64,000 bases of DNA, taken from assembly GCF_000372745.1 (NCBI RefSeq), contig NZ_KB889665.1:1-64000 (forward strand), written 5' to 3'. Numbering within the stretch: the first letter of the stretch is position 1; each line of letters begins with the position of its first letter. The DNA is from Embleya scabrispora DSM 41855. GTDB lineage: Bacteria > Actinomycetota > Actinomycetes > Streptomycetales > Streptomycetaceae. The translations under genes and the position numbers were made by a program. Below, piece by piece: positions 1 through 64,000 of the stretch. The notes beneath the pieces were generated by a model that was given only the letters and a program-made list of their open reading frames with translations, was not told the DNA's origin and did not search any database.

Positions 1-20
1 GCGTGTTCGGTGGTGCGGCG

Positions 21-92
21 TGCGCGATACTGGGATTGAACCAGTGACCTCTTCCGTGTCAGGGAAGCGCTCTCCCGCTGAGCTAATCGCGC
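21..92 (-). tRNA. tRNA-Val (GAC)
   Basis: This 72-nt cloverleaf reads on the minus strand. A 7-bp acceptor stem (GCGCGAT with ATCGCGC) is followed by discriminator A at position 21. The anticodon loop CTGACAC gives anticodon GAC, and the T arm carries TTCAATC. No CCA is encoded. It is the last gene of the Gly-Cys-Val cluster and shares most of its D arm, variable region and T arm with tRNA-Val(CAC) at 8961-9032. Confidence 0.96.
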
Positions 93-132
93 GGGAAGTT
101 CACCCTCGGCACGGAGCCTTGGGGTCTCTTGG

Positions 133-203
133 AGGTGGAGACGGGATTTGAACCCGTGTAGACGGCTTTGCAGGCCGTTGCCTCGCCTCTCGGCCACTCC
201 ACC
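133..203 (-). tRNA. tRNA-Cys (GCA)
   Basis: This 71-nt cloverleaf reads on the minus strand with acceptor stem GGTGGAG paired to CTCCACC. The anticodon loop CTGCAAA gives GCA. The discriminator base is U, as expected for bacterial tRNA-Cys. It lies between tRNA-Gly and tRNA-Val and probably shares their primary transcript. Confidence 0.96.
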
Positions 204-252
204 AAGTGAAGGAACCATAGTGGTTGCCCACCACATTCCTCTACTTCTTCCG

Positions 253-325
253 AGCGGACGACGAGATTCGAACTCGCGACCCTCACCTTGGCAAGGTGAT
301 GCTCTACCAACTGAGCCACGTCCGC
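253..325 (-). tRNA. tRNA-Gly (GCC)
   Basis: This 73-nt cloverleaf reads on the minus strand with acceptor stem GCGGACG paired to CGTCCGC. The anticodon loop TTGCCAA gives GCC. It is the promoter-proximal gene of the three-tRNA cluster. Confidence 0.96.
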
Positions 326-368
326 CTGTCGGCCCGAGCTGCGTTTCCGCGTCCCGGCGACGTTGAGA

Positions 369-396
369 ACTTTAGCGGATCCGAGGGCCATCACAA
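369..396 (-). promoter_or_regulatory. Promoter of the tRNA-Gly-Cys-Val cluster
   Basis: On the minus strand a -35-like TTGTGA (391-396) is followed after 16 bp by a -10-like TAAAGT (369-374). This predicts a start near 362, about 37 nt before the 5' end of tRNA-Gly. The boxes and spacing suit the housekeeping sigma factor. The assignment is by pattern only. Confidence 0.6.
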
Positions 397-452
397 AAAC
401 CGATTCCCCGCGGACCCCGCCGCACGACCCGCGCAACCTGCGAAAACGACCG

Positions 453-487
453 AGGCCGGCTCGAACCACCAGGGTTCGAACCGGCCT
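453..487 (-). terminator. Intrinsic terminator of the DUF4328 gene
   Basis: The arms 453-467 and 473-487 form a 15-position stem with one mismatch and a 5-nt loop. Reading on the minus strand, the hairpin is followed within a few bases by a run of four T (GTCGTTTTCGC). It lies about 100 bp beyond the stop of the minus-strand gene ending at 583 and upstream of the tRNA promoter. Confidence 0.65.
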
Positions 488-582
488 TCGGCGCGGCTCG
501 GTGGGATCCTCCGAGGTACCTCGGCAAGCCCTCGATCGGGCCCGGGGCCTCTTCGGAACCCGGATGGGCCCCTTGGCTCAGC

Positions 583-2625
583 TCAACTGCGGCGCTCGCC
601 GGAGGCGGTGGGCTCGGCAACCGGAGCGACCGGGGCGTCAACCGTGTCCCGAGCGTTGTCGGTGTTCCCGGCATCCTCGACGGGCGCCGCCGGGGACGCC
701 GGCTGCACGTCCTGGACACGGTCCGCCAGCGCCGGTGCCTGGGCCGGGACCTGGGGGAGTTCGACGGGCGGGGCGGCGGGTACGGACTCGCCGGCGTCGA
801 TCGGCTCGGCCGAATCGGCCGGCGCGGTCTCGGCGGCGACCTCGGCTTCGGCCGCTGTCTCCGTCCCCACTGCCGCGGCCGGAACCGGGACCGGGGTCGA
901 GTCCGGAGCCGGGGTCGGCTCGGCCTCGGGTTCGGCCGGAGTCCGGACTTCGTTCTCGACTTCGTCCTCGCCGGATGGCGCGTGCTCGCCTTCGTCCTCG
1001 GTGACGTCGTCGACGGCGGACTCGGCAGCGGGACCGGCGACAGGCTCGGGAGCCGGCTCGACGACGGTTTCGGCAGCGGGCTCCGGGCCGGGCTCGACAG
1101 CGGGCTCCACGGCCTCGGTCGGCTTGCTCAGGGACACCGGCTCCTGCGATTCGGCCACGGCGGGTGTCGAAACCGGCTCGACGACGCCGGCGGTCGGCGC
1201 GGCGGTGGGCCGCGGCGGCGGGACCTGCTTGGGCCGCACGGCCGGTGCCCCGTCGACCGGCAGCACCGTGGTCGCGTCGGCGGCCGCCGCAGCTTCGTGA
1301 GCGGCCGGCGCGGAGGCAGCCCCGGTAGCAGCCCCGTTGGCCACAGCAGCCTCGGCAGGCGCAACAGCCGCAGCACCGGCGACCGCTGCCGAATCGACCG
1401 GCGCCGCAGCCCCATCGGAAGCCGCAGCCCCATCAGGACCCACAGCCGACGCCACCACCGTCGGCGCCTGCGGCACCGGCGGAGCGCCCGGCGTACCGGG
1501 AGCCTGCGGTACCGGCGGCGCGAAGTACCGCGCGGTCGGCGCCTGGGCCGGATAGGCCGCCCACGGCGTGGGCGCGCCACCGGCGAAGGCCGCCGGCATC
1601 CCCGGCATCGTGCCCGGCACCCCACCGGTGACCAGGCCCGACGCGAAGGCCAATGCCTCGCGCTCGTGCTGGAACGTGGTGATCTTGCGGACCACGAGAA
1701 TCGCCGCGACCGCCGCCAGGATCAGTACGACGTCCGCGACCCCGGACAGGAAGTCGATGGTCCGCAGCCGGTCGGCGTCGGACAGTTCGACGTCCTCGTC
1801 GAGCGGGTAGGACAGTCGGCTCGCGAAGAACAGCACACCCGAGGCCACCAGCAGCACCCACCAGGCCCACAGCAGCGGCAACCGCCCGGGAGTCCGGCCG
1901 CCGCGCTCGGCGGTCCGCGGATCGCTCGCGCGCCACACGTCGTGCAGGATCAGCTTGGGGAACCACAGGCTGACCACCGGTACCAGCCAGCCACCGATCG
2001 CCCACCCGGTGGACAGGTGCTGCTTCGAGGGGCCGAACAGGTCCACGTTGGCGCGGGCCCGGTACATCCAGATGATGAACAGCACGGCGGTCGCGATCAT
2101 CGACAGGACCAGGAACGTGGTCGCCGCCGCCACGAGCGAGTCCGAGTCCTCGGCCTTGGTGCGCAGCGCGTCGGTCATGCCGAGCTCGCCGGCGTCGGAG
2201 ATCCGCCGCAGGACGTCCGCACGGTGGAAGAACGCCGCCGCGCACAGCCCCGCGAACACCGCGGACAGCGGCAGCAGGATGTACAGCGATACGGCGAGTC
2301 CACGCAGCGCGCGAAACGGCTGCGGCAGCCAACCCGGGTAGGGCGAGGCCGGATACGCACCCGGCATGCCGTACGGGGTCTGCGGGGCGAACTGTCCCGG
2401 CGCGTGCGGATAGGCACCCGCGTACGCGCCGGCCGGGGCGGGCGCGGGTGCGGCGTACGGATCCGGCGGCGTGGGCGCCGCGGGAGTGGCGGGAGCCGCG
2501 GCGGGCCCGGCGACCACGGGGGTCTCGGTGCCGGGCTGCTGCGGCGCGGCGGCGGCCGGGACGGCGCCGCAGTACGAACAGCGGTCGGCCCGCGTAGACC
2601 AGGTGTCGCAGGCGGAACAGTGCAC
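583..2625 (-). CDS. DUF4328 membrane protein with N-terminal zinc ribbon and long Ala/Pro/Glu tail
   Basis: This encodes 680 residues from a GTG start preceded by an AAGGAC ribosome-binding site; the open frame extends 36 codons further upstream without a better start. The N-terminus has a C3-x2-C6-x9-C16-x2-C19 zinc-ribbon pattern, then a Pro/Ala/Gly/Tyr linker to about residue 105. The core has four to five hydrophobic segments and the block GWAIGGWLVPVVSLWFPK with DVWRASDP, which is diagnostic of DUF4328. From about residue 345 to the end the protein is low-complexity Ala/Pro/Glu/Val, probably disordered and cytoplasmic. The family has no established function. It is divergent from pabB. 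Confidence 0.85.
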   Translation of the reverse strand: MHCSACDTWSTRADRCSYCGAVPAAAAPQQPGTETPVVAGPAAAPATPAAPTPPDPYAAPAPAPAGAYAGAYPHAPGQFAPQTPYGMPGAYPASPYPGWLPQPFRALRGLAVSLYILLPLSAVFAGLCAAAFFHRADVLRRISDAGELGMTDALRTKAEDSDSLVAAATTFLVLSMIATAVLFIIWMYRARANVDLFGPSKQHLSTGWAIGGWLVPVVSLWFPKLILHDVWRASDPRTAERGGRTPGRLPLLWAWWVLLVASGVLFFASRLSYPLDEDVELSDADRLRTIDFLSGVADVVLILAAVAAILVVRKITTFQHEREALAFASGLVTGGVPGTMPGMPAAFAGGAPTPWAAYPAQAPTARYFAPPVPQAPGTPGAPPVPQAPTVVASAVGPDGAAASDGAAAPVDSAAVAGAAAVAPAEAAVANGAATGAASAPAAHEAAAAADATTVLPVDGAPAVRPKQVPPPRPTAAPTAGVVEPVSTPAVAESQEPVSLSKPTEAVEPAVEPGPEPAAETVVEPAPEPVAGPAAESAVDDVTEDEGEHAPSGEDEVENEVRTPAEPEAEPTPAPDSTPVPVPAAAVGTETAAEAEVAAETAPADSAEPIDAGESVPAAPPVELPQVPAQAPALADRVQDVQPASPAAPVEDAGNTDNARDTVDAPVAPVAEPTASGERRS

Positions 2626-2941
2626 GGATGAACGTCCTTCGATCGCGTGGTGCCGTGGAGACTTCGAGGGCCGGGGCGAACCGACCGGATGGGGTGCGGT
2701 CACCGGACTCGGGGCTGCCGGATCCCTACCCACCGTGCCGCATCATGCCGTGCCCGACCGGCACACGGGAACGCGGAACCGGTTCGGGGCAGTTCCGGGC
2801 GGGTGGGGCGCGCCCACCCGGGGCCGTCGAAGCCGCCGGTGCCGGGCCGTTCGCGGCGTTGCCGCGCCCTTCTACAATGGACGATCTGATCCGCGCGCCG
2901 ATCCGCCACAGGTGCCGCGGTCGCGACCTCGGAACGAACCA
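2626..2941. other. Divergent intergenic region, DUF4328 gene / pabB
   Basis: This 316-bp gap holds the pabB promoter (-10 TACAAT at 2873-2878) and the ribosome-binding site of the leftward gene. I see no further gene in it. Confidence 0.6.
2873..2878 (+). promoter_or_regulatory. -10 box of the pabB-pabC operon
   Basis: TACAAT is a near-consensus -10 hexamer in very GC-rich surroundings, about 57 bp before the GTG proposed as pabB start, once a start site 7 bp downstream is allowed. TTCGCG lies 17 bp upstream as a weak -35. The hexamer sits in TACAATGG, a sequence context shared with three other promoters in the window. Confidence 0.5.
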
Positions 2942-4042
2942 GTGAGTCAGCCACCTCCCCTCGCCCACCTCGGCGGGCGCTTGGCCACCGGCCTGCGTGA
3001 CGTCACCCGTGACCCGGCCGCCCTGGATTCGCACGGGTTCTGGGCCGTCGTCGCCGACTTCGAGGGCGACCTGTTGTGCGCACGCTTCGACGAGGTGCGC
3101 CCGGCCCCGCTGCCGACCGCGCCGTGGACCGGACCGCCCGCCCACGCGTGGACCGACTCGCTCGGCGCCGACGCCTACCGCGCCGGGGTACGCCGGATCC
3201 GCGAACACATAGCCGCCGGTGACGTGTACCAGGTCAACCTGTGCCGCCTGCTCAGCGCGCCGCTGCCCGAGGACGCCGACATCCTCGGCCTGGCCGGCCG
3301 CCTCGCGCACGGCAACCCCGCCCCGTACGCGGGAGTGATCCGACTGCCCGAACACGACGTGCACGTCGCGTGCGCGTCGCCCGAGCTCTACCTGCACCGC
3401 GCCGGCGACCGGGTCTGGTCCGGCCCGATCAAGGGCACCGGCCGCACCGAGGCCGACCTGCTGGCCAAGGACTACGCCGAGAACGTGATGATCGTGGACC
3501 TGGTCCGCAACGACCTCGGCCGGGCGAGCGCGATCGGCTCGGTCACCGTGCCCGACCTGTGCGTGGTCGAGAAGCACCCGGGCCTGGTCCACCTCGTCTC
3601 CACCGTCGCCGGCACCCTGGCACCCGGCGTGGGCTGGCCCGAGCTGTTCGCCGCGACGTTCCCGCCCGGATCGGTCAGCGGTGCGCCCAAGAGCAGCGCG
3701 CTGCGGATCATCGACGAACTCGAACCGGTCCCGCGCGGCCCGTACTGCGGCGCGATCGGCTGGGTCGACGCGGACCGCCGCGAGGGCTCGCTCGCGGTGG
3801 GCATACGCAGCTTCTTCGTCCGGGACGGCCGGCTGTGCTTCGGCACCGGTGCCGGCATCACGTACGACTCCGACCCGCAGCGCGAGTGGGACGAGACCGA
3901 ACTCAAGGCACACAACCTGCTCGCGGTGGCCGGGCGGGACTATCCGCCGGGCCCCGAACACGAGCGTGCCGCGCGGGACGCGCACCACTCGGGTGTGCCG
4001 GAGACCCCGGACAACGCAATGGACGCCTCGGAGGGCGCATGA
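2942..4042 (+). CDS. pabB: Aminodeoxychorismate synthase component I-type chorismate-binding enzyme
   Basis: This encodes 366 residues that convert chorismate, with ammonia from a separate glutaminase, to 4-amino-4-deoxychorismate for folate. The chorismate-binding fold is clear: YQVNL near residue 97, GPIKGTGR, LVRNDLGR, PPGSVSGAPK and GTGAGITYDSDP. No glutamine amidotransferase domain is fused, and the N-terminal region is shorter than in full-length PabB or TrpE, as in stand-alone actinobacterial PabB proteins. The stop overlaps the ATG of pabC (ATGA). The GTG start has only a weak ribosome-binding site. Pairing with pabC favours folate over tryptophan or siderophore synthesis. Confidence 0.85.
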   Translation: MSQPPPLAHLGGRLATGLRDVTRDPAALDSHGFWAVVADFEGDLLCARFDEVRPAPLPTAPWTGPPAHAWTDSLGADAYRAGVRRIREHIAAGDVYQVNLCRLLSAPLPEDADILGLAGRLAHGNPAPYAGVIRLPEHDVHVACASPELYLHRAGDRVWSGPIKGTGRTEADLLAKDYAENVMIVDLVRNDLGRASAIGSVTVPDLCVVEKHPGLVHLVSTVAGTLAPGVGWPELFAATFPPGSVSGAPKSSALRIIDELEPVPRGPYCGAIGWVDADRREGSLAVGIRSFFVRDGRLCFGTGAGITYDSDPQREWDETELKAHNLLAVAGRDYPPGPEHERAARDAHHSGVPETPDNAMDASEGA

Positions 4043-4863
4043 GCAGAATTTGGCTGAACGATCGCCTCGTCGACGACGAGCAAGCGGTGGTTCGGGTGGA
4101 CGACCACGGTCTGACCGTCGGCGACGGCGTCTTCGAGACGATGAAGGCGACCGGCGGGCGGGCCTTCGCGACGACCCGGCACCTGGATCGACTGGCCCGC
4201 TCCGCGCGCGGTCTCGGGCTGCCCGCGCCCGACTCCGAGTTGATCCGGCGCGCGTGCGACGAGGTGCTCGCGGCCAACCCGCTGCCCGGTGTGGGCCGGC
4301 TGCGGATCACCTACACGGGCGGCCGCTCGCCGCTGGGCTCCGAACGCGGCGATGCCGCGCCGACGCTGGTGGTGGCCCTCGGCGCGGCCAAGGCCCGGGG
4401 CGAGAGCACGGCCGTGGTCACCGTCCCGTGGACCCGCAACGAGCACGCGCCGACCACCGGCCTCAAGACCACGAGCTACGCGGACAACGTGGTGATGCTC
4501 GGCTACGCCGCCGAACGCGGCGCGAGCGAGGCGCTGTTCGCGAACACTGCGGGCAACCTGTGCGAGGGCACCGGCTCGAACGTGTTCGCCGTACTCGACG
4601 GCCGCGTCGTCACCCCACCGCTGTCGGCCGGCTGCCTGGCCGGGGTCACCCGCGCGCTGGTGCTGGAGTGGGTCGGCGCCGAGGAGATCGACATACCCCT
4701 GGCCATGCTCGCCGACGCCGAGGAGGTGTTCCTGACCTCGTCGCTGCGCGACATCCAGGCCGTGCACCACATCGACGAGCACACCCCGGCGGCGCCCGGC
4801 CCGCTCACCCGCAAGGCGATGGACATCTTCGCGGCCCGCTCCGCCGCCGACATCGACCCGTGA
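4039..4863 (+). CDS. pabC: Aminodeoxychorismate lyase (class IV aminotransferase fold)
   Basis: This encodes 274 residues. It is a PLP enzyme that releases pyruvate from aminodeoxychorismate to give 4-aminobenzoate. Family signs are GDGVFETMK near residues 28-36, the likely Schiff-base lysine K143 in GLKTTSYADN, and the C-terminal block LCEGTGSNVF (E176) that contacts PLP. The length is typical. It overlaps pabB by four bases, so the two are probably translationally coupled. A branched-chain or D-amino-acid aminotransferase of the same fold is the main alternative, and the partner gene argues against it. Confidence 0.85.
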   Translation: MSRIWLNDRLVDDEQAVVRVDDHGLTVGDGVFETMKATGGRAFATTRHLDRLARSARGLGLPAPDSELIRRACDEVLAANPLPGVGRLRITYTGGRSPLGSERGDAAPTLVVALGAAKARGESTAVVTVPWTRNEHAPTTGLKTTSYADNVVMLGYAAERGASEALFANTAGNLCEGTGSNVFAVLDGRVVTPPLSAGCLAGVTRALVLEWVGAEEIDIPLAMLADAEEVFLTSSLRDIQAVHHIDEHTPAAPGPLTRKAMDIFAARSAADIDP

Positions 4864-5030
4864 TCGCGCCGTAGGGGCGACCCCGTCGCGCCGACGACGC
4901 ATGGACCGCGTTCGCGGCGGCGTGATCGCGCGCGTGGCTCCCGACCAGCCCCGAGCAGGTTGGCCGGGGTCACGCGCGGGCAGCACTGCCGGTAACGGGG
5001 CGCTGCGCCCGGGAAGGCGGGGGCCACCAG

Positions 5031-5759
5031 ATGACCACCACTCTGCGACCGGCCGGACCAGGTCGTGACGGCGTGTATTCGATCTGCGCCAACGGCCGAT
5101 CCGTCGGCGGCGTGCACCTGACCCCGCTGGGCCCGTGGGGCGCCGGCACCGGATGGATCCTGCACATCCAGGTGCTGCCGTCGCGCCGCCGCCGCGGCCA
5201 CGGATGCGTCGCGATGCTCGCCGCCGAGGAGATCATGCGCGGCCTGCGCTGCACTCGGATGGCGGCGGCCGTCCCCGAGGGCAACCGTGCGGCGACCGGC
5301 CTCGTCCAGGCGCTGGGCTACGCCCCCGACAGCCGCCGACTCGCGGCTCCCGTGCGCGCCACCGGACTGCCGCCCGGCGTACGGATGATGGACACCGACG
5401 AACGCGACGCGTGGTGCGCGGCGGAACTGCACCGGTACGCGGCGGACCTGCGTGCGGCGGGCTGGGCCGCCCCCGTGGCGCAGGCTCGGGCCCAGGCGCG
5501 GTTGGACCACCCCACCGCGCCCGCGCCGTACACGCTGGGCGAGGGCGCGGTGGTGTGGGTCGCCCACGGCGTCATCCTGGCGCTGACCGCGCCGACCCCG
5601 GCCGACGCGGCGACCCTGCTGCGCGCGGCCGGCCACGTGACGGCGACGCAGGGCCTGCACGAGGTCGCCATCGAACTCCCGGACGACACCCACGCGAAGG
5701 TCTGCACGACGGCGGGATTCGCGCCGCGTACGCGTTATTGGGGGAAACCCATCCTGTGA
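5031..5759 (+). CDS. GNAT-family N-acetyltransferase
   Basis: This encodes 242 residues. The centre shows the acetyl-CoA-binding signature: WILHIQVLPSRRRRGHGCVA contains the beta4 strand and the R/Q-x2-G-x-G/A type loop (near residues 41-60), followed by AAAVPEGNRAATGLVQALGY. The C-terminal third (about 120-242) is less typical and may form a second, degenerate GNAT lobe. The ATG is preceded by a purine-rich stretch (GGAAGGCGGGGG). The substrate cannot be inferred from sequence or context. Confidence 0.75.
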   Translation: MTTTLRPAGPGRDGVYSICANGRSVGGVHLTPLGPWGAGTGWILHIQVLPSRRRRGHGCVAMLAAEEIMRGLRCTRMAAAVPEGNRAATGLVQALGYAPDSRRLAAPVRATGLPPGVRMMDTDERDAWCAAELHRYAADLRAAGWAAPVAQARAQARLDHPTAPAPYTLGEGAVVWVAHGVILALTAPTPADAATLLRAAGHVTATQGLHEVAIELPDDTHAKVCTTAGFAPRTRYWGKPIL

Positions 5760-5893
5760 GGGTCGGGCACATCCCTGATCCTGGGTGTACTCCACGGGGA
5801 GGAGATGGATCGGTCGGTGTCCTCCCCGAGTACTGAACCGACCGCCGATCATGGCATCCGGAGGCGGAGGCGACGACGATGGGGGAAGTACCA

Positions 5894-5981
5894 GGACCGA
5901 CAGGACCGACAAGACCGACGGAACCGACACCGAGGCTTCGAACGTTTCGAATGACTCGAACTTTTCGAACGCTTCGCACGA
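5894..5981 (+). repeat. Two adjacent 9-bp tandem arrays
   Basis: Four units of GGACCGACA type occupy 5894-5929 (two identical, two with two changes each). Five units of TTCGAACGN type occupy 5937-5981. Both have a strict 9-bp period. They lie just upstream of the ribosome-binding site of the membrane-protein gene at 5998. In that gene's frame they would encode (x-Thr-Asp)4 and (x-Ser-Asn)4. Confidence 0.8.
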
Positions 5982-5997
5982 GGAGGAGGCCGAGCGC

Positions 5998-6519
5998 ATG
6001 TCCGGCGCAGATGTGGTGACCGGCGCCCTGTGCATGGCGCTGACGGGTCTCGGCCTGGTCATCGCGGTACAGAAGGTACGCCAACGACGTTTCCTGAACG
6101 CGACGCGGTGGACCGCCGCGGCGCTGTTCCCGATCGGGCTGTACCTGACCGGCCTGGCCACGCTGGGCCGCCGGGTGGGCAGCGCGGCCGCCGACTGGGC
6201 GACCGACCTCGCCTTCGGGATCAAGGCATGGGGCGGCGTCGCGATTCTCGCGTTCGCCGTGATGTTGCTGATGATCACCCGCATGATCAGCCGCAAGAAC
6301 CCGGAGTCGACGGGTACGGCGGCTTCCTCCTCCGCGGATCTGTCCGCGCTCATGGGCGGAACCGGCGCGGGCGGCAGTACGGGTGGTGCGGAGGGTGCCC
6401 TGCCCCGGAGCCGGCAGCCGAAGCCGGCCCCGGCGCCGCGCTCTCGGCGCGCGGCGCGCGGCGCGGTCGACGACGAGTTCGCGGAGATCGAGGAACTGCT
6501 GCGCAAGCGCGGGATCTGA
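5998..6519 (+). CDS. Small membrane protein of unknown function
   Basis: This encodes 173 residues. Hydrophobic segments lie near residues 4-20, 38-58 and 77-98, followed by a basic, Ala/Ser-rich cytoplasmic tail ending in DDEFAEIEELLRKRGI, an amphipathic acidic helix. The ATG at 5998 is chosen because GAGGAGGAGG lies about 10 bases upstream. The frame stays open to 5785, so a longer protein starting at ATG 5851 would include the Thr-Asp/Ser-Asn repeats, but that start lacks a ribosome-binding site. I do not recognise a family. Confidence 0.65.
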   Translation: MSGADVVTGALCMALTGLGLVIAVQKVRQRRFLNATRWTAAALFPIGLYLTGLATLGRRVGSAAADWATDLAFGIKAWGGVAILAFAVMLLMITRMISRKNPESTGTAASSSADLSALMGGTGAGGSTGGAEGALPRSRQPKPAPAPRSRRAARGAVDDEFAEIEELLRKRGI

Positions 6520-6860
6520 AGTCGGGGAATCCCGATTTGCGGATTACCGCCGGTTGTCGGCCGTTACCGAGAGGCGGAGTAAACACACGCTGTGCACAAC
6601 AGGACACGCCACGGGATGGTGAATGTGAGCGCATTCCCATGCCGGAAAATGTGTTCGACTGTGCGCTTTCTTTGCGCCATGTGCGGATCGTGTACATATT
6701 CGGATCGACCGATCGCGCGGCGTGTGCGATTCACTCGTCCGGCGGCTGCGGCCCGACGTGAGAACGCTCCGCCGCTCCCACCTTGTGGACGGTGGGTGCG
6801 GCGGAGCGCTGACGTACGTACCCGGCGCTGCGGACAGGGGCGTGCCCGCGGTCCCGGGGC
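6520..6860. other. Convergent intergenic region with shared terminator
   Basis: This 341-bp gap lies between two converging genes. Its first 200 bases are visibly less GC-rich than the flanks (for example TGTACATATTCGGATCG). The right part holds a long hairpin at 6765-6808. No gene with actinobacterial codon usage is apparent. Confidence 0.55.
6765..6808. terminator. Bidirectional terminator between membrane-protein gene and ssgB
   Basis: The arms 6765-6782 and 6791-6808 pair over 18 positions with one mismatch around an 8-nt loop (TTGTGGAC). It sits 52 bp beyond the ssgB stop and between converging genes, so it probably serves both strands. There is no T run, which is usual for actinobacterial terminators. 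Confidence 0.75.
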
Positions 6861-7274
6861 TCAGTTCTCGGCGAGAATCTGGGACAGTTCCCGGTCGAGG
6901 TCGAAGAAGCGATGCTCGTTGCCGGGGGCGACGGCAGCGTTCGTACGCTTCAGGAACGACTCCAGCGCCCGCGCGGGCGCTTCGAGCAGGGCTTCACCCT
7001 CGGGCGAGCTGAGGGCGATGCAGACGATGCTCTGTCCGTGGCTTCGGGAGGGCCACACACGAACGTCGCCGGTGCCGGAGGGCTGACGCAGCCCATCGGC
7101 GAGAAGGTCGCGGGCGAAGACCCAGTCGACCGTCTCATCGGCACCCGTGTGGAAGGTCGCATGCACGGCGTACGGGTCCGAAGAGTCGTAGCGCAGCCCC
7201 GCAGGGACTGGCAATGAAGACTCGCTCGAGACGACGAGGCGCAGGTGCAGCTCACAGCTGACCGTGGTGTTCAT
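6861..7274 (-). CDS. ssgB: SsgB, sporulation-specific septation regulator
   Basis: This encodes 137 residues, exactly the length I know for SsgB, counted from MNTTVSCELHLRLVV. The sequence is nearly the Streptomyces SsgB throughout: PVPAGLRYDSSDPYAVHATF, VFARDLLADGL, GDVRVWPSR, ALSSPEGEALLEAPARALESFLKRT. SsgB is the SALP protein that, with SsgA, recruits FtsZ to sporulation septum sites in aerial hyphae. Its presence implies sporulating hyphal growth. The ATG at 7274 is preferred over the upstream in-frame ATG because it gives the conserved N-terminus. Streptomyces ssgB depends on stress-type sigma factor H. A loosely similar GTTT-N17-GGGATG occurs upstream, too weak to assign. Confidence 0.95.
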   Translation of the reverse strand: MNTTVSCELHLRLVVSSESSLPVPAGLRYDSSDPYAVHATFHTGADETVDWVFARDLLADGLRQPSGTGDVRVWPSRSHGQSIVCIALSSPEGEALLEAPARALESFLKRTNAAVAPGNEHRFFDLDRELSQILAEN

Positions 7275-7589
7275 AAGCGCCATGGCCTTTCGCTCAGTGT
7301 GCGCTCGGGGATTCGCACGTCGGCGTTCGCAACATCCCACCTGCGGACCTCCTGTAAACGTCTCTGCCCGATATACGGGCGTCTGGGTACTCCTTAAGAG
7401 CGATGCGGAGGTGTAACGTTCGCCCGCATGATTTCCGGAAGGGAACAGGCGTTCAGTTCATGCCCGTCATGCTCGGAGCGAGTCCGCGCCGTACGGTCGG
7501 GCCTGCACCGAACCTCTGCCCCCTTGTAGCGTTGTCAAGCCAGGCCGAGCCATGGTCGGCTCCGGCCGCAGGCCACACGGAGGTGCCCG
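7275..7589. other. Divergent regulatory region, ssgB / PGPGW membrane protein
   Basis: This 315-bp gap separates divergent genes. It contains the AT-centred inverted repeat GCCCG-ATATA-CGGGC at 7366-7380 and a -10-like TAGCGT at 7527-7532 for the rightward gene. I see no gene in it. Confidence 0.55.
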
Positions 7590-8081
7590 GTGAACGACGG
7601 CCGGTACGACGAGAGAGGTAGACCAAGGATGGACACGGGGGTCGCGGACAACAACGCGCACGCCACACGAGAGCCCACCGCCGACCAGGACGCCCCGAGC
7701 GGCCCGGCCGACAAGCAGGCGAAACCATTCGGCTCCCGCGCACCCGCCTTCATCAAGCGCTCCAAGCCCTTGCACATGACCTGGCAGATCGGCGTCGCCG
7801 TGATCGGCTTCGCGATCATCGTCGGCGGCATCATCATGCTCCCGCTCCCCGGCCCCGGCTGGGCGGTCATCTTCCTCGGCCTGGCCGTCCTCGGCACCGA
7901 ATTCGTCTGGGCCCAACGCACCCTCCTGTGGACCAAGGACAAGGTCACCAAGGCCGCCAACCGCGCCCTCGACCCCAAAACCCGCCGGCGCAATATGATC
8001 ATGCTCGCCATCGGCCTCATCCTCATCGCGGCGGCGGTGGCACTGTATTTGTGGAAATACGGGATGGCTCTTCCGTTTTGA
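7590..8081 (+). CDS. PGPGW-motif (TIGR02611-type) membrane protein
   Basis: This encodes 163 residues. After a hydrophilic N-terminus, two membrane segments (about 68-92 and 137-156) flank the signature LPLPGPGWAVIFLGLAVLGTEF. This matches the small actinobacterial family with a Pro-Gly-Pro-Gly-Trp motif, known from sequence but without assigned function. The GTG start is chosen because GGAGGTG lies just upstream; an internal ATG at 7629 has a poorer site. Adjacency to ssgB is known from Streptomyces chromosomes. Confidence 0.8.
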   Translation: MNDGRYDERGRPRMDTGVADNNAHATREPTADQDAPSGPADKQAKPFGSRAPAFIKRSKPLHMTWQIGVAVIGFAIIVGGIIMLPLPGPGWAVIFLGLAVLGTEFVWAQRTLLWTKDKVTKAANRALDPKTRRRNMIMLAIGLILIAAAVALYLWKYGMALPF

Positions 8082-8095
8082 TTCGGTTGGGGAGT

Positions 8096-8420
8096 GACGG
8101 GGCCGGGACCGACGGGGCCGGGACCGTCTCGGGGGTTGACCAATCGGAGGTTTACGGCTCTGACGGTCGAGGTCCCCGAGAGCTGACCAGCCGAGGGCTG
8201 ACGATCCGAGCACTGACGATCCGAGGAAGCTGAGCGGTACCGGGGTCTTGACGGGACCGGAGGCGTGACGGGCCCGGGGCGAGGGCCCGAGGGCGGACCG
8301 CCCGGCGCCTGACGAGTCCGACGCGGGCCCGAGGGCTGACGGTCCCGGGGGCTGACGCACGTGAGGGCAGAGGGCTCCGGGGACGACCACCCAGGGGTTG
8401 GCGCGCCTGGGGGCTGACGA
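8096..8420 (+). repeat. Degenerate 15-18-bp minisatellite with CTGACG core
   Basis: A perfect 15-bp tandem duplication (GACGGGGCCGGGACC at 8096-8110 and 8111-8125) opens the array. It continues as diverged units in which the core CTGACG or close variants recur at 8160, 8183, 8198, 8213, 8230, 8248, 8265, 8309, 8336, 8352 and 8414. The spacing is 15-18 bp where densest. Reading frames across it have no gene-like composition. It begins 14 bp after the stop of the PGPGW gene. Confidence 0.75.
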
Positions 8421-8960
8421 ACGTGAGGGGATCCCGACCGACCACGGCAGGCGTCTGCGAGGTGCCCGGGGGCTGAGTCGTCCGCAAGGGGCCGCTCCGA
8501 ACTCCGAGCCTCGGGTCCCTCGCGGCGGGTGCCGAGCGCCGGGTCCGCGGCTCCCCGGCAACCGAGTTTCGCGTCCCTCGCGGCGGTCTTGAGCCCCCGG
8601 CCCCGACCTTCTCGCGACGGTACCGAACCCCCGAGTCGCGGGCCCTCGCGACGGGCACCGAGTGCCGAGTCCAGCGTCCCCCACGACGGGCCTCCCGCAG
8701 GAGCACACGCGCAACGACGCACCTGTCGCGAGCGCGTCAGGAACGACGGCCGACCCTTCACCGGGGGCACCTCGCAATCCGGTCCCGGCTCCTGCCGCAG
8801 TCCCTGCCCGCGCCTCCGCCCACGGCCTCCCGGCCCGCTCCGAGTCCCGGCCGGTGCCACCTTCCCCCGCCGAATGCGCGATCCGGAGCCGCGAGGCCAA
8901 CCCCCGCGAAGGGGTGGGCACAACCGCCCCCACGCATGCGGTAATGTTCTCCCTGCGCCC
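8421..8960. other. Non-coding GC-rich spacer upstream of tRNA-Val
   Basis: After the first repeat array this spacer holds a looser set of repeats around CTCGCG (8519, 8577, 8611, 8645). Its end holds the tRNA-Val -10 box TAATGT at 8942-8947. Long open frames on the minus strand exist but look like composition artefacts, with no recognisable domain and erratic amino-acid content. Confidence 0.5.
8942..8947 (+). promoter_or_regulatory. -10 box for tRNA-Val(CAC)
   Basis: TAATGT lies 13 bp before the tRNA 5' end, an AT-rich hexamer in a very GC-rich stretch. A transcript would begin near 8954. No convincing -35 is visible. Confidence 0.45.
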
Positions 8961-9032
8961 GGGCGATTAGCTCAGCGGGAGAGCGCTTCGTTCACACCGA
9001 AGAGGTCACTGGTTCGATCCCAGTATCGCCCA
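8961..9032 (+). tRNA. tRNA-Val (CAC)
   Basis: This 72-nt cloverleaf has acceptor stem GGGCGAT with ATCGCCC and discriminator A. The anticodon loop TTCACAC gives CAC, reading GUG, a dominant Val codon here. No CCA is encoded. It is a close paralogue of the minus-strand tRNA-Val(GAC) at 21-92. Confidence 0.96.
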
Positions 9033-9037
9033 CACAG

Positions 9038-9077
9038 GTCAGAGGCCCGGATCATGAAAATGATCCGGGCCTCTGAC
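9038..9077 (+). terminator. Strong hairpin terminator of tRNA-Val(CAC)
   Basis: A perfect 18-bp stem (9038-9055 with 9060-9077) closes a GAAA tetraloop. It lies 5 bp after the tRNA 3' end, as expected for an intrinsic terminator. Confidence 0.85.
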
Positions 9078-9712
9078 GCGTTTACGGCAGTTTGTACAGC
9101 GGCGGGCGTTTGCGGCCATCGCCCAGCGATCCGAAATCACCTGATTCGCAAGCCCTCGGACTTCGTTTCCCGGTGTGGCTTCGGCGAGGTTGGGACCCGG
9201 TCCGCGGCTCGGACGGGCATCGTCGTTCGAAGAGCTCGTGTGCGACGTACAGCGGCGTCCATCGGCTCGAATTAGTCACGGACCCGTGAAGGCGACGGGC
9301 CGGTGCCCGGCGGCGTGGCGAAGCAGGGCACCCCGGGCAGGACCTTCATGGGCGTCCGACCCATCCACTTCGGCGACCCAATACCGCGCACGATCCGAGC
9401 CGTCCGGAGGCCCCCGACGCCGACCGGTGGGCACTCGCTGTCGGTGAGGTCGACGGCCTTGTTCCCCTCTGTGGGCCTCGCTCCGGACGTCCCAGCCGAC
9501 CTTCACGCCGCAGCCTCAGCCCCCTCTGCGCGTCCCCGACGGCGGCGGCCGTGCGCGGGCCTTTTTTGGTGGGATTGAGGTGTGCGCGGTGAGCGGCTGG
9601 GGGTTGGGCGGGGGTTCAGGAGTCTTAGGAGCACGGCCGGGCTGTGAGATGTCACGTTCAGGTGTCGAAGTATTGACATGGGTTCTGGGGCGGGCCAAGC
9701 TCCTGAGCACGT
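9078..9712. other. Non-coding region between tRNA-Val terminator and ceb promoter
   Basis: Over 600 bp separate the tRNA terminator from the ceb promoter. On the minus strand a short frame (9082-9279) ends in GDGRKRPPLYKLP. It may be a conserved element or a remnant, not a demonstrable gene. A T6 run at 9562-9567 follows a short GGCC/GGCC stem and may be a weak terminator. I see no other gene. Confidence 0.45.
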
Positions 9713-9729
9713 CGTGAGAGCGCTCTCAC
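9673..9729 (+). promoter_or_regulatory. Promoter and CebR operator of the cellobiose operon
   Basis: A perfect -35 hexamer TTGACA (9673-9678) precedes a weak -10 (CAAGCT type, near 9696-9701). Just downstream is the 16-bp perfect palindrome GTGAGAGCGCTCTCAC at 9714-9729. The known CebR box of Streptomyces is TGGGAGCGCTCCCA; the core here, TGAGAGCGCTCTCA, differs by one symmetric change in each arm. At about +6 to +21 of the expected start, a bound repressor would block initiation or escape. Cellobiose release of CebR is known from the family. Confidence 0.8.
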
Positions 9730-9867
9730 AGTTCAAGACTCGGCGCCCTCGACGGTGTGTGTTTCGGGTTGCCGTGAATCGTTGATCGCACCGCCGCACT
9801 TCGGTACTGCCGCACGAAGTACCCCGCTCGTACCCGTCCCGGATGCAAGGCATCAGGAGGTCTTCCC

Positions 9868-11172
9868 ATGCGCACGCGCTACGTTCGTGGTCGAGTCAGG
9901 GCGTTGTCGGCCCTGTGCACCGCGCTGTTGGTCGGGTCAATGCTCGCCGGGTGCGGGGGTGATGGGGACTCCGGCTCGGGCGATGGCAAAGTCACCCTGA
10001 ATCTGGGGCTGTTCGGCACGTTCGGCTTCGAGGAAGCCGGGTTGTACGCCGAGTACCAGCAGACGCACCCGAACATCAAGATCGTTCAGCACGACACCGA
10101 ACGCGAGGAGGACTATTGGCGTACGGTGCAGACCCGGCTCGCCGGTGGCGGTGGAATCGACGACATCCAGGGCATCGAGGTCGGGCGGATAGCCGACGTC
10201 GTGAAGAACCAGGCCGACAAGTGGATGGATCTGAATTCGCTGGGTCTCTCCGCCGGTAACGCGGAGTACCTGCCGTGGAAGAGCAAGGCCGCGACCACCG
10301 GCGACGGGAAGGTGCTGGGGGCCGGGACCGACACCGGGCCGATGGCGATCTGCTATCGCACCGACCTGTTCCAGGCCGCCGGACTGCCCACCGACCGCGA
10401 GGAGTTGGCGCGGCGCTGGTCCACGTGGGAGGGCTACGTCGAATTGGGCAGGCAGTTCCAGGCGAAGGCGCCGAAGAAGACGCACTACCTGGACAGCGTG
10501 ACCGGTCTGTACAACGCGATCATCGGGCAGCAGGCGGTCTCGTACTACGACGAGGCCGGCAAGCCGATCTACGACACCAACCCCGTCGTGAAGCACGCCT
10601 GGGATCTGGCCACCCAGGCCGCCGACGCAAAGATGTCCGCCGCGTTGCAGCAGTTCCAGAGTGACTGGAACCAGGCGTTCGCGGCCGACGGCTTCGCGTC
10701 GATTTCGTGCCCGGCGTGGATGATCGGGTTCATCAAGACCCAGGCCGGTGACGCGGGCAAGGGCAAGTGGGATGTCGCACCGGGGCCGGGTGGTACCGGC
10801 AACTGGGGCGGTTCGTACCTCGCGATTCCCAAGGGCGGCAAGCACCACAAGGAGGCGGCGGAGCTGGTCGGTTGGCTCACCGCGCCCGAGCAGCAGGCCA
10901 AGATGTTCCGGAAGCAGGGCAACTTCCCGTCCAAGGCCGGCGCGATCGAAAGCATCAAGGCGACCACGGACGCCTACTTCAACGGTGCGCCGATCGGCGG
11001 GATCTTCAGCGCGGCGGCCGAGCGGATGCCGGTACAGATCACCGGAGTTCGGCACAACGATATCAAGGAGAACATCAGCACCGCACTGACCTCCGTGGAG
11101 GCTCAGGGGGTCAAACCCGACGACGCGTGGAAGCAGGCGCGCGACGCGGTCAAGAACGCGCTCGCCGGCTGA
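9868..11172 (+). CDS. cebE: Cellobiose/cello-oligosaccharide ABC transporter substrate-binding lipoprotein
   Basis: This encodes 434 residues. A signal peptide with basic start and hydrophobic core ends in the lipobox L26-A27-G28-C29, so the mature protein is anchored by lipidated C29. The rest is a family-1 (maltose-binding-like) solute-binding protein with conserved LNLGLFGTFGF, ADKWMDLNSLG, AICYRTDLFQAAGLP and GGSYLAIPKGGKHHKEAAELV. Its position at the head of an operon with two permeases, a GH1 beta-glucosidase and a CebR-like repressor identifies the substrate as cellobiose or short cello-oligosaccharides. As in other ceb systems the ATPase (MsiK) is not encoded locally. AGGAGG lies 8 bp before the ATG. 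Confidence 0.9.
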   Translation: MRTRYVRGRVRALSALCTALLVGSMLAGCGGDGDSGSGDGKVTLNLGLFGTFGFEEAGLYAEYQQTHPNIKIVQHDTEREEDYWRTVQTRLAGGGGIDDIQGIEVGRIADVVKNQADKWMDLNSLGLSAGNAEYLPWKSKAATTGDGKVLGAGTDTGPMAICYRTDLFQAAGLPTDREELARRWSTWEGYVELGRQFQAKAPKKTHYLDSVTGLYNAIIGQQAVSYYDEAGKPIYDTNPVVKHAWDLATQAADAKMSAALQQFQSDWNQAFAADGFASISCPAWMIGFIKTQAGDAGKGKWDVAPGPGGTGNWGGSYLAIPKGGKHHKEAAELVGWLTAPEQQAKMFRKQGNFPSKAGAIESIKATTDAYFNGAPIGGIFSAAAERMPVQITGVRHNDIKENISTALTSVEAQGVKPDDAWKQARDAVKNALAG

Positions 11173-11538
11173 CCAAGAGCAGCGCCGCGTGCGCCGCGAC
11201 GCGCCCCCGATCTGCGGGCTGCGGGTCTGCGGGCCATGGACGGGCCGGTTGCGGGTCGCGGGTGTTGGGACACGAACTCCGGGCGCCGAGTCGGCGACCC
11301 GTGCGCGACCCAACACCCGTGACCGGCGCCACGCCCGACCCGCAACCCCCGTGCTGCGACCCGCAATCCCGGCCTGCGACCCGTGATCCCCGACCCGTGA
11401 CTGTGTGATCGACGACCGATCACCGACGACGGCCGTCCGATCCGGCGCTGCCTCTCAGTGGGACCGACCGACCGCCCGTTCCTCGGTCCGATCCCACCCC
11501 ACCGCCCGCCCACCCCTCCCGGCCCCGGAGTGATTCCG
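11173..11538. other. cebE-cebF intercistronic region with hairpin and CGACCCG repeats
   Basis: An 11-bp perfect inverted repeat (11259-11269 with 11309-11319) encloses a 39-nt loop that is itself self-complementary in part. It is followed by several copies of CGACCCG with varied tails up to about 11400. A structure after the binding-protein cistron is a common way to keep that cistron in excess over the permeases. I infer that role here. No gene is seen. Confidence 0.55.
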
Positions 11539-12576
11539 ATGGCGGCACCACCCCCTGCCCATGCAGCCCAATTCCCCAGCGGTCCCCCGACCGAGTCCCC
11601 GGACCGGCTCCCGCCGAGTCCCGAACGCAAGGCTCGTCGGCCGGTCATGACCCCCCGTCAGCGCTGGCGGCGCCGGGCGAACACCGCGTCCCCCTACGCC
11701 TTCGTCGCGCCGTTCTTCGTCCTGTTCATCGCCTTCGGTCTGTTCCCGCTCCTCTACACCGGATACATCTCGTTGCACCGCGTCCGGTTGCAGAATCCGG
11801 ACGAATTGACCTGGCTCGGGCTGGAGAACTACACCAACCTCTGGCACGACAAGTTCTTCTGGAAGGCGCTGCGCAACACCTTCACCATCGGGCTGATTTC
11901 CACGGTCCCGCAGCTGTGCATGGCGCTCGGCCTGGCGCATCTGCTCAACCATCGGCTGCGCGGGCGGACCTTCTTCCGGGTCGCGATCCTGATGCCGTAC
12001 GCGACATCCGTCGCCGCCGCGACGCTTGTGTTCGGCGGCCTGTTCGGGCGCGACTACGGGATGATCAACTGGTTCCTCGGGCTATTCGGGATCGACAACG
12101 TCGACTGGTACAACGGCACTTGGACCTCCCAGATAGCCATCTCGACCATCGTCACCTGGCGTTGGGTGGGCTACAACGCGCTCATCTACCTCGCCGCGAT
12201 GCAGGCCATCCCGCACGACCGCTACGAGGCCGCGGCGTTGGACGGGGCGAAGTCCTGGCATCAGTTCCGGCACGTCACCCTCCCGGGACTGAGACCCACG
12301 ATCGTGTTCACCGTCGTGGTCTCGACGATCGGCGCGATGCAGATCTTTGCCGAGCCGTTGCTGCTCCAAGGCGGCCCGATCGGCGTCCGAGGCGGGGCTT
12401 CGCACCAGTACCAGACCATCGGGCTCTACATGTACGAGACCGGCTGGAGCAACTACGCGCTCGGGAAGGCATCCGCGATCGCGTGGACGACGTTCCTGAT
12501 CATCCTTGTCGTCATCGGCATCAACGCGCTTGTCTCCGCGAGCCGTTCGCGCCGCGAGACCCGAGAGGGCCGCTGA
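11539..12576 (+). CDS. cebF: Cellobiose ABC transporter permease CebF
   Basis: This encodes 345 residues of a MalF-type sugar ABC permease. A Pro-rich cytoplasmic N-terminus precedes the first membrane helix (YAFVAPFFVLFIAFGLFPLL, about residues 54-73). Five further helices follow, including the EAA loop EAAALDGAKSWHQFRHVTLPGL that contacts the ATPase. The ATG at 11539 has GGAG 8 bp upstream. A later ATG at 11647 has no such site but would remove only the disordered leader. The stop is one base before the cebG ATG. Confidence 0.88.
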   Translation: MAAPPPAHAAQFPSGPPTESPDRLPPSPERKARRPVMTPRQRWRRRANTASPYAFVAPFFVLFIAFGLFPLLYTGYISLHRVRLQNPDELTWLGLENYTNLWHDKFFWKALRNTFTIGLISTVPQLCMALGLAHLLNHRLRGRTFFRVAILMPYATSVAAATLVFGGLFGRDYGMINWFLGLFGIDNVDWYNGTWTSQIAISTIVTWRWVGYNALIYLAAMQAIPHDRYEAAALDGAKSWHQFRHVTLPGLRPTIVFTVVVSTIGAMQIFAEPLLLQGGPIGVRGGASHQYQTIGLYMYETGWSNYALGKASAIAWTTFLIILVVIGINALVSASRSRRETREGR

Positions 12577-12577
12577 C

Positions 12578-13534
12578 ATGGCACGCACGCCCGTCGCCGT
12601 ACTTCGCCGGAGCGCACACCCGGCCGGCGCACCGTCCAAGAGCCCGTCGCCCGAACCGGCCGATCGACCCGGCCGGCTCCGTCGGTCGGGTCGGCCCGGT
12701 CGCTCCAAGCGCACGCGTCAACTGCACGGTGGTCCTCTCGTCTACGTGATCCTGGGCTTCGCGACGCTGCTCTCGGTCTTCCCGTTCTACTGGTCGATCG
12801 TTGCCGCCACCCGCAGCAACGCGGACATCAACCACGTGCCGCCGCCGTTCACGCCCGGTGGCAATCTGCTCGGCAATTTCGACAAGGCGCTCGACGAGGC
12901 CGACATCGTGCAGGCGCTGATCAACTCGACCATCGTGTCGGTGACGGTCGCGGCGGGCACCGTGTTGTGTTCGACGCTGGCCGGGTTCGCCTTCGCCAAG
13001 CTGCGCTTCCGGGGGCGGGGCATCCTGCTCGGGATCACCGTGGCGACGATGATGATTCCGCCGCAACTGGGCCTGATCCCGCTGTTCATGATCATGGCGA
13101 AGCTGGAATGGGTGAACCAGCTGCAAGCCGTCGTCCTGCCCACGTTGGTCACCGCGTTCGGCGTGTTCTTCATGCGGCAGTACCTGATGGAGGCGCTGCC
13201 GGACGAACTGATCGAGGCCGGTCGGGTGGACGGCGCGTCATACGCGCGGATCTTCTGGTCGATCGTCATTCCGATCGCGCGTCCGGCGATGGCGGTACTC
13301 GGCCTGCTCACCTTCATGACCACGTGGAACGACTTCTTCTGGCCGATCATCGCGCTGTCGTCGAGCAATCCCACCGTGCAGGTCGCGATCAACTCGCTCG
13401 GCGGGGGATACGTGCACGACCAGTCGATCATCCTCGCCGGGACGCTGCTCGGCACGCTGCCGGTACTGGTCGTCTTCGGCCTGCTCGGCAGGCAGATCGT
13501 CGGCGGCATCATGCAGGGCGCGGTCAAGGGGTGA
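12578..13534 (+). CDS. cebG: Cellobiose ABC transporter permease CebG
   Basis: This encodes 318 residues of a MalG-type permease. After an Arg/Pro-rich N-terminus (about 1-50) come six helices beginning [20 protein letters not shown]. The EAA loop reads [24 protein letters not shown], and [10 protein letters not shown] is typical of sugar permeases. It starts one base after the cebF stop and forms the transmembrane heterodimer with CebF. Confidence 0.88.
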
Positions 13535-13644
13535 TCGATCGAGGACCGATCGAGCCGGGTCCATCGGCCCGAGGCCGCGGAGTCGATCCGGCGCCGATGG
13601 GTGCCGAGCAGCGTCAAGTCAACCGGAGAAAGGCAATCACCATC

Positions 13645-15144
13645 ATGACCGACCACGTCCTGTCCACCGGAACAGCGCCGGCAACCCTGCCCGTCGGCGG
13701 CTTCCCGCCCGGATTCGTCTGGGGCGCGGCCACCGCCGCCTACCAGATCGAGGGGGCCGTGGCCGAGGACGGTCGCGGGCCGTCGATCTGGGACACCTTC
13801 AGTCGTACTCCCGGACGGGTGCACGCCGGGGACACCGGTGACGTGGCCACCGACCACTACCACCGCTACCGGGAAGACGTCGCGCTGATGTCCGAACTCG
13901 GCCTGGGCGCGTACCGGTTCTCCGTCGCGTGGGCGCGGGTTCAGCCCAGCGGGAGCGGGCCGGGCAACGCTGCCGGACTCGACTTCTACGACCGGCTCGT
14001 GGACGAACTGCTCGCGCACGGCCTGGATCCGTATCCGACGCTCTATCACTGGGATCTGCCGCAGGCGCTTCAGGACGCGGGTGGCTGGGGTGCGCGCGAT
14101 ACCGCGTCCAGGTTCGCCGAGTACGCGCGGATCGTCGCGGCGCGGCTCGGTGACCGGGTGCGCGACTGGACCACACTCAACGAGCCGTGGTGTTCGGCAT
14201 TCCTGGGGCACGGCTCGGGCGTACACGCGCCGGGACTGACCGATCCGGAGCTGTCCCTGCGTGCGCATCACCATCTGCTGCTCGCGCACGGGCTCGGAGT
14301 GCGGGCGTTGCGGGCCGAACTGCCGGCCGGACACCGGATCGGGATCACTCTCAACACGGCTGCGGTACGCCCGACTTCGGACCGGCCGGCGGACCTGGAC
14401 GCCGTGCGTCGGGTGGACGGCCTGGCCAACCGGATCTTCCTCGGCCCGCTGCTGCGCGGCGCGTACCCGGCCGACGTGCTCGAAGACACCGCCTCGGTGA
14501 CCGACTGGGCGTTCGTCCGTGACGGCGACCTCGCCGAGATCGCCCGACCGATCGACATGCTCGGGGTGAACTACTACAGCCCCCTGCTGGTCGGCGGCGA
14601 TGACGGCGACGCGGGCACCGAGACCGCCGGGCATCGCGACGACGGCCACGGCGCGAGCGCGTACTCGCCTTGGCCGGCCGGTGCGGACCTGCGGTTCACC
14701 CAGGCGCCCGGCGCGCGTACCGCGATGGGTTGGGGGATCGACCCGAGCGGACTGTACGACGTGCTGGCGCGGATCCGGGTGGAGGCCCCGGATCTGCCGC
14801 TGATGATCACCGAGAACGGCGCGGCGTACGAGGACCACGTGGACGCGACCGGTGCGATCGAGGACGTCGAACGGGCGGAGTACATCGCGGCGCATATCGC
14901 GGAGGTGCGGCGGGCGATCGCTGACGGTGTGGATGTTCGGGGCTACTTCGTGTGGTCCCTGTTGGACAATTTCGAGTGGGCGTACGGCTACGCGAAGCGC
15001 TTCGGCATCGTGCACGTGGACTTCGCGACCGGTGGACGTACGCCCAAGTACAGCGCACGGTGGTATGCGTCGGTGATCGCCGGCAATCGGGAACTCCGGG
15101 CCGGTTCGGCGCGGGACGGGATGGGGAGCATTGACCAGCACTGA
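13645..15144 (+). CDS. bglC: GH1 beta-glucosidase (cellobiose hydrolysing)
   Basis: This encodes 499 residues of a cytoplasmic retaining beta-glucosidase that splits imported cellobiose. The GH1 N-terminal signature [19 protein letters not shown] is present. The acid/base is E180 in TLNEPW and the nucleophile is E390 in ITENGAAY. The glycone-binding block [23 protein letters not shown] lies near the C-terminus. Length and composition are typical. AGAAAGG lies upstream of the ATG. Its end overlaps the TTG start of cebR by 14 bases, so the repressor is made from the operon it controls. Confidence 0.93.
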
Positions 15145-16153
15145 CGGCCGGGGCGAGGCCGCTCCGACGGCCGAACCGCCGACCCTGGAGACGGTGGCGG
15201 CGGTGGCCGGGGTGTCCCGGGCCACCGTCTCCAGGGTGATCAACAGCTCACCGAAGGTCAGCCCTCGGGTACGCGAGGTGGTCGAGGCGGCGATCGTGCG
15301 GACCGGCTACGTGCCCAATCGCGCGGCGCGTACGTTGGTCACCCGGCGTACCGATTCGGTGGCTCTGGTCGTCCAGGAGCCGGAGACCCGGCTGTTCGGC
15401 GATCCGTACCTGTCCGCGATCGTGCGCTCGGTGGGCGCCGAACTGGCGGATACCGACCAGCAGTTGGTGCTGATGATGGTGCGCACGCCGGAGCAGCAGG
15501 ATCGGTTGGAGCGGTACCTGCGCGGTGGCCACGTGGACGGGGCGTTGTTGGTGTCGCTGCATGGCGACGACTCGCTGGCGGGTCGGCTGCACGACACGGG
15601 CATCCCGGTGGTCGTCGGCGGTCGGCCGCTCGGCCCGGGCGCCGACTTCGTCTACGTCGACGCGGACAACGTGGGCGGCGCGCGCGCCGCGGTCGAGTAC
15701 CTGAGTGGTCGCGGAAGGCGGCGGATCGCCACCATCGCCGGACCGCAGGACATGTGCGCGGGCGTGGACCGGCTGCGTGGCTACCTGGACGCGGTACCGG
15801 GGCCATCGCTCGTCGCGCACGGCGATTTCAGCCGGGCCGGCGGGGCCGCGGCGATGCGGCGGCTGTTGGCCGAGGAGCCGGATCTGGACGCGGTGTTCGC
15901 GGCGTCCGATCTGATGGCGGTCGGTGCGATGGAGGTGTTGGCGGAGCGGGGCAGGCGGATTCCCGAGGATGTGGCGGTGGTCGGGTTCGACGACGCGGAC
16001 GTCGCGGGGTGGACCGCGCTCACCACGATGCGGCAACAGGTGGCGGCGCAGGGGCGGTTGATGACCCGGCTGTTGCTCGAGCGGATCTCGGGCGGGGCCG
16101 TCGGCGGCTCCGTGGTGTTGCCGACGACGTTGGTCGAGCGGGCTACCTCGTGA
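15131..16153 (+). CDS. cebR: LacI-family repressor of the cellobiose operon (CebR-like)
   Basis: This encodes 340 residues from a TTG start with GGGGAG 3 bp upstream. The N-terminal LacI helix-turn-helix reads [21 protein letters not shown] (near residues 18-38). A hinge and a periplasmic-binding-protein-type effector domain follow ([11 protein letters not shown] ... [16 protein letters not shown] ... [10 protein letters not shown] ... LTTMRQQV). It is the last gene of the operon and, by homology with Streptomyces CebR, binds the palindrome at 9714-9729 and is released by cellobiose. It therefore autoregulates. Confidence 0.9.
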
Positions 16154-16605
16154 GAGGCGAGTGGTCTTCGGCCGAATACGAGGGGTACTCGGGCACGGGT
16201 GTTGCGGGGCTGGAGGTGGCCGCGAGCGCGGTCCGGGACTGGCTTTGGCCGCAAGATCCGGCCGGGCCGACTTCGGCCTTGAGCGCCGGCCGGGCCGAGG
16301 GGGGCTGCTTGCGGGAGTGCGGGCTCGGCGGCGGGTGTTGTGGTCGGCTTCGGGGGTGGCCACTCCTCCGAGGGTGCGCCGAATGTGTGACGTGCAAATC
16401 GGGAAGTCGACACAATGACGAGGTCACTTTTGCGCGGATCGGGCCTCTGAGATGGGTGTTTTTCGGGCCGTATCACGTCACGTGGGCGGCGGTGACAAGG
16501 ACCCGATGCTCCGCCGGATGGGGGATCGCGCGATGATCTCCCGGTGACCGATACCTGTCTACCGATCCACTGCGCGTGCGCGGGGGTACACGCGGGGGTA
16601 CACCA
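16154..16605. other. Intergenic region after cebR
   Basis: This 452-bp gap has mixed composition, partly less GC-rich (around 16395-16440). A tandem 12-bp repeat (CGCGGGGGTACA at 16579-16590 and 16591-16602) ends at the start of the next gene and duplicates its ribosome-binding site. I see no gene, hairpin terminator or clear promoter. Confidence 0.5.
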
Positions 16606-17238
16606 GTGACCGGCGCCGGAACCGGCCTGTTGTTCTCTCCATGGTTGTGGCTGGCGATGCCGCTGATCGTTTCCGTCGACGCCGTGCTGCCGATCGTGCC
16701 CGGTGACGAACTCGTGATGGCCGCGGCAGCGGTCGCCGACGGTGACCTTCGGTACATCGTCCTGGTGTTGCTGACCGCCGGGATCGGCGCCTTCGTCGGG
16801 GACCAGTTCGCCTACGCGGTGGGCCGCGCACGGCTGCGTCGCGGGGGCGACGCCGTGCTGGGGCCGCGCCGGCAGAAGGCGATGGATCTGGCCCGAGGCG
16901 CGCTGGCCAAGGGCGGGATGTCCGCGCTGATCGCGGCCCGTTTCCTGCCCGGCGGCCGAACCGCGGTGAACATGCTCGCCGGCCGACTGGGTTACCCGCG
17001 ACCGCAGTTCCGCGCGGCGACGCTGGTCGGCGCGACCATCTCGGTGTCCTACGCGATGACGGTCGGCACGCTGGCCGGGCGCCTCGTCGAGGACAGCCCG
17101 CTGCTGGTGGCCCTCGGCGGGATGGCGCTGGGCGCCTCGGTGCCGCTGATCGTGGGAGTGCCGGCACGTGTCGTGCGGGAGGTCCGCCGCAGGCGCCATG
17201 CCGGCGAGGCGACGGCGACGGCGACCGTCGAGGCCTGA
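16606..17238 (+). CDS. DedA/SNARE-associated family membrane protein
   Basis: This encodes 210 residues. The DedA pattern is visible: an N-terminal re-entrant segment with PLIVSVDAVLPIVPGDELVM (acidic residues and P-x-x-P-G-[DE]), GDQFAYAVGR, and the C-terminal block ALIAARFLPGGRTAVNMLAGRLGYP, whose RF-x-P-G-x-R motif is diagnostic. Members are thought to move undecaprenyl phosphate or other lipids across the membrane. The GTG at 16606 has GGGGGT upstream; an earlier in-frame GTG at 16576 sits before the first copy of the repeat. The gene converges on the DUF305 gene. Confidence 0.82.
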   Translation: MTGAGTGLLFSPWLWLAMPLIVSVDAVLPIVPGDELVMAAAAVADGDLRYIVLVLLTAGIGAFVGDQFAYAVGRARLRRGGDAVLGPRRQKAMDLARGALAKGGMSALIAARFLPGGRTAVNMLAGRLGYPRPQFRAATLVGATISVSYAMTVGTLAGRLVEDSPLLVALGGMALGASVPLIVGVPARVVREVRRRRHAGEATATATVEA

Positions 17239-17323
17239 CCCGGCGGCGGCACCTCGCCACCGACCACACAGACCTCGCCACGACGAAGACGTCACCGTCG
17301 ACACAGAGCCGGCCATCGACCAC

Positions 17324-17361
17324 AGTGGGGCGCGGGATCACCATCGATCCAGCGCCCCACT
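17324..17361. terminator. Bidirectional terminator, DedA gene / DUF305 gene
   Basis: A 10-bp outer stem (17324-17333 with 17352-17361, AGTGGGGCGC type) and an inner 5-bp stem (17335-17339 with 17346-17350), separated by one mismatch, close a 6-nt loop. It lies between converging genes. Confidence 0.7.
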
Positions 17362-17428
17362 CGTCTTTCCGCCGGCCGCGCCGAGCCGTGCGTGCGCACC
17401 CACCCGCGCGTTCCGAACCGCTGAACCG

Positions 17429-18121
17429 CTAGGCGGCTCCACGCTCCGTCAGCATCGATCGCATCAGGTCGATCTCCGAGCTCTGGCCCACCACCATCGT
17501 GTTCGCCAGATCCCGGACCTGTTGGACCTGGGCGCGCGCGACGCCCTCGCGGGCCATCGCCACGCCGGCCTCGTGGTGCGTGATCATCAGCTGGAGGAAC
17601 ATCACCTCGGCGTCCTTGCCGTGCAACGTCGCCAACTTGTCCAACTGCGCCTGCGTGGCCATGCCCGGCATCAGCTGGGTGTCCGCGCCGGCCGCCGGCG
17701 TGCCGTGCCCGGAGTGGCCCGGCATCGAGCCCGGCGTCATCCACTGCATGACCGGCCGGGTCGAGCCGAGGGTCAGGCCCCACAGCTGGAGCCAGGACGC
17801 CATCCGGCCGATCTGCTCCTGCTGTGTCAGCGCGATGTCGTAGGCGAGCTTGCGGGTCGCGTCGTCCTGGGTCAGATCGCGGACCATCATCGCCATCTGC
17901 ACGGCCTGGGCGTGGTGCGTGCGCATGTCGCGCGCGAACCCGGCGTCCACGGAATCGTCGGCCGGCGGGTTCGGCACCGCGGCCGGCGCCGGGCCGAGCG
18001 CACGCGTGGGCGTGGCCGCCGCGGCCGGTTTGGTCGAGTCGTCGGACGAACAGGCCGCGAGCGCCGGTACCGCGAGCAGCCCGGTCGCCACGATCAGTGC
18101 GACGCGTGCGCGGGGCCTCAC
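17429..18121 (-). CDS. DUF305 lipoprotein
   Basis: This encodes 230 residues from a GTG start that overlaps the stop of the DUF3105 gene (GTGA). The signal peptide ends in lipobox L21-A22-A23-C24. Two DUF305 repeats follow: FARDMRTHHAQAVQMAMMV and FLQLMITHHEAGVAMAREG. Both have the family's conserved His-His, and a Met/His-rich bridge (MPGHSGHGTPA ... MPGMATQ) separates them. The Met/His content suggests metal, perhaps copper, binding, which is an inference. Translational coupling with the DUF3105 gene is conserved in related actinobacteria to my knowledge. Confidence 0.88.
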   Translation of the reverse strand: MRPRARVALIVATGLLAVPALAACSSDDSTKPAAAATPTRALGPAPAAVPNPPADDSVDAGFARDMRTHHAQAVQMAMMVRDLTQDDATRKLAYDIALTQQEQIGRMASWLQLWGLTLGSTRPVMQWMTPGSMPGHSGHGTPAAGADTQLMPGMATQAQLDKLATLHGKDAEVMFLQLMITHHEAGVAMAREGVARAQVQQVRDLANTMVVGQSSEIDLMRSMLTERGAA

Positions 18122-18840
18122 GAGGTCGGCTTCCCGACGCCACCCGTGCACGGCGACCCGGGCTCCGGGGTCTGCTTGCCTTCCTTGTACGCCTTGATGA
18201 ACTGGTCCAGGCGCGGGTCGCTCGCGTTGTCCAGCTTGAGCTGCAGACCCCACGCCGAGGCGACGACCGGCTTGTCCAGGCCGTCGTACGGGCTCAGCAT
18301 CATGTACGTCTTGCCCTTGACCTTGGACTTCAGGATCTCCAGCTGGTCCGCGGGCAGGTTCGACTGGTAGGTGATCCACACCGTGCCGTGCTCCAGCGAG
18401 TGCACACCGTTGCGGTTGGGGATCGGCGAGTCGTAGATCCCGCAGTTCTGCCAGACCGGGTCGTGCTCGCCGCCCACCGGCGGGGTCTGCTTGTACGTGA
18501 CGTCCTTGGGCTTGGCGATGTGCCCCTGCGACGCCGTGTAGGCGGTGACCCCGGCTATGTCGCTCTTGGTGTTGGGGTCGGGCTTGACGTCGGCGATGAC
18601 GTTGGTCGCGCTGGACTTCTTGTCGCCGTCGTCGTTGGACGACATGACCACGGCGGTCAGTCCCGCCACCAAGGCGATGACCGCGATGCCCGAGGCGGCG
18701 AAGATGATCGCCGAGCGGCGCTTGGCGGCCTTGCGCTCCTGCTCGCGCTGAGCGGCCACCCGCTCACGCGTCGCCGCCATCCTGGCCGTTCGCTGCGCCT
18801 TGCTCTGCTTCTTCGAGGTGTTGGGGGACTGTTGCCCCAT
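18118..18840 (-). CDS. DUF3105 membrane-anchored protein
   Basis: This encodes 240 residues. A Lys/Arg-rich cytoplasmic start (to about 42) leads into one membrane helix (IIFAASGIAVIALVAGLTAVV). The extracytoplasmic DUF3105 domain has the conserved PPVGGEHDPVWQNCGIYDSP and HSLEHGTVWITYQ, with two conserved His and a Cys. Its function is unknown. The stop overlaps the DUF305 start. AAGGCGGAG precedes the ATG. Confidence 0.87.
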   Translation of the reverse strand: MGQQSPNTSKKQSKAQRTARMAATRERVAAQREQERKAAKRRSAIIFAASGIAVIALVAGLTAVVMSSNDDGDKKSSATNVIADVKPDPNTKSDIAGVTAYTASQGHIAKPKDVTYKQTPPVGGEHDPVWQNCGIYDSPIPNRNGVHSLEHGTVWITYQSNLPADQLEILKSKVKGKTYMMLSPYDGLDKPVVASAWGLQLKLDNASDPRLDQFIKAYKEGKQTPEPGSPCTGGVGKPTS

Positions 18841-18902
18841 GGCTCCGCCTTATTCCGATTCCGGGTTTCGTCTGTGGACCGTGCGAGGGTGTGCCGCGCG
18901 GA

Positions 18903-19316
18903 TCACGTACGACTGACGCAGAGCACCGTCAGGTCGGGGGCGTCCTTGGCGGGCGTGGGCGCGAGCGCGATACCGATGGCGTCCGGTTCGGCCAACCACG
19001 GCGGGAGCATCGAGCTGGGCGCGGGCGCGACCACCGGCGGCAGCGGCGGAACGGTGGCGGGCACGCACGCGTGCGAGCGATCGCCGCACCGCCCCGAACC
19101 GTCGCCCTTGTCGTCCGGCCCGCCGTTGTCCCGGTCCTGGTGCGCGGTGTGATGGAAGGGACACACTGTCGGGATCGTCGCGGTCGAGGGCACCGACTCG
19201 GCGTGGATCGGGAACGCGCTGCCGAGCAGCGCGGCGCACGCCAGTACAGCCCCGGCCAACAGCCGGATCACCGGCCGCAGCGGGACTGCCAGCGAGGCCA
19301 TCCGTTGCGTCACGGG
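18903..19316 (-). CDS. Small secreted protein of unknown function
   Basis: This encodes 137 residues from a GTG with AGGG a few bases upstream; an ATG four codons later is an alternative. A signal peptide (LRPVIRLLAGAVLACAALLGSAFPIHAES) is followed by a His/Asp/Cys-containing segment (VCPFHHTAHQDRDNGGPDDKGDG ... CGDRSHACVP) and a Pro-rich C-terminal part. Third codon positions are strongly GC-biased, which supports real coding. The four Cys (three in the mature part plus a C-terminal one) could form disulfides. It is divergent from thrS. Confidence 0.65.
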   Translation of the reverse strand, partial: PVTQRMASLAVPLRPVIRLLAGAVLACAALLGSAFPIHAESVPSTATIPTVCPFHHTAHQDRDNGGPDDKGDGSGRCGDRSHACVPATVPPLPPVVAPAPSSMLPPWLAEPDAIGIALAPTPAKDAPDLTVLCVSRT

Positions 19317-19518
19317 CCCTATTCTCACCCGAACGAGTGACCCTGTGGGAAGTCGGGGCACGATCTTTCGTCGTCGTGACGGGGACGTGACGGTGGACAT
19401 GACTGCGCAGGTGTCTCCACCGACATCTTCGCCGGCGTCTTCCCGTCGGCGCGCGGGGTACGGACCGGCGCCCGCCCGGGGCCGGGAAACCGAGGCAAGG
19501 TTCGCGCTCCCGGCTCGA

Positions 19519-19524
19519 TAGCAT
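19519..19524 (+). promoter_or_regulatory. -10 box of thrS
   Basis: TAGCAT lies about 65 bp before the thrS GTG. With a start near 19531 it leaves a leader of about 58 nt carrying AGGAGA. No good -35 is evident, and I see no T-box-like structure. Confidence 0.4.
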
Positions 19525-19588
19525 CGGTGTGCGAGCGCGCCGAGACTCGCCGCGCAGCACCCGCCAACCACATGTCAGGAGACGAACG

Positions 19589-21568
19589 GTGTCCGAAGCC
19601 CGAGTGACCATCAGCCGCGACCCGGACCGGGACGAGCGGGTGGTGACCACGGGCACTACGGCTGCCGAGCTCTTCGAGGGCGACCGCTCGGTGGTCGCCG
19701 CCCGCGTGGCCGGCCGACTCGTGGACCTGGCGTACGTCGTGGTCGACGGCGACGAGATCGAGCCGGTCGGGATCGGTTCCCCGGACGGCCTGAACATCCT
19801 GCGTCACTCCGCCGCGCACGTGATGGCGCAGGCGGTACAGGAGCTGTTCCCCGAGGCCAAGCTCGGCATCGGCCCGCCGATCAAGGACGGCTTCTACTAC
19901 GACTTCGACGTCGAGACGCCGTTCCACCCCGACGATCTCAAGCGCATCGAGAAGAAGATGCAGGAGATCATCAAGCAGGGTCAGCGCTTCGCCCGCCGGG
20001 TCACCACCGACGAGGACGCGCGCGCCGAGCTGGCCGACGAGCCGTACAAGCTGGAGCTGATCGGGCTCAAGGGCGCCGCCGCCGAGGCCGCCGAGGGTGC
20101 CTCCGCCGAGGTCGGCGCGGGCGAGCTGACCATCTACGACAACCTGAACGCGAAGACCGGCGAGCTGTGCTGGAAGGACCTCTGCCGAGGCCCGCACCTG
20201 CCCACCACCCGCAACATTCCCGCGTTCAAGCTGATGCGCTCGGCCGCCGCCTACTGGCGCGGCAGCGAGAAGAACAAGCAGCTCCAGCGGATCTACGGCA
20301 CCGCGTGGCCGAGCAAGGACGAACTCAAGGCGTACACGACCTTCCTCGAGGAGGCCGAGAAGCGCGACCACCGCAAGCTCGGCGCCGAGCTGGACCTGTT
20401 CTCCATCCCGGAGGAGATCGGCTCGGGCCTGGCCGTCTTCCACCCCAAGGGCGGCATCATCCGCCGCACGATGGAGGACTACTCGCGGCGTCGGCACGAG
20501 GAGGCCGGCTACGAGTTCGTGTACACGCCGCACGCCACCAAGGGCAAGCTCTTCGAGGTGTCCGGCCACCTGGACTGGTACGCCGACGGCATGTACCCGC
20601 CGATGGAGCTGGACGAGGGCCAGAGCTACTACCTGAAGCCGATGAACTGCCCGATGCACAACCTGATCTACCGGGCCCGGGGGCGCTCGTACCGGGAGTT
20701 CCCGCTGCGCCTGTTCGAGTTCGGCACCGTCTACCGCTACGAGAAGTCGGGCGTGGTGCACGGGCTGACCCGCGCCCGCGGCTTCACCCAGGACGACGCG
20801 CACATCTACTGCACGCGCGACCAGATGGCGGGCGAGCTGGACTCGCTGCTGACCTTCGTGCTGAACCTGCTGCGCGACTACGGGCTCGACGACTTCTACC
20901 TGGAGCTGTCCACCAGGAACCCGGAGAAGTCGATCGGCAGCGAGGAGAACTGGACCGAGGCCACCGAGACACTGCGCCAGGCCGCGCAGAAGCAGGGCCT
21001 CGAACTCGTCGACGACCCGGGCGGCGCCGCGTTCTACGGCCCGAAGATCTCGGTCCAGGCCAAGGACGCGATCGGGCGCACCTGGCAGATGTCGACCATC
21101 CAGGTCGACTTCAACCTGCCGGAGCGCTTCGACCTCGAATACACCGCGTCGGACGGCACCCGGCAGCAGCCGGTGATGATCCACCGCGCGCTGTTCGGCT
21201 CGATCGAGCGCTTCTTCGCGGTCCTGCTGGAGCACTACGCCGGCAAGATGCCGCCGTGGCTCGCGCCGGTCCAGGTGGTCGGCATCCCGATCACCGAGGA
21301 GCACGTCCCCTACCTCGAAGAGGTCGCGGCCAAGCTCAAGGCACACGGCATCCGGGTCGAGATCGACGACTCGGCGGACCGCATGCAGAAGAAGATCCGC
21401 AACGCCAACAAGTTCAAGATCCCGTACATGCTCCTGGCGGGCGACGAGGACGTGCAGGCCGGCGCGGTGAGCTTCCGCTACCGCAGCGGTGAGCAGAACA
21501 ACGGCGTCGCGGTCGACGCCGCGGTGGCCGAGATCGTCAAGGCCGTCCAGGACCGCATCCAGATCTGA
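19589..21568 (+). CDS. thrS: Threonine-tRNA ligase
   Basis: This encodes 659 residues of a class II synthetase. A TGS domain occupies about 1-65. The N2 editing domain shows [23 protein letters not shown]. The catalytic core (about 260-540) carries the zinc ligands in [19 protein letters not shown] and [11 protein letters not shown]. The C-terminal anticodon-binding domain ends in [23 protein letters not shown]. The GTG start has AGGAGA 8 bp upstream and gives the usual N-terminus, whereas the open frame runs 20 codons further. It is followed by its own hairpin terminator. Confidence 0.97.
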
Positions 21569-21586
21569 TCCGCGCGTGTGCGGGTC

Positions 21587-21620
21587 CGGGGGCGTGCCGA
21601 CAGCGGTCGGGACGCCCCCG
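21587..21620 (+). terminator. thrS terminator
   Basis: The outer arms CGGGGGCGT (21587-21595) and ACGCCCCCG (21612-21620) pair perfectly. The inner 5-bp stem (21597-21601 with 21606-21610) is separated by one mismatch. It begins 19 bp after the thrS stop. Confidence 0.75.
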
Positions 21621-21720
21621 CGCATCGCCGAGCCCGTGGACGGTGGCTCCATCACCGATGTCGTCGCGCGGGCCGGAGGGAGACCCGTCGGGCCGATGAT
21701 GGTCGGGGCGGGCGGCGGCA

Positions 21721-21733
21721 TATGCTTCCTGGC
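21721..21733 (+). promoter_or_regulatory. Candidate leaderless promoter of the HIT gene
   Basis: TATGCT (21721-21726) lies exactly 7 bp before the ATG at 21734, the distance expected between a -10 box and +1. No ribosome-binding site precedes the ATG. Both facts suggest a leaderless mRNA, which is common in actinobacteria. Confidence 0.55.
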
Positions 21734-22282
21734 ATGACGAGCGAGCCCGAGATCCAGGATGGGGTTGGGGGGCCGGACGCCTTCGCCCGGCTGTGGACTC
21801 CCCATCGGATGGCGTACATCAAGGGTGAGAACAAGCCGTCGGGGCCGACTCCCGACGACGGGTGTCCGTTCTGCCGGATTCCGTCGCTGAGTGATGTCGA
21901 CGGGCTCGTCGTCGCGCGGGGCGAGCAGGTCTACGCGGTGCTGAATCTGTACCCGTACAACGGCGGTCACCTGATGGTGGTGCCCTACCGGCACGTCGCG
22001 GACTACACCGACCTGGACGACGCGGAGACGACGGAGCTCGCCCGGTTCACCAAACTCGCGATGGCCACCCTGCGCAAGGTGTCCGGCGCGCAGGGGTTCA
22101 ACATCGGGATGAACCAGGGCCACGTCGCCGGTGCGGGCATCGCGGCGCACCTGCACCAGCACCTGGTGCCGCGCTGGGGCGGCGACACCAACTTCATGCC
22201 CGTGGTCGGGCACACCAAGGTGCTCCCGCAACTGCTCGCGGACACCCGCGAGATGTTGGCCTCCGCGTGGCCGATCGACTGA
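21734..22282 (+). CDS. HIT-family nucleotide hydrolase/transferase
   Basis: This encodes 182 residues. Zinc-site cysteines (CPFCRI near residue 40) precede the HIT core: LNLYPYNGGHLMVVPYRH, NIGMNQGHVAGAGIAAHLHQHLVPRW. HLHQHLV is the histidine triad H-x-H-x-H. It resembles the actinobacterial AP4A phosphorylase/hydrolase-like proteins encoded after thrS. The exact nucleotide substrate cannot be read from sequence. Translation probably starts at the mRNA 5' end. Confidence 0.88.
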   Translation: MTSEPEIQDGVGGPDAFARLWTPHRMAYIKGENKPSGPTPDDGCPFCRIPSLSDVDGLVVARGEQVYAVLNLYPYNGGHLMVVPYRHVADYTDLDDAETTELARFTKLAMATLRKVSGAQGFNIGMNQGHVAGAGIAAHLHQHLVPRWGGDTNFMPVVGHTKVLPQLLADTREMLASAWPID

Positions 22283-22403
22283 CCGGGTGGCTCGGCATCC
22301 CGGGGGCGCGGATTCGTTGCGGGCGCAGTGGGTCCGCGCGGCGCCGGTGCGCGGAGTCGGTCCGATGGCAGGATCCAAGCGGTTGTTGTCAAGGAGAAGA
22401 GTT

Positions 22404-22808
22404 TTGAGCGCACGACCGGTTCTCGTGTACGACGGCGACTGCGGTTTTTGTACCCGGTCGGTGGAGTTCGCGCGGAAACACATTCCCTTCGACGCCGACG
22501 TGGTGGCCTGGCAGTTCGCCGAACTCGAGGAACTCGGCGTCGAGCAGCACCGCGCCGAGCACGAGGTGTTGTGGGTGACCCCCGTCGGCACCGTGTACGG
22601 CGGACACCACGCGGTGGCCAAGCTGCTGATGAACGCTGGCGGCCCGTGGGCCGTGGCCGGCGCCGCGCTGCGGGTGCAACCGGTCAGCATCGCCGCGCAT
22701 GGTGTGTACCGCCTGGTCGCGGACAACCGCGACCGGATGCCCGGCGGAACTCCCGCGTGCGCGATGCCGGCGCACCTGCGGCCGGACACCGTCAACGTCG
22801 CGGGGTGA
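22404..22808 (+). CDS. DCC-family (DUF393) thiol-disulfide oxidoreductase
   Basis: This encodes 134 residues from a TTG start with AAGGAG 7 bp upstream. The name motif D12-C13-x2-C16 appears in VLVYDGDCGFCTRSVEF, a thioredoxin-like CxxC. The remainder (VAWQFAELEELGV ... VTPVGTVYGGHHAVAKLL) is typical of the family, small predicted oxidoreductases of unknown partner. The stop overlaps the GTG of the following glycosyltransferase gene. Confidence 0.82.
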   Translation: MSARPVLVYDGDCGFCTRSVEFARKHIPFDADVVAWQFAELEELGVEQHRAEHEVLWVTPVGTVYGGHHAVAKLLMNAGGPWAVAGAALRVQPVSIAAHGVYRLVADNRDRMPGGTPACAMPAHLRPDTVNVAG

Positions 22809-24058
22809 CCCGCCGGGCGGCTCTCGCGGTGGCCGCGTGCTCGCTCACCGTGTATCTGCTCCTGGGCGCATTCGGATCCGCGGACATGTGGTGGCTGGGC
22901 GATCTGCGGGTCTATCGCCAGGGTGGCGTGGACGTACTCGCCGGTCACGGTGACCTGTACACGATCCGACCCGGGCGGCTGCCGTTCACCTATACGCCGT
23001 GGGCCGGGCTGACCTTCACGCCGTTGGCCTGGCTGCCTTGGGGCGCGGTCGAGGTGGTCGGGGTGGCGGGCAATCTCGCGTTGCTCGGTACGGCGACCTG
23101 GCTTGCCTGGGGGATCCTGGGGCTGCGCGGCGACGACCGGGTACGGGCGACCGCGCTGAGCGCCGCCGCCCTGTTGTGGACCGAGCCCGTCCAGGAGAAC
23201 CTGCGCTTCGGGCAGGTCAACCTGCTGCTCCTGGTCCTGGTGCTGGCCGACTTCGCCCGCCCGCGCGGCGCCCGGTTCACCGGGGTCGGTGTCGGATTGG
23301 CCGCCGGGCTCAAGCTCACTCCGGCGATCTTCATCCCATACCTGTTGCTGACCGGACGTGTGCGCGAGGGGTTGACCGCGCTGGGCGTGTTCGTCGGCAC
23401 GGTCGCGGCGGCGTTCGCCGTGCTGCCGCGCGAATGCGCGGACTACTGGGGTGGGTTGTTCCTGGACGACACCCGGATCGGGCTGGCCCAGTTCCCCGGC
23501 AACCAGTCCGTACATGGTGCGGTGACCCGGCAGTTCGGCGCACAGTCGCCGCCGGGATGGTTGTGGCCGCTGCTCGCGGTCCTGGTCGCGGCGCTGGGCA
23601 TGACGCTCGCGGTCGTGGCGGCGCGGCGCGGCGCGGCACTGACCGGGATGGGCCTGTGTGCGCTGACCGCGCTGCTGGTGTCGCCGATCTCCTGGACCCA
23701 CCACTGGGTGTGGGCGCTGCCGCTGGTGATCGTGCTCGTCGATCGGGTCCGGCGTATCCGGTCGGCGGTTGCCTGGGGCTCGTTGGTGGCGGTACTCGCG
23801 GTCGCCGCGGCCTATCCGATGGAGCGCGCCCGGGTGTCCGGGGTGCTGCCGAGCGGGATCGTGTGGACGGTGCCGTTCGGCGACGGTGGCGAGTTGAAGC
23901 TGCACGGGTGGCAGCTGATCGTGGGCAACGCGTATGTGCTCGTCGCCGTGACCGGGTTGATCATGGCCGCCTGGGTGTCGTTCGCCGATCGCCGTCATTT
24001 CACCTGTTCGACCGGTTTGGCACCGACCGCCGAGCCCGATCCGGATCCCTCTTCGTAG
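22805..24058 (+). CDS. GT87-type (DUF2029) polyprenol-phosphate-mannose-dependent mannosyltransferase
   Basis: This encodes 417 residues and 9-10 hydrophobic helices of GT-C architecture. The first loop has the acidic motif WWLGDLRVYRQGG (Asp near residue 32), a typical catalytic location. Later come PFTYTPWAGLTFTPLAWLPW, RFGQVNLLLLVLVLADF and LVSPISWTHHWVWALPL, hallmark blocks of GT87/DUF2029. Mycobacterial members add mannose to PIM, lipomannan or related glycolipids. The nearby PIM-type operon fits this, but the acceptor is unknown. The GTG overlaps the upstream stop (GTGA). Confidence 0.85.
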   Translation: MTRRAALAVAACSLTVYLLLGAFGSADMWWLGDLRVYRQGGVDVLAGHGDLYTIRPGRLPFTYTPWAGLTFTPLAWLPWGAVEVVGVAGNLALLGTATWLAWGILGLRGDDRVRATALSAAALLWTEPVQENLRFGQVNLLLLVLVLADFARPRGARFTGVGVGLAAGLKLTPAIFIPYLLLTGRVREGLTALGVFVGTVAAAFAVLPRECADYWGGLFLDDTRIGLAQFPGNQSVHGAVTRQFGAQSPPGWLWPLLAVLVAALGMTLAVVAARRGAALTGMGLCALTALLVSPISWTHHWVWALPLVIVLVDRVRRIRSAVAWGSLVAVLAVAAAYPMERARVSGVLPSGIVWTVPFGDGGELKLHGWQLIVGNAYVLVAVTGLIMAAWVSFADRRHFTCSTGLAPTAEPDPDPSS

Positions 24059-24398
24059 ACTCGTCGTACTTTCAGCTGATCCGTCCCGTCCGCCGCCGCG
24101 GCGGATGCGCACGGGTCGTACGACGAGGTGGGCGCGATGCGGGCGACGGCGCGAGGGGCGGGTGGCGCGTCCGGCGCGGTCGACGGCGCCGAGCCCGCGC
24201 ACCGCCTCGAAGCGGCGGTGGCGGCCGGGGGCCGGACCGCACGCGGCCGGCCTCGAAGCGGGTACGGCGGGGGCGGGGCCGCGGCGGGGATCGTACGGCG
24301 GTTCGAACGATGATCCGATCATGCCTAGACTGAGCCGAACGGGGATCGGCCCGGCCGCGACGAAGGCGGCGAGGGGCACGGGGGCGGAGACGGCGCAC
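24059..24398. other. Intergenic region with promoter for the GH15-like gene
   Basis: This 340-bp gap contains TTCGAA-N18-TAGACT (24302-24307 and 24326-24331), a plausible promoter with start near 24338. A short high-GC3 frame (24137-24313) with GAGGTG upstream is possible but unsupported by any recognisable sequence. Confidence 0.4.
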
Positions 24399-25745
24399 AT
24401 GGGCGACAGGGCTCGACCCCTCGACGCCGGCCGGACCGCCGGCGGCACCGCCGCCGGCGCCCCGAACCGGCCCCGCTTCCTCGGCAGGGCCCGCTCGATC
24501 GGCATCGCCATGGTCGGCCTGCTCATCGCGCTCGGCATCATCCTCACCGTCGGCGGCGCCGCGCCGCCGCCGCGCACCACACGGCCGCTGCTCCTCGGCG
24601 GCGTCATATCCGGGCCCGAGGGGCCGATCGCGCTCCCCGTCGACGCGCCCGCGGCGCCGCCCACCGACGCCGAGCGGGCCTGGCTCGCGCAGGGCACCGT
24701 TCCGGGCGCGACCCCGCGATACCGGGCGATGGCCGAGCGCGCGCTGCTCGACATGCGGGTGCTGACCCAGCCCGACGGGTCGGTGGCGGCGGCCTGGTTC
24801 GGGATCTGGAAGTACGTCTGGCCACGCGACGCGGCCTGGGTCGCGGCGGCCTTCACCGCCACCGGGCACGACCGGGAGGCGCTCGCGGTGTTGCGTCGAT
24901 TGGCCGCGCTACAGCGCCCCGACGGCACCTGGGAGGCGCGCTACCGGCTGGACGGCGGGCCGGTCGGCGACAAGCGGGCGGCCCAGTTGGACGGCAACGG
25001 ATGGGTGCCGTGGGCCGTCTGGTTCTGGTACGTCCACCAGGATCCCAAGGCCCCGGAGACCGTGGCGGCGCTCGGCGAGCTGTGGCCGACGGTACGCAAG
25101 GCCGGTGACGCGGCGGCGGGTCGGCTGCGCACGAACGGGTTGCCGCCACGGGGTCCCGACTACTGGGAAACGCGCACCGACCAGGTCACCCTGGGCACCG
25201 CGGCGCCCCTGTCGGCCGGACTGCGAGCCGCCGCCGACCTGGCGCGGCGGACCGGAAGCGCGCCCGACGCGCAGCGATGGACAGGCGCCTCGGACCGCCT
25301 GGACCGCGGCATCCGGGAGGTGTTCGGGCCGCACGACTACCCACGCACGCCGACGGCCAAGGGCGGCGCGGACACGGCGGTGACCTGGCTGGGCCCGCCC
25401 TTCGCCGGCGCGGACGCCCAGGTCGCGAACGCGGTCCGCCGATCCGCGGAGCTGCTCACCCTGCCCAACGGAGGCATCCTGCCGGGCGAACATTGGGCCG
25501 GCGACCCCACCGCGGCCTGGACGCCGGAAACCGCGTCCTTCGCCCTGTTCAGTGCGGCGAGCGGCGATCGGGCCGGTGCGGAACGCCGGCTGGACTGGCT
25601 CGCCGACCACCGGACGGCATTCGGATCACTGCCGGAGAAGGTCGACAAAAACGGCAAGCCGGCCTCGGTGGCGCCCCTGGCCTGGACGTCGGCAACCGTG
25701 CTGCTGTCGTTGGTGGCATTGGACGAGCCACTGCCGATTCCCTGA
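24399..25745 (+). CDS. Membrane-anchored GH15-like glycoside hydrolase
   Basis: This encodes 448 residues. A cytoplasmic basic N-terminus and one helix (IGIAMVGLLIALGIILTVGG) precede an extracytoplasmic six-hairpin-type catalytic domain with WKYVWPRDAAWVAAAF (the WPRD block of GH15) and ALFSAASGDRAGAERRLDWL near the end. Substrate is probably an alpha-glucan, but I cannot be specific. The ATG at 24399 has GGAGAC about 9 bp upstream. The earlier in-frame ATG at 24321 overlaps the promoter region and would lie before the predicted transcript start. It converges on the EF-G2 gene. Confidence 0.75.
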   Translation: MGDRARPLDAGRTAGGTAAGAPNRPRFLGRARSIGIAMVGLLIALGIILTVGGAAPPPRTTRPLLLGGVISGPEGPIALPVDAPAAPPTDAERAWLAQGTVPGATPRYRAMAERALLDMRVLTQPDGSVAAAWFGIWKYVWPRDAAWVAAAFTATGHDREALAVLRRLAALQRPDGTWEARYRLDGGPVGDKRAAQLDGNGWVPWAVWFWYVHQDPKAPETVAALGELWPTVRKAGDAAAGRLRTNGLPPRGPDYWETRTDQVTLGTAAPLSAGLRAAADLARRTGSAPDAQRWTGASDRLDRGIREVFGPHDYPRTPTAKGGADTAVTWLGPPFAGADAQVANAVRRSAELLTLPNGGILPGEHWAGDPTAAWTPETASFALFSAASGDRAGAERRLDWLADHRTAFGSLPEKVDKNGKPASVAPLAWTSATVLLSLVALDEPLPIP

Positions 25746-25989
25746 GCGGAGCCGACAGCGGCCCGTCCCGCACGCGAGGCCGACCGCCCACCGAGCACCG
25801 AGGCGCTCCGCGCCCGTCCGCCACGTGGCCGGGTTCACCGCACGCCCGGTCGCCCCACCTCCGACAGGCCCGCCCGCCCGCCGGCGGTGGGGCAGTGCAG
25901 TCGGGCCGGCCGCGTCGGGACCGGGGCTTCATGCGCGGCGCGGTGAGCTTTCCCGGCTGCGTGCCCCGGTCCGCCGTGGGGGCGTTCGG

Positions 25990-28149
25990 TCAGGAATCCG
26001 TGTCGGCCGTGACCTTCGCGGCCAGTTGTGGGGGCATCGGGTCGTGTCGGCAGTAGGTGCGGGCGAATTGGCCCGTGCCGTGGCTGATCGAGCGTAGGTC
26101 GATCGCGTAGCGGCTGATCTCGATCTCCGGGACCTCGGCGCGGATCAGGGTGCGGCCCGAGCCGATCGGTTCGGTGCCCACCACCCGGCCCCGGCGCGAG
26201 CTCAGGTCGCTGAGCACGCCGCCGACGTACTCGTCGGAGACGGTGACCTGTACTTCCGAGACCGGCTCCAGCAGGTGGATCCGGGTGCTCGCGGCGGCCT
26301 CGCGCAACGCCAGCGCGCCCGCCATCTGGAAGGCCATGTCGGACGAGTCGACCGAGTGTGCCTTGCCGTCGGTCAGCGTCACCCGCAGGTCGACCATCGG
26401 ATAGCCGGCCGCGACGCCCTTCTCCATCTGTGCCCGGACGCCCTTCTCCACGGACGGGATGAAGTTGCGCGGTACCGCGCCGCCGAAGACCTTGTCGACG
26501 AATTCGAATCCGGACCCGCCCGGCAGCGGTTCGACGTCGATCTCGCAGATCGCGAACTGGCCGTGTCCGCCGGACTGTTTCACGTGCCGACCGCGTCCGC
26601 TGGCCTTCTCCGCGAACGTCTCGCGCAGCGACACCTTGTGGGTGACCGCGTCCACCGCGACGCCGTAGCGGCTGCGCAGCCGGTCGAGCAGCACCTCGAC
26701 GTGCGCCTCGCCCATGCACCACAGGACCAGCTGGTGGGTGTCGGTGTTGTGTTCCAGGCGCAGTGTGGGGTCCTCGGCGACCAGGCGGGCGAGCGACTGG
26801 GAGAGCTTGTCCTCGTCGGCCTTGCTGTGTGCGCGGATGGCGACCGGAAGCAGCGGGTCGGGCATCATCCACGGCTCCATCAGGAGCGGATCGTCCTTGT
26901 CCGAGATGGTGTCGCCGGTCTCGGCCCGGGTCAGCTTGGCGATCGCGACGATGTCGCCGGCGATGCCGCGGTTGAGCGAGCGCTGGTGTTTGCCCAGCGG
27001 AATCGACATCGCGCCGATCCGCTCGTCCAGGTCGTGGTCCTCGTGTCCGCGATCGGCCATGCCGTGCCCGGAGACGTGCACCGTCATGTCCGGGCGCAGT
27101 GTGCCGGAGAAGATCCGCACCAGCGAGATCCGGCCCACGTACGGGTCGGACGTCGTCTTGATCACCTCGGCGGCGAGCGGGCCCTCGGGGTCGCAGGTCA
27201 GCGGGTCGCGGGGCTTGCCGTCGGGGGTGGTGACCGGCAGCACCTCGTGTTCGGGCGGCGCCGGACAGGCCCGGACGATGCCTTCCAGGAGTTCGATGGT
27301 GCCCAGTCCGTCGGGCGCGACCGCGAGCACCGGGTAGAACGAACCGCGGGCGACCGCGGTCTCCAGGTCGGCGATCAGCGTGTCGATGTCGATCTGCTCG
27401 CCGGAGAGGTAACGGTCCATCAGGGACTCGTCCTCGCTCTCCGCGATGATGCCCTCGATCAGCCGGTTGCGGGCGTCCTCGATCAGCGGCAGGTGCTCGG
27501 GGTCGGGGTCGAGCGTCTCGCGGGTGCCGGAGGAGTAGTCGTAGACCCGCTGGGTGAGCAGGCCCATCAGGCCCGCGACGCCCTCGTCCTCGCCGTGCAG
27601 CGGCAGGTACAGCGGCAGCACGGTGTCCGAGTCGGGGTCGCCGAACACCCGCTGGCAGATCAGCACCATCTCGTCGAAGTCGGCGCGCGCCTGGTCGAGC
27701 TTGGTGATCACGATCGCGCGGGGCATGCCGACCGAGGCGCATTCGTCCCAGAGCATCCGGGTCGAGCCGTCCACACCGTCGGCCGCCGAGACCACGAACA
27801 GCGCGGCGTCCGCGGCGCGCAGGCCCGCCCGCAGGTCGCCGACGAAGTCCGCGTAGCCGGGGGTGTCGAGCAGGTTGATCTTCACGCCGTCGAATTCGAC
27901 GGGGGACAACGCCAGCGCCACCGAGCGGTGCTGGCGGTGTTCGATGTCCTCGAAGTCGGACACGGTCGTCCCGTCCTCGACGCGACCGGCCCGGGGAATC
28001 GTCCCGGTCGCCACGAGCAGGGACTCCACCAATGTCGTCTTGCCCGCCCCCGTGTGGCCCACCAGCACCACGTTGCGCACCGACTCCGGGCTCGCCGGCG
28101 CGGTTACCCTGCCGACGGTTCCGGCGCTTGCTCCGGATTTATCCGCCAT
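25990..28149 (-). CDS. Elongation factor G-like protein EF-G2 (FusA2 type)
   Basis: This encodes 719 residues with EF-G domains I-V. The P loop GHTGAGKT lies at 31-38. The G3 element reads DTPGY (95-99) where canonical EF-G has DTPGH, so the catalytic histidine is Tyr99. The G4 element is TKLD (149-152) instead of NKxD. Later blocks GRGRHVKQSGGHGQFA, VPRNFIPSVEKGV and the C-terminal domain are intact. These substitutions match mycobacterial-type EF-G2 (FusA2), reported to bind GTP and lack ribosome-stimulated hydrolysis. Its cellular role is unresolved. The ATG is preceded by AGGAGGTGG. It is divergent from pgsA. Confidence 0.9.
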   Translation of the reverse strand: MADKSGASAGTVGRVTAPASPESVRNVVLVGHTGAGKTTLVESLLVATGTIPRAGRVEDGTTVSDFEDIEHRQHRSVALALSPVEFDGVKINLLDTPGYADFVGDLRAGLRAADAALFVVSAADGVDGSTRMLWDECASVGMPRAIVITKLDQARADFDEMVLICQRVFGDPDSDTVLPLYLPLHGEDEGVAGLMGLLTQRVYDYSSGTRETLDPDPEHLPLIEDARNRLIEGIIAESEDESLMDRYLSGEQIDIDTLIADLETAVARGSFYPVLAVAPDGLGTIELLEGIVRACPAPPEHEVLPVTTPDGKPRDPLTCDPEGPLAAEVIKTTSDPYVGRISLVRIFSGTLRPDMTVHVSGHGMADRGHEDHDLDERIGAMSIPLGKHQRSLNRGIAGDIVAIAKLTRAETGDTISDKDDPLLMEPWMMPDPLLPVAIRAHSKADEDKLSQSLARLVAEDPTLRLEHNTDTHQLVLWCMGEAHVEVLLDRLRSRYGVAVDAVTHKVSLRETFAEKASGRGRHVKQSGGHGQFAICEIDVEPLPGGSGFEFVDKVFGGAVPRNFIPSVEKGVRAQMEKGVAAGYPMVDLRVTLTDGKAHSVDSSDMAFQMAGALALREAAASTRIHLLEPVSEVQVTVSDEYVGGVLSDLSSRRGRVVGTEPIGSGRTLIRAEVPEIEISRYAIDLRSISHGTGQFARTYCRHDPMPPQLAAKVTADTDS

Positions 28150-28364
28150 GTGCCACCTCCTGGTTGTCCATCTGTGCGGTCGTCGTCGACGTCCCGGACG
28201 CGCAGGTGCAAGTCGGTCGTCGGTACGCCAACGTCCGCAAATCGATTCCTGAACGGCAGCATTGCCCCGACGTCCGACCGAGTACAAGTGTCCTCGCCGT
28301 ACGTGATGTTCTCCAACGCGGCACGCCCGGGCGACGGGGGGCTCGGCAGGTGCGAGCGCGTCAG

Positions 28365-28370
28365 TACGAT
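28365..28370 (+). promoter_or_regulatory. -10 box of the PIP-synthase operon
   Basis: TACGAT in the context TACGATGG lies about 65 bp before the chosen ATG of the synthase, predicting a start near 28377. The embedded in-frame ATG (28369) is therefore unlikely to be a start codon. No convincing -35 is seen. Confidence 0.45.
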
Positions 28371-28434
28371 GGGCGCACCAGGCGGGTCGAGTCCACCGGA
28401 TCCCCCGCCGCCCCGGCAATCCTTCGGGAAGGCG

Positions 28435-29073
28435 ATGCTCAACAAATACGCTCGTGCCTTCTTCACGCGTGTGCTCACCCCGTTCGCGAGCTTTCTGCTG
28501 CGCCACAACGTGAGTCCGGACACGGTGACGCTGATCGGCACCCTCGGGGTGGTCGTCGCGGCGCTGGTGTTCTTCCCGATCGGCTGGTTCCTCACCGGCA
28601 CGCTCGTCATCACCGCGTTCATCTTCTCCGACCTGGTCGACGGCAACATGGCGCGCCAGTTGGGCCGCTCGACCAAATGGGGGGCCTTCCTCGACTCCAC
28701 GCTGGACCGGGTCGCGGACGCCGCGATCTTCGGCGCGCTGGCCATCTGGTTCGCCGGCGACGGCGACAACCTGCGCATGTGCATCCTGGCGATCTTCTGC
28801 CTCGGGTCCGGCCAGGTCGTGTCGTACTGCAAGGCCAGGGCCGAGAGCCTGGGCCTGGCCTGCGACGTCTCCGGACTGATCGAGCGGGCCGAGCGGCTGG
28901 TCATCTCGCTGGTGGCGACCGGTCTCGACGGAATGGGTGTCCCATACATCCAGGAGGCCGCGCTGTGGTTCATCGCGGTGGGCAGCCTGATCACGGTCTT
29001 CCAGCGGATGATCGCGGTGTATCGCTCGGCATCCGCGATCGACAACGCGGTGTCCGGAGGTGACAAGGCATGA
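28435..29073 (+). CDS. pgsA: Phosphatidylinositol phosphate synthase (CDP-alcohol phosphatidyltransferase)
   Basis: This encodes 212 residues. The complete CDP-alcohol phosphotransferase signature is present: D66, D69-G70-x2-A73-R74, G83, D87 and D91, in SDLVDGNMARQLGRSTKWGAFLDSTLDR split over residues 65-92. About six helices are present. In actinobacteria the enzyme joined to a PIM acyltransferase and PimA makes phosphatidyl-myo-inositol phosphate from CDP-diacylglycerol and inositol-1-phosphate, the precursor of PI and PIMs. The ATG at 28435 gives the family N-terminus MLNKYARAFFTRV and has GGGAAGG close upstream. It overlaps the next gene (ATGA). Confidence 0.9.
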   Translation: MLNKYARAFFTRVLTPFASFLLRHNVSPDTVTLIGTLGVVVAALVFFPIGWFLTGTLVITAFIFSDLVDGNMARQLGRSTKWGAFLDSTLDRVADAAIFGALAIWFAGDGDNLRMCILAIFCLGSGQVVSYCKARAESLGLACDVSGLIERAERLVISLVATGLDGMGVPYIQEAALWFIAVGSLITVFQRMIAVYRSASAIDNAVSGGDKA

Positions 29074-29996
29074 CCGAACTCGGGCAGCGGCTGGCCGACA
29101 CCGGGTACGCCCTGGGCTGGTCCGTGGTCAAGCGACTGCCCGAACCGGTCGCCGCGGCAGCCTTCCGGCGGATCGCCGACCTGGTCTGGCGGCGGCGCGG
29201 CGGCGGCGTGCTGCAGTTGGAGGCCAATCTGCGTCGCGTCGCGGGATCCGATGCCACGCCCGAGCAACTTCGCGCGCTCTCCCGCGAGGGCATGCGCTCC
29301 TACCTGCGCTACTACCAGGAGGCGTTTCGGCTCCCGGTCTGGGACCGCGAGACGGTACTGGCCCGGATGGAGTGCGACCTGACCCTGCTGGACGAGTGCG
29401 GCGCCCGCGGCAAGGGCGTGATCTTCGCGCTTCCGCACATGGGCAACTGGGACCACGCCGGCGCCTGGATCACGCTCAAGGGCTATCCGTTCACCACGGT
29501 CGCCGAACGACTGAAGCCGGAGTCGCTGTACAAGCGCTTCCTGGACTATCGCGAGTCGCTGGGCATGGAGGTGCTGCCACTCACCGGCGGCGAGGGCAAC
29601 ACGTTCGGCACGCTGGCGCGCCGGCTGCGCGAGGGCCGGCTGTTGTGCCTGCTCTCCGACCGCGACCTGACCACCGCGGGCGTGCCGGTGACCTTCTTCG
29701 GCGAGCAGACCCGGATGGCGGCCGGCCCGGCCGCGCTGGCCGTGCAGACCGGCGCGGCGCTGATCCCGGTCACCCTCGCGTGGGAGGGCAAAATTCTCCG
29801 GGCCACGCTCCATCCCGAGATCGAGGTGCCCGGCGAGGGCGACCGCCGGGAGAAGATCGCGGTGATGACCCAGCGGGTCGCGGACGCCTACGCCCGAGCG
29901 ATCGCGCGCGACCCGCAGGACTGGCACATGCTTCAGCCGCTGTGGCTCGCCGATCTGGACCGACGCCGGCTCGCCCGGATCGGGGAGGCCAAGTGA
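29070..29996 (+). CDS. Phosphatidylinositol mannoside acyltransferase (PatA-like)
   Basis: This encodes 308 residues of the LpxL/PatA lipid-A-type acyltransferase fold. The catalytic H-x4-D is H123-M-G-N-W-D128 in ALPHMGNWDHAG. The downstream blocks LSDRDLTTAGVPVTFFGE and GAALIPVT are typical. It would acylate the mannose of PIM using acyl-CoA at the inner membrane face. The gene overlaps pgsA and pimA by four bases each, giving tight coupling in a PI/PIM operon. Confidence 0.88.
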   Translation: MTELGQRLADTGYALGWSVVKRLPEPVAAAAFRRIADLVWRRRGGGVLQLEANLRRVAGSDATPEQLRALSREGMRSYLRYYQEAFRLPVWDRETVLARMECDLTLLDECGARGKGVIFALPHMGNWDHAGAWITLKGYPFTTVAERLKPESLYKRFLDYRESLGMEVLPLTGGEGNTFGTLARRLREGRLLCLLSDRDLTTAGVPVTFFGEQTRMAAGPAALAVQTGAALIPVTLAWEGKILRATLHPEIEVPGEGDRREKIAVMTQRVADAYARAIARDPQDWHMLQPLWLADLDRRRLARIGEAK

Positions 29997-31114
29997 GGAT
30001 CGGCGTCGTGTGCCCCTACTCGTGGGACGTGCCGGGCGGTGTGCAGTACCACGTGCGGGACCTCGCGGCGAACCTGATCGCGCGCGGGCACGAGGTGTCG
30101 GTACTGGCGCCGGCGGACGACGACACCCCGCTGCCGGACTACGTGGTGCCGGCCGGGCGGGCCGTACCGGTGCGCTACAACGGCTCGGTGGCGCGGCTCA
30201 ACTTCGGCTTCCTGTCCGCCGCGCGGGTGCGTCGGTGGATCCACGACGGCCACTTCGACGTGCTGCACATCCACGAACCGGCCACGCCCAGCCTGTCGTT
30301 GCTCGCCTGCTGGGCCGCGTCCGGCCCGGTGGTGGCCACCTTCCACACCTCGAACACCCGCTCGCGCGCGATGATCGCGGCCTACCCGATCCTGCAGCCC
30401 GCGCTGGAGAAGATCAGCGCCCGGATCGCGGTCAGCGAGTACGCGCGCCGCACGCTGGTCGAGCACCTCGGCGGTGACGCGGTGGTCATCCCCAACGGCG
30501 TGGACGTCGGCTTCTTCGCCGACGCGCCCGTGGAGCCCATGTGGCAGGGCACCGCCGAGGCGCCCACCATCGGCTTCATCGGCCGGATCGACGAGTCGCG
30601 CAAGGGACTGCCCACGCTGATGGAGGCGTTCCCGCGGATCGTCGAGGCGTTCCCGGGTGTGCGGCTGCTGGTGGCCGGGCGCGGGGACGCGGAGGAGGCG
30701 GTGGAGGACCTGCCGGAGGCGTTGCGCGGACAGGTCACCTTCCTGGGCATGGTCAGCGACCTGGACAAGGCGCGACTGCTGCGCAGCGTGGATGTGTACG
30801 TGGCACCCAACACCGGTGGCGAGAGCTTCGGGATCATCCTGGTCGAGGCGATGTCGGCGTCGGCGCCGGTGCTGGCGAGCGATTTGGACGCGTTCCGGCA
30901 GGTGCTGGACGGTGGGCGGGCGGGGGAGTTGTTCGCGGTGGAGGACGCCTCGGCACTTGCCGCCGCCGCGGTCGCGCTGCTTCGGGATCCGGCGCGGAGG
31001 GACGCGTTGCGCGAGGTCGGGCGCAAGCATGTGCAGCGCTACGACTGGGAGACCGTCGGGACGGACATCCTGGGCGTGTACGAGACGGTCACCGCGGGGG
31101 CGCCGGCCGCGTAG
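29993..31114 (+). CDS. pimA: Phosphatidyl-myo-inositol mannosyltransferase PimA
   Basis: This encodes 373 residues of a GT4-family GT-B enzyme that transfers mannose from GDP-mannose to phosphatidylinositol. The N-terminal domain starts VRIGVVCPYSWDVPGGVQYHV. The C-terminal domain has IGFIGRIDESRKGLPTLMEA and the retaining-GT motif PNTGGESFGIILVEAM with the two conserved Glu. Length and neighbours (PIP synthase, acyltransferase) support PimA over other GT4 enzymes. The GTG overlaps the upstream stop. Confidence 0.9.
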   Translation: MRIGVVCPYSWDVPGGVQYHVRDLAANLIARGHEVSVLAPADDDTPLPDYVVPAGRAVPVRYNGSVARLNFGFLSAARVRRWIHDGHFDVLHIHEPATPSLSLLACWAASGPVVATFHTSNTRSRAMIAAYPILQPALEKISARIAVSEYARRTLVEHLGGDAVVIPNGVDVGFFADAPVEPMWQGTAEAPTIGFIGRIDESRKGLPTLMEAFPRIVEAFPGVRLLVAGRGDAEEAVEDLPEALRGQVTFLGMVSDLDKARLLRSVDVYVAPNTGGESFGIILVEAMSASAPVLASDLDAFRQVLDGGRAGELFAVEDASALAAAAVALLRDPARRDALREVGRKHVQRYDWETVGTDILGVYETVTAGAPAA

Positions 31115-31217
31115 CGGGCTTGGCCTGGAGCGCCGGCCGGGCTGTCCGGTTGGTCTGCCGAGGTGAAGGGTGGCCCGAAGTGTCGGGCGGGCCGGGGGTT
31201 GGTCGGGTCGGCGGTAC

Positions 31218-31229
31218 TAGGGTCGCCGG
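31218..31229 (+). promoter_or_regulatory. Candidate leaderless promoter (TAGGGT)
   Basis: TAGGGT (31218-31223) is separated by six bases from the GTG at 31230, so +1 would coincide with the start codon. The same hexamer and spacing precede rarA at 58086. Confidence 0.5.
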
Positions 31230-31769
31230 GTGATGACTGTCATCTGGATTGTGCTCGCGGTGGTTGCGGTCGGTGTCTATCTCAGCTGGACCGCCGGGCG
31301 GCTCGACCGGTTGCACGCGCGGGTGGACTCGAGTCGGGCCGCCTTGGACGCGCAGTTGTTGCGGCGTTCGGCGGTCGCGCAGGAGATCGCCACCTCCGGG
31401 CTGCTCGATCCGGCCTCCTCGCTGGTCTTGGCCGGCGCCGCGCACGAGGCGCGGAACGCGGCCGAGGACGAGCGTGAGGTGGCGGAGAGCGACCTGACCC
31501 GCGCGCTGCGGTTCCTGTTCGAGGACCCCGCCCAGGCGGAGGACCTGCGGGCCCGGCCCGGCGGCGCGGAACTGGTCGCCGAACTGCAGACCGCCGTGCG
31601 GCGCGTACCGATGGCCCGGCGCTTTCACAACGACGCGGTCCGCGGCGCGCGCGCGGTGCGCCGACACCGGTTGGTGCGCTATCTGCGGCTGGCGGGCCAT
31701 GCCCCGTACCCGGTCACCTTCGAGATGGACGACGAGGAGCCGCGTACTTTGCAGCCCGGTGGGTCCTGA
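31230..31769 (+). CDS. LemA-like single-pass membrane protein
   Basis: This encodes 179 residues. An N-terminal helix (VIWIVLAVVAVGVYLSW) is followed by a helical domain with LDRLHARVDSSRAALDAQLLRRSAVAQEIA and, near the C-terminus, ARRFHNDAVRGARAVRRHRLVRYLRLAG. The spacing of an R-V-D/L-x-R element and a later ARRFHNDAV recalls the LemA family (ARR-x-YNDAV), but overall similarity is partial and I infer it only by eye. The next codon is ATG, so the exact start may be 31233. Function unknown. Confidence 0.65.
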   Translation: MMTVIWIVLAVVAVGVYLSWTAGRLDRLHARVDSSRAALDAQLLRRSAVAQEIATSGLLDPASSLVLAGAAHEARNAAEDEREVAESDLTRALRFLFEDPAQAEDLRARPGGAELVAELQTAVRRVPMARRFHNDAVRGARAVRRHRLVRYLRLAGHAPYPVTFEMDDEEPRTLQPGGS

Positions 31770-31834
31770 CGGGAGCCACGCAAAGGCCACCGTGGACAGA
31801 TTGGCCCGGGTAATTCGCCGGGGTGGCATGACAT

Positions 31835-31858
31835 TAGGATCCACCTCACCCGTACGAT
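31835..31858 (+). promoter_or_regulatory. Tandem -10 boxes upstream of pdxS
   Basis: TAGGAT (31835-31840) and TACGAT (31853-31858, in TACGATGG) are both credible -10 hexamers, 41-59 bp ahead of the pdxS GTG. The ATG in the second box is in frame with pdxS but more likely promoter than start codon. Confidence 0.45.
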
Positions 31859-31898
31859 GGAGCCAACCGTCGTCGTTCGCACCTGTGTGAGGTCATCC

Positions 31899-32801
31899 GT
31901 GTCCACCACCCCCGCAAGCCCCCAGACCGGCACCGACCTGGTCAAGCGCGGCATGGCCGAGCAGCTCAAGGGCGGCGTGATCATGGACGTCGTCAACGCC
32001 GAGCAGGCCAAGATCGCCGAGGACGCGGGCGCGGTCGCCGTCATGGCGCTCGAGCGCGTGCCGGCCGACATCCGCAAGGACGGCGGCGTCGCGCGCATGT
32101 CCGACCCGGACATGATCGACGGCATCATCGGCGCCGTGTCCATCCCGGTGATGGCCAAGGCCCGGATCGGCCACTTCGCCGAGGCCCAGGTCCTGCAGTC
32201 GCTCGGTGTGGACTACATCGACGAGTCCGAGGTGCTGACCCCGGCCGACGAGTCGAACCACATCAACAAGTGGAAGTTCACCACCCCCTTCGTGTGTGGT
32301 GCGACCAACCTCGGCGAGGCGCTGCGCCGGATCACCGAGGGCGCGGCGATGATCCGCTCCAAGGGTGAGGCCGGCACCGGCAACGTGGTCGAGGCCACCC
32401 GGCACATGCGCACCATCCTCAAGGACATCAAGCAGCTCTCGGTGCTGGACGAGGACGAGCTGTTCGTCGCCGCGAAGAACCTCCAGGCGCCGTACGCGCT
32501 GGTCAAGGAGGTCGCCGAGGCCGGCAAGCTGCCCGTCGTGCTGTTCACCGCAGGCGGCATCGCCACCCCGGCCGACGCGTCGATGATGATGCAGCTCGGC
32601 GCCGAGGGTGTGTTCGTCGGCTCGGGCATCTTCAAGTCCGGCGACCCGGCCAAGCGGGCCAAGGCGATCGTGGACGCGACCCTGCACTTCGACGACCCGG
32701 ACGTGATCGCCAAGGTCTCGCGCGGTCTGGGCGAGGCGATGGTCGGCATCAACATCGACACCCTCCCGGCCGAGCAGCGCTACGCCGGCCGCGGCTGGTA
32801 G
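31899..32801 (+). CDS. pdxS: Pyridoxal 5'-phosphate synthase lyase subunit PdxS
   Basis: This encodes 300 residues of a TIM-barrel enzyme that builds PLP from ribose 5-phosphate, glyceraldehyde 3-phosphate and PdxT-derived ammonia. Recognised blocks are [52 protein letters not shown] with the catalytic lysine, [25 protein letters not shown] and [17 protein letters not shown]. The GTG at 31899 has GAGGTC upstream and gives the normal N-terminus. It works as a dodecamer with PdxT. Confidence 0.97.
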
Positions 32802-32880
32802 TTCGCGCCTTCGAGCCCTCGCGCCTCGAAACAGCACCGCGCGTACGCGAACCAGCACGTCGCGCACTCGAACAAGCCGT

Positions 32881-32918
32881 GAGCCGGGCCCGGACGCGAA
32901 CGCGTCCGGGCCCGGCTC
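32881..32918 (+). terminator. Hairpin between pdxS and pdxT
   Basis: A perfect 18-bp GC-rich inverted repeat (32881-32898 with 32901-32918) has a 2-nt centre, so the real loop is larger. It lies 26 bp before the pdxT GTG. It should terminate or attenuate pdxS transcripts, so pdxT would depend on read-through or its own promoter (TACGAC near 32925 is a poor candidate). Confidence 0.7.
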
Positions 32919-32944
32919 GGTACCTACGACCGGACGGGGTTGAC

Positions 32945-33556
32945 GTGTCCACCACTCCCATCATCGGTGTCCTCGCCCTTCAGGGCGACGTGCGCGAACA
33001 CGCCATCGCGCTGGCCGAACTCGATGCGATCGCACGCCCGGTGCGCAAGGTCGAGGAGTTCGCCGAGCTCGACGCGCTCGTCATACCCGGCGGCGAGTCG
33101 ACCACGATGTCCAAGCTCGCGGTGTCCTTCGGGCTTTTCCCGGCGCTGCGCGAGCGGGTCGCGGACGGCATGCCGGTCTACGGCTCGTGTGCGGGCATGA
33201 TCATGCTCGCCGACAAGATCCTGGACGGCCGCGAGGACCAGGAGACGGTCGGCGGGATCGACATGATCGTGCGGCGCAACGCGTTCGGCCGGCAGAACGA
33301 CTCGTTCGAGGCCGACGTCCCGTTCGCCGGCCCGGCCGGCGGCGACCCCATCCACGGCGTGTTCATCCGCGCCCCGTGGGTCGAGTCGGTCGGCGCCGAG
33401 GTCGAGGTGCTGGCCCGGCTGACCGCCGAGCCGTACGCGGACCGCATCGTCGCGGTGCGCCAGGGCAACCTGCTCGCCACGTCCTTCCACCCGGAGCTCA
33501 CCCCCGACCGGCGGGTGCACGCGTACTTCGTGGACATGGTCCGTGCCACGCTCTGA
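32945..33556 (+). CDS. pdxT: Pyridoxal 5'-phosphate synthase glutaminase subunit PdxT
   Basis: This encodes 203 residues of a triad glutamine amidotransferase that supplies ammonia to PdxS. It shows [22 protein letters not shown] (oxyanion region), the nucleophile C82 in [10 protein letters not shown], and the His/Glu pair in SFHPELTPD near the C-terminus. The GTG start gives [14 protein letters not shown]; an upstream frame extension covers the hairpin and is unlikely to be translated. Confidence 0.96.
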
Positions 33557-33560
33557 GTCC

Positions 33561-33575
33561 GCGCGCCGGTAGGAT
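33561..33575 (+). promoter_or_regulatory. Candidate promoter of yebC
   Basis: The -10 TAGGAT (33570-33575) lies in GCGCGCCGGTAGGAT. The same 12-mer GCGCGCCGGTAG leads the -10 box upstream of the MBL-fold gene (51741-51752). The predicted start is near 33582, about 50 nt before the yebC ATG. Confidence 0.4.
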
Positions 33576-33631
33576 CTTCCAGCCTGTACAGGCCCGTGCA
33601 GCGCACCCGCGACCCGAAGGAGTAGAGGCGG

Positions 33632-34387
33632 ATGTCCGGCCACTCGAAGTGGGCGACCACCAAGCACAAAAAGGCCGTCATCGACGCCAGGCGCGGAAAG
33701 CTCTTCGCCAAGTTGATCAAGAACGTCGAGGTGGCGGCACGCACCGGCGGCGGTGACATCGCCGGCAACCCGACGCTCTACGACGCCATTCAAAAGGCCA
33801 AGAAGTCCTCGGTCCCGAACGACAACATCGACCGCGCGGTCAAGCGCGGCTCCGGTGCGGAGGCCGGCGGCGCCGACTACCAGTCGATCACGTACGAGGG
33901 GTACGGACCGAACGGTGTCGCGGTGCTGATCGAGTGCCTCACCGACAACCGCAACCGTGCGGCGTCGGACGTGCGGGTCGCGATGACGCGCAACGGCGGC
34001 TCGATGGCCGACCCCGGCTCGGTGTCGTACATGTTCACCCGCAAGGGTGTCGTGATCGTGCCGAAGAACGACCTGGGCGAAGACGACGTGCTCGGCGCGG
34101 TGCTCGACGCCGGTGCAGAGGAGGTCAACGACCTCGGCGACACCTACGAGGTGGTCAGCGAGGCGACCGACATGGTCGCCGTGCGGACCGCGCTCGTGGA
34201 CGCCGGGATCGACTACGACTCGGCGGACGCCAACTTCATCCCCAGCGTCTCGGTCGAGCTGGACGAAGAGGGCGCCCGCAAGATCTTCCGGTTGATCGAG
34301 GCGCTGGAGGACAGCGACGACGTCCAGGAAGTCTGGGCGAACTTCGACGTGAGTGATGCGGTCATGGAGAGCATCAACGCCGAGTAG
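33632..34387 (+). CDS. yebC: YebC/TACO1-family translation/transcription regulator
   Basis: This encodes 251 residues. The family start [37 protein letters not shown] is complete, with [34 protein letters not shown] and [11 protein letters not shown] following. Members are DNA-binding regulators near ruvC in many bacteria, or translation factors easing polyproline stalling. The sequence cannot separate these roles. AAGGAG lies upstream of the ATG. It converges on the PIG-V-like gene across a long hairpin. Confidence 0.95.
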
Positions 34388-34442
34388 GGCTCGCGGCGTC
34401 GGTCGCGGCCGGCGAGGACCGCGACGACGGCCGGTCGCGTTT

Positions 34443-34496
34443 CGCGAACGCGCGTGGGGCCGGCGGCAACTGCCGCCGGCCCCACGCGCGTTCGCG
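34443..34496. terminator. Very long perfect hairpin terminator, yebC / PIG-V-like gene
   Basis: The arms 34443-34468 and 34471-34496 are perfectly complementary over 26 bp, mostly G and C. It stands between converging genes, 15 bp from the stop of the leftward one, and should terminate both. Confidence 0.85.
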
Positions 34497-34511
34497 CACT
34501 CGCCGAGGGTG

Positions 34512-35813
34512 CTACGGGTTGGTGTTTATCACGTACAGCAGGAAGCCCACGTACCATCCGGCGAAAGCCGCCCCGGCGACCAGCACCGAGATCACCACGC
34601 CGCGCGGCCACTTGGCCATCAGTCGGGCCAGGGGCAGCGCGATGGTGAAGGCCGGGAGCATGAAGCGCGGCTTGGAGTGGAAGAACCAGCCGTTGCTCGT
34701 GGTCAGCGCCAGGAACATCACCACGCCGCCGTACACGTGCACCGGCAGCGGGACCCGGCGGTCCCGGAAGGACCAGATCATCAGCGCCACGGACAGGATG
34801 ATCACGAACGTGCAGACCACGTAGATCGGCCGGCCCAGGTGGGTGAGGTACTTGGCCATCCACTGGACGGTGCTTATGCCCCAGTCGAAGCGCAGGTTGA
34901 ACGCCTTGTCCTGGATCCACACCCACCCGTCGGGCCGACCGGCCAGCCAGCCCACCCAGGCGATGAAGCCCACGCACGCCAGCGGTGAGATCAGCGTGGC
35001 CAGCACCGGGTGGCGAGCCTCCGGGGCCAGCAGACCGACCCGCGTGCCGTCCTCGCGGCGGCGCAGCACGATCGCCAGTGTCGCCACGCCCAGGGCCGCG
35101 ACCAGGCCGAACGCGGTGTTCCGGGTCAGGCCGGCGAACAGGCACAGCACGCAGGCCAGGGTCCACTGGCGGCGGACGACGGCCAACAGCCCCCAGGACG
35201 CGAACGCCACGAACAGCGCCTCGGAGTAGACCATGGTGAGCACCATCGAGCCCGGCGCGACGCCCCACAGGATCGCGAACAGGGTGGCCGCCCGGTGGCT
35301 GCCGGTGAGTTCGCGCCCGAGCGCGTACAACCCCCATGCCGCGACCACGCCGGCCAGCGCGGTGACGACCATGCCGGCGTTGAGCGCGGACAGGCCGGTC
35401 ACATCGCCGACGAGGCGGACCGCCCAGGGGTAGCCGGGGAAGAACTCGACGTTGGTCCAGTACGGCTTGCCGGCCGGTGAGACCGGGATCTTGTCGACGT
35501 AGCCGAAGTCCGCGATGTCGCGGAACCACACGCCGTCCCACGAGCCGACCATCGACCAGAACGGCTTGCCGGCCGCCAATGCCATCGCGCCGAGCACCGC
35601 GAGGTTGATCGCGCGCGCGATCAGGTAGCCGAGTACCGCCGTGCGGGCCGGGCGGAAGGAGGCGCTCGCGCGGTGCGCGAAGTCGACGGCGCCGGTTCGC
35701 AGGCGGTCGGGGAGACCGGCGGCGAAGGCGCTGTCGGGGCGCGCCGGCATCCTGATCGCACCCTTCTCGGCGGCCGGTGGGGTCTCGGCGACCGGCATGG
35801 ACGGCGACGGCAT
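34512..35813 (-). CDS. PIG-V-like GT-C mannosyltransferase
   Basis: This encodes 433 residues with about 9-10 hydrophobic helices after a hydrophilic N-terminus. The first large loop contains SWDGVWFRDIADFGYV, the W-D-G-x-[WY]-x-x-I-A pattern of PIG-V-type polyprenol-phosphate-mannose-dependent transferases. The segment YSEALFVAFASWGLLAV also fits. It probably mannosylates a lipid or protein outside the membrane. With the PIM genes at 28-31 kb it suggests a mannolipid pathway, but its acceptor is unknown. GGAAGG lies 5 bp before the ATG. Confidence 0.82.
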   Translation of the reverse strand: MPSPSMPVAETPPAAEKGAIRMPARPDSAFAAGLPDRLRTGAVDFAHRASASFRPARTAVLGYLIARAINLAVLGAMALAAGKPFWSMVGSWDGVWFRDIADFGYVDKIPVSPAGKPYWTNVEFFPGYPWAVRLVGDVTGLSALNAGMVVTALAGVVAAWGLYALGRELTGSHRAATLFAILWGVAPGSMVLTMVYSEALFVAFASWGLLAVVRRQWTLACVLCLFAGLTRNTAFGLVAALGVATLAIVLRRREDGTRVGLLAPEARHPVLATLISPLACVGFIAWVGWLAGRPDGWVWIQDKAFNLRFDWGISTVQWMAKYLTHLGRPIYVVCTFVIILSVALMIWSFRDRRVPLPVHVYGGVVMFLALTTSNGWFFHSKPRFMLPAFTIALPLARLMAKWPRGVVISVLVAGAAFAGWYVGFLLYVINTNP

Positions 35814-36128
35814 GAAAACCTTCCGGGCGGCGAGCGAGGGCAGTCTCCAACCGACCCTAGTGGCGCCTGTGCGGGCTCCCGTGCGGCGACCGGGCCGCTT
35901 GGGGAACGATCGTCACAGGGCTGTCATCGGGGCGTTATCGACCGGGACAAGCGTACGTGTCGCTCGAACGAGTGATCACGGAGTGGCGGTACCGAAGGGA
36001 TCGGTGCGGCTGCACTAGGGTTTGCCCGGGCGAACAGGTGTTCGTATCGGGTGGTGTTCGGCTCGACTGCAGGGGCGCCGGCACGGCGATCGCCGAGCCG
36101 ATGCGAGGCGACACGAGAGGGGCGCGGC
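35814..36128. other. Divergent region, PIG-V-like gene / ruvC
   Basis: This 315-bp gap contains the ruvC promoter and LexA-type box near its right end and no gene. The rest shows nothing I can interpret. Confidence 0.55.
36016..36044 (+). promoter_or_regulatory. ruvCAB promoter with LexA (SOS) box
   Basis: The -10 TAGGGT (36016-36021) predicts a start near 36028. Immediately downstream is CGAAC-AGGT-GTTCG (36031-36044), a perfect match to the actinobacterial LexA box CGAAC-N4-GTTCG. LexA bound there would cover the initial transcribed region. SOS control of ruvCAB is known in other bacteria. Confidence 0.75.
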
Positions 36129-36677
36129 ATGCGGGTCTTGGGGGTCGACCCCGGTCTGACCCGATGCGGCGTCGGCGTGGTCGACGGCGCGGTCGGCAAA
36201 CCGCTGCGGATGATCGAGGCGGGCGTGGTGCGCACTCCGGCGGAGGCGACGATCGACGCGCGTCTGCTGGGCATCGAGCGGGGCATCGAGGAGTGGCTGG
36301 ACCGGCACCACCCGGACTGCGTCGCGGTCGAGCGGGTGTTCAGCCAGCACAACGTGAGCACCGTGATGGGCACCGCGCAGGCATCCGCCGTGGCGATCGT
36401 GTGCGCCGCGCGGCGCGGCCTGCCGGTGACACTGCACACGCCGAGCGAGGTCAAGGCCGCGGTGACCGGGAGCGGGCGTGCCGACAAGGCCCAGATCGGT
36501 GCGATGGTGACCCGTATCCTGCGTCTGGACGGCCCGCCGAAACCGGCGGACGCCGCCGACGCGGTCGCGTTGGCGATCTGTCACATCTGGCGCGGCGGCG
36601 CCTCCGACCGGCTCGCGGCGGCGGTGGCCGCGGCGCGCACGCCCACCACGCGGCTGCCGCGCGGCACCCGCCGATGA
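36129..36677 (+). CDS. ruvC: Crossover junction endodeoxyribonuclease RuvC
   Basis: This encodes 182 residues of a Holliday-junction resolvase. The four acidic catalytic positions are visible: D7 in [12 protein letters not shown], the Glu of [10 protein letters not shown], and the paired Asp of [14 protein letters not shown]. The open frame extends 26 codons upstream, but the ATG at 36129 has GAGAGGGG and gives the normal N-terminus. First gene of the ruvCAB operon. Confidence 0.96.
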
Positions 36678-36774
36678 CCGGAACCGCCCACCGGTTGCCT
36701 TCGACGACCGGCCCTTGCCCGGCCGACCCCCGGGCGGCCGGCCCACGTACCACTAGCCAAGCAGGAGCACTCGG

Positions 36775-37383
36775 GTGATCGCGTTCGTCTCCGGAACGGT
36801 GGCCGGCCTCGGCCCGGACACCGCCGTCGTCGAGGTCGGCGGGGTCGGCCTGGCCGTGCAGTGCACGCCCACCACGCTGGCCACGCTGCGCGTCGGGGCG
36901 GCGGCCCGACTGGCCACGTCGCTGGTGGTGCGGGAGGACTCGCTCACCCTGTTCGGCTTCGCCGACGACGACGAGAAGCGCACGTTCGAGGTGTTGCAGA
37001 CCGCCAACGGGGTGGGGCCGAAGCTGGCGCTGGCGATGCTCGCGGTGTACAGCCCGGACGCGTTGCGCGCCGCGGTCGCGGGCAAGGACGCCAAGGCGCT
37101 CACCGCCGTGCCCGGGATCGGGCCCAAGGGCGCGCAGAAGCTGCTCTTGGACCTGAAGGACAAGCTCGGCGCGCCCACCGGCACCGGCGCCGCGCTCGGC
37201 GTCGGCGCCCCGGTGAGCGCGGGCTGGCGGGACCAGCTGCACGCCGCGCTGGTGGGCCTGGGCTATGCGACGCGCGAGGCGGACGACGCGGTCGCCTCGG
37301 TGACCGCCGAGGCGGAGGCCGCGGCCACGCCCGACATCGGCGCGCTGCTCAAGGCGGCCCTGCGCGGCCTGAACCGCAGATGA
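36775..37383 (+). CDS. ruvA: Holliday junction branch migration protein RuvA
   Basis: This encodes 202 residues from a GTG with AGGAG upstream. Domain I is an OB fold ([26 protein letters not shown]). Domain II has paired helix-hairpin-helix motifs ([29 protein letters not shown]). Domain III (residues about 155-202, [21 protein letters not shown]) binds RuvB. Typical length. Confidence 0.96.
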
Positions 37384-37483
37384 ACCGGCGGGAGCGCGCT
37401 CTCGCCCGACGCGGCACCACCGTGTCGCCCGGGTCGGGCAGGATGAACGCGGGCCGCACGAACACGACCATGGGCGGAAGACG

Positions 37484-38572
37484 ATGACGCAGGACGGCGA
37501 ACGCCTGGTGACCGCCGAGGCGGACGGCGAGGACCAGGCCGTCGAGGCCGCGCTGCGGCCGAAGAACCTCGACGAGTTCATCGGCCAGGAGCGGGTGCGC
37601 GAGCAACTGTCCCTGGTGCTGACCGCGGCGCTGGGACGCGGTGGCACCGCCGATCACGTGTTGCTGTCCGGCCCGCCCGGACTCGGCAAGACCACGCTGT
37701 CGATGATCATCGCGGCCGAGATGGGGGTGCCGATCCGGATCACCTCCGGCCCGGCCATCCAGCACGCCGGTGACCTGGCCGCGATCTTGTCCTCGCTGTC
37801 CGAGGGCGAGGTGCTCTTCCTCGACGAGATCCACCGGATGTCGCGGCCCGCCGAGGAGATGTTGTACATGGCGATGGAGGACTTCCGGGTCGACATCATC
37901 GTCGGCAAGGGCCCCGGCGCCACCGCGATCCCGCTGGACCTGCCGCCGTTCACCCTGGTGGGCGCGACCACCCGGGCCGGTTTGTTGCCGCCGCCGCTGC
38001 GCGACCGGTTCGGCTTCACCGGCCACATGGACTTCTACGCACCCGCCGAACTCGAACGGGTGCTGAATCGTTCGGCACGACTGCTCGACGTCGAACTGTC
38101 CGCCGAGGGCGGCGCCGAGATCGCCGGCCGCTCGCGCGGCACGCCCCGGATCGCCAACCGGCTGCTGCGCCGGGTCCGCGACTACGCGCAGGTACGGGCG
38201 AACGGCAAGGTCGATCGGGACATCGCCGCACGTGCGCTGGACGTGTACGAGGTGGACGCGCTGGGCCTGGACCGGCTGGACCGGGCCGTCCTACAGGCGC
38301 TGACCACGCTGTTCGGCGGGGGTCCGGTGGGTCTGTCCACGCTGGCCGTGGCGGTCGGCGAGGAGACCGAGACGGTCGAGGAGGTCGCCGAACCGTTCCT
38401 GGTCCGCAGCGGTTTCCTGGCCCGCACACCGCGCGGTCGGGTGGCCACCGCGAAGGCATGGCTGCATCTGGGCCTGAACCCGCCGCAGGGCGCGCTGCCG
38501 GGGCAGCTCGGTGCACAACAGAGCGTGTTGTTCGACAACGGGGCCGTGACCGGTAAGGATGCAACCGAGTGA
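37484..38572 (+). CDS. ruvB: Holliday junction branch migration ATPase RuvB
   Basis: This encodes 362 residues of an AAA+ motor. Walker A GPPGLGKT is at 63-70, Walker B reads LFLDEIHR, sensor 1 is [18 protein letters not shown], and the C-terminal winged helix contains [17 protein letters not shown]. The N-terminal [19 protein letters not shown] is family-typical. GGCGGAAG precedes the ATG. Last gene of the ruv operon. Confidence 0.97.
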
Positions 38573-38610
38573 GGCCGGTGCGTGTCGGGAACGCACGCGG
38601 CCGGTAGTCG

Positions 38611-38640
38611 TTGTTCCTGTAGTAAGTACCCGTCTAGACT
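38611..38640 (+). promoter_or_regulatory. Promoter of the yajC-secD-secF operon
   Basis: TTGTTC (38611-38616), an 18-bp spacer and TAGACT (38635-38640) form a good housekeeping-type promoter 39 bp after the ruvB stop. It predicts a leader of roughly 75 nt before yajC. Confidence 0.6.
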
Positions 38641-38722
38641 CCGCCGAGGCTGCCGCACCGTGGCCGGCCGAGTGTCACCGTCCGGGCCGCCGAGCGGCCT
38701 TGGGAAGGAATCGTTTCAAGCC

Positions 38723-39211
38723 GTGGACCCGCTTACCCTCCTCCTGCCAGTAATCATCGTCGTGGTGTTCTACTTCCTGATCATCAAGCCCGGGAAGGCG
38801 CGCCAGCGACAGGCCATGGAAACGCAGAACTCGCTGGTCCCGGGCGCCGAGGTCCGCACGATCGCGGGGCTGTACGCGACGGTCACCGAGGTGGAGGACG
38901 ATTCCGTCATCCTTGAGGTCGCGCCCGACGTGCACTGCCGCTTCGTCAAGAGCGCCATCGCCGCCGTCCTGTCCTCCGGTGACGAGGACGGCGAGGCCGA
39001 CGACGAGCACGACGACGAGCACGACGCCGAGGCCGAGGCCGGCGACGATGTCGTGAAGCTCGAAAAGAAGCCCGAGGCCGCCGAGGACTCCGAGGCCGAG
39101 GACACCAAGACCGTGGACGTCACCAAGTCCGAGGGCGCGACCAAGTCCGAGGGCGCGACCAAGGCGTCCGAGACCGGCGACCGGCTGCGCAAGGACGACA
39201 AGCAGGACTAG
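38723..39211 (+). CDS. yajC: Preprotein translocase accessory subunit YajC with acidic tail
   Basis: This encodes 162 residues from GTG. One helix (LTLLLPVIIVVVFYFLIIKP) is followed by the YajC domain (GAEVRTIAGLYATVTEVEDDSVILEVAPDVHCRFVKSAIAAVL). From about residue 90 a long Asp/Glu/Lys tail follows, including two copies of KSEGAT, and it exceeds typical YajC. GAAGGA lies about 13 bp upstream, rather far, so the start is less certain. It is the first gene of the yajC-secD-secF set. Confidence 0.85.
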   Translation: MDPLTLLLPVIIVVVFYFLIIKPGKARQRQAMETQNSLVPGAEVRTIAGLYATVTEVEDDSVILEVAPDVHCRFVKSAIAAVLSSGDEDGEADDEHDDEHDAEAEAGDDVVKLEKKPEAAEDSEAEDTKTVDVTKSEGATKSEGATKASETGDRLRKDDKQD

Positions 39212-39385
39212 TTCGGCTCGTGGTGGGTGTGGTGGTCCTCGGGCCGCCGCAGGGCAATACAGTCATGTGACCGGGGGTGACACCCCGGATACGACAGCGT
39301 CCGGCATCCTGCCGGGCGCCGTGCCGTGCCGGCGGACGTGGCGCAAGCCCGTTCGCGGCGGCATCGAGAGGGAGATTGGGCGAAG

Positions 39386-41137
39386 GTGGCAGCACCGAAA
39401 TCGAGTTCCCGAGGGCACCCCGGGCGGGTCCTGGCCTTCATCGGGGTCGTGATCGTCGCGCTGTACGCGATCATGTTCTCGACCGGGGACAAGACCCCAC
39501 GTCTGGGCATCGACCTCGCGGGCGGCACCAGTGTCACGCTCACCGCCAAGGCCGACCAGGGCCGCAACGGTGCGGTCAACAAGTCGAACATGCAGACCGC
39601 GGTGGAGATCATCCGCCAGCGCGTCAATGCGTTCGGTGTGTCCGAGGCGGAGGTGCAGACCGAGGGCGATCGCAACATCGTCATCAGCATCCCCAAGGGC
39701 AAGAACGAGAAGGAGACGGCGGAGCAGGTCGGCCAGACCGCGAAGCTGTTCTTCCGCCCCGTTCTGGAGGCCACGCAGATCACCCCCCAGGGTGGTACCA
39801 AGCTGCCGCTGACCCCGCCGTCGACGCCGCCCGCGAGCACCCCGCCGGCAAGCACGCCGCCCGCGGCCGAGTCGGGCAAGCCGCAGGGTCGGGTCATCCC
39901 GAATCTGAAGGACGCGTCCGGCGCCCCGACCCCGCCGCCGTCGACGCCGCCGGCGAGCACCCCGCCCGCAACGCCTCCGGCGAGCACCCCGCCGGCCGGA
40001 GCCGACGCGAACGGCATCACGCCCGAGCTGCGCGCGAAGTACAACAACCTGGACTGCTCCCTCCCGGAGAACCGCGGCCTCGGCCCGGTGCCGGCCCCGG
40101 AGGACCAGCCGACCGTGGCGTGCAGCCGCGATCAGGGCGAGGGCGAGGAGAAGTACATCCTCGGCCGGGTGCTGATCCCCGGCACGGACGTGGCCTCCTC
40201 GAAGGCGCAGCTGCCGCAGAACGGCAGTGTCGGTGGCTGGGAAGTCGAGCTGAAGTTCACCGACGCCGGCGCCGACAAGTTCACCAAGATCACCGGTGAC
40301 CTGGCGGCGAACAAGTACCCGACCAACCGCTTCGCGATCGACCTGGACGGTGTGGTCGTCTCCGCGCCGTCGGTGAAGGCGGAGATCCCCGGCGGCAGCG
40401 CCGTGATCTCGGGCAACTTCACCCGCAGCTCGGCCAAGGACCTGGAGAACGTGCTCAAGTACGGCGCGCTCCCGCTGTCCTTCACCAAGAGCGACGTGAC
40501 CACGGTGTCCGCGTCGCTGGGCGGTGACCAGCTCCGGGGCGGGCTGATCGCCGGTGCGATCGGCATCGTCCTGGTCATCCTGTACTCGCTGTTCTACTAC
40601 CGAGGTCTCGGCCTGGTGAGCATCGCGAGTCTGGCGGTCTCGGCGGCCCTCACCTACGCCATCATGTGTCTGCTCGGCCGAAGCATCGGCTTCGCACTCA
40701 ACCTGCCGGCGGTGTGTGGCGCGATCGCCGCGATCGGTATCACGGTGGACTCGTTCATCGTGTACTTCGAGCGGATCCGGGACGAGATCCGTGAGGGTCG
40801 CACATTGCGACCCGCCGTGGAGAAGGCGTGGCCCCGTGCCCGGCGCACCATCCTGGTGTCCGACGCGGTGTCGTTCCTGGCCGCCGCGGTGCTGTACGTC
40901 GTCTCGGTCGGCAAGGTCCAGGGCTTCGCGTTCACCCTCGGCCTGACCACGCTGCTCGACGTCGTGGTGGTGTTCCTGTTCACCAAGCCGCTCATGACGA
41001 TCCTCGCCAAGCGCAAGTTCTTCGCGGACGGCCACAAGTGGTCCGGCCTCGACCCCGAAGCGCTCGGTGCCAATCAGCGCCAGTCGTACCGCAGCCGTCG
41101 CCCGCGTGGCCGCGCTGCCGGCGTCAAGGAGGCGTGA
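39386..41137 (+). CDS. secD: Protein translocase subunit SecD
   Basis: This encodes 583 residues. N-terminal helix, then the periplasmic P1 domain with the family motif LGIDLAGGTSVTLTAK and VEIIRQRVNAFGVSEAEVQ, then a Pro/Ser/Thr/Ala-rich insert (PPSTPPAST repeats, roughly residues 152-225). The second part carries DLDGVVVSAPSV and five helices with VCGAIAAIGITVDSFIVYFERIRDE. SecDF uses proton flow to pull exported proteins. The Pro-rich insert lies in the extracellular head. The GTG is chosen after AGGGAG. The stop overlaps the secF ATG. Confidence 0.95.
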   Translation: MAAPKSSSRGHPGRVLAFIGVVIVALYAIMFSTGDKTPRLGIDLAGGTSVTLTAKADQGRNGAVNKSNMQTAVEIIRQRVNAFGVSEAEVQTEGDRNIVISIPKGKNEKETAEQVGQTAKLFFRPVLEATQITPQGGTKLPLTPPSTPPASTPPASTPPAAESGKPQGRVIPNLKDASGAPTPPPSTPPASTPPATPPASTPPAGADANGITPELRAKYNNLDCSLPENRGLGPVPAPEDQPTVACSRDQGEGEEKYILGRVLIPGTDVASSKAQLPQNGSVGGWEVELKFTDAGADKFTKITGDLAANKYPTNRFAIDLDGVVVSAPSVKAEIPGGSAVISGNFTRSSAKDLENVLKYGALPLSFTKSDVTTVSASLGGDQLRGGLIAGAIGIVLVILYSLFYYRGLGLVSIASLAVSAALTYAIMCLLGRSIGFALNLPAVCGAIAAIGITVDSFIVYFERIRDEIREGRTLRPAVEKAWPRARRTILVSDAVSFLAAAVLYVVSVGKVQGFAFTLGLTTLLDVVVVFLFTKPLMTILAKRKFFADGHKWSGLDPEALGANQRQSYRSRRPRGRAAGVKEA

Positions 41138-42300
41138 TGAGTCGCTTCGGTGACCTCAAGAACATCGGCGTCCGGCTGCACCACGGCGACGTCTCGTTCG
41201 ACTTCGTCGGCCGCAAGAAGTTGTGGTACTCGATCTCCGCGCTGATCCTGCTGCTCGCGGTCGGCGGTCTGCTCGGCCGCGGGCTGCACCAGGGCATCGA
41301 GTTCAAGGGCGGTTCGGTCTATACGATCGAGCACACCTCGGCCTCGCAGAACGACGCCCGCAAGGCGGTGGAGCCGTTCACCGACGGCACCGACGCCATA
41401 GTGCAGAAGGTCGGCGGCGACGGCCTGCGGATCCAGATCGCGGAGTCGGACGCGGACAAGACCAAGCAGGTCGCGGCGGCCATCGCCAAGGACCTCAAGG
41501 TCGCGCCGGACAAGGTCAACACGCAGGTGGTCGGTCCCAGCTGGGGCAAGGAGATCTCCAAGAAGGCCCTCCAGGGCCTGGTGATCTTCATGATCCTGGT
41601 GGTGATCTACCTCACCTTCGCCTTCGAATGGCGGATGGCCGTGGCGGCGCTGGTCGCGCTGATCCACGACATCGTGATCACCATCGGTGTGTACGCGCTG
41701 GTGGGCTTCGAGGTGACGCCGGGCACGGTGATCGGTCTGCTGACGATTCTCGGTTACTCCCTGTACGACACCGTCGTGGTGTTCGACACGGTCAAGGAGA
41801 ACGCCAAGAACATCACGAAGCAGACCAAGCTCACCTACAGCGAAGCGGCCAACGCGGGTCTGAACCAGACCCTGGTGCGGTCGATCAACACCACGGTCGT
41901 CGCGCTGCTGCCGGTGGCGTCGCTGCTGTTCGTCGGTGGCGGTCTGCTCGGCGCGGGCATGCTCAAGGACATCGCGCTGTCGCTGTTCGTGGGTCTGGCC
42001 GCCGGTGCGTTCTCCTCGATCTTCATCGCCACGCCGATCCTGGCCGACCTCAAGGAGCGGTCGCCCGAGATGCGGCAGCTGGCGAAGAAGGTGGCCCAGC
42101 GTCGGGCGGCCGAGGCGAAGGCGGCCAAGGCCGCCGAGACCTCCGGGATTCCGGCGGACCAGGCCGAGGGTCACCCGAACGTGGACGCGGTCGCCGAACC
42201 GGACGAGGACGAGACCGTACCCGCGCAGGGTGGCGCGCCGCGTGCGGGCGCCTCGCGCGGTCGGGCGCGGACCCGTCCCGGCGGCAAGAGGAAGCGCTGA
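41137..42300 (+). CDS. secF: Protein translocase subunit SecF
   Basis: This encodes 387 residues. Six helices and the SecF blocks are present: HQGIEFKGGSVYTIE (P1), SLYDTVVVFDTVKENAK, LNQTLVRSINTTVVALLPV and SSIFIATPILADLKER. A basic, Ala-rich C-terminal tail (to RPGGKRKR) extends beyond the last helix. AAGGAGG precedes the ATG, which overlaps the secD stop. The stop likewise overlaps the apt ATG. Confidence 0.95.
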   Translation: MSRFGDLKNIGVRLHHGDVSFDFVGRKKLWYSISALILLLAVGGLLGRGLHQGIEFKGGSVYTIEHTSASQNDARKAVEPFTDGTDAIVQKVGGDGLRIQIAESDADKTKQVAAAIAKDLKVAPDKVNTQVVGPSWGKEISKKALQGLVIFMILVVIYLTFAFEWRMAVAALVALIHDIVITIGVYALVGFEVTPGTVIGLLTILGYSLYDTVVVFDTVKENAKNITKQTKLTYSEAANAGLNQTLVRSINTTVVALLPVASLLFVGGGLLGAGMLKDIALSLFVGLAAGAFSSIFIATPILADLKERSPEMRQLAKKVAQRRAAEAKAAKAAETSGIPADQAEGHPNVDAVAEPDEDETVPAQGGAPRAGASRGRARTRPGGKRKR

Positions 42301-42842
42301 TGGCCGACGAAGGACTGCGCAAGCTCCTGGAGAGCCGGATCCGGGACGTGCCGGACTGGCCGCAACCGGGTGTGGTGTTCAAGGACATCTCGCCGCTGCT
42401 GGCCGATCCGGTCGCGTTCGCGGCCCTGGTCGACGCGCTGGCCGAGCGTTGTCGGGGCCGGGTGGACAAGGTGGTCGGGATCGAGGCCCGGGGCTTCATC
42501 CTGGCCGCACCGGTGGCCTATCGCGCGCAGGCCGGATTCGTTCCGGTCCGCAAGGCGGGCAAGCTGCCGTGCGCGACCCACGCGCAGTCCTACGAGCTGG
42601 AGTACGGCTCGGCCACCCTGGAGGTGCACCAGGACGCGTTCGGGCCCGGTGACCGGGTGCTCGTGATCGACGACGTGCTCGCCACCGGCGGGACCGTCGA
42701 GGCCACGATCGACCTGATCAAGCGGGCGGGCGCGGAGGTGGTGGGGGTCGAGGTGCTGCTCGAACTCGGCTTCCTGAGCGGCCGGGCGCGGCTCGCGCCG
42801 GTGCTGCCGCACGGCACGCTGGAGTCGTTCATCGTCGTGTGA
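42300..42842 (+). CDS. apt: Adenine phosphoribosyltransferase
   Basis: This encodes 180 residues of a type I phosphoribosyltransferase making AMP from adenine and PRPP. The N-terminal hood PDWPQPGVVFKDISPLL, GIEARGFILAAPVAY and the PRPP loop VLVIDDVLATGGT are all present. It shares one base with the secF stop (TGATGG), giving coupling with the Sec genes, and lies just before relA, the conserved order in actinobacteria. Confidence 0.96.
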   Translation: MADEGLRKLLESRIRDVPDWPQPGVVFKDISPLLADPVAFAALVDALAERCRGRVDKVVGIEARGFILAAPVAYRAQAGFVPVRKAGKLPCATHAQSYELEYGSATLEVHQDAFGPGDRVLVIDDVLATGGTVEATIDLIKRAGAEVVGVEVLLELGFLSGRARLAPVLPHGTLESFIVV

Positions 42843-42958
42843 CACGCCGCCGAAGGCGTGTTGTCGGAGGCCGGAGGCGCCCCAACCGGGGAGCCTTCGG
42901 CCTTCGCCGTTGCGGCGGCTGCCGTTCCGGATGGCCGAGTCGTGAGGGCGTGGGTCAG

Positions 42959-42964
42959 TACCAT
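42959..42964 (+). promoter_or_regulatory. -10 box of relA
   Basis: TACCAT in TACCATGG lies 31 bp before the relA TTG, predicting a short leader that contains the ribosome-binding site GGGAGGAG. The embedded ATG (42963) is in frame with relA but lies upstream of the expected transcript start. Confidence 0.45.
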
Positions 42965-42995
42965 GGAAGTTCCGTCATCTGTGGGAGGAGTTCCC

Positions 42996-45773
<2,778 letters not shown>

Positions 45774-45812
45774 GCGGTTTCGGCAGGGACGGGCTTTGCG
45801 CACTCGCGCACC

Positions 45813-45848
45813 CGGGGCGGCGTCGGGAGTGATCCCGGCGCCGCCCCG
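45813..45848. terminator. Bidirectional terminator relA / HTH-kinase gene
   Basis: A 16-bp stem (45813-45828 with 45833-45848) with one mismatch closes a GTGA tetraloop. It is 40 bp after the relA stop and 48 bp after the stop of the converging kinase gene. Confidence 0.8.
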
Positions 45849-45895
45849 TGCCCGTCGTGGTCGGTTCGGCCGCGTTCAGTCGTGCTCAGCCGCGT

Positions 45896-48676
45896 TCAGC
45901 CGCGTGGGCCGCGCCAGACGGTCATCGAGATCTTCCAGTACTGGCTGGGGCCCGAGGTGGACGGGATCTCGTTGATCCGGACCGTGCCGACCAGGCCATT
46001 GGTGGCGTCCTTGGTGCAGATCACCGAGCCCACCTTGAGGTAGGTGAACGGCAGCTGGTTGTTGTTCGCGTATCGGGTCTCGCCCACGCAGGTCTGGAAG
46101 TCGCTGGGCTGCCCCGGGTCGAGCAGCACCATCTCCTGGCCCTGGATGTAGTTGCCGTCGCCGTAGAAGTACAGGACACCCGCGCTCTGGTTGCCGCAGC
46201 TGCCCTTCCACGTGGTGGTGTAGCTCAGGCCGACGCAGTAGCCGTTGGGCACGTCCAACTGCCGCTCGAACAACACGCCGCCCTCGGCCACGCCGCCGGC
46301 GGTGGCGATCGCGGTCGCGCTCTCCCCGGGGCGAGCCGCGATCGACGGCGCGCCGGTGGCGGTGGATGTGGAGGTCGGGGTGCCGGTGCGTTTGGCGCTC
46401 GTGGTGGTCGAGGGCGTGGGCGCGGTGCCGGCGGGGGCGCTCGGGTTCGGGGTCTGGGTCTGCGGCCCGTTCTTGGCGGCGGGGGACTTGTCGTCGTCGT
46501 TGTTGCGCAGGCCGATCGCCAGACCCCCGCCGGCGGCCGCCAGGACCAGTACGGTGACCGCCGCGATCAGCGCGCGGCGTTTGCGTCGACGGCCCACCGT
46601 CGGATCCTTGGGCGCGCTCGGCGGTTGCTCGTTGACCCGGCGGGTGACCTCGGCGACCAGGGTCGGCGGCAGCCAGCCCTCGCCGATCTGCAGCCGGGTG
46701 CCCTCGGAGGCGACCCGACACAGCTCGATCACCTCGAGCGGGGTCGGGCGCTGCTCCGGGTCCTTGTCCAGGCAGCGACGCAGTACCGGCAGCAACTGTG
46801 CGGGGACGGCCGACAATTCGGGTTCCTGGTGGACCACGCGGTAGAGCACCGAGCTGTCCGTGCCCTCACCGAACGCGGACATCCCGGTGGCGGCGTAGGT
46901 GGCCAGCGAGCCGAGCGCGAACACGTCGGTGGCGGGCTTGGAGGGCAGGCCCCGGGCCTGCTCGGGGGCCATGAACGCGGGGGTTCCGATGCTCATTCCG
47001 GTCCGGGTGAGCGGCGTGGCGTCGGCGGCGCGGGCGATGCCGAAGTCGATCACGCGCGGGCCATCGGCGGCGAGGATCACGTTGGACGGCTTGAGGTCGC
47101 GGTGGATCACGCCCGCCCGGTGCACCGACTGGAGCGCCTCGGCGACGCCCGCCAGCAACACCAGGACGGTCTCCGCGGGCAGCGGACCGTGCCGGTAGAC
47201 GGCCTCGTAGAGGGAGGGGCCCGGGACGTAGGCGGTGGCCAGCCAGGGCTGCGCGGCGTCCGCGTCGGTGTCGATCACAGGGGCGGTGTACAGGCCCTGT
47301 ACGCGCTGGGCGGCGGCCACCTCCTGACGAAAGCGCCGGCGGAACTCGGGATCGTCGGCGAACTCGCCCCGGATCACCTTGACCGCGACGGGCCGTCCGC
47401 CGGGCGTGTACGAGAGGTACACCCGCCCCATCCCGCCCGAGCCCAGCCGGGCCCGCAGCAGATAGCCGCCCACGGTACGCGGGTCGTCGCCTTCCAAAGG
47501 CGCGAGCACGGCTCGATCGGGCCCTTCCCAGGAGGGCACCGCGGGTTCGTTGCCGCCTTCGTCGCGGGCCACAGCCGGTGGGCGCCGATCGGCGGGCCGC
47601 TCTATGACGGGCGGCTGTACGGCGGGCGCGGGCACGGGAGGCGCGGGCTGCGCGGCGGGGGTGCCCTGCGGGTGAGCGGCCGGCCTGGGGTTGGGCTGAG
47701 TGGGCTCGACCGAGGGTTGGGGCTGCGCGGGCTGGTGGGCCGGGGTGGATTCGTGGGGTGCCTGTGCCTGTGCGGGTGCGGACGTGGGCGGGGGCGTCGG
47801 TGTGCTGACCGGGGCCGGGAAGGATTCGGTGGGCTCGGCCTGTGCGGGCTGCCGGATGGGGGTGATGGTGGTTTCGTCCGATGCGGACGTGGGCGGGGCC
47901 ATCGGGGCGGACCCGGCCGGCGGCGTCGGGGCGGTGGCCGGGTCCGGGGCGGGCTCGGGGGGAGTGGTGGGATCGCTGGGGGACTTGCCTTCGAGGGCCG
48001 CGTTGATCGGGGCGATGGTGGTCTCGTCGGACGCGGCGGCGGAGGCGGACGCGGGTGTGTGCGTGGGCGGCGGCGTCGCGGCGGCGGCTTGTGCGGGGGC
48101 AGGCGGAGCGACGGGCACGGGAGGCGACGCGGGCGTCGGGTCGGCGGCCTGTGTGGCGGCTGCCGGAGGCGTGCTCGGCGCGGCGGGCGGGGCGGCGGGT
48201 TTGGCGGGGGCCGCCTCGGCCGGAGGCGTGGTGGGCGGCGGCGGTGCCTGGGGCGACGGCGGGAGTGTGCCGGGGGCGGCGGGCGGGGGCGGTGTCGCGG
48301 GCGCGGCCGGGTGGGCGGGAGGCGGCGGCGTGTTCGGGGCGGGTGGGCGGCCGATCGACGGGGCGACGCTCGGGCGAGGCGGCGGCGGGGGCGAGGACGG
48401 CGCGATGGGGGCCGCCTCCGGAGTCGGGCCGGCCAGATGCGCCGCGGCCACCTCGCGCCACTTGGCCTCCCACCCGGCGGGGGTCGCGCCGCAGGCCGAG
48501 ACGATCGCCATCGTGACGCCGAGCGAGGGCAACATCGCGCCGGACAGCGCCGCCGCCAGCACCGTCTCGTCGACACCCGCGCGCCGGGCCAGTTCGGCCG
48601 CCGGGACCTCACCCGCCGCGTCCCGGATCGCTCTCAGTGCAGCGGCGAATTCGATCAGCGGATCTGGCTGAGACAT
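45896..48676 (-). CDS. Helix-turn-helix / Ser-Thr kinase / transmembrane sensor fusion protein
   Basis: This encodes 926 residues. Residues 1-78 resemble the XRE-like domain of actinobacterial regulators (LRAIRDAAGEVPAAELARRAGVDETVLAAALSGAMLPS). A 320-residue Pro/Ala-rich linker follows, with SDETTIAPI (216-224) and SDETTITPI (266-274). The kinase spans about 403-660: G412-S-G-G-M-G417, K433, HRDLKPSN (H525), DFG 544-546, APE 570-572. A basic stretch and one helix (about 702-723) lead outside to a Thr/Pro linker and a C-terminal domain with four Cys (814, 827, 863, 887), probably two disulfides. GGGGGAG lies 6 bp before the ATG. The ligand and targets are unknown. Confidence 0.88.
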   Translation of the reverse strand: MSQPDPLIEFAAALRAIRDAAGEVPAAELARRAGVDETVLAAALSGAMLPSLGVTMAIVSACGATPAGWEAKWREVAAAHLAGPTPEAAPIAPSSPPPPPRPSVAPSIGRPPAPNTPPPPAHPAAPATPPPPAAPGTLPPSPQAPPPPTTPPAEAAPAKPAAPPAAPSTPPAAATQAADPTPASPPVPVAPPAPAQAAAATPPPTHTPASASAAASDETTIAPINAALEGKSPSDPTTPPEPAPDPATAPTPPAGSAPMAPPTSASDETTITPIRQPAQAEPTESFPAPVSTPTPPPTSAPAQAQAPHESTPAHQPAQPQPSVEPTQPNPRPAAHPQGTPAAQPAPPVPAPAVQPPVIERPADRRPPAVARDEGGNEPAVPSWEGPDRAVLAPLEGDDPRTVGGYLLRARLGSGGMGRVYLSYTPGGRPVAVKVIRGEFADDPEFRRRFRQEVAAAQRVQGLYTAPVIDTDADAAQPWLATAYVPGPSLYEAVYRHGPLPAETVLVLLAGVAEALQSVHRAGVIHRDLKPSNVILAADGPRVIDFGIARAADATPLTRTGMSIGTPAFMAPEQARGLPSKPATDVFALGSLATYAATGMSAFGEGTDSSVLYRVVHQEPELSAVPAQLLPVLRRCLDKDPEQRPTPLEVIELCRVASEGTRLQIGEGWLPPTLVAEVTRRVNEQPPSAPKDPTVGRRRKRRALIAAVTVLVLAAAGGGLAIGLRNNDDDKSPAAKNGPQTQTPNPSAPAGTAPTPSTTTSAKRTGTPTSTSTATGAPSIAARPGESATAIATAGGVAEGGVLFERQLDVPNGYCVGLSYTTTWKGSCGNQSAGVLYFYGDGNYIQGQEMVLLDPGQPSDFQTCVGETRYANNNQLPFTYLKVGSVICTKDATNGLVGTVRINEIPSTSGPSQYWKISMTVWRGPRG

Positions 48677-49282
48677 GGGTGCTCCCCCGTACCTGTTTCC
48701 TGAACCCGTGGTGATTGCGGGTCACATGATGATGGATCGCACGGCTCGAAAGCACCTCGACATCGAAACCGCAAGCAACCCGTAGCCATCACCTGCGGGA
48801 CCCGAACCACCGTGACACAAGGCCCGGTTCGGACGCCCGAACACACTCGCGAGAACCGACGGCACGAACTCGCGCCCACCCCGACCCCACAGGTGCCGGG
48901 AAATGTACGCCCCCACCGCCGGCCACACGGCGGCCCTGAGTCCGCAACGGACACCGCATGGCGACCCCCGCCCCGCGCCCGCCTTCCGCGAGTGCCCGCC
49001 CCGGGCCCGCCGACTGTTCCCTGCCCGCCTGCTGTCCCTTGCCCGGCCGCCCCGCGCCGGTCCGTCGCCGCGCACCCCCGTCCCGCGCTCGCCCGTCTCG
49101 CGGCTGGGGAGGTCGTCGGCCGTGTGTGTCGCTGCGGATCGGCGAACTGCTCGCCGTGACCGTCCGGTCCGGCTGGACCCGGCCCGGCGGGCGATCGGGT
49201 GCGAGCAGCGCCGGTTCGGCGGCTCGGTGGAGCCGATCGCGCACGGTTCGACCCTTCGCGGAAGCGCGCGGGGCGTGCGGAA
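48677..49282. other. Non-coding region upstream of the HTH-kinase gene
   Basis: About 600 bp without a credible gene separate the kinase gene from the DUF349 terminator. Frames on both strands are open by composition only. No promoter could be assigned with confidence. The length suggests a sizeable regulatory region or 5' leader for the kinase. Confidence 0.5.
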
Positions 49283-49327
49283 ACGGGCGGACCCGGGTCG
49301 GCGTGTCGCCGACCCGGGTCCGCCCGT
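49283..49327 (-). terminator. Terminator of the DUF349 gene
   Basis: A perfect 21-bp stem (49283-49303 with 49307-49327) has a TGT loop, located 16 bp beyond the DUF349 stop on the minus strand. Confidence 0.85.
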
Positions 49328-49343
49328 ACCTCGTGTGTGTCGC

Positions 49344-50573
49344 TCAGCCGGAGAACTCAGCCAGTGCCTTGTTCGCCTCGGCCAGCCACTCCGCGCGCGC
49401 CGCGATCGACTCCTCGGCCTCCCGCAGCTTGCGCTCGTTTCCGGCCGCACGGGCCTTCTCCGCCTGCTGGGTCAGCTTGTCGATCGACGCCTGGATCTGA
49501 TCCACCGCGGCCTGCGCCCGCGCCCGAGCCTCCGGGTTGGTCCGCTTCCACAGCTCTTCCTCGGCCTCGCGGATCGCCCGCTCGACGCTCTGCAGGCGGG
49601 CCTCCATCTTCGGCCGGGCATCGCGCGGGACGTGGCCGATGGCCTCCCAGCGATCGTTGATCGAGCGCAGCGCCGCCCGCGCGGCCTTGACGTCCGTCAC
49701 CGGGACGATCGTCTCGGCCTCGACGAGCAGCAGCTCCTTCGCGGCCTGGTTCTCCCGCTGCTCGGAGTCGCGCTCGGCGAACACCTCGCTGCGCGCCGCG
49801 AAGAACACGTCCTGCGCGGCCCGGAAGCGCTGCCACAGCTCTTCCTCGACGTCGCGCTGGGCTCGGCCGGCGGCCTTCCAGTCGTTCATCAGGTCGCGGT
49901 AGCGCGCCGCGGTGTCGGTCCACTCGGTGGACGTCGACAGCGCCTCGGCCGCCTCGACCAGCTTCTCCTTGACGCGCTTGGCGCTGTCGCGCTGCCCGTC
50001 CAGCTCCGCGAAGTGCGCCTTGCGGCGCTTGGCGAAGTTGGACCGGGCCTGCGAGAACCGGTGCCACAGCTCGTCGTCGGCCTTGCGGTCCAGCCGCGGC
50101 ACGGCCTTCCACGCGTCCACCAGCGCGCGCAGCCGCTCGCCGGCCGGGCGCCAGTCCGTGCTCTGGCCCAGCTGCTCGGCCTCGGCGACGATGCGCTCCT
50201 TGGCGCCCTGCGCCTCCTCCTGTGCCTTGGCGCGGGTGGCCTTGCGCTCCTCGCGCTTGGAATCCACCACGGTCACCAGCGCGTCCAAACGCTTGACGAG
50301 CGATTCCAGATCGCCGACCGCGTTCGCGTCGACGATGCTCGCGCGCAGGCGCTCGATCGCGTGGTGGGCGTCCTTGGGAGCGAGGTCGGTGGTCCGTACC
50401 CGCCGCGCGAGCAACTCCACCTCGACGGCGAGCCCCTCGTACTTGCGCCGGAAGTAGGCCAGGGCCTCGTCCGGGGAACCCGCCTGCCACGAACCGACGG
50501 AGCGCTCACCGTCCGCCGTCTTGACAAAGACGTTTCCCTGCTCGTCCACGCGGCCCCACGGGTCGCTGCTCAC
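49344..50573 (-). CDS. DUF349 helical repeat protein
   Basis: This encodes 409 residues from GTG. After an N-terminal segment (SDPWGRVDEQGNVFVKTADGE) the protein is charged helical coiled coil. Three or more DUF349 repeats are recognisable by W-k-x-[AV]-[GP]-R-x-x-[DE]-x-x-L-W-x-R-F: DAWKAVPRLDRKADDELWHRF, DWKAAGRAQRDVEEELWQRF and RWEAIGHVPRDARPKMEARL. Such proteins occur widely in actinobacteria beside the cyclophilin gene, as here. Function is not established. Cytoplasmic. Confidence 0.9.
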   Translation of the reverse strand: MSSDPWGRVDEQGNVFVKTADGERSVGSWQAGSPDEALAYFRRKYEGLAVEVELLARRVRTTDLAPKDAHHAIERLRASIVDANAVGDLESLVKRLDALVTVVDSKREERKATRAKAQEEAQGAKERIVAEAEQLGQSTDWRPAGERLRALVDAWKAVPRLDRKADDELWHRFSQARSNFAKRRKAHFAELDGQRDSAKRVKEKLVEAAEALSTSTEWTDTAARYRDLMNDWKAAGRAQRDVEEELWQRFRAAQDVFFAARSEVFAERDSEQRENQAAKELLLVEAETIVPVTDVKAARAALRSINDRWEAIGHVPRDARPKMEARLQSVERAIREAEEELWKRTNPEARARAQAAVDQIQASIDKLTQQAEKARAAGNERKLREAEESIAARAEWLAEANKALAEFSG

Positions 50574-50614
50574 AGCGGCCTCCTTCGATGCTGAATGCGG
50601 CGCACTTTACACAG

Positions 50615-50651
50615 GACCCCGGGGCGCGGGCCGGGCCGTGCCCCGGGAGTC
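50615..50651 (-). terminator. Possible terminator of the cyclophilin gene
   Basis: An 8-bp stem (50618-50625 with 50640-50647) extended by 3 bp after a one-base bulge lies between the cyclophilin stop and the DUF349 start on the minus strand. It may reduce read-through into the DUF349 gene. Confidence 0.5.
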
Positions 50652-50678
50652 GCCGTGGAACATGCGTCCGGTCGGTTG

Positions 50679-51518
50679 CTACTTGGCCACGGTCACGCTG
50701 TCGAGGACCACGTTCTCGTGCGGCGCACCGTCGCTGCCGCCGTCCTCGGTGCCCGCGGCGGCGATCTTCGTCAGCACGTCCATCCCACCGGTGACCTTGC
50801 CGAACGGGGTGTAGTTCGGCGGCAGCTTGCTGTCCCCGGTCACCAGGAAGAACTGGCTTCCGTTGGTGCCCGGCCCCGAATTCGCCATCGCGACGGTGCC
50901 GGCCGGGTAGGACGCCGAACCGTCCGGGCCCGCCGTACCGAGATTCTCGTCGACGAACTTGTAGCCGGGACCGCCGGTGCCCGTTCCGGTCGGGTCGCCG
51001 CACTGGAGCACGGCCAGACCGCCCGTGGTCAACCGGTGGCACTTGGTGTGGTCGAAGAACTTCTTGCCCGCCAGGAACGCGAACGAGTTCACCGTGTGCG
51101 GCGCCTTCGCCGCCTCCAACGCCACCTTCACCTCGCCACACGTGGTCTTGAGGGTCATCGTGTACGCCGCGTTGGTGTCGATCGACATGGCCGGCTCGGT
51201 GCCGAACTGCTCCTTCGTCGGCTCACCCGGAGCCGGCGCCGCACACGTCTTCGGCTTGGCGTTGGGGGTCGGCGACTGTGGCGCCGAGGGCTGCGTGGTC
51301 GGCGTGTTCGACGCACTCGCGTTCGTCGACTTGTCGTCGTCGTCACTCGCCGCCACCGCGAGCCACGCCCCGCCACCGGCCACCACGACCACCGCCGCGA
51401 CCGCTGCGATGACCTGGTTGCGCCGGCGCCGACGTGCCTGTGCGGTCCCGCGTCGTTGCTGCTGGCGCTCGAACTTCTCGCGCGCGAGCTGCCGCTGGCG
51501 CTGCTGTTTGGTGACCAC
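50679..51518 (-). CDS. Membrane-anchored cyclophilin-type peptidyl-prolyl isomerase
   Basis: This encodes 279 residues from GTG with GGAGAG upstream. A Gln/Arg-rich cytoplasmic start and one helix (VIAAVAAVVVVAGGGAWLAVAA) are followed by an Asp/Ser/Thr/Pro linker and the cyclophilin domain: KFFDHTKCHRLTTGGLAVLQCGDPTGTGTGGPGYKF and VAMANSGPGTNGSQFFLVTG. The catalytic Arg (CHRL) and GDPTGTG are kept. Cys near residues 91, 125, 159 and 172 may form disulfides outside the membrane. A -10-like TAGACT (51698-51703, minus strand) would give a long leader. Confidence 0.9.
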   Translation of the reverse strand: MVTKQQRQRQLAREKFERQQQRRGTAQARRRRRNQVIAAVAAVVVVAGGGAWLAVAASDDDDKSTNASASNTPTTQPSAPQSPTPNAKPKTCAAPAPGEPTKEQFGTEPAMSIDTNAAYTMTLKTTCGEVKVALEAAKAPHTVNSFAFLAGKKFFDHTKCHRLTTGGLAVLQCGDPTGTGTGGPGYKFVDENLGTAGPDGSASYPAGTVAMANSGPGTNGSQFFLVTGDSKLPPNYTPFGKVTGGMDVLTKIAAAGTEDGGSDGAPHENVVLDSVTVAK

Positions 51519-51833
51519 CGCGTGCTCTCCTGGATTCGAACGGACTCGATGACGGACTCGATGCGGATGAACTCGACCCGGACGCCCGACGGCCGGACGA
51601 GGGCCGGAGGAGGGCTCCCGATGCCGTGACGGGATCCATGCACCGGTCCCGACCTGCGGTGATCCCGCAGCCTCGGAACCGACCGCAGCTCGCGCACAGT
51701 CTAGGCACGCACCCCCTGAACCGGTTCGCGATCCGCCCCCGCGCGCCGGTAGTCTCGTACCTGATTCCCACGTCCGCCGCATACTTCCGTGCTTGCCCCG
51801 CCGCCGGAAGACCCCGAGACCGAGAGGACGAAC
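51519..51833. other. Divergent region, cyclophilin gene / MBL-fold gene
   Basis: This 315-bp gap contains a minus-strand TAGACT (51698-51703) and a plus-strand TAGTCT (51750-51755), each a plausible -10. The latter lies in GCGCGCCGGTAG, shared with the yebC promoter. No gene is seen. Confidence 0.5.
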
Positions 51834-52529
51834 GTGATCGTCGCCGGGTTCCCCGCAGGGTCCTTCCAGACCAACTGTTACGTGGTCGCCCCTGCCGCCG
51901 GCGAGGAATGCGTCATCGTCGACCCCGGGCAGGACGCGTTCGACGGCGTGCAGGACATCATCCGCGAGCACCGGCTGCGCCCGGTGGCCGTCGTGCTGAC
52001 CCACGGACACATCGATCACATGTTCTCCGTGGTGCCGGTCTGCGCCGAGCACAAGGTGCCCGCGTGGATCCACCCGGACGACCGCGACATGCTCTCCGAC
52101 CCGGCCAAGGGTCTGTCGCTCGGCGTGGGGCAACAGCTGTTCGGCGGGATGACGTTCACCGAACCCGAGGACGTGCGCCTGCTCACCGACGGCGCCGTGC
52201 TCGACCTCGCCGGCCTCGAACTGACGGTCCATCATGCGCCCGGCCATACACAGGGGTCGGTGGCCTTCGGCACCCAGGGGAGCGCGGACATCCCGCCCAT
52301 CCTGTACTCGGGTGACCTACTGTTCGCCGGCTCCATCGGACGCACCGACCTGCCCGGCGGCGACCACGCGCAGATCTTGCGCTCGTTGTCCCGGGTGTGT
52401 CTGCCCCTGCCGGACGAGACCGTCGTCCTGTCCGGCCACGGCCCCCAGACGACGATCGGCCGCGAGCGTGCGAGCAACCCTTATCTGCAAGAGCTGACGC
52501 CGCCCGCGGGACCGCACCGAGGAATGTGA
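51834..52529 (+). CDS. Metallo-beta-lactamase-fold hydrolase (glyoxalase II-like)
   Basis: This encodes 231 residues. The zinc motif is T-H57-G-H59-I-D61-H62. Further ligands are the His in [13 protein letters not shown], the Asp in [19 protein letters not shown], and a C-terminal [11 protein letters not shown]. The N-terminal FQTNCYVV is typical of hydroxyacylglutathione hydrolase-like proteins. In mycothiol-using actinobacteria the thioester substrate may be mycothiol-based, which is inferred. The GTG at 51834 has GAGAGGAC upstream. The end overlaps an alternative hisS start. Confidence 0.88.
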
Positions 52530-52543
52530 CGGATTTTCATACC

Positions 52544-53803
52544 GTGAGTACCTTCAACGCCCCCAAGGGCACCTTCGACATGCTTCCGCCGTACTCGGAG
52601 ACGTTCAACCGGATCCGGATCCAGTTCGGCTTGGAGCTGCGCGACGCGGGTTTCCAGTACATCGAGACCCCCACCTTCGAGGAGACCGGCCTCTTCCTGC
52701 GCGGCGTCGGCGAGTCCACCGACATCGTGACCAAGGAGATGTACACCTTCGAGGACCGCGGCGGCCGTTCGCTCACGCTGCGCCCCGAGGGCACCGCGGC
52801 CGTGATGCGCTCGGTGCTCCAGCACAACCTGTACGCCGGCCGCCTGCCGGTCAAGCTGTGGTACTTCGGCTCGTACTACCGCTACGAGCGCCCGCAGGCC
52901 GGCCGCACCCGCCAGTTCACCCAGGTCGGCGCCGAGGCGATCGGCAGCGACGACCCGCTGGTCGACGTCGAGATGATCGCGCTCGCCGCCGAGGGCTTCA
53001 TGAAGCTGGGCCTGCGCGACTTCCGGCTGCTGCTCAACTCGCTCGGCTGCCGCGAGTGCCGGCCGGTCTACCGGGCCAAGCTCCAGGAGTTCCTGCGCGC
53101 ACTCGACCTGGACGCGGAGACGCACGCGCGGATCGAGATCAACCCGCTGCGCGTGCTCGACGACAAGCGGCCCGAGGTGCAGGCGATGATCGCGGACGCC
53201 CCGCTGATCACCGACCACCTGTGCGCGGCGTGCGCCGAACACCACACGTTCGTGCGCGGCATGCTCGACGAGCTGGAGATCGCCTACGAGGACACGCCCC
53301 GGCTGGTTCGCGGCCTCGACTACTACAACCGCACCACGTTCGAGTTCGTGCACGACGGGCTCGGCGCGCAGTCGGCGATCGGTGGCGGCGGGCGCTACGA
53401 CGGCCTGTCCGAGGATCTGGGCGGCCCCGACCTGCCCTCGGTGGGCTGGGCTCTGGGCATCGGCCGCACGATGCTCGCGATGGAGGCCGAGGGCCAGGCC
53501 GTGGAGACCCCGGCGGACTGCGACGTCTACGGCGTCGCGATCGGCGACGCGGCCCGGCGCGCGGTCTTCGGCATGATCACCCAGCTGCGGATCGAGGACA
53601 TCCCCGCCGACATGGCCTTCGGCGGGAAGAAGCTCAAGGGCGCCATGAAGGCCGCGTCGCAATCCGGCGCCCGCTACGCCATCGTCGTCGGCGATCGTGA
53701 CCTCACCGAGGGCGTCGCCCAGATCAAGGACCTGTCGAACGGGGACCAGACCCCGGTTCCGCTCGACCGGGTCGTCACCGTCTTGAAGGAGAAGCTTCAG
53801 TGA
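52544..53803 (+). CDS. hisS: Histidine-tRNA ligase
   Basis: This encodes 419 residues of a class II synthetase. It starts [15 protein letters not shown] as in other actinobacterial HisRS. Motif 2 is [20 protein letters not shown], the histidine-A block is [14 protein letters not shown] and motif 3 reads [13 protein letters not shown]. The GTG at 52544 is chosen by homology. A GTG at 52526 overlaps the upstream stop (GTGA) and has GAGGA close by, so a protein six residues longer is possible. The stop overlaps the aspS GTG. Confidence 0.94.
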
Positions 53804-55608
53804 TCCGCACCCATGACGCCGGTACGCTCCGCGCCGAGCACGCCGGCCACACCGTGACGCTCGCCGGCTGGGTGGCCCGGCGGCGCGACCACGGCGGCGT
53901 GGCGTTCGTGGACCTGCGGGACGCGTCGGGCACCGTACAGGTGGTCTTCCGCGACCTGGAGACCGTGCACAACCTGCGCTCCGAGTTCTGCGTGAAGATC
54001 ACCGGCGATGTGCGGGTGCGCCCGGACGGCAACGAGAACACCGAGATCCCCACCGGTGCGATCGAGGTCGTCGTGGACGACTTCGAGATCCTCTCGGAGG
54101 CGGCGCCGCTGCCCTTCCCGATCGAGGAGTACACGCCGGGCGCGGTCAACGAGGAGGTGCGGCTCAAGCACCGCTACCTCGACCTGCGCCGCGCACCGAT
54201 GGCGCGCAACCTGCGGCTGCGCTCCAAGGTGACCCGGGTGATCCGCGAGGTCATGGAGGACCACGACTTCCTCGACATCGAGACGCCCTACCTGACCCGG
54301 TCCACACCCGAGGGCGCCCGCGACTTCCTGGTGCCGGTGCGGCTCCAGCCGGGCTCGTGGTACGCGCTGCCGCAGTCGCCGCAGCTGTTCAAGCAGCTGC
54401 TCATGGTGGCCGGCATGGAGCGCTACTACCAGATCGCGCGCTGCTTCCGGGACGAGGACTTCCGGGCCGACCGGCAGCCCGAGTTCACCCAGTTGGACGT
54501 CGAGATGTCCTTCTGCGACGCCGAGGACGTCCTGGCGCTGACCGAGAAGCTGATCGCGCGGGTGTGGCGCGAGGTGCACGGCGTGGAGATCGCGCTGCCG
54601 CTGCCCCGACTGCCCTACGCCGAGGCGATGGCGCGCTACGGCTCGGACAAGCCGGACACCCGCTTCGGCTGCGAACTGGTCGACCTGACGGCCTACTTCG
54701 AGGGCACCTCCTTCCGGGTGTTCCAGGCCGAGTTCACCGGCGCGGTGGTGATGCCCGGCGGCGCCGCGCAGACCCGCAAGGAGCTGGACGGCTGGCAGGA
54801 CTGGGCCAAGGCGCGCGGCGCGCGCGGGCTCGCCTACGTGCTGGTCGACGCGGAGACCGGCGAACTGCGCGGCCCGGTGGCCAAGAACCTGTCCGAGGAG
54901 CACCTGGCCGGTCTGGTCGAGGCGACCGGTGCGGCCAAGGGCGACTGCATCTTCTTCGCGGCGGGTCGGCGTACCGCCTCGCTCGAACTGCTGGGCGCGG
55001 CCCGGTTGGAGATCGCCCGCCGCGGATCGCTGATCGACGAGTCGAAGTGGAACTTCCTCTGGGTCGTCGACTTCCCGATGTTCGAGCCGATCGAGGACGC
55101 GGCCGGGAACCACCAGGGATGGCACGCGATTCACCACCCCTTCACGGCGCCGACCGCGGAGTGGCTCGACGGGTTCGACAAGAACCCGGGCGAGGCGCTG
55201 TCGAACGCGTACGACATCGTGCTCAACGGGACCGAGATCGGTGGCGGTTCGATCCGTATCCACCGCCGGGACGTGCAGGAGCGCGCGTTCGCAGCGATCG
55301 GGATGTCGGAGGAGGAGGCGCAGTCGCAGTTCGGCTTCCTGCTCGACGCCTTCGCCTACGGGCCGCCGCCGCACGGCGGGATCGCGTTGGGGCTGGACCG
55401 GTTGGTGGCGCTGCTGGGCCACTGCGACAGCATTCGCGATGTGATCGCGTTCCCGAAGACCGCTTCCGGTGGGGACCCGTTGACCGGGGCGCCGTCGCCG
55501 ATCACGGTGCAGCAGCGGCGGGAGGCGGGCATCGACGCGAAGCCGAAGCCCGGTGCCGGTGAGGGCGGCAAGGCGGACAAGGGCGAGGGCACGGAGAAGA
55601 CGGCGTAA
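53800..55608 (+). CDS. aspS: Aspartate-tRNA ligase
   Basis: This encodes 602 residues of a bacterial-type class IIb synthetase. The N-terminal OB fold ([21 protein letters not shown]) contacts the anticodon. Motif 2 reads [24 protein letters not shown] insertion (about 290-420) follows, and motif 3 is [15 protein letters not shown] Gly/Lys/Glu-rich tail of about 25 residues ends the protein. Whether it also charges tRNA-Asn cannot be decided here. AAGGAG precedes the GTG, which overlaps the hisS stop. Confidence 0.96.
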
Positions 55609-55669
55609 CTCTCGCGGGAGCGTCGGACAGTCGAAGTAGGAGCTTTCCCCGCGTCTTCAGCGGGGATCA

Positions 55670-55698
55670 GGGCGGCCGAGCCACAGGCTCGGCCGCCC
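55670..55698 (+). terminator. aspS terminator
   Basis: A perfect 13-bp stem (55670-55682 with 55686-55698) has an ACA loop and is followed by TTC, 61 bp after the aspS stop. A smaller CCCCGC/GCGGGG hairpin lies just upstream (55647-55665). Confidence 0.8.
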
Positions 55699-55836
55699 TT
55701 CGGCGTTACCGGAATTGTCGATTCGATGGAGTAGCCGAAACGCTTCTGCACAGGGTTCGAGCGGGCGGATCCGAGTCTGCCTACCTTGGAAGTCGAGCCG
55801 GTGCAGGGCCGGTTCGCACGACCTCGGGAGGCCGAC

Positions 55837-56337
55837 ATGGCGGTGGAGCTGGCGAAGCGACGGGTGCCGGCGGAGTACGTGACGCGGTCCATCGTGCTGG
55901 GGCGCGGCTGGACGCAGGGCGCCATCGTGCGCTTTCTGGCCGAGCCGGACGGGACGCTCGCCAACCTGCGCTATCGCGGATCACCGCCGACCCGGTTGTA
56001 CGCGATGACGCGGGTACAGGCGATCGAGGGCACGCGGGAATGGCAGGAGTGGTTCTTCGCGTCGCGGCGACGGCGGACGGCGGCGGTGGTGGTGGAACGG
56101 GGAGGCGCGCCGCCGGGAGGGGTGTCGGGTGGATCGCTCGGCGACGGTGGGACGGGTTCCGGTGGAACCCGCGTCGACGGGTCGGGCATCGACGGGCCGG
56201 TTGTCGACGATGTGCGTGGTGGCGGAACGGGTGGGGGCGGTGCGGCTGTTGCGGTCGGTGCACATGTCGGAGCCGAGCGAGATGCTGGGGTGGGTCGAGG
56301 TCGGGACTCGAAAGGCTCGAAAGGGGAGGTCGCATGA
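55837..56337 (+). CDS. Hypothetical protein with possible frameshift near 56120
   Basis: This encodes 166 residues as annotated, from an ATG with GGGAGG 6 bp upstream. The first 95 residues (KRRVPAEYVTRSIVLGRGWTQG ... RLYAMTRVQAIEGTREWQEWF) have normal GC-rich third positions. After about 56115 the frame turns Gly/Asp-rich with many A/T-ending codons, while another frame becomes strongly GC3-biased. The native C-terminus may therefore lie in a different frame. The annotated stop overlaps the next ATG. I do not recognise a family. Confidence 0.5.
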   Translation: MAVELAKRRVPAEYVTRSIVLGRGWTQGAIVRFLAEPDGTLANLRYRGSPPTRLYAMTRVQAIEGTREWQEWFFASRRRRTAAVVVERGGAPPGGVSGGSLGDGGTGSGGTRVDGSGIDGPVVDDVRGGGTGGGGAAVAVGAHVGAERDAGVGRGRDSKGSKGEVA

Positions 56338-56846
56338 GCCACACCGTGCACATCAATCCGCTGCGCTGGTTCACCGATGGCGAGGGTGGCCTGGAGTTCG
56401 TCGAGTCGTTCGGCACGCCGGTGCCGGCCGACCTGCTGGAGGAGGCGCGCGCCGCGTCCTATCCGGGAGTCGGCGACGTGCTGGCGGTGTTGCGTGGCGA
56501 AGGGCTGTCCGCGCGTTGCTGGTTCACCCTGTGGGTCGACGGCGCGGAGGTGCCGGATCCGTTGCCGGCGCGGCCGGGGTCGGCCGATGGCGACCACCTG
56601 GGCGGGTTCGCGGTCGCGGTCGCGGGGGAGCGCAAGCGGATCGGGGCCGACGAGCCGGCGTCCGGGCTGACCTTCCGGGCCCCGGGGGCGGGCGCGGCGG
56701 AGCGGGCGGTGGCGGCGCTGGCTGAGGCGTTCGGTCCGCAGGTGATGTGGGCCGGGGATGTCGGCGATGTCGTGGTGGTGCCGCCCGGGCTGACCGCGGC
56801 CCAGGTGCGGGAGCGGCGGATCGGGTGTGACATGGCCGATTCATGA
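56334..56846 (+). CDS. Hypothetical protein downstream of aspS
   Basis: This encodes 170 residues from an ATG with AAAGGGGAGG upstream. It is soluble, acidic, with LRWFTDGEGGLEFVESFGTPVP near the start, a central DGAEVPDPLPARPGS loop, and VVVVPPGLTAAQVRERRIGCDMADS at the end. No membrane segment or known motif is seen. It is coupled to the upstream unknown ORF and lies 106 bp before the VWA gene. Confidence 0.65.
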   Translation: MSHTVHINPLRWFTDGEGGLEFVESFGTPVPADLLEEARAASYPGVGDVLAVLRGEGLSARCWFTLWVDGAEVPDPLPARPGSADGDHLGGFAVAVAGERKRIGADEPASGLTFRAPGAGAAERAVAALAEAFGPQVMWAGDVGDVVVVPPGLTAAQVRERRIGCDMADS

Positions 56847-56952
56847 GGGATCTGCCCCTGTTCGTGGGGGTGTCCGATCTGGGAGCGTGGGCCGGTGAAG
56901 CCCCCGCGAGGGGGCGGCAACCCGACTCGCTCGACTGCTGGGAGCCCTCGCC

Positions 56953-57765
56953 ATGCCCTTCTCGCTGTTCGGTCGCAAGAAGTCGAAGCCGGACCCGTCG
57001 GCGGCTGCCGCGCCGCCCGCCACCGCACCCTCGGCCACCGTGCGCAGCGGCAGCGGCTCGGCGGTCTCCCTCGACAAGATCGAACGCTCCGCACCGGGGT
57101 TGGTCAGCCTCTACAAGGCGGCCGGGGTCAGCCTGGAGAAGAACCGGCTGGCGGGTGTGCGCGCCGCGGTCTACCTGGTGCTCGACCGCTCCGGCAGCAT
57201 GGCGCCGTTCTACAAGAACGGCAGCGTGCAGGCGCTCGCCGACCGGGTGTTGGCCGCAGCCGCGCACTTCGACGACGACGGCACGGTGCCGGTGATCTTC
57301 TTCGACACGAAGGCGTACCGGGCCGAGGAGATCTCGCTGGACAACTACGGTGGCCGGATCGCCGCGCTGCACAAGAAGCTCGGCCACATGGGCACCACGG
57401 ACTACGTGTCCGCGATGGAGGCGGTGATCGCGCACTATCGCTCGTGTGGCGCGACCGACCCGGCCTTCGTGATCTTCCAGACGGACGGGGCGCCGAACAA
57501 CGCCAAGGCCGCGGAGAAGGCCATCTGCAAGGCGGCCGAACTGCCGATCTTCTGGCAGTTCATCGGCTTCGGCCGGGACGAATTCCGCTTCCTGCACCGA
57601 CTGGACGACCTGCCCGCGCCCAAGTACCGCGTGGTCGACAACGCGGGCTTCTTCGAGGCCGGCGCGGATCCGAGGCGCATGCCCGACAGCGAACTGTTCG
57701 ACAACCTGATGAACGAATTCCCCGAATGGCTCCAGACCGCGAAGGCCGCGGGAGTGCTTCGCTGA
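56953..57765 (+). CDS. TerY-like von Willebrand factor A domain protein
   Basis: This encodes 270 residues. After a Pro/Ala-rich N-terminus and a VSLDKIERSAPGLVSLYKAAGVSLEK segment, the VWA domain shows a full MIDAS: D78-x-S80-x-S82 in LVLDRSGSM, the Thr of MGTTDYV and D178 in QTDGAPNN. The linker resembles the VWA proteins of tellurium-resistance (Ter) clusters, and this variant often appears alone in actinobacteria. It probably binds a partner in a metal-dependent way. No TerD-type gene lies nearby. Confidence 0.82.
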   Translation: MPFSLFGRKKSKPDPSAAAAPPATAPSATVRSGSGSAVSLDKIERSAPGLVSLYKAAGVSLEKNRLAGVRAAVYLVLDRSGSMAPFYKNGSVQALADRVLAAAAHFDDDGTVPVIFFDTKAYRAEEISLDNYGGRIAALHKKLGHMGTTDYVSAMEAVIAHYRSCGATDPAFVIFQTDGAPNNAKAAEKAICKAAELPIFWQFIGFGRDEFRFLHRLDDLPAPKYRVVDNAGFFEAGADPRRMPDSELFDNLMNEFPEWLQTAKAAGVLR

Positions 57766-58085
57766 CGCGGGGTCCTCGCCGGTGATTCGGGCCGGGCGGC
57801 GGTAGGTGACCTGGGCGGGTGAGGGACGGTGGCCCGGCGGGTGGTGGTAGTCGACGCCTGCGCCATGGTCGAGGTGTCGGCGCCACCTCGGCTCGTGGTA
57901 CCGGCGGCGGGCCGGGGCACGGGCAGCCGAGGGGGAGGCGTCGCGCGATGGGGCGCGCCGACCGTCTCTCGGCACGGCGGAGCCCCGCACGGCGACGACG
58001 GTCGTGTCGAGGGGGGTCGGCGGTGGGTGCTCCGGGGCGCGTCCCGGGCCGTTCGGGAGTCGGTGGTGAGGGTTAGGGTCGGAGG
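57766..58085. other. Intergenic region upstream of rarA
   Basis: This 320-bp GC-rich gap ends in the rarA promoter (TAGGGT at 58074-58079). I see no gene or strong hairpin. Confidence 0.5.
58074..58085 (+). promoter_or_regulatory. Candidate leaderless promoter of rarA (TAGGGT)
   Basis: TAGGGT (58074-58079) is followed after six bases by the GTG at 58086. This puts +1 at the start codon, the same arrangement as at 31218-31230. Confidence 0.5.
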
Positions 58086-59447
58086 GTGGATTCCGATCTC
58101 TTCACCGCTGCCGCCGAGGCCCGGCAGGCCAAGGACCCCTCGCTCGCGCCGCTCGCCGTGCGGATGCGGCCGCGCGACCTGGACGAGGTGGTCGGTCAAC
58201 GGCACCTGTTGGGTGAGGGGTCGCCGCTGCGCCGGTTGGTGTCGTCGGAGAGCCGGGTCACCGCGCCGTCCTCGGTGATCCTGTGGGGGCCGCCCGGCAC
58301 CGGCAAGACCACGCTCGCCTACGTGGTCAGCCACGTCACCAAGCAGCGTTTCGTCGAGTTGTCCGCGATCACCGCGGGCGTCAAGGAAGTGCGCGCGGTG
58401 ATCGAGGACGCGCGTCGGCAGGCCGGTGCGCAGGGCCGCGACACGGTGTTGTTCCTGGACGAGATCCACCGCTTCTCCAAGGCCCAGCAGGACTCGCTGC
58501 TTCCCGCGGTGGAGAACCGATGGGTGACGCTGATCGCGGCGACGACGGAGAATCCATACTTCTCGATCATCAGCCCCCTGCTCTCCCGCTCGTTGCTGCT
58601 GACCCTGGAGTCGCTGACCGACGACGACCTGCGCGAGGTGGTGCACCGCGCGCTCGTCGACGAACGCGGACTCAACGGCACGCTCACTCTGAACCCGGAC
58701 GCCGAGGAGCACCTGCTGCGCATCGCGGGCGGTGACGCCCGACGGATCCTGACCGCGTTGGAGGCGGGGGCGGGATCGGCGGCCGACAAGGGCGAGGCCA
58801 CGATCACGCTGACCACGCTGGAGAGCGCGGTGGACCGGGCGGCGGTGCGGTACGACCGGGACGGGGACCAGCACTACGACGTGGCGAGCGCGTTGATCAA
58901 GTCGATTCGGGGCTCCGATGTGGACGCGGCGCTGCACTACCTGGCCCGAATGATCGATGCGGGGGAGGACCCGCGCTTCATCGCCCGGCGGCTGATGATC
59001 TCGGCGAGCGAGGACATCGGGATGGCCGATCCGACCGCGCTGCAGGTCGCGGTCGCCGCCGCGCAGGCGGTCGCGCTGATCGGCTTCCCCGAAGCCCGGA
59101 TCACGCTGTCCCAGGCGACCATCCACCTGGCCCTGGCGCCGAAGTCGAACGCGGCCTATCTGGCGATCGACGCCGCACTCGGCGACGTCCGCAAGGGCCT
59201 GGCCGGTCCGGTGCCGCCGCACCTGCGCGACGGCCACTACAAGGGCGCCGCCAAACTCGGCCACGCGCAGGGCTACGTCTATCCCCACGACGTCCCCGGC
59301 GGCGTGGCGGCCCAGCAATACGCCCCCGACGCCATCCACGGCCGCACCTACTACGAACCCACCCGCCACGGCGCCGAAGCTCGCTACGCAGACATCGCAA
59401 CGTGGACCAGGTCCCGCCTCACCAACCCCACCCCCACCGCCGAATAA
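58086..59447 (+). CDS. rarA: Replication-associated recombination protein RarA (MgsA)
   Basis: This encodes 453 residues of an AAA+ ATPase related to clamp-loader subunits that acts at stalled forks. Walker A GPPGTGKT is at 68-75, Walker B is [10 protein letters not shown], and sensor 1 is [12 protein letters not shown]. The C-terminal tetramerisation region has [32 protein letters not shown], characteristic of RarA. The GTG start lacks a normal leader and is probably read from a leaderless mRNA. Confidence 0.93.
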
Positions 59448-60045
59448 CCCACCACCGGCCCCGCATCGGCGCACTGCCGACCGGGCCGAGCCGAGCGGGC
59501 ATGGCCGCGTCGTACCGCCCCGGGCCGGCGTACGGGCAACCAAGTACGCCGGGATGGCCGCCATCGTGTGCGCGCGGGGAGGCCGCCCACATGTGGCCCC
59601 GAGGAGGCCACCAGCCGGCGCCGCGACACCCCCCGCACCTGCGGGCGTCGGGTCGAGGTCTGTGCGCGAGTTCGCCCGTGCCGCACCGTGCCTGTCGGTC
59701 CCGCGTCCACTCGTCCGCGCCACGCCTGCCACCCGCGCCCGCCGGCGTCGCGCGCATCCGGGTCGCTTCCGCGCCGGCCCGCATTGCGCCCAGTCGGGCC
59801 GCCACCCGCCCACGTCGCACCGCCGCGGGATTCGTTCGTACCGCCGAGTGGGGAGATCCCGCCACGCGTTGCCTCGTGCCGTCGGCCGTGTGGGGGACCT
59901 CGGGTCCGTCGGGAGGGTATCCGGTGAGTGGGGAAAGGCCGTGGGATGTATGTGGGCGCCGTCCCGGTGGGCGACGACGCGGGGAGCGGGTGCGGCCGAG
60001 GATGGCGGCATCCCATTGCTCGGTTCGGTCTCCCGGGGGCTGCCC
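59448..60045. other. Non-coding region between rarA and the FtsX-type permease gene
   Basis: This 598-bp gap has GC-rich sequence without a recognisable gene. A small hairpin (GGCGTAC at 59527-59533 with GTACGCC at 59544-59550) may be the rarA terminator. There is no sign of an ABC ATPase gene or remnant for the downstream permease. Confidence 0.45.
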
Positions 60046-62598
60046 ATGTTTCGTTTCGCTCTGCGCAATGTCGTCGCGCACAAGGCCAGATTGGCGATGA
60101 CCGCCGTCGCCGTGCTGCTCGGGGTCGCGTTCGTCGCCGGCACGCTGGTCTTGTCGGACACGTTGGGCCGGGCGTTCAAGAACACCGCCTCCAAGAGCTT
60201 CGCCGACGTTTCCGTCGCGGTGATCGACGAGAACGTGGACCGCACCGGATCCCGAGAGCACGGCCGCCCGGACCCGGCGCTGACCGAGGACACCCTCGCC
60301 CGCCTGCGCGCGCTGCCGGGCGTCGCGCGGGCGCGGGGCGTGCTGGAGGGCTTCACCGGTGTGGTGGATCGCGACGGCGACCTGCTCGGGTCCGGGTGGA
60401 CCACCTTCGGGACCAACTTCGTGCCGACCGGCGACGGAGCCGACCCGCGCTTTCCGATGCGGGCCGGGCGTGGGCCGGCGAACGGCCGCGAGATCGCGGT
60501 GGACGCGCGGACCGCGGATGGCGCCGGCTTCCGGGTCGGCGACACCGTGCGCGTCGCGCTGAGTGGCCCGATGGTGGAGACCCGGCTGACCGGCGTGTTC
60601 GGGACCGACGACCCGAGGGTGTCGGCGGGCGGTTCGCTGGTCCTGTTCGACACCGCGACCGCGCAGCGACTGTTGTCGCTGCCCGGCCGGTACGGCGAGA
60701 TCGACCTGACCGCGGCCCCGGGTACGAGCGAGACGGCGCTGCGCGACGCGGCCGCGCGGGTGTTGCCCCGCGCCGACAACCTGCGGGTGGAATCCGGGCG
60801 GGCGCTCGCCCGAGAGCAGGTGGACCAGATCGAGGCCGGCACTCGGCAGATGACCATCGCGCTGCTCGCGTTCGCCGGCATCGCGCTGTTCGTCGCCACG
60901 TTCATCATCGCCAACACCTTCACCATGCTGGTCGCCCAACGCACCCGCGAACTGGCCCTGTTGCGCGCGGTCGGCGCCCGACGCGGACAGGTCACCCGGA
61001 TCGTGCTCTGCGAGGCGGCGGCGGTCGCCATGGCCGCGTCGCTGCTCGGCCTCGGCGCCGGGATCGCGCTCGCGGGCGCCCTGCGGTCGCTGCTGGAACG
61101 GTCCGGCGCACACCTGCCCGCCGGCCCGCTGATCGTCGAGAGTCGCTCGATCCTGGTGGCGCTGCTCGTGGGTTGCGGGGTCACCCTGCTCGCGGCCTGG
61201 ATGCCGGCCCGGCGGGCATCCCGGATCCCGCCGGTCGCCGCACTGAACACCGTCGAACAACCCGCCGGCCGCAGCGGCCTGCGTGGTCGCAGCGTCATGG
61301 GCGCGCTGGTGACGGCCGCCGGTGTGGCGCTCACCGTGTACGGCCGTTCCACCGCCGCCGACAGCGGCCGAGTGCCGGTGGCCGCCGGGGTGTTCCTGGT
61401 CCTGGTCGGCATCCTGCTGCTCACCCCGCTGCTGTCCCGGCCGGTGGTCGGGGTGAGCGCGCCGTTCCTGGACCGGCCGTTCGGCGTGGCCGGTCGACTG
61501 GCCCGCCGCAACGCCGTTCGCAATCCCCGCCGTACCGCCGCCACCGCGTCGGCGCTGACCATCGGGCTGTCCCTGATCGCCGGTCTGACCATGCTCGGCG
61601 CGTCGATCCGGCAGGCCGTCGAGGAGCGGGCGATCGCCGAGGTCGCCGCCGACTACCGGATCCGGACGGTCAACGGCGCGCCCGTCGACTCGAGCGTGCT
61701 CGACACCGTCGCCCGGGTGCCGGGTGTCACCGCGATGTCGCCGCTGCTCCGGGACACGGTGACGTTGGACGGCCGCAACGCCGCGGTGATCGGGGTGGAC
61801 CCGAAGGGGATCGAACAACTGCTCAACCTCGGCGGCACGGCGGACGCCGCGGCGGCGCTGCGCCGAGGCGAGATCCTGGTCACGGCGGACACCGCGAAGC
61901 AGCGCGGTTGGCGGATCGGATCCGTGGTCCCGATCGACTACCCCGACGGCACCCGAGGTCGCGTCACCATCGGCGGATTCCACGGCGACCTCGAACAGTT
62001 GACCAAGGTCACCGTGCCGGCCGCGCTCGTGCGGGCGCATTCCGCCCACCGCGACATCCGGTCGATCATGGTGCGGACCGCCACCGGCGACGACGCGCGG
62101 ACCACCCGCGCGATCGAGCGGGCGATCGGCGACAACCCGTTGATCACGGTCGAGGACCGTGCCGACATCCGGCAGTCCATCAGCCGCAGCGTCGACCTGT
62201 TGCTCAACATCATGTACGGGCTGCTCGCGATGGCCGTGCTGATCGCCGTACTCGGCGTGATCAACACATTGGCCATGTCGGTCTTCGAACGCCGGCGCGA
62301 GATCGGGATGTTGCGCGCGATCGGCCTGGACCGCTCGCGGGTCCGCACCATGGTCCGACTCGAATCGATGGTGATCTCGGTCTTCGGCGCGGTACTCGGG
62401 GTGGCCGTGGGCACGTTTTTGGCCTGGGGCATCCTGGGCCCGCTGCGGGGCAAGGTGCCGAATCTGGTTCTGGTCGTCCCGTGGGCCGGGGTCGGCGGAT
62501 TCCTCGCCCTCGGGGTGGGCGTCGGCATCGTCGCGGCGGTCTGGCCGGCGCGTACCGCGGCCCGTGCCGACGTGCTCACCGCGATCGGTACCGAGTGA
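60046..62598 (+). CDS. FtsX-type (MacB-like) ABC transporter permease
   Basis: This encodes 850 residues and two FtsX modules. An N-terminal helix (LAMTAVAVLLGVAFVAGTLVLSD) precedes an extracellular domain. Three helices follow with QRTRELALLRAVGARRGQVTRIVL, then a central pair, a second extracellular domain (about 550-710), and a last three-helix module with FERRREIGMLRAIGLDRSRVRTMV. This is the usual actinobacterial duplicated permease. It needs an ATPase partner, not encoded in the window. GGGGG precedes the ATG. The substrate is unknown. Confidence 0.88.
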   Translation: MFRFALRNVVAHKARLAMTAVAVLLGVAFVAGTLVLSDTLGRAFKNTASKSFADVSVAVIDENVDRTGSREHGRPDPALTEDTLARLRALPGVARARGVLEGFTGVVDRDGDLLGSGWTTFGTNFVPTGDGADPRFPMRAGRGPANGREIAVDARTADGAGFRVGDTVRVALSGPMVETRLTGVFGTDDPRVSAGGSLVLFDTATAQRLLSLPGRYGEIDLTAAPGTSETALRDAAARVLPRADNLRVESGRALAREQVDQIEAGTRQMTIALLAFAGIALFVATFIIANTFTMLVAQRTRELALLRAVGARRGQVTRIVLCEAAAVAMAASLLGLGAGIALAGALRSLLERSGAHLPAGPLIVESRSILVALLVGCGVTLLAAWMPARRASRIPPVAALNTVEQPAGRSGLRGRSVMGALVTAAGVALTVYGRSTAADSGRVPVAAGVFLVLVGILLLTPLLSRPVVGVSAPFLDRPFGVAGRLARRNAVRNPRRTAATASALTIGLSLIAGLTMLGASIRQAVEERAIAEVAADYRIRTVNGAPVDSSVLDTVARVPGVTAMSPLLRDTVTLDGRNAAVIGVDPKGIEQLLNLGGTADAAAALRRGEILVTADTAKQRGWRIGSVVPIDYPDGTRGRVTIGGFHGDLEQLTKVTVPAALVRAHSAHRDIRSIMVRTATGDDARTTRAIERAIGDNPLITVEDRADIRQSISRSVDLLLNIMYGLLAMAVLIAVLGVINTLAMSVFERRREIGMLRAIGLDRSRVRTMVRLESMVISVFGAVLGVAVGTFLAWGILGPLRGKVPNLVLVVPWAGVGGFLALGVGVGIVAAVWPARTAARADVLTAIGTE

Positions 62599-62637
62599 GC
62601 GGGATCGGCGCATCGGGCCGCGTGCCCGGCGTCGGGG

Positions 62638-63354
62638 TCAACTCACCATCGCGCGCAGCCCGTCCGGGTCCGGCGCGGTCATCGCCCGGGCTATCCCGGG
62701 GTCCGGTGTCCCGGTGACGGAGCCCACCACGGTGCGGCGGATCAGCTCGGTCCAGGTCGGGGCCCGACGCATCATCGCGTGGCCGTCCGGGAGTTCGAAG
62801 CGGCAGACCCGCTCGGAGACCTCCCGGGCGGCCAGCGCGTAGCGGTGCGAGGACTTCGGGCTGGTGGTGTGGTCGGCCGTGCCGTGCACGATCACCACGT
62901 CCCGGCCGGCCAGGTGTGCGTACGGCTCGTCGTCCTCGATCCACGGCGCGAGTGCGCAGACCGTGCGCACACTCTCGTGCTCGGCCACGCGCAACGCGGT
63001 ACGGCCGCCCATCGAGTGGCCGACCAGGGTGACCTCGGCGCGCGGATAACGGGCGCGGATGCCGTCGAGCGCCCACCACGCGTCCTGGACCGGATCGCGA
63101 TCGGGCTCGTTCCAACCGCGCACCCGGTAGCGCAGCAGCCAGGTCGCGGCGCCCTCGGCGCGGGTCGCCCGATGGATGCCCCGGGCGATCGGGACCATCC
63201 GGCGATAGGCCAGATTGCGGGTCGACGCGGGTTGCCGACTGCGGGCGCGACCGCCGGGCAGGACCAGGACGACCGCGCGAACGTCCGTCCCGTTCGGCGG
63301 CGACCACGTACGCAGCGCGGCGAGCGGCCCGGTGGATGCTTGCGCGTCCGGCAT
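62638..63354 (-). CDS. Alpha/beta-hydrolase
   Basis: This encodes 238 residues. The catalytic triad is visible: S114 in LVGHSMGG, D161 in VHGTADHTTS and H192 in LPDGHAMM. The N-terminal VVLVLPGGR gives the oxyanion region. No signal peptide is seen, so it is probably cytoplasmic. The ATG at 63354 is chosen because GGAGG lies 6 bp upstream; an in-frame ATG 16 codons earlier has a poorer site. The substrate is unknown. It is not obviously linked to its neighbours. Confidence 0.82.
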   Translation of the reverse strand: MPDAQASTGPLAALRTWSPPNGTDVRAVVLVLPGGRARSRQPASTRNLAYRRMVPIARGIHRATRAEGAATWLLRYRVRGWNEPDRDPVQDAWWALDGIRARYPRAEVTLVGHSMGGRTALRVAEHESVRTVCALAPWIEDDEPYAHLAGRDVVIVHGTADHTTSPKSSHRYALAAREVSERVCRFELPDGHAMMRRAPTWTELIRRTVVGSVTGTPDPGIARAMTAPDPDGLRAMVS

Positions 63355-63824
63355 ACGGAGCCTCCATGCTTCTTGCCCGTCCGGCGACCCGGACCCCGTC
63401 ATCGACCCGAGGCGGCAAATCCAACCACCGACCCAAACCCCGAACGCCCCCGCCCCTCACGTCGTTCCCACCACCCACGCCGACCCGGCCCGGACGATGG
63501 AGCGGGGCACGGCGCACGGATCACCCCCGCCCCCGATCCTCGATCCGCCGCAGACGGCACCGAGGCGGCACGACCCGCCGGGTGCCGATCGGTGGAGGGC
63601 GGGCCCGGGGCGCGGTGCGGGGGTCGAGCGCCCTCGGAAGGCGCGACATGCTCCGCCCCGACGGGCTCCGTCCCGCGCGAACGCCCTCGGGAGACCCACC
63701 GACCTTCGCCCTCACCGAGCGCACCCGAGAAGCGCCGCGTGCCCCGCCCTCATCAAGCGAAGCGCATCCGGAAAGCACCGCGCACCCGGGAAGCGCCCTG
63801 CCACCCCCACCGGCCCCGCCTCGC
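63355..63824. other. Intergenic region before the truncated last gene
   Basis: This 470-bp GC-rich gap has no credible gene, hairpin or promoter that I can support. Confidence 0.45.
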
Positions 63825-64000
63825 TCAGAACCCCCGCGTGCGCTTGGAGGCCGGGCGCATTTCGCGGCCCGTGCGTGGCGGTGGGGAGGGGAGGACGAAG
63901 CGGGCGGCCTCGGAGCCGACGTTGACGCCCGCCGCGAGGGCCAGGGCCAGGGACGCCGCGTTGACCAGGCTGCGCCAGCCGCTGTCGGTGTGGCCGAGGG
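63825..64000 (-). CDS. 3' end of an unidentified gene (cut by the window edge)
   Basis: The minus strand reads open from the window end to a TGA at 63825-63827. The last 57 residues include LGHTDSGWRSLVNAASLALALAAGVNVGSEAARF and a Pro/Arg-rich end finishing KRTRGF. The Ala/Leu-rich stretch could be a membrane helix. Third positions are GC-biased, supporting coding. The start lies outside the window, and I do not recognise the family. Confidence 0.55.
   Translation of the reverse strand, partial: LGHTDSGWRSLVNAASLALALAAGVNVGSEAARFVLPSPPPRTGREMRPASKRTRGF

Follow-up and report, generated by a model that had tools for sequence, protein, structure and literature searches.

A helix-turn-helix domain fused to a receptor-type Ser/Thr kinase in Embleya scabrispora and related fusions in other Actinobacteria

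The window analysed here, a stretch of 64,000 nucleotides of the Embleya scabrispora DSM 41855 genome, contains a gene whose product joins an N-terminal helix-turn-helix (HTH) domain, a Ser/Thr kinase, a membrane helix and a four-Cys outer domain in a single chain of 926 residues, as the sequence-only reading had observed. The HTH-kinase fusion is real and uncommon, and fusions of this sort seem to have originated on several occasions. Judged by its sequence, the HTH domain resembles a module for protein docking more than a reader of DNA, and the protein as a whole is a variant of the actinobacterial receptor kinase rather than a categorically new system.

The gene and its locus

The coding frame opens with an ATG, contains no internal stop codons and shows GC fractions of 0.72, 0.63 and 0.90 at the three codon positions, while a chance open reading frame is ruled out by the match of residues 408-650 to the Pfam family Pkinase (Bitscore: 123; e-value: 1.4e-35). 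The sequence-only reading had allowed for a true start further downstream, with homologues lacking the N-terminal domain. This is ruled out by orthologues which carry the domain and by a likely ribosome-binding site ahead of the ATG (Table 1), and a comparable G-rich stretch lies 5′ of the corresponding ATG in the ortholog of Streptomyces sp. SID3343. Pfam domains of the genes in the vicinity include SecD, phosphoribosyltransferase, cyclophilin, metallo-beta-lactamase, histidyl-tRNA synthetase and class II tRNA synthetase (D, K and N).

Table 1. Coordinates in the window of the HTH-kinase gene, its parts and its neighbours
Feature	Position	Strand	Basis
Whole gene, 926-aa HTH-kinase-membrane-outer-domain protein	45896..48676	-	ORF, Pfam
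HTH_31/XRE domain, residues 1-81; recognition helix ~37-45, preceded/begun by D36-E37	48434..48676	-	Pfam, AlphaFold2, Foldseek
Pro/Ala-rich linker, residues 83-390, ~308 residues, 101 Pro and 69 Ala	47507..48430	-	Composition
ETTIAP motif, residues 218-223, candidate phosphosite	48008..48025	-	Inferred
ETTITP motif, residues 268-273, candidate phosphosite	47858..47875	-	Inferred
Ser/Thr kinase domain, residues 403-660	46697..47470	-	Pfam, motifs
Membrane helix, residues 702-722, preceded by GRRRKRR	46511..46573	-	Hydropathy
Outer beta domain, residues 784-926, Cys 814, 827, 863 and 887	45899..46327	-	Alignment, model
GGGGGAG, likely ribosome-binding site	48682..48688	-	6-12 bases 5′ of ATG
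relA/spoT-type neighbour gene, convergent	42858..45773	+	Pfam
DUF349 protein gene, upstream neighbour, same strand	49344..50573	-	Pfam; synteny anchor

An intact fusion, with HTH and kinase in one frame, occupies the same locus in Yinghuangia soli (NZ_JAKFHA010000009.1; L060/L062). In Streptomyces sp. SID3343 (G003; NZ_WWJX01000954.1) the HTH is located at one contig end, while another contig begins with a kinase of the window clade and continues into relA, and the neighbouring genes suggest that the two pieces belong to one gene. In a fourth genome (G004) the frame remains open to the contig end at WRAAMASQLA, which matches the last residues of the Yinghuangia HTH. All four window-clade kinases thus show evidence of an HTH, in two cases within an uninterrupted gene and in two at a gene truncated by a contig end, and the domain is kept across two genera at 57% and 81% identity to that of the window. 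In three further genomes (G001, G002 and G020) the relA frame follows the DUF349 gene with a gap of approximately 0.5, 1.2 and 0.14 kb, respectively, and neither a kinase at this position nor a match to the outer domain was observed, such that the gene is present in 4/7 genomes of two genera. A remnant of the response regulator of SID3343 was not found in the intergenic region of the window (best e-value: 0.072).

The kinase, the membrane helix and the outer domain

The kinase domain, which the sequence-only reading had called complete, harbors the Gly loop (GSGGMGRV), the VK lysine (AVKVI), HRDLKPxN (as HRDLKPSN), DFG and APE (as MAPE) of a Hanks-type Ser/Thr protein kinase, and its closest matches in the PDB are PknA and PknB. 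PADLOC matches to PD-T4-6 and mad6 cover the kinase alone or the kinase together with the low-complexity part behind it, and were set aside as generic. Among the NCBIfam models the best match is that of AfsK (NF053615; residues 394-761), with a bitscore of 289.4 that is far under the cut-off of 1300, and the outer part of AfsK is of another kind. The PASTA kinase model (NF033483) scores 182.6 bits where its cut-off demands 450, and covers residues 405-646 only, which is the kinase part, while neither a PASTA nor an NHL family is found among the Pfam matches of the whole protein, in agreement with the earlier remark that these usual sensors are absent.

The predicted membrane segment stands out as the single strongly hydrophobic stretch of the protein (residues 703-721; mean hydropathy: 2.4), the next best elsewhere having a mean hydropathy of 1.7. 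Basic stretches beside a membrane helix are common on the inner side of the membrane, and the side bearing GRRRKRR is as such probably the inner one.

The protein contains seven Cys residues (62, 635, 653, 814, 827, 863 and 887), the last four of which lie in the outer domain. Residues 784-926, used as a query, matched 41 places in 37 of the 150 Streptomycetaceae genomes, and 16 of the 29 frames that were read, including that of the window, were aligned. This alignment has five invariant columns, among them the Cys residues equivalent to 863 and 887 (16/16). All four window-clade members also have the other Cys pair, which elsewhere is shifted in some members and missing in others. No Pfam family matched more than one of the 16 members, the profile of the domain matched no PDB sequence up to an e-value of 10, and its structural model is mostly beta, although weak (pLDDT: 63), with no usable fold match by Foldseek (best e-value: 0.24). 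Of the earlier description as a disulfide sensor domain, the four Cys thus stand; that they form disulfides is probable from the conservation of Cys, and a sensory role may be supposed. The outer domain represents a widespread family for which there is no Pfam model.

The N-terminal HTH domain

The HTH_31 family of Pfam matches residues 9-69 with 26.7 bits in the whole protein, against a cut-off of 27, and a scan confined to residues 1-93 raises the score to 31.6 bits. The AlphaFold2 model of residues 1-93, for which an alignment of five related rows served as input, contains five helices at residues 6-21, 26-33, 37-45, 52-61 and 69-81 (mean pLDDT: 87; pTM: 0.74). Comparison of this model against the PDB with Foldseek returned the XRE-type regulators C.BclI, ClgR and C.AhdI at the top (best e-value: 0.0078, none below 0.001), and the HTH profile gave weak matches to PDB sequences, with HipB and HigA first (best e-value: 0.039). 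We read residues 1-81 of the model as an XRE-type HTH, which bears out the assignment made earlier to residues 1-78 with a slight correction of its extent.

For the comparison of HTH domains, from which loci L001-L020, L027-L056 and L065-L090 had been left out beforehand, 145 rows from fetched loci were aligned; removal of identical rows and of those with more than 15 gaps left 92. Of these, 44 sit on frames that are NTPase-like according to a P-loop motif, eight on kinases and 40 on others, so that the domain is a portable module. Ser or Thr occupies column 36, where the recognition helix begins, in 73 of the 92. Acidic residues at both columns 36 and 37 occur in three only, namely the domains of the window, SID3343 and Yinghuangia soli, and a protein-interaction or tethering module is therefore favoured over a DNA-binding one. 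In columns 34-50 these same three have neither Arg nor Lys, a feature shared by 17/92 domains (6/40 of the other rows, 4/8 of the kinase rows and 7/44 of the NTPase rows) and among these sequences no special trait of the window clade. Their net charges of -4, -6 and -6 are among the lowest of the 92, the lowest of all being -9 (L192), while an NTPase row (L064) also has -4. At the level of sequence, the acidic start of the helix and the low charge argue against ordinary reading of DNA in the window clade. Of the two roles that the sequence-only reading had offered for the domain, that of a repurposed interaction module appears to fit the sequence better than DNA binding.

Relatives with the same outer domain

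Apart from the four places of the window clade and one short membrane protein without a kinase (L041), all places matched by the outer domain were fetched with their upstream DNA (36 places). Outer domain and kinase share one frame in 31 of these. Three of the remaining five are cut by contig ends, and two (L220 and L232) gave no in-frame kinase. None of the 31 kinase frames contains an HTH at an e-value of 0.01, and fewer than 90 residues precede the kinase in 26 of the 30 for which the start of the frame is visible. The sole HTH match among the 36 places is weak (e-value: 0.014) and lies in a different frame of L221. These receptor kinases of the Streptomycetaceae (L219-L254) thus share the tree branch, the outer domain and the invariant Cys pair with the window protein but differ from it in the lack of an HTH and, mostly, in their short N-termini, suggesting that the HTH either was gained by the window clade or disappeared from its sister group. 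At 19 other kinase loci of the window's own genome (L002-L020; match and 1.5 kb on each side), no kinase frame carries this HTH.

Other HTH-kinase fusions and the number of their origins

A profile of the HTH matched at least 116 of the 245 genomes of the order (e-value: 1e-7; 21 candidates scored per genome), 31 of the 197 genomes of the class (as a rule 27 scored per genome) and 9 of the 14 genomes of one sister family (e-value: 1e-10). Ninety-four loci (L092-L185) were read, comprising 29 loci of the order search beside that of the window, 36 of the 37 rows with short frames noted in the order search and 29 loci of the class search; order-search rows with frames above approximately 1000 residues that lacked a locus, and 15 class-search rows, were left out. 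Beyond the HTH, the 36 short-frame loci cover 3 kb of sequence and all other loci 1.5 kb. HTH and kinase share one frame in six of the 94 (L114, L124, L130, L137, L168 and L173), which fall into three groups besides the window clade, and two of the 30 rows of the sister-family search are fusions, again L124 and L130.

The sequence-only reading knew of no described system with this order of domains, and proposed a survey of genomes for it. This survey recovered the same order in another Streptomycetaceae genome (G254), where a frame of 711 residues (L137/L218) encodes an HTH, a linker, a kinase, a hydrophobic segment and a Cys domain. This frame and the HTH-kinase fusions in two further lineages rule out a unique architecture. 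A second Streptomycetaceae genome (G188) encodes an HTH, an extra part, a linker, a kinase, a hydrophobic segment and an apparently duplicated outer part (L114/L217). Both proteins share with the window protein the type of HTH, the linker, the kinase, the hydrophobic segment and a Cys-containing outer part, but the outer domain is another, the kinase belongs to another branch and the recognition helix is of the usual Ser type. In a different family of the same order (L124/L130), the same type of HTH is found on a Hanks-type kinase, but here two HTHs stand in tandem ahead of the kinase and a simple hydropathy rule finds no membrane segment. A further family of the same class (L215/L216, which correspond to L168/L173) shares the HTH, linker and kinase, followed by a hydrophobic stretch, while a Pro/Gly-rich tail takes the place of a visible outer domain. 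The Pfam family HTH_31 passes its cut-off of 27 in L137, L124 and Yinghuangia soli but stays under it in L215 (25.0 bits), whereas L217 has no HTH_31 match at an e-value of 0.01, and its HTH call rests on our own profile (9e-25).

Two trees of the kinase domain were made with 37 rows each, the first without four truncated rows and the second without these four and three distant rows of the same genome but with three rows added. The four window-clade kinases group together (support: 100/99 and 100/98) and are sister to the kinases with the same outer domain (support: 98/93 and 99/98). The ten HTH-kinases require four label changes on the tree, and the starred branches force at least two. Their constraint to one clade is rejected (AU test p: 0.00028; smaller sets: 0.00038 and 0.0029), as is that of the window clade with L137 and L217 (AU p: 0.013), with L124 and L130 (AU p: 0.00085) or with L215 and L216 (AU p: 0.0044). 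Separate fusions are as such likely, and several of them represent a simpler reading than one gain followed by many losses. Long branches are present in the kinase trees.

Proposed function

We favour, with restrained confidence, an AfsK-like or PknB-like single-pass receptor Ser/Thr kinase in which the HTH_31 domain docks or dimerises and is not engaged in sequence-specific DNA binding. The outer beta domain, probably held by disulfides, would receive a signal from the envelope, which would change the dimerisation of the kinase and lead to autophosphorylation, as is usual for other receptor kinases of this kind. The HTH, on its long flexible inner linker, may recruit a partner or substrate to the kinase or aid its dimerisation, and would itself have lost DNA binding. 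The use of an inner HTH for protein contact is known from RodZ, likewise a single-pass membrane protein, which has no kinase; a RodZ-type Pfam match is absent from the window protein up to an e-value of 1. Against the docking reading it counts that acidic HTHs can bind DNA, that R31 and R32, as well as the basic stretch beside the membrane, offer possible contacts to it, and that the recognition helices of L137/L114 and L124/L130 keep the usual Ser residues together with one to three Arg or Lys.

In an alternative reading the HTH does bind DNA, the protein being either a membrane-tethered kinase that senses, or is activated by, DNA close to the membrane, or a membrane-bound regulator the DNA binding of which is tuned by autophosphorylation. 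We consider this unlikely, even with XRE repressors as the nearest structures of the HTH_31 domain and with a precedent in YabT of Bacillus subtilis, described in PMC6333020 and PMC3708118 as a membrane Hanks-type kinase that is activated by DNA binding, and mentioned also in PMC6213207. The acidic pair at positions 36 and 37, found among the 92 domains in the window clade alone, speaks against it. Furthermore, as described in PMC6333020, YabT contacts DNA through a basic juxtamembrane region and has no outer domain. The window protein does have a short basic stretch in this position, but its outer domain sets it apart from YabT, the binding part of which is not an HTH. Passages of PMC4601284, PMC1183210 and PMC7159879 discuss kinases and HTH domains but contain no HTH-kinase fusion of the order seen in the window protein, and no description of such a fusion was found among the titles and abstract openings returned by searches of the open-licence literature.

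An improbable alternative is that of a homotypic adaptor, in which the HTH would pair with the same HTH on nSTAND-like NTPases and so link the receptor to conflict or stress systems. The 44/92 HTHs of this type in frames with a P-loop motif are consistent with such pairing, as is one set of the loci read, in which an NTPase mostly follows the HTH. In the window protein itself no NTPase family is found after the HTH among the Pfam matches, a kinase being located there instead, unlike in the nSTAND-linked HTH proteins. No linked gene was found, and in its own genome the HTH is matched solely by the query itself, at e-values of both 0.001 and 1e-7, so that this genome offers no obvious close partner. 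That the HTH is a neutral leftover of fusion on an ordinary receptor kinase is very improbable: it is missing from the kinases that share the outer domain (0/31 frames) and the gene is absent from the locus in 3/7 genomes of two genera, but the domain has been kept in both genera despite differing lengths of the linker.

In the prevailing view, bacterial Ser/Thr kinases are linked to DNA chiefly via separate substrates. We put forward, as a speculative and rather doubtful generalization, that Actinobacteria have repeatedly and independently joined the same HTH module to receptor kinases, forming an unrecognised HTH-tethered class. Some members, with a Ser-type recognition helix, would detect DNA or the position of the chromosome at the membrane and connect this information with a signal from outside the cell, while the window clade would have turned the module into a protein dock. 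The repeated fusion is a more interesting point than the fusion in the window alone: with HTH and kinase in one chain in several branches, a tie of receptor kinases to DNA or to HTH partners can be tested, and the two types of recognition helix among natural fusions provide a ready comparison set.

The linker and its ETT motifs

The length of the linker varies between genera although the HTH is kept. Two ETT motifs of the window linker (Table 1) have relatives in G004 (ETTVAP) and directly after the HTH in L215/L216 (ETRIAP), while none is present in the Yinghuangia soli frame or in the 29 outer-domain frames as cut. The pattern [DE]T[TRQK][IVL][AT]P occurs in 9/66 kinase frames, which correspond to five distinct proteins as overlapping loci were counted repeatedly, and in 1/608 other long frames, many of them non-genes. 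The motifs may resemble the ETT site of GarA and OdhI, and are candidate phosphorylation or docking sites.

Outer domain family and linker repeats

The outer domain (residues 784-926) of the HTH-kinase belongs to a family that is present in 37/150 Streptomycetaceae genomes and for which no Pfam match was found. At most places its members are joined to a kinase, and in one case (locus L041) the domain is carried by a short membrane protein without a kinase. A weak similarity (39% identity; e-value: 1.5e-6) was also observed between residues 693-794 of the HTH-kinase, comprising the membrane segment and outer linker, and a neighbouring cyclophilin-type ORF, a likeness which may reflect composition or a common segment.

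The Pro/Ala-rich linker (residues 83-390) contains two near-identical SDETTI(A/T)PI repeats, which are resembled by ETTVAP in an orthologous frame running to its contig end (G004) and by ETRIAP following the HTH in two further fusions (L215 and L216). None of 5,000 shuffles of the linker yielded two ETTI(A/T)P-like motifs, a motif defined post hoc, after its sighting.

Features in the window
Feature	Position	Strand	Remarks
SDETTI(A/T)PI repeat pair	47858-48025	(-)	Linker of the HTH-kinase
Outer domain	45899-46327	(-)	Family also at loci L027-L056 and L219-L254
Stretch matching kinase residues 693-794	51135-51443	(-)	Within cyclophilin-type ORF 50679-52247

Neighbouring genes and related HTH proteins

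In Streptomyces sp. SID3343 (L061/L068), a same-strand gene, by eye NarL type response regulator-like, is located between the DUF349 and HTH-kinase genes; no remnant of it was found in the intergenic region of the window. The same type of HTH also occurs on frames with one hydrophobic segment (L093, L110, L116, L122, L131 and L144), which lack both a kinase and a P-loop motif and have diverse outer parts. In the HTH-kinase L217, an additional part separates the HTH from the linker, and the outer part, in which Cys residues recur, appears to be duplicated in tandem. The tandem HTH-HTH-kinase proteins L124 and L130 come from a sister family within the same taxonomic order.
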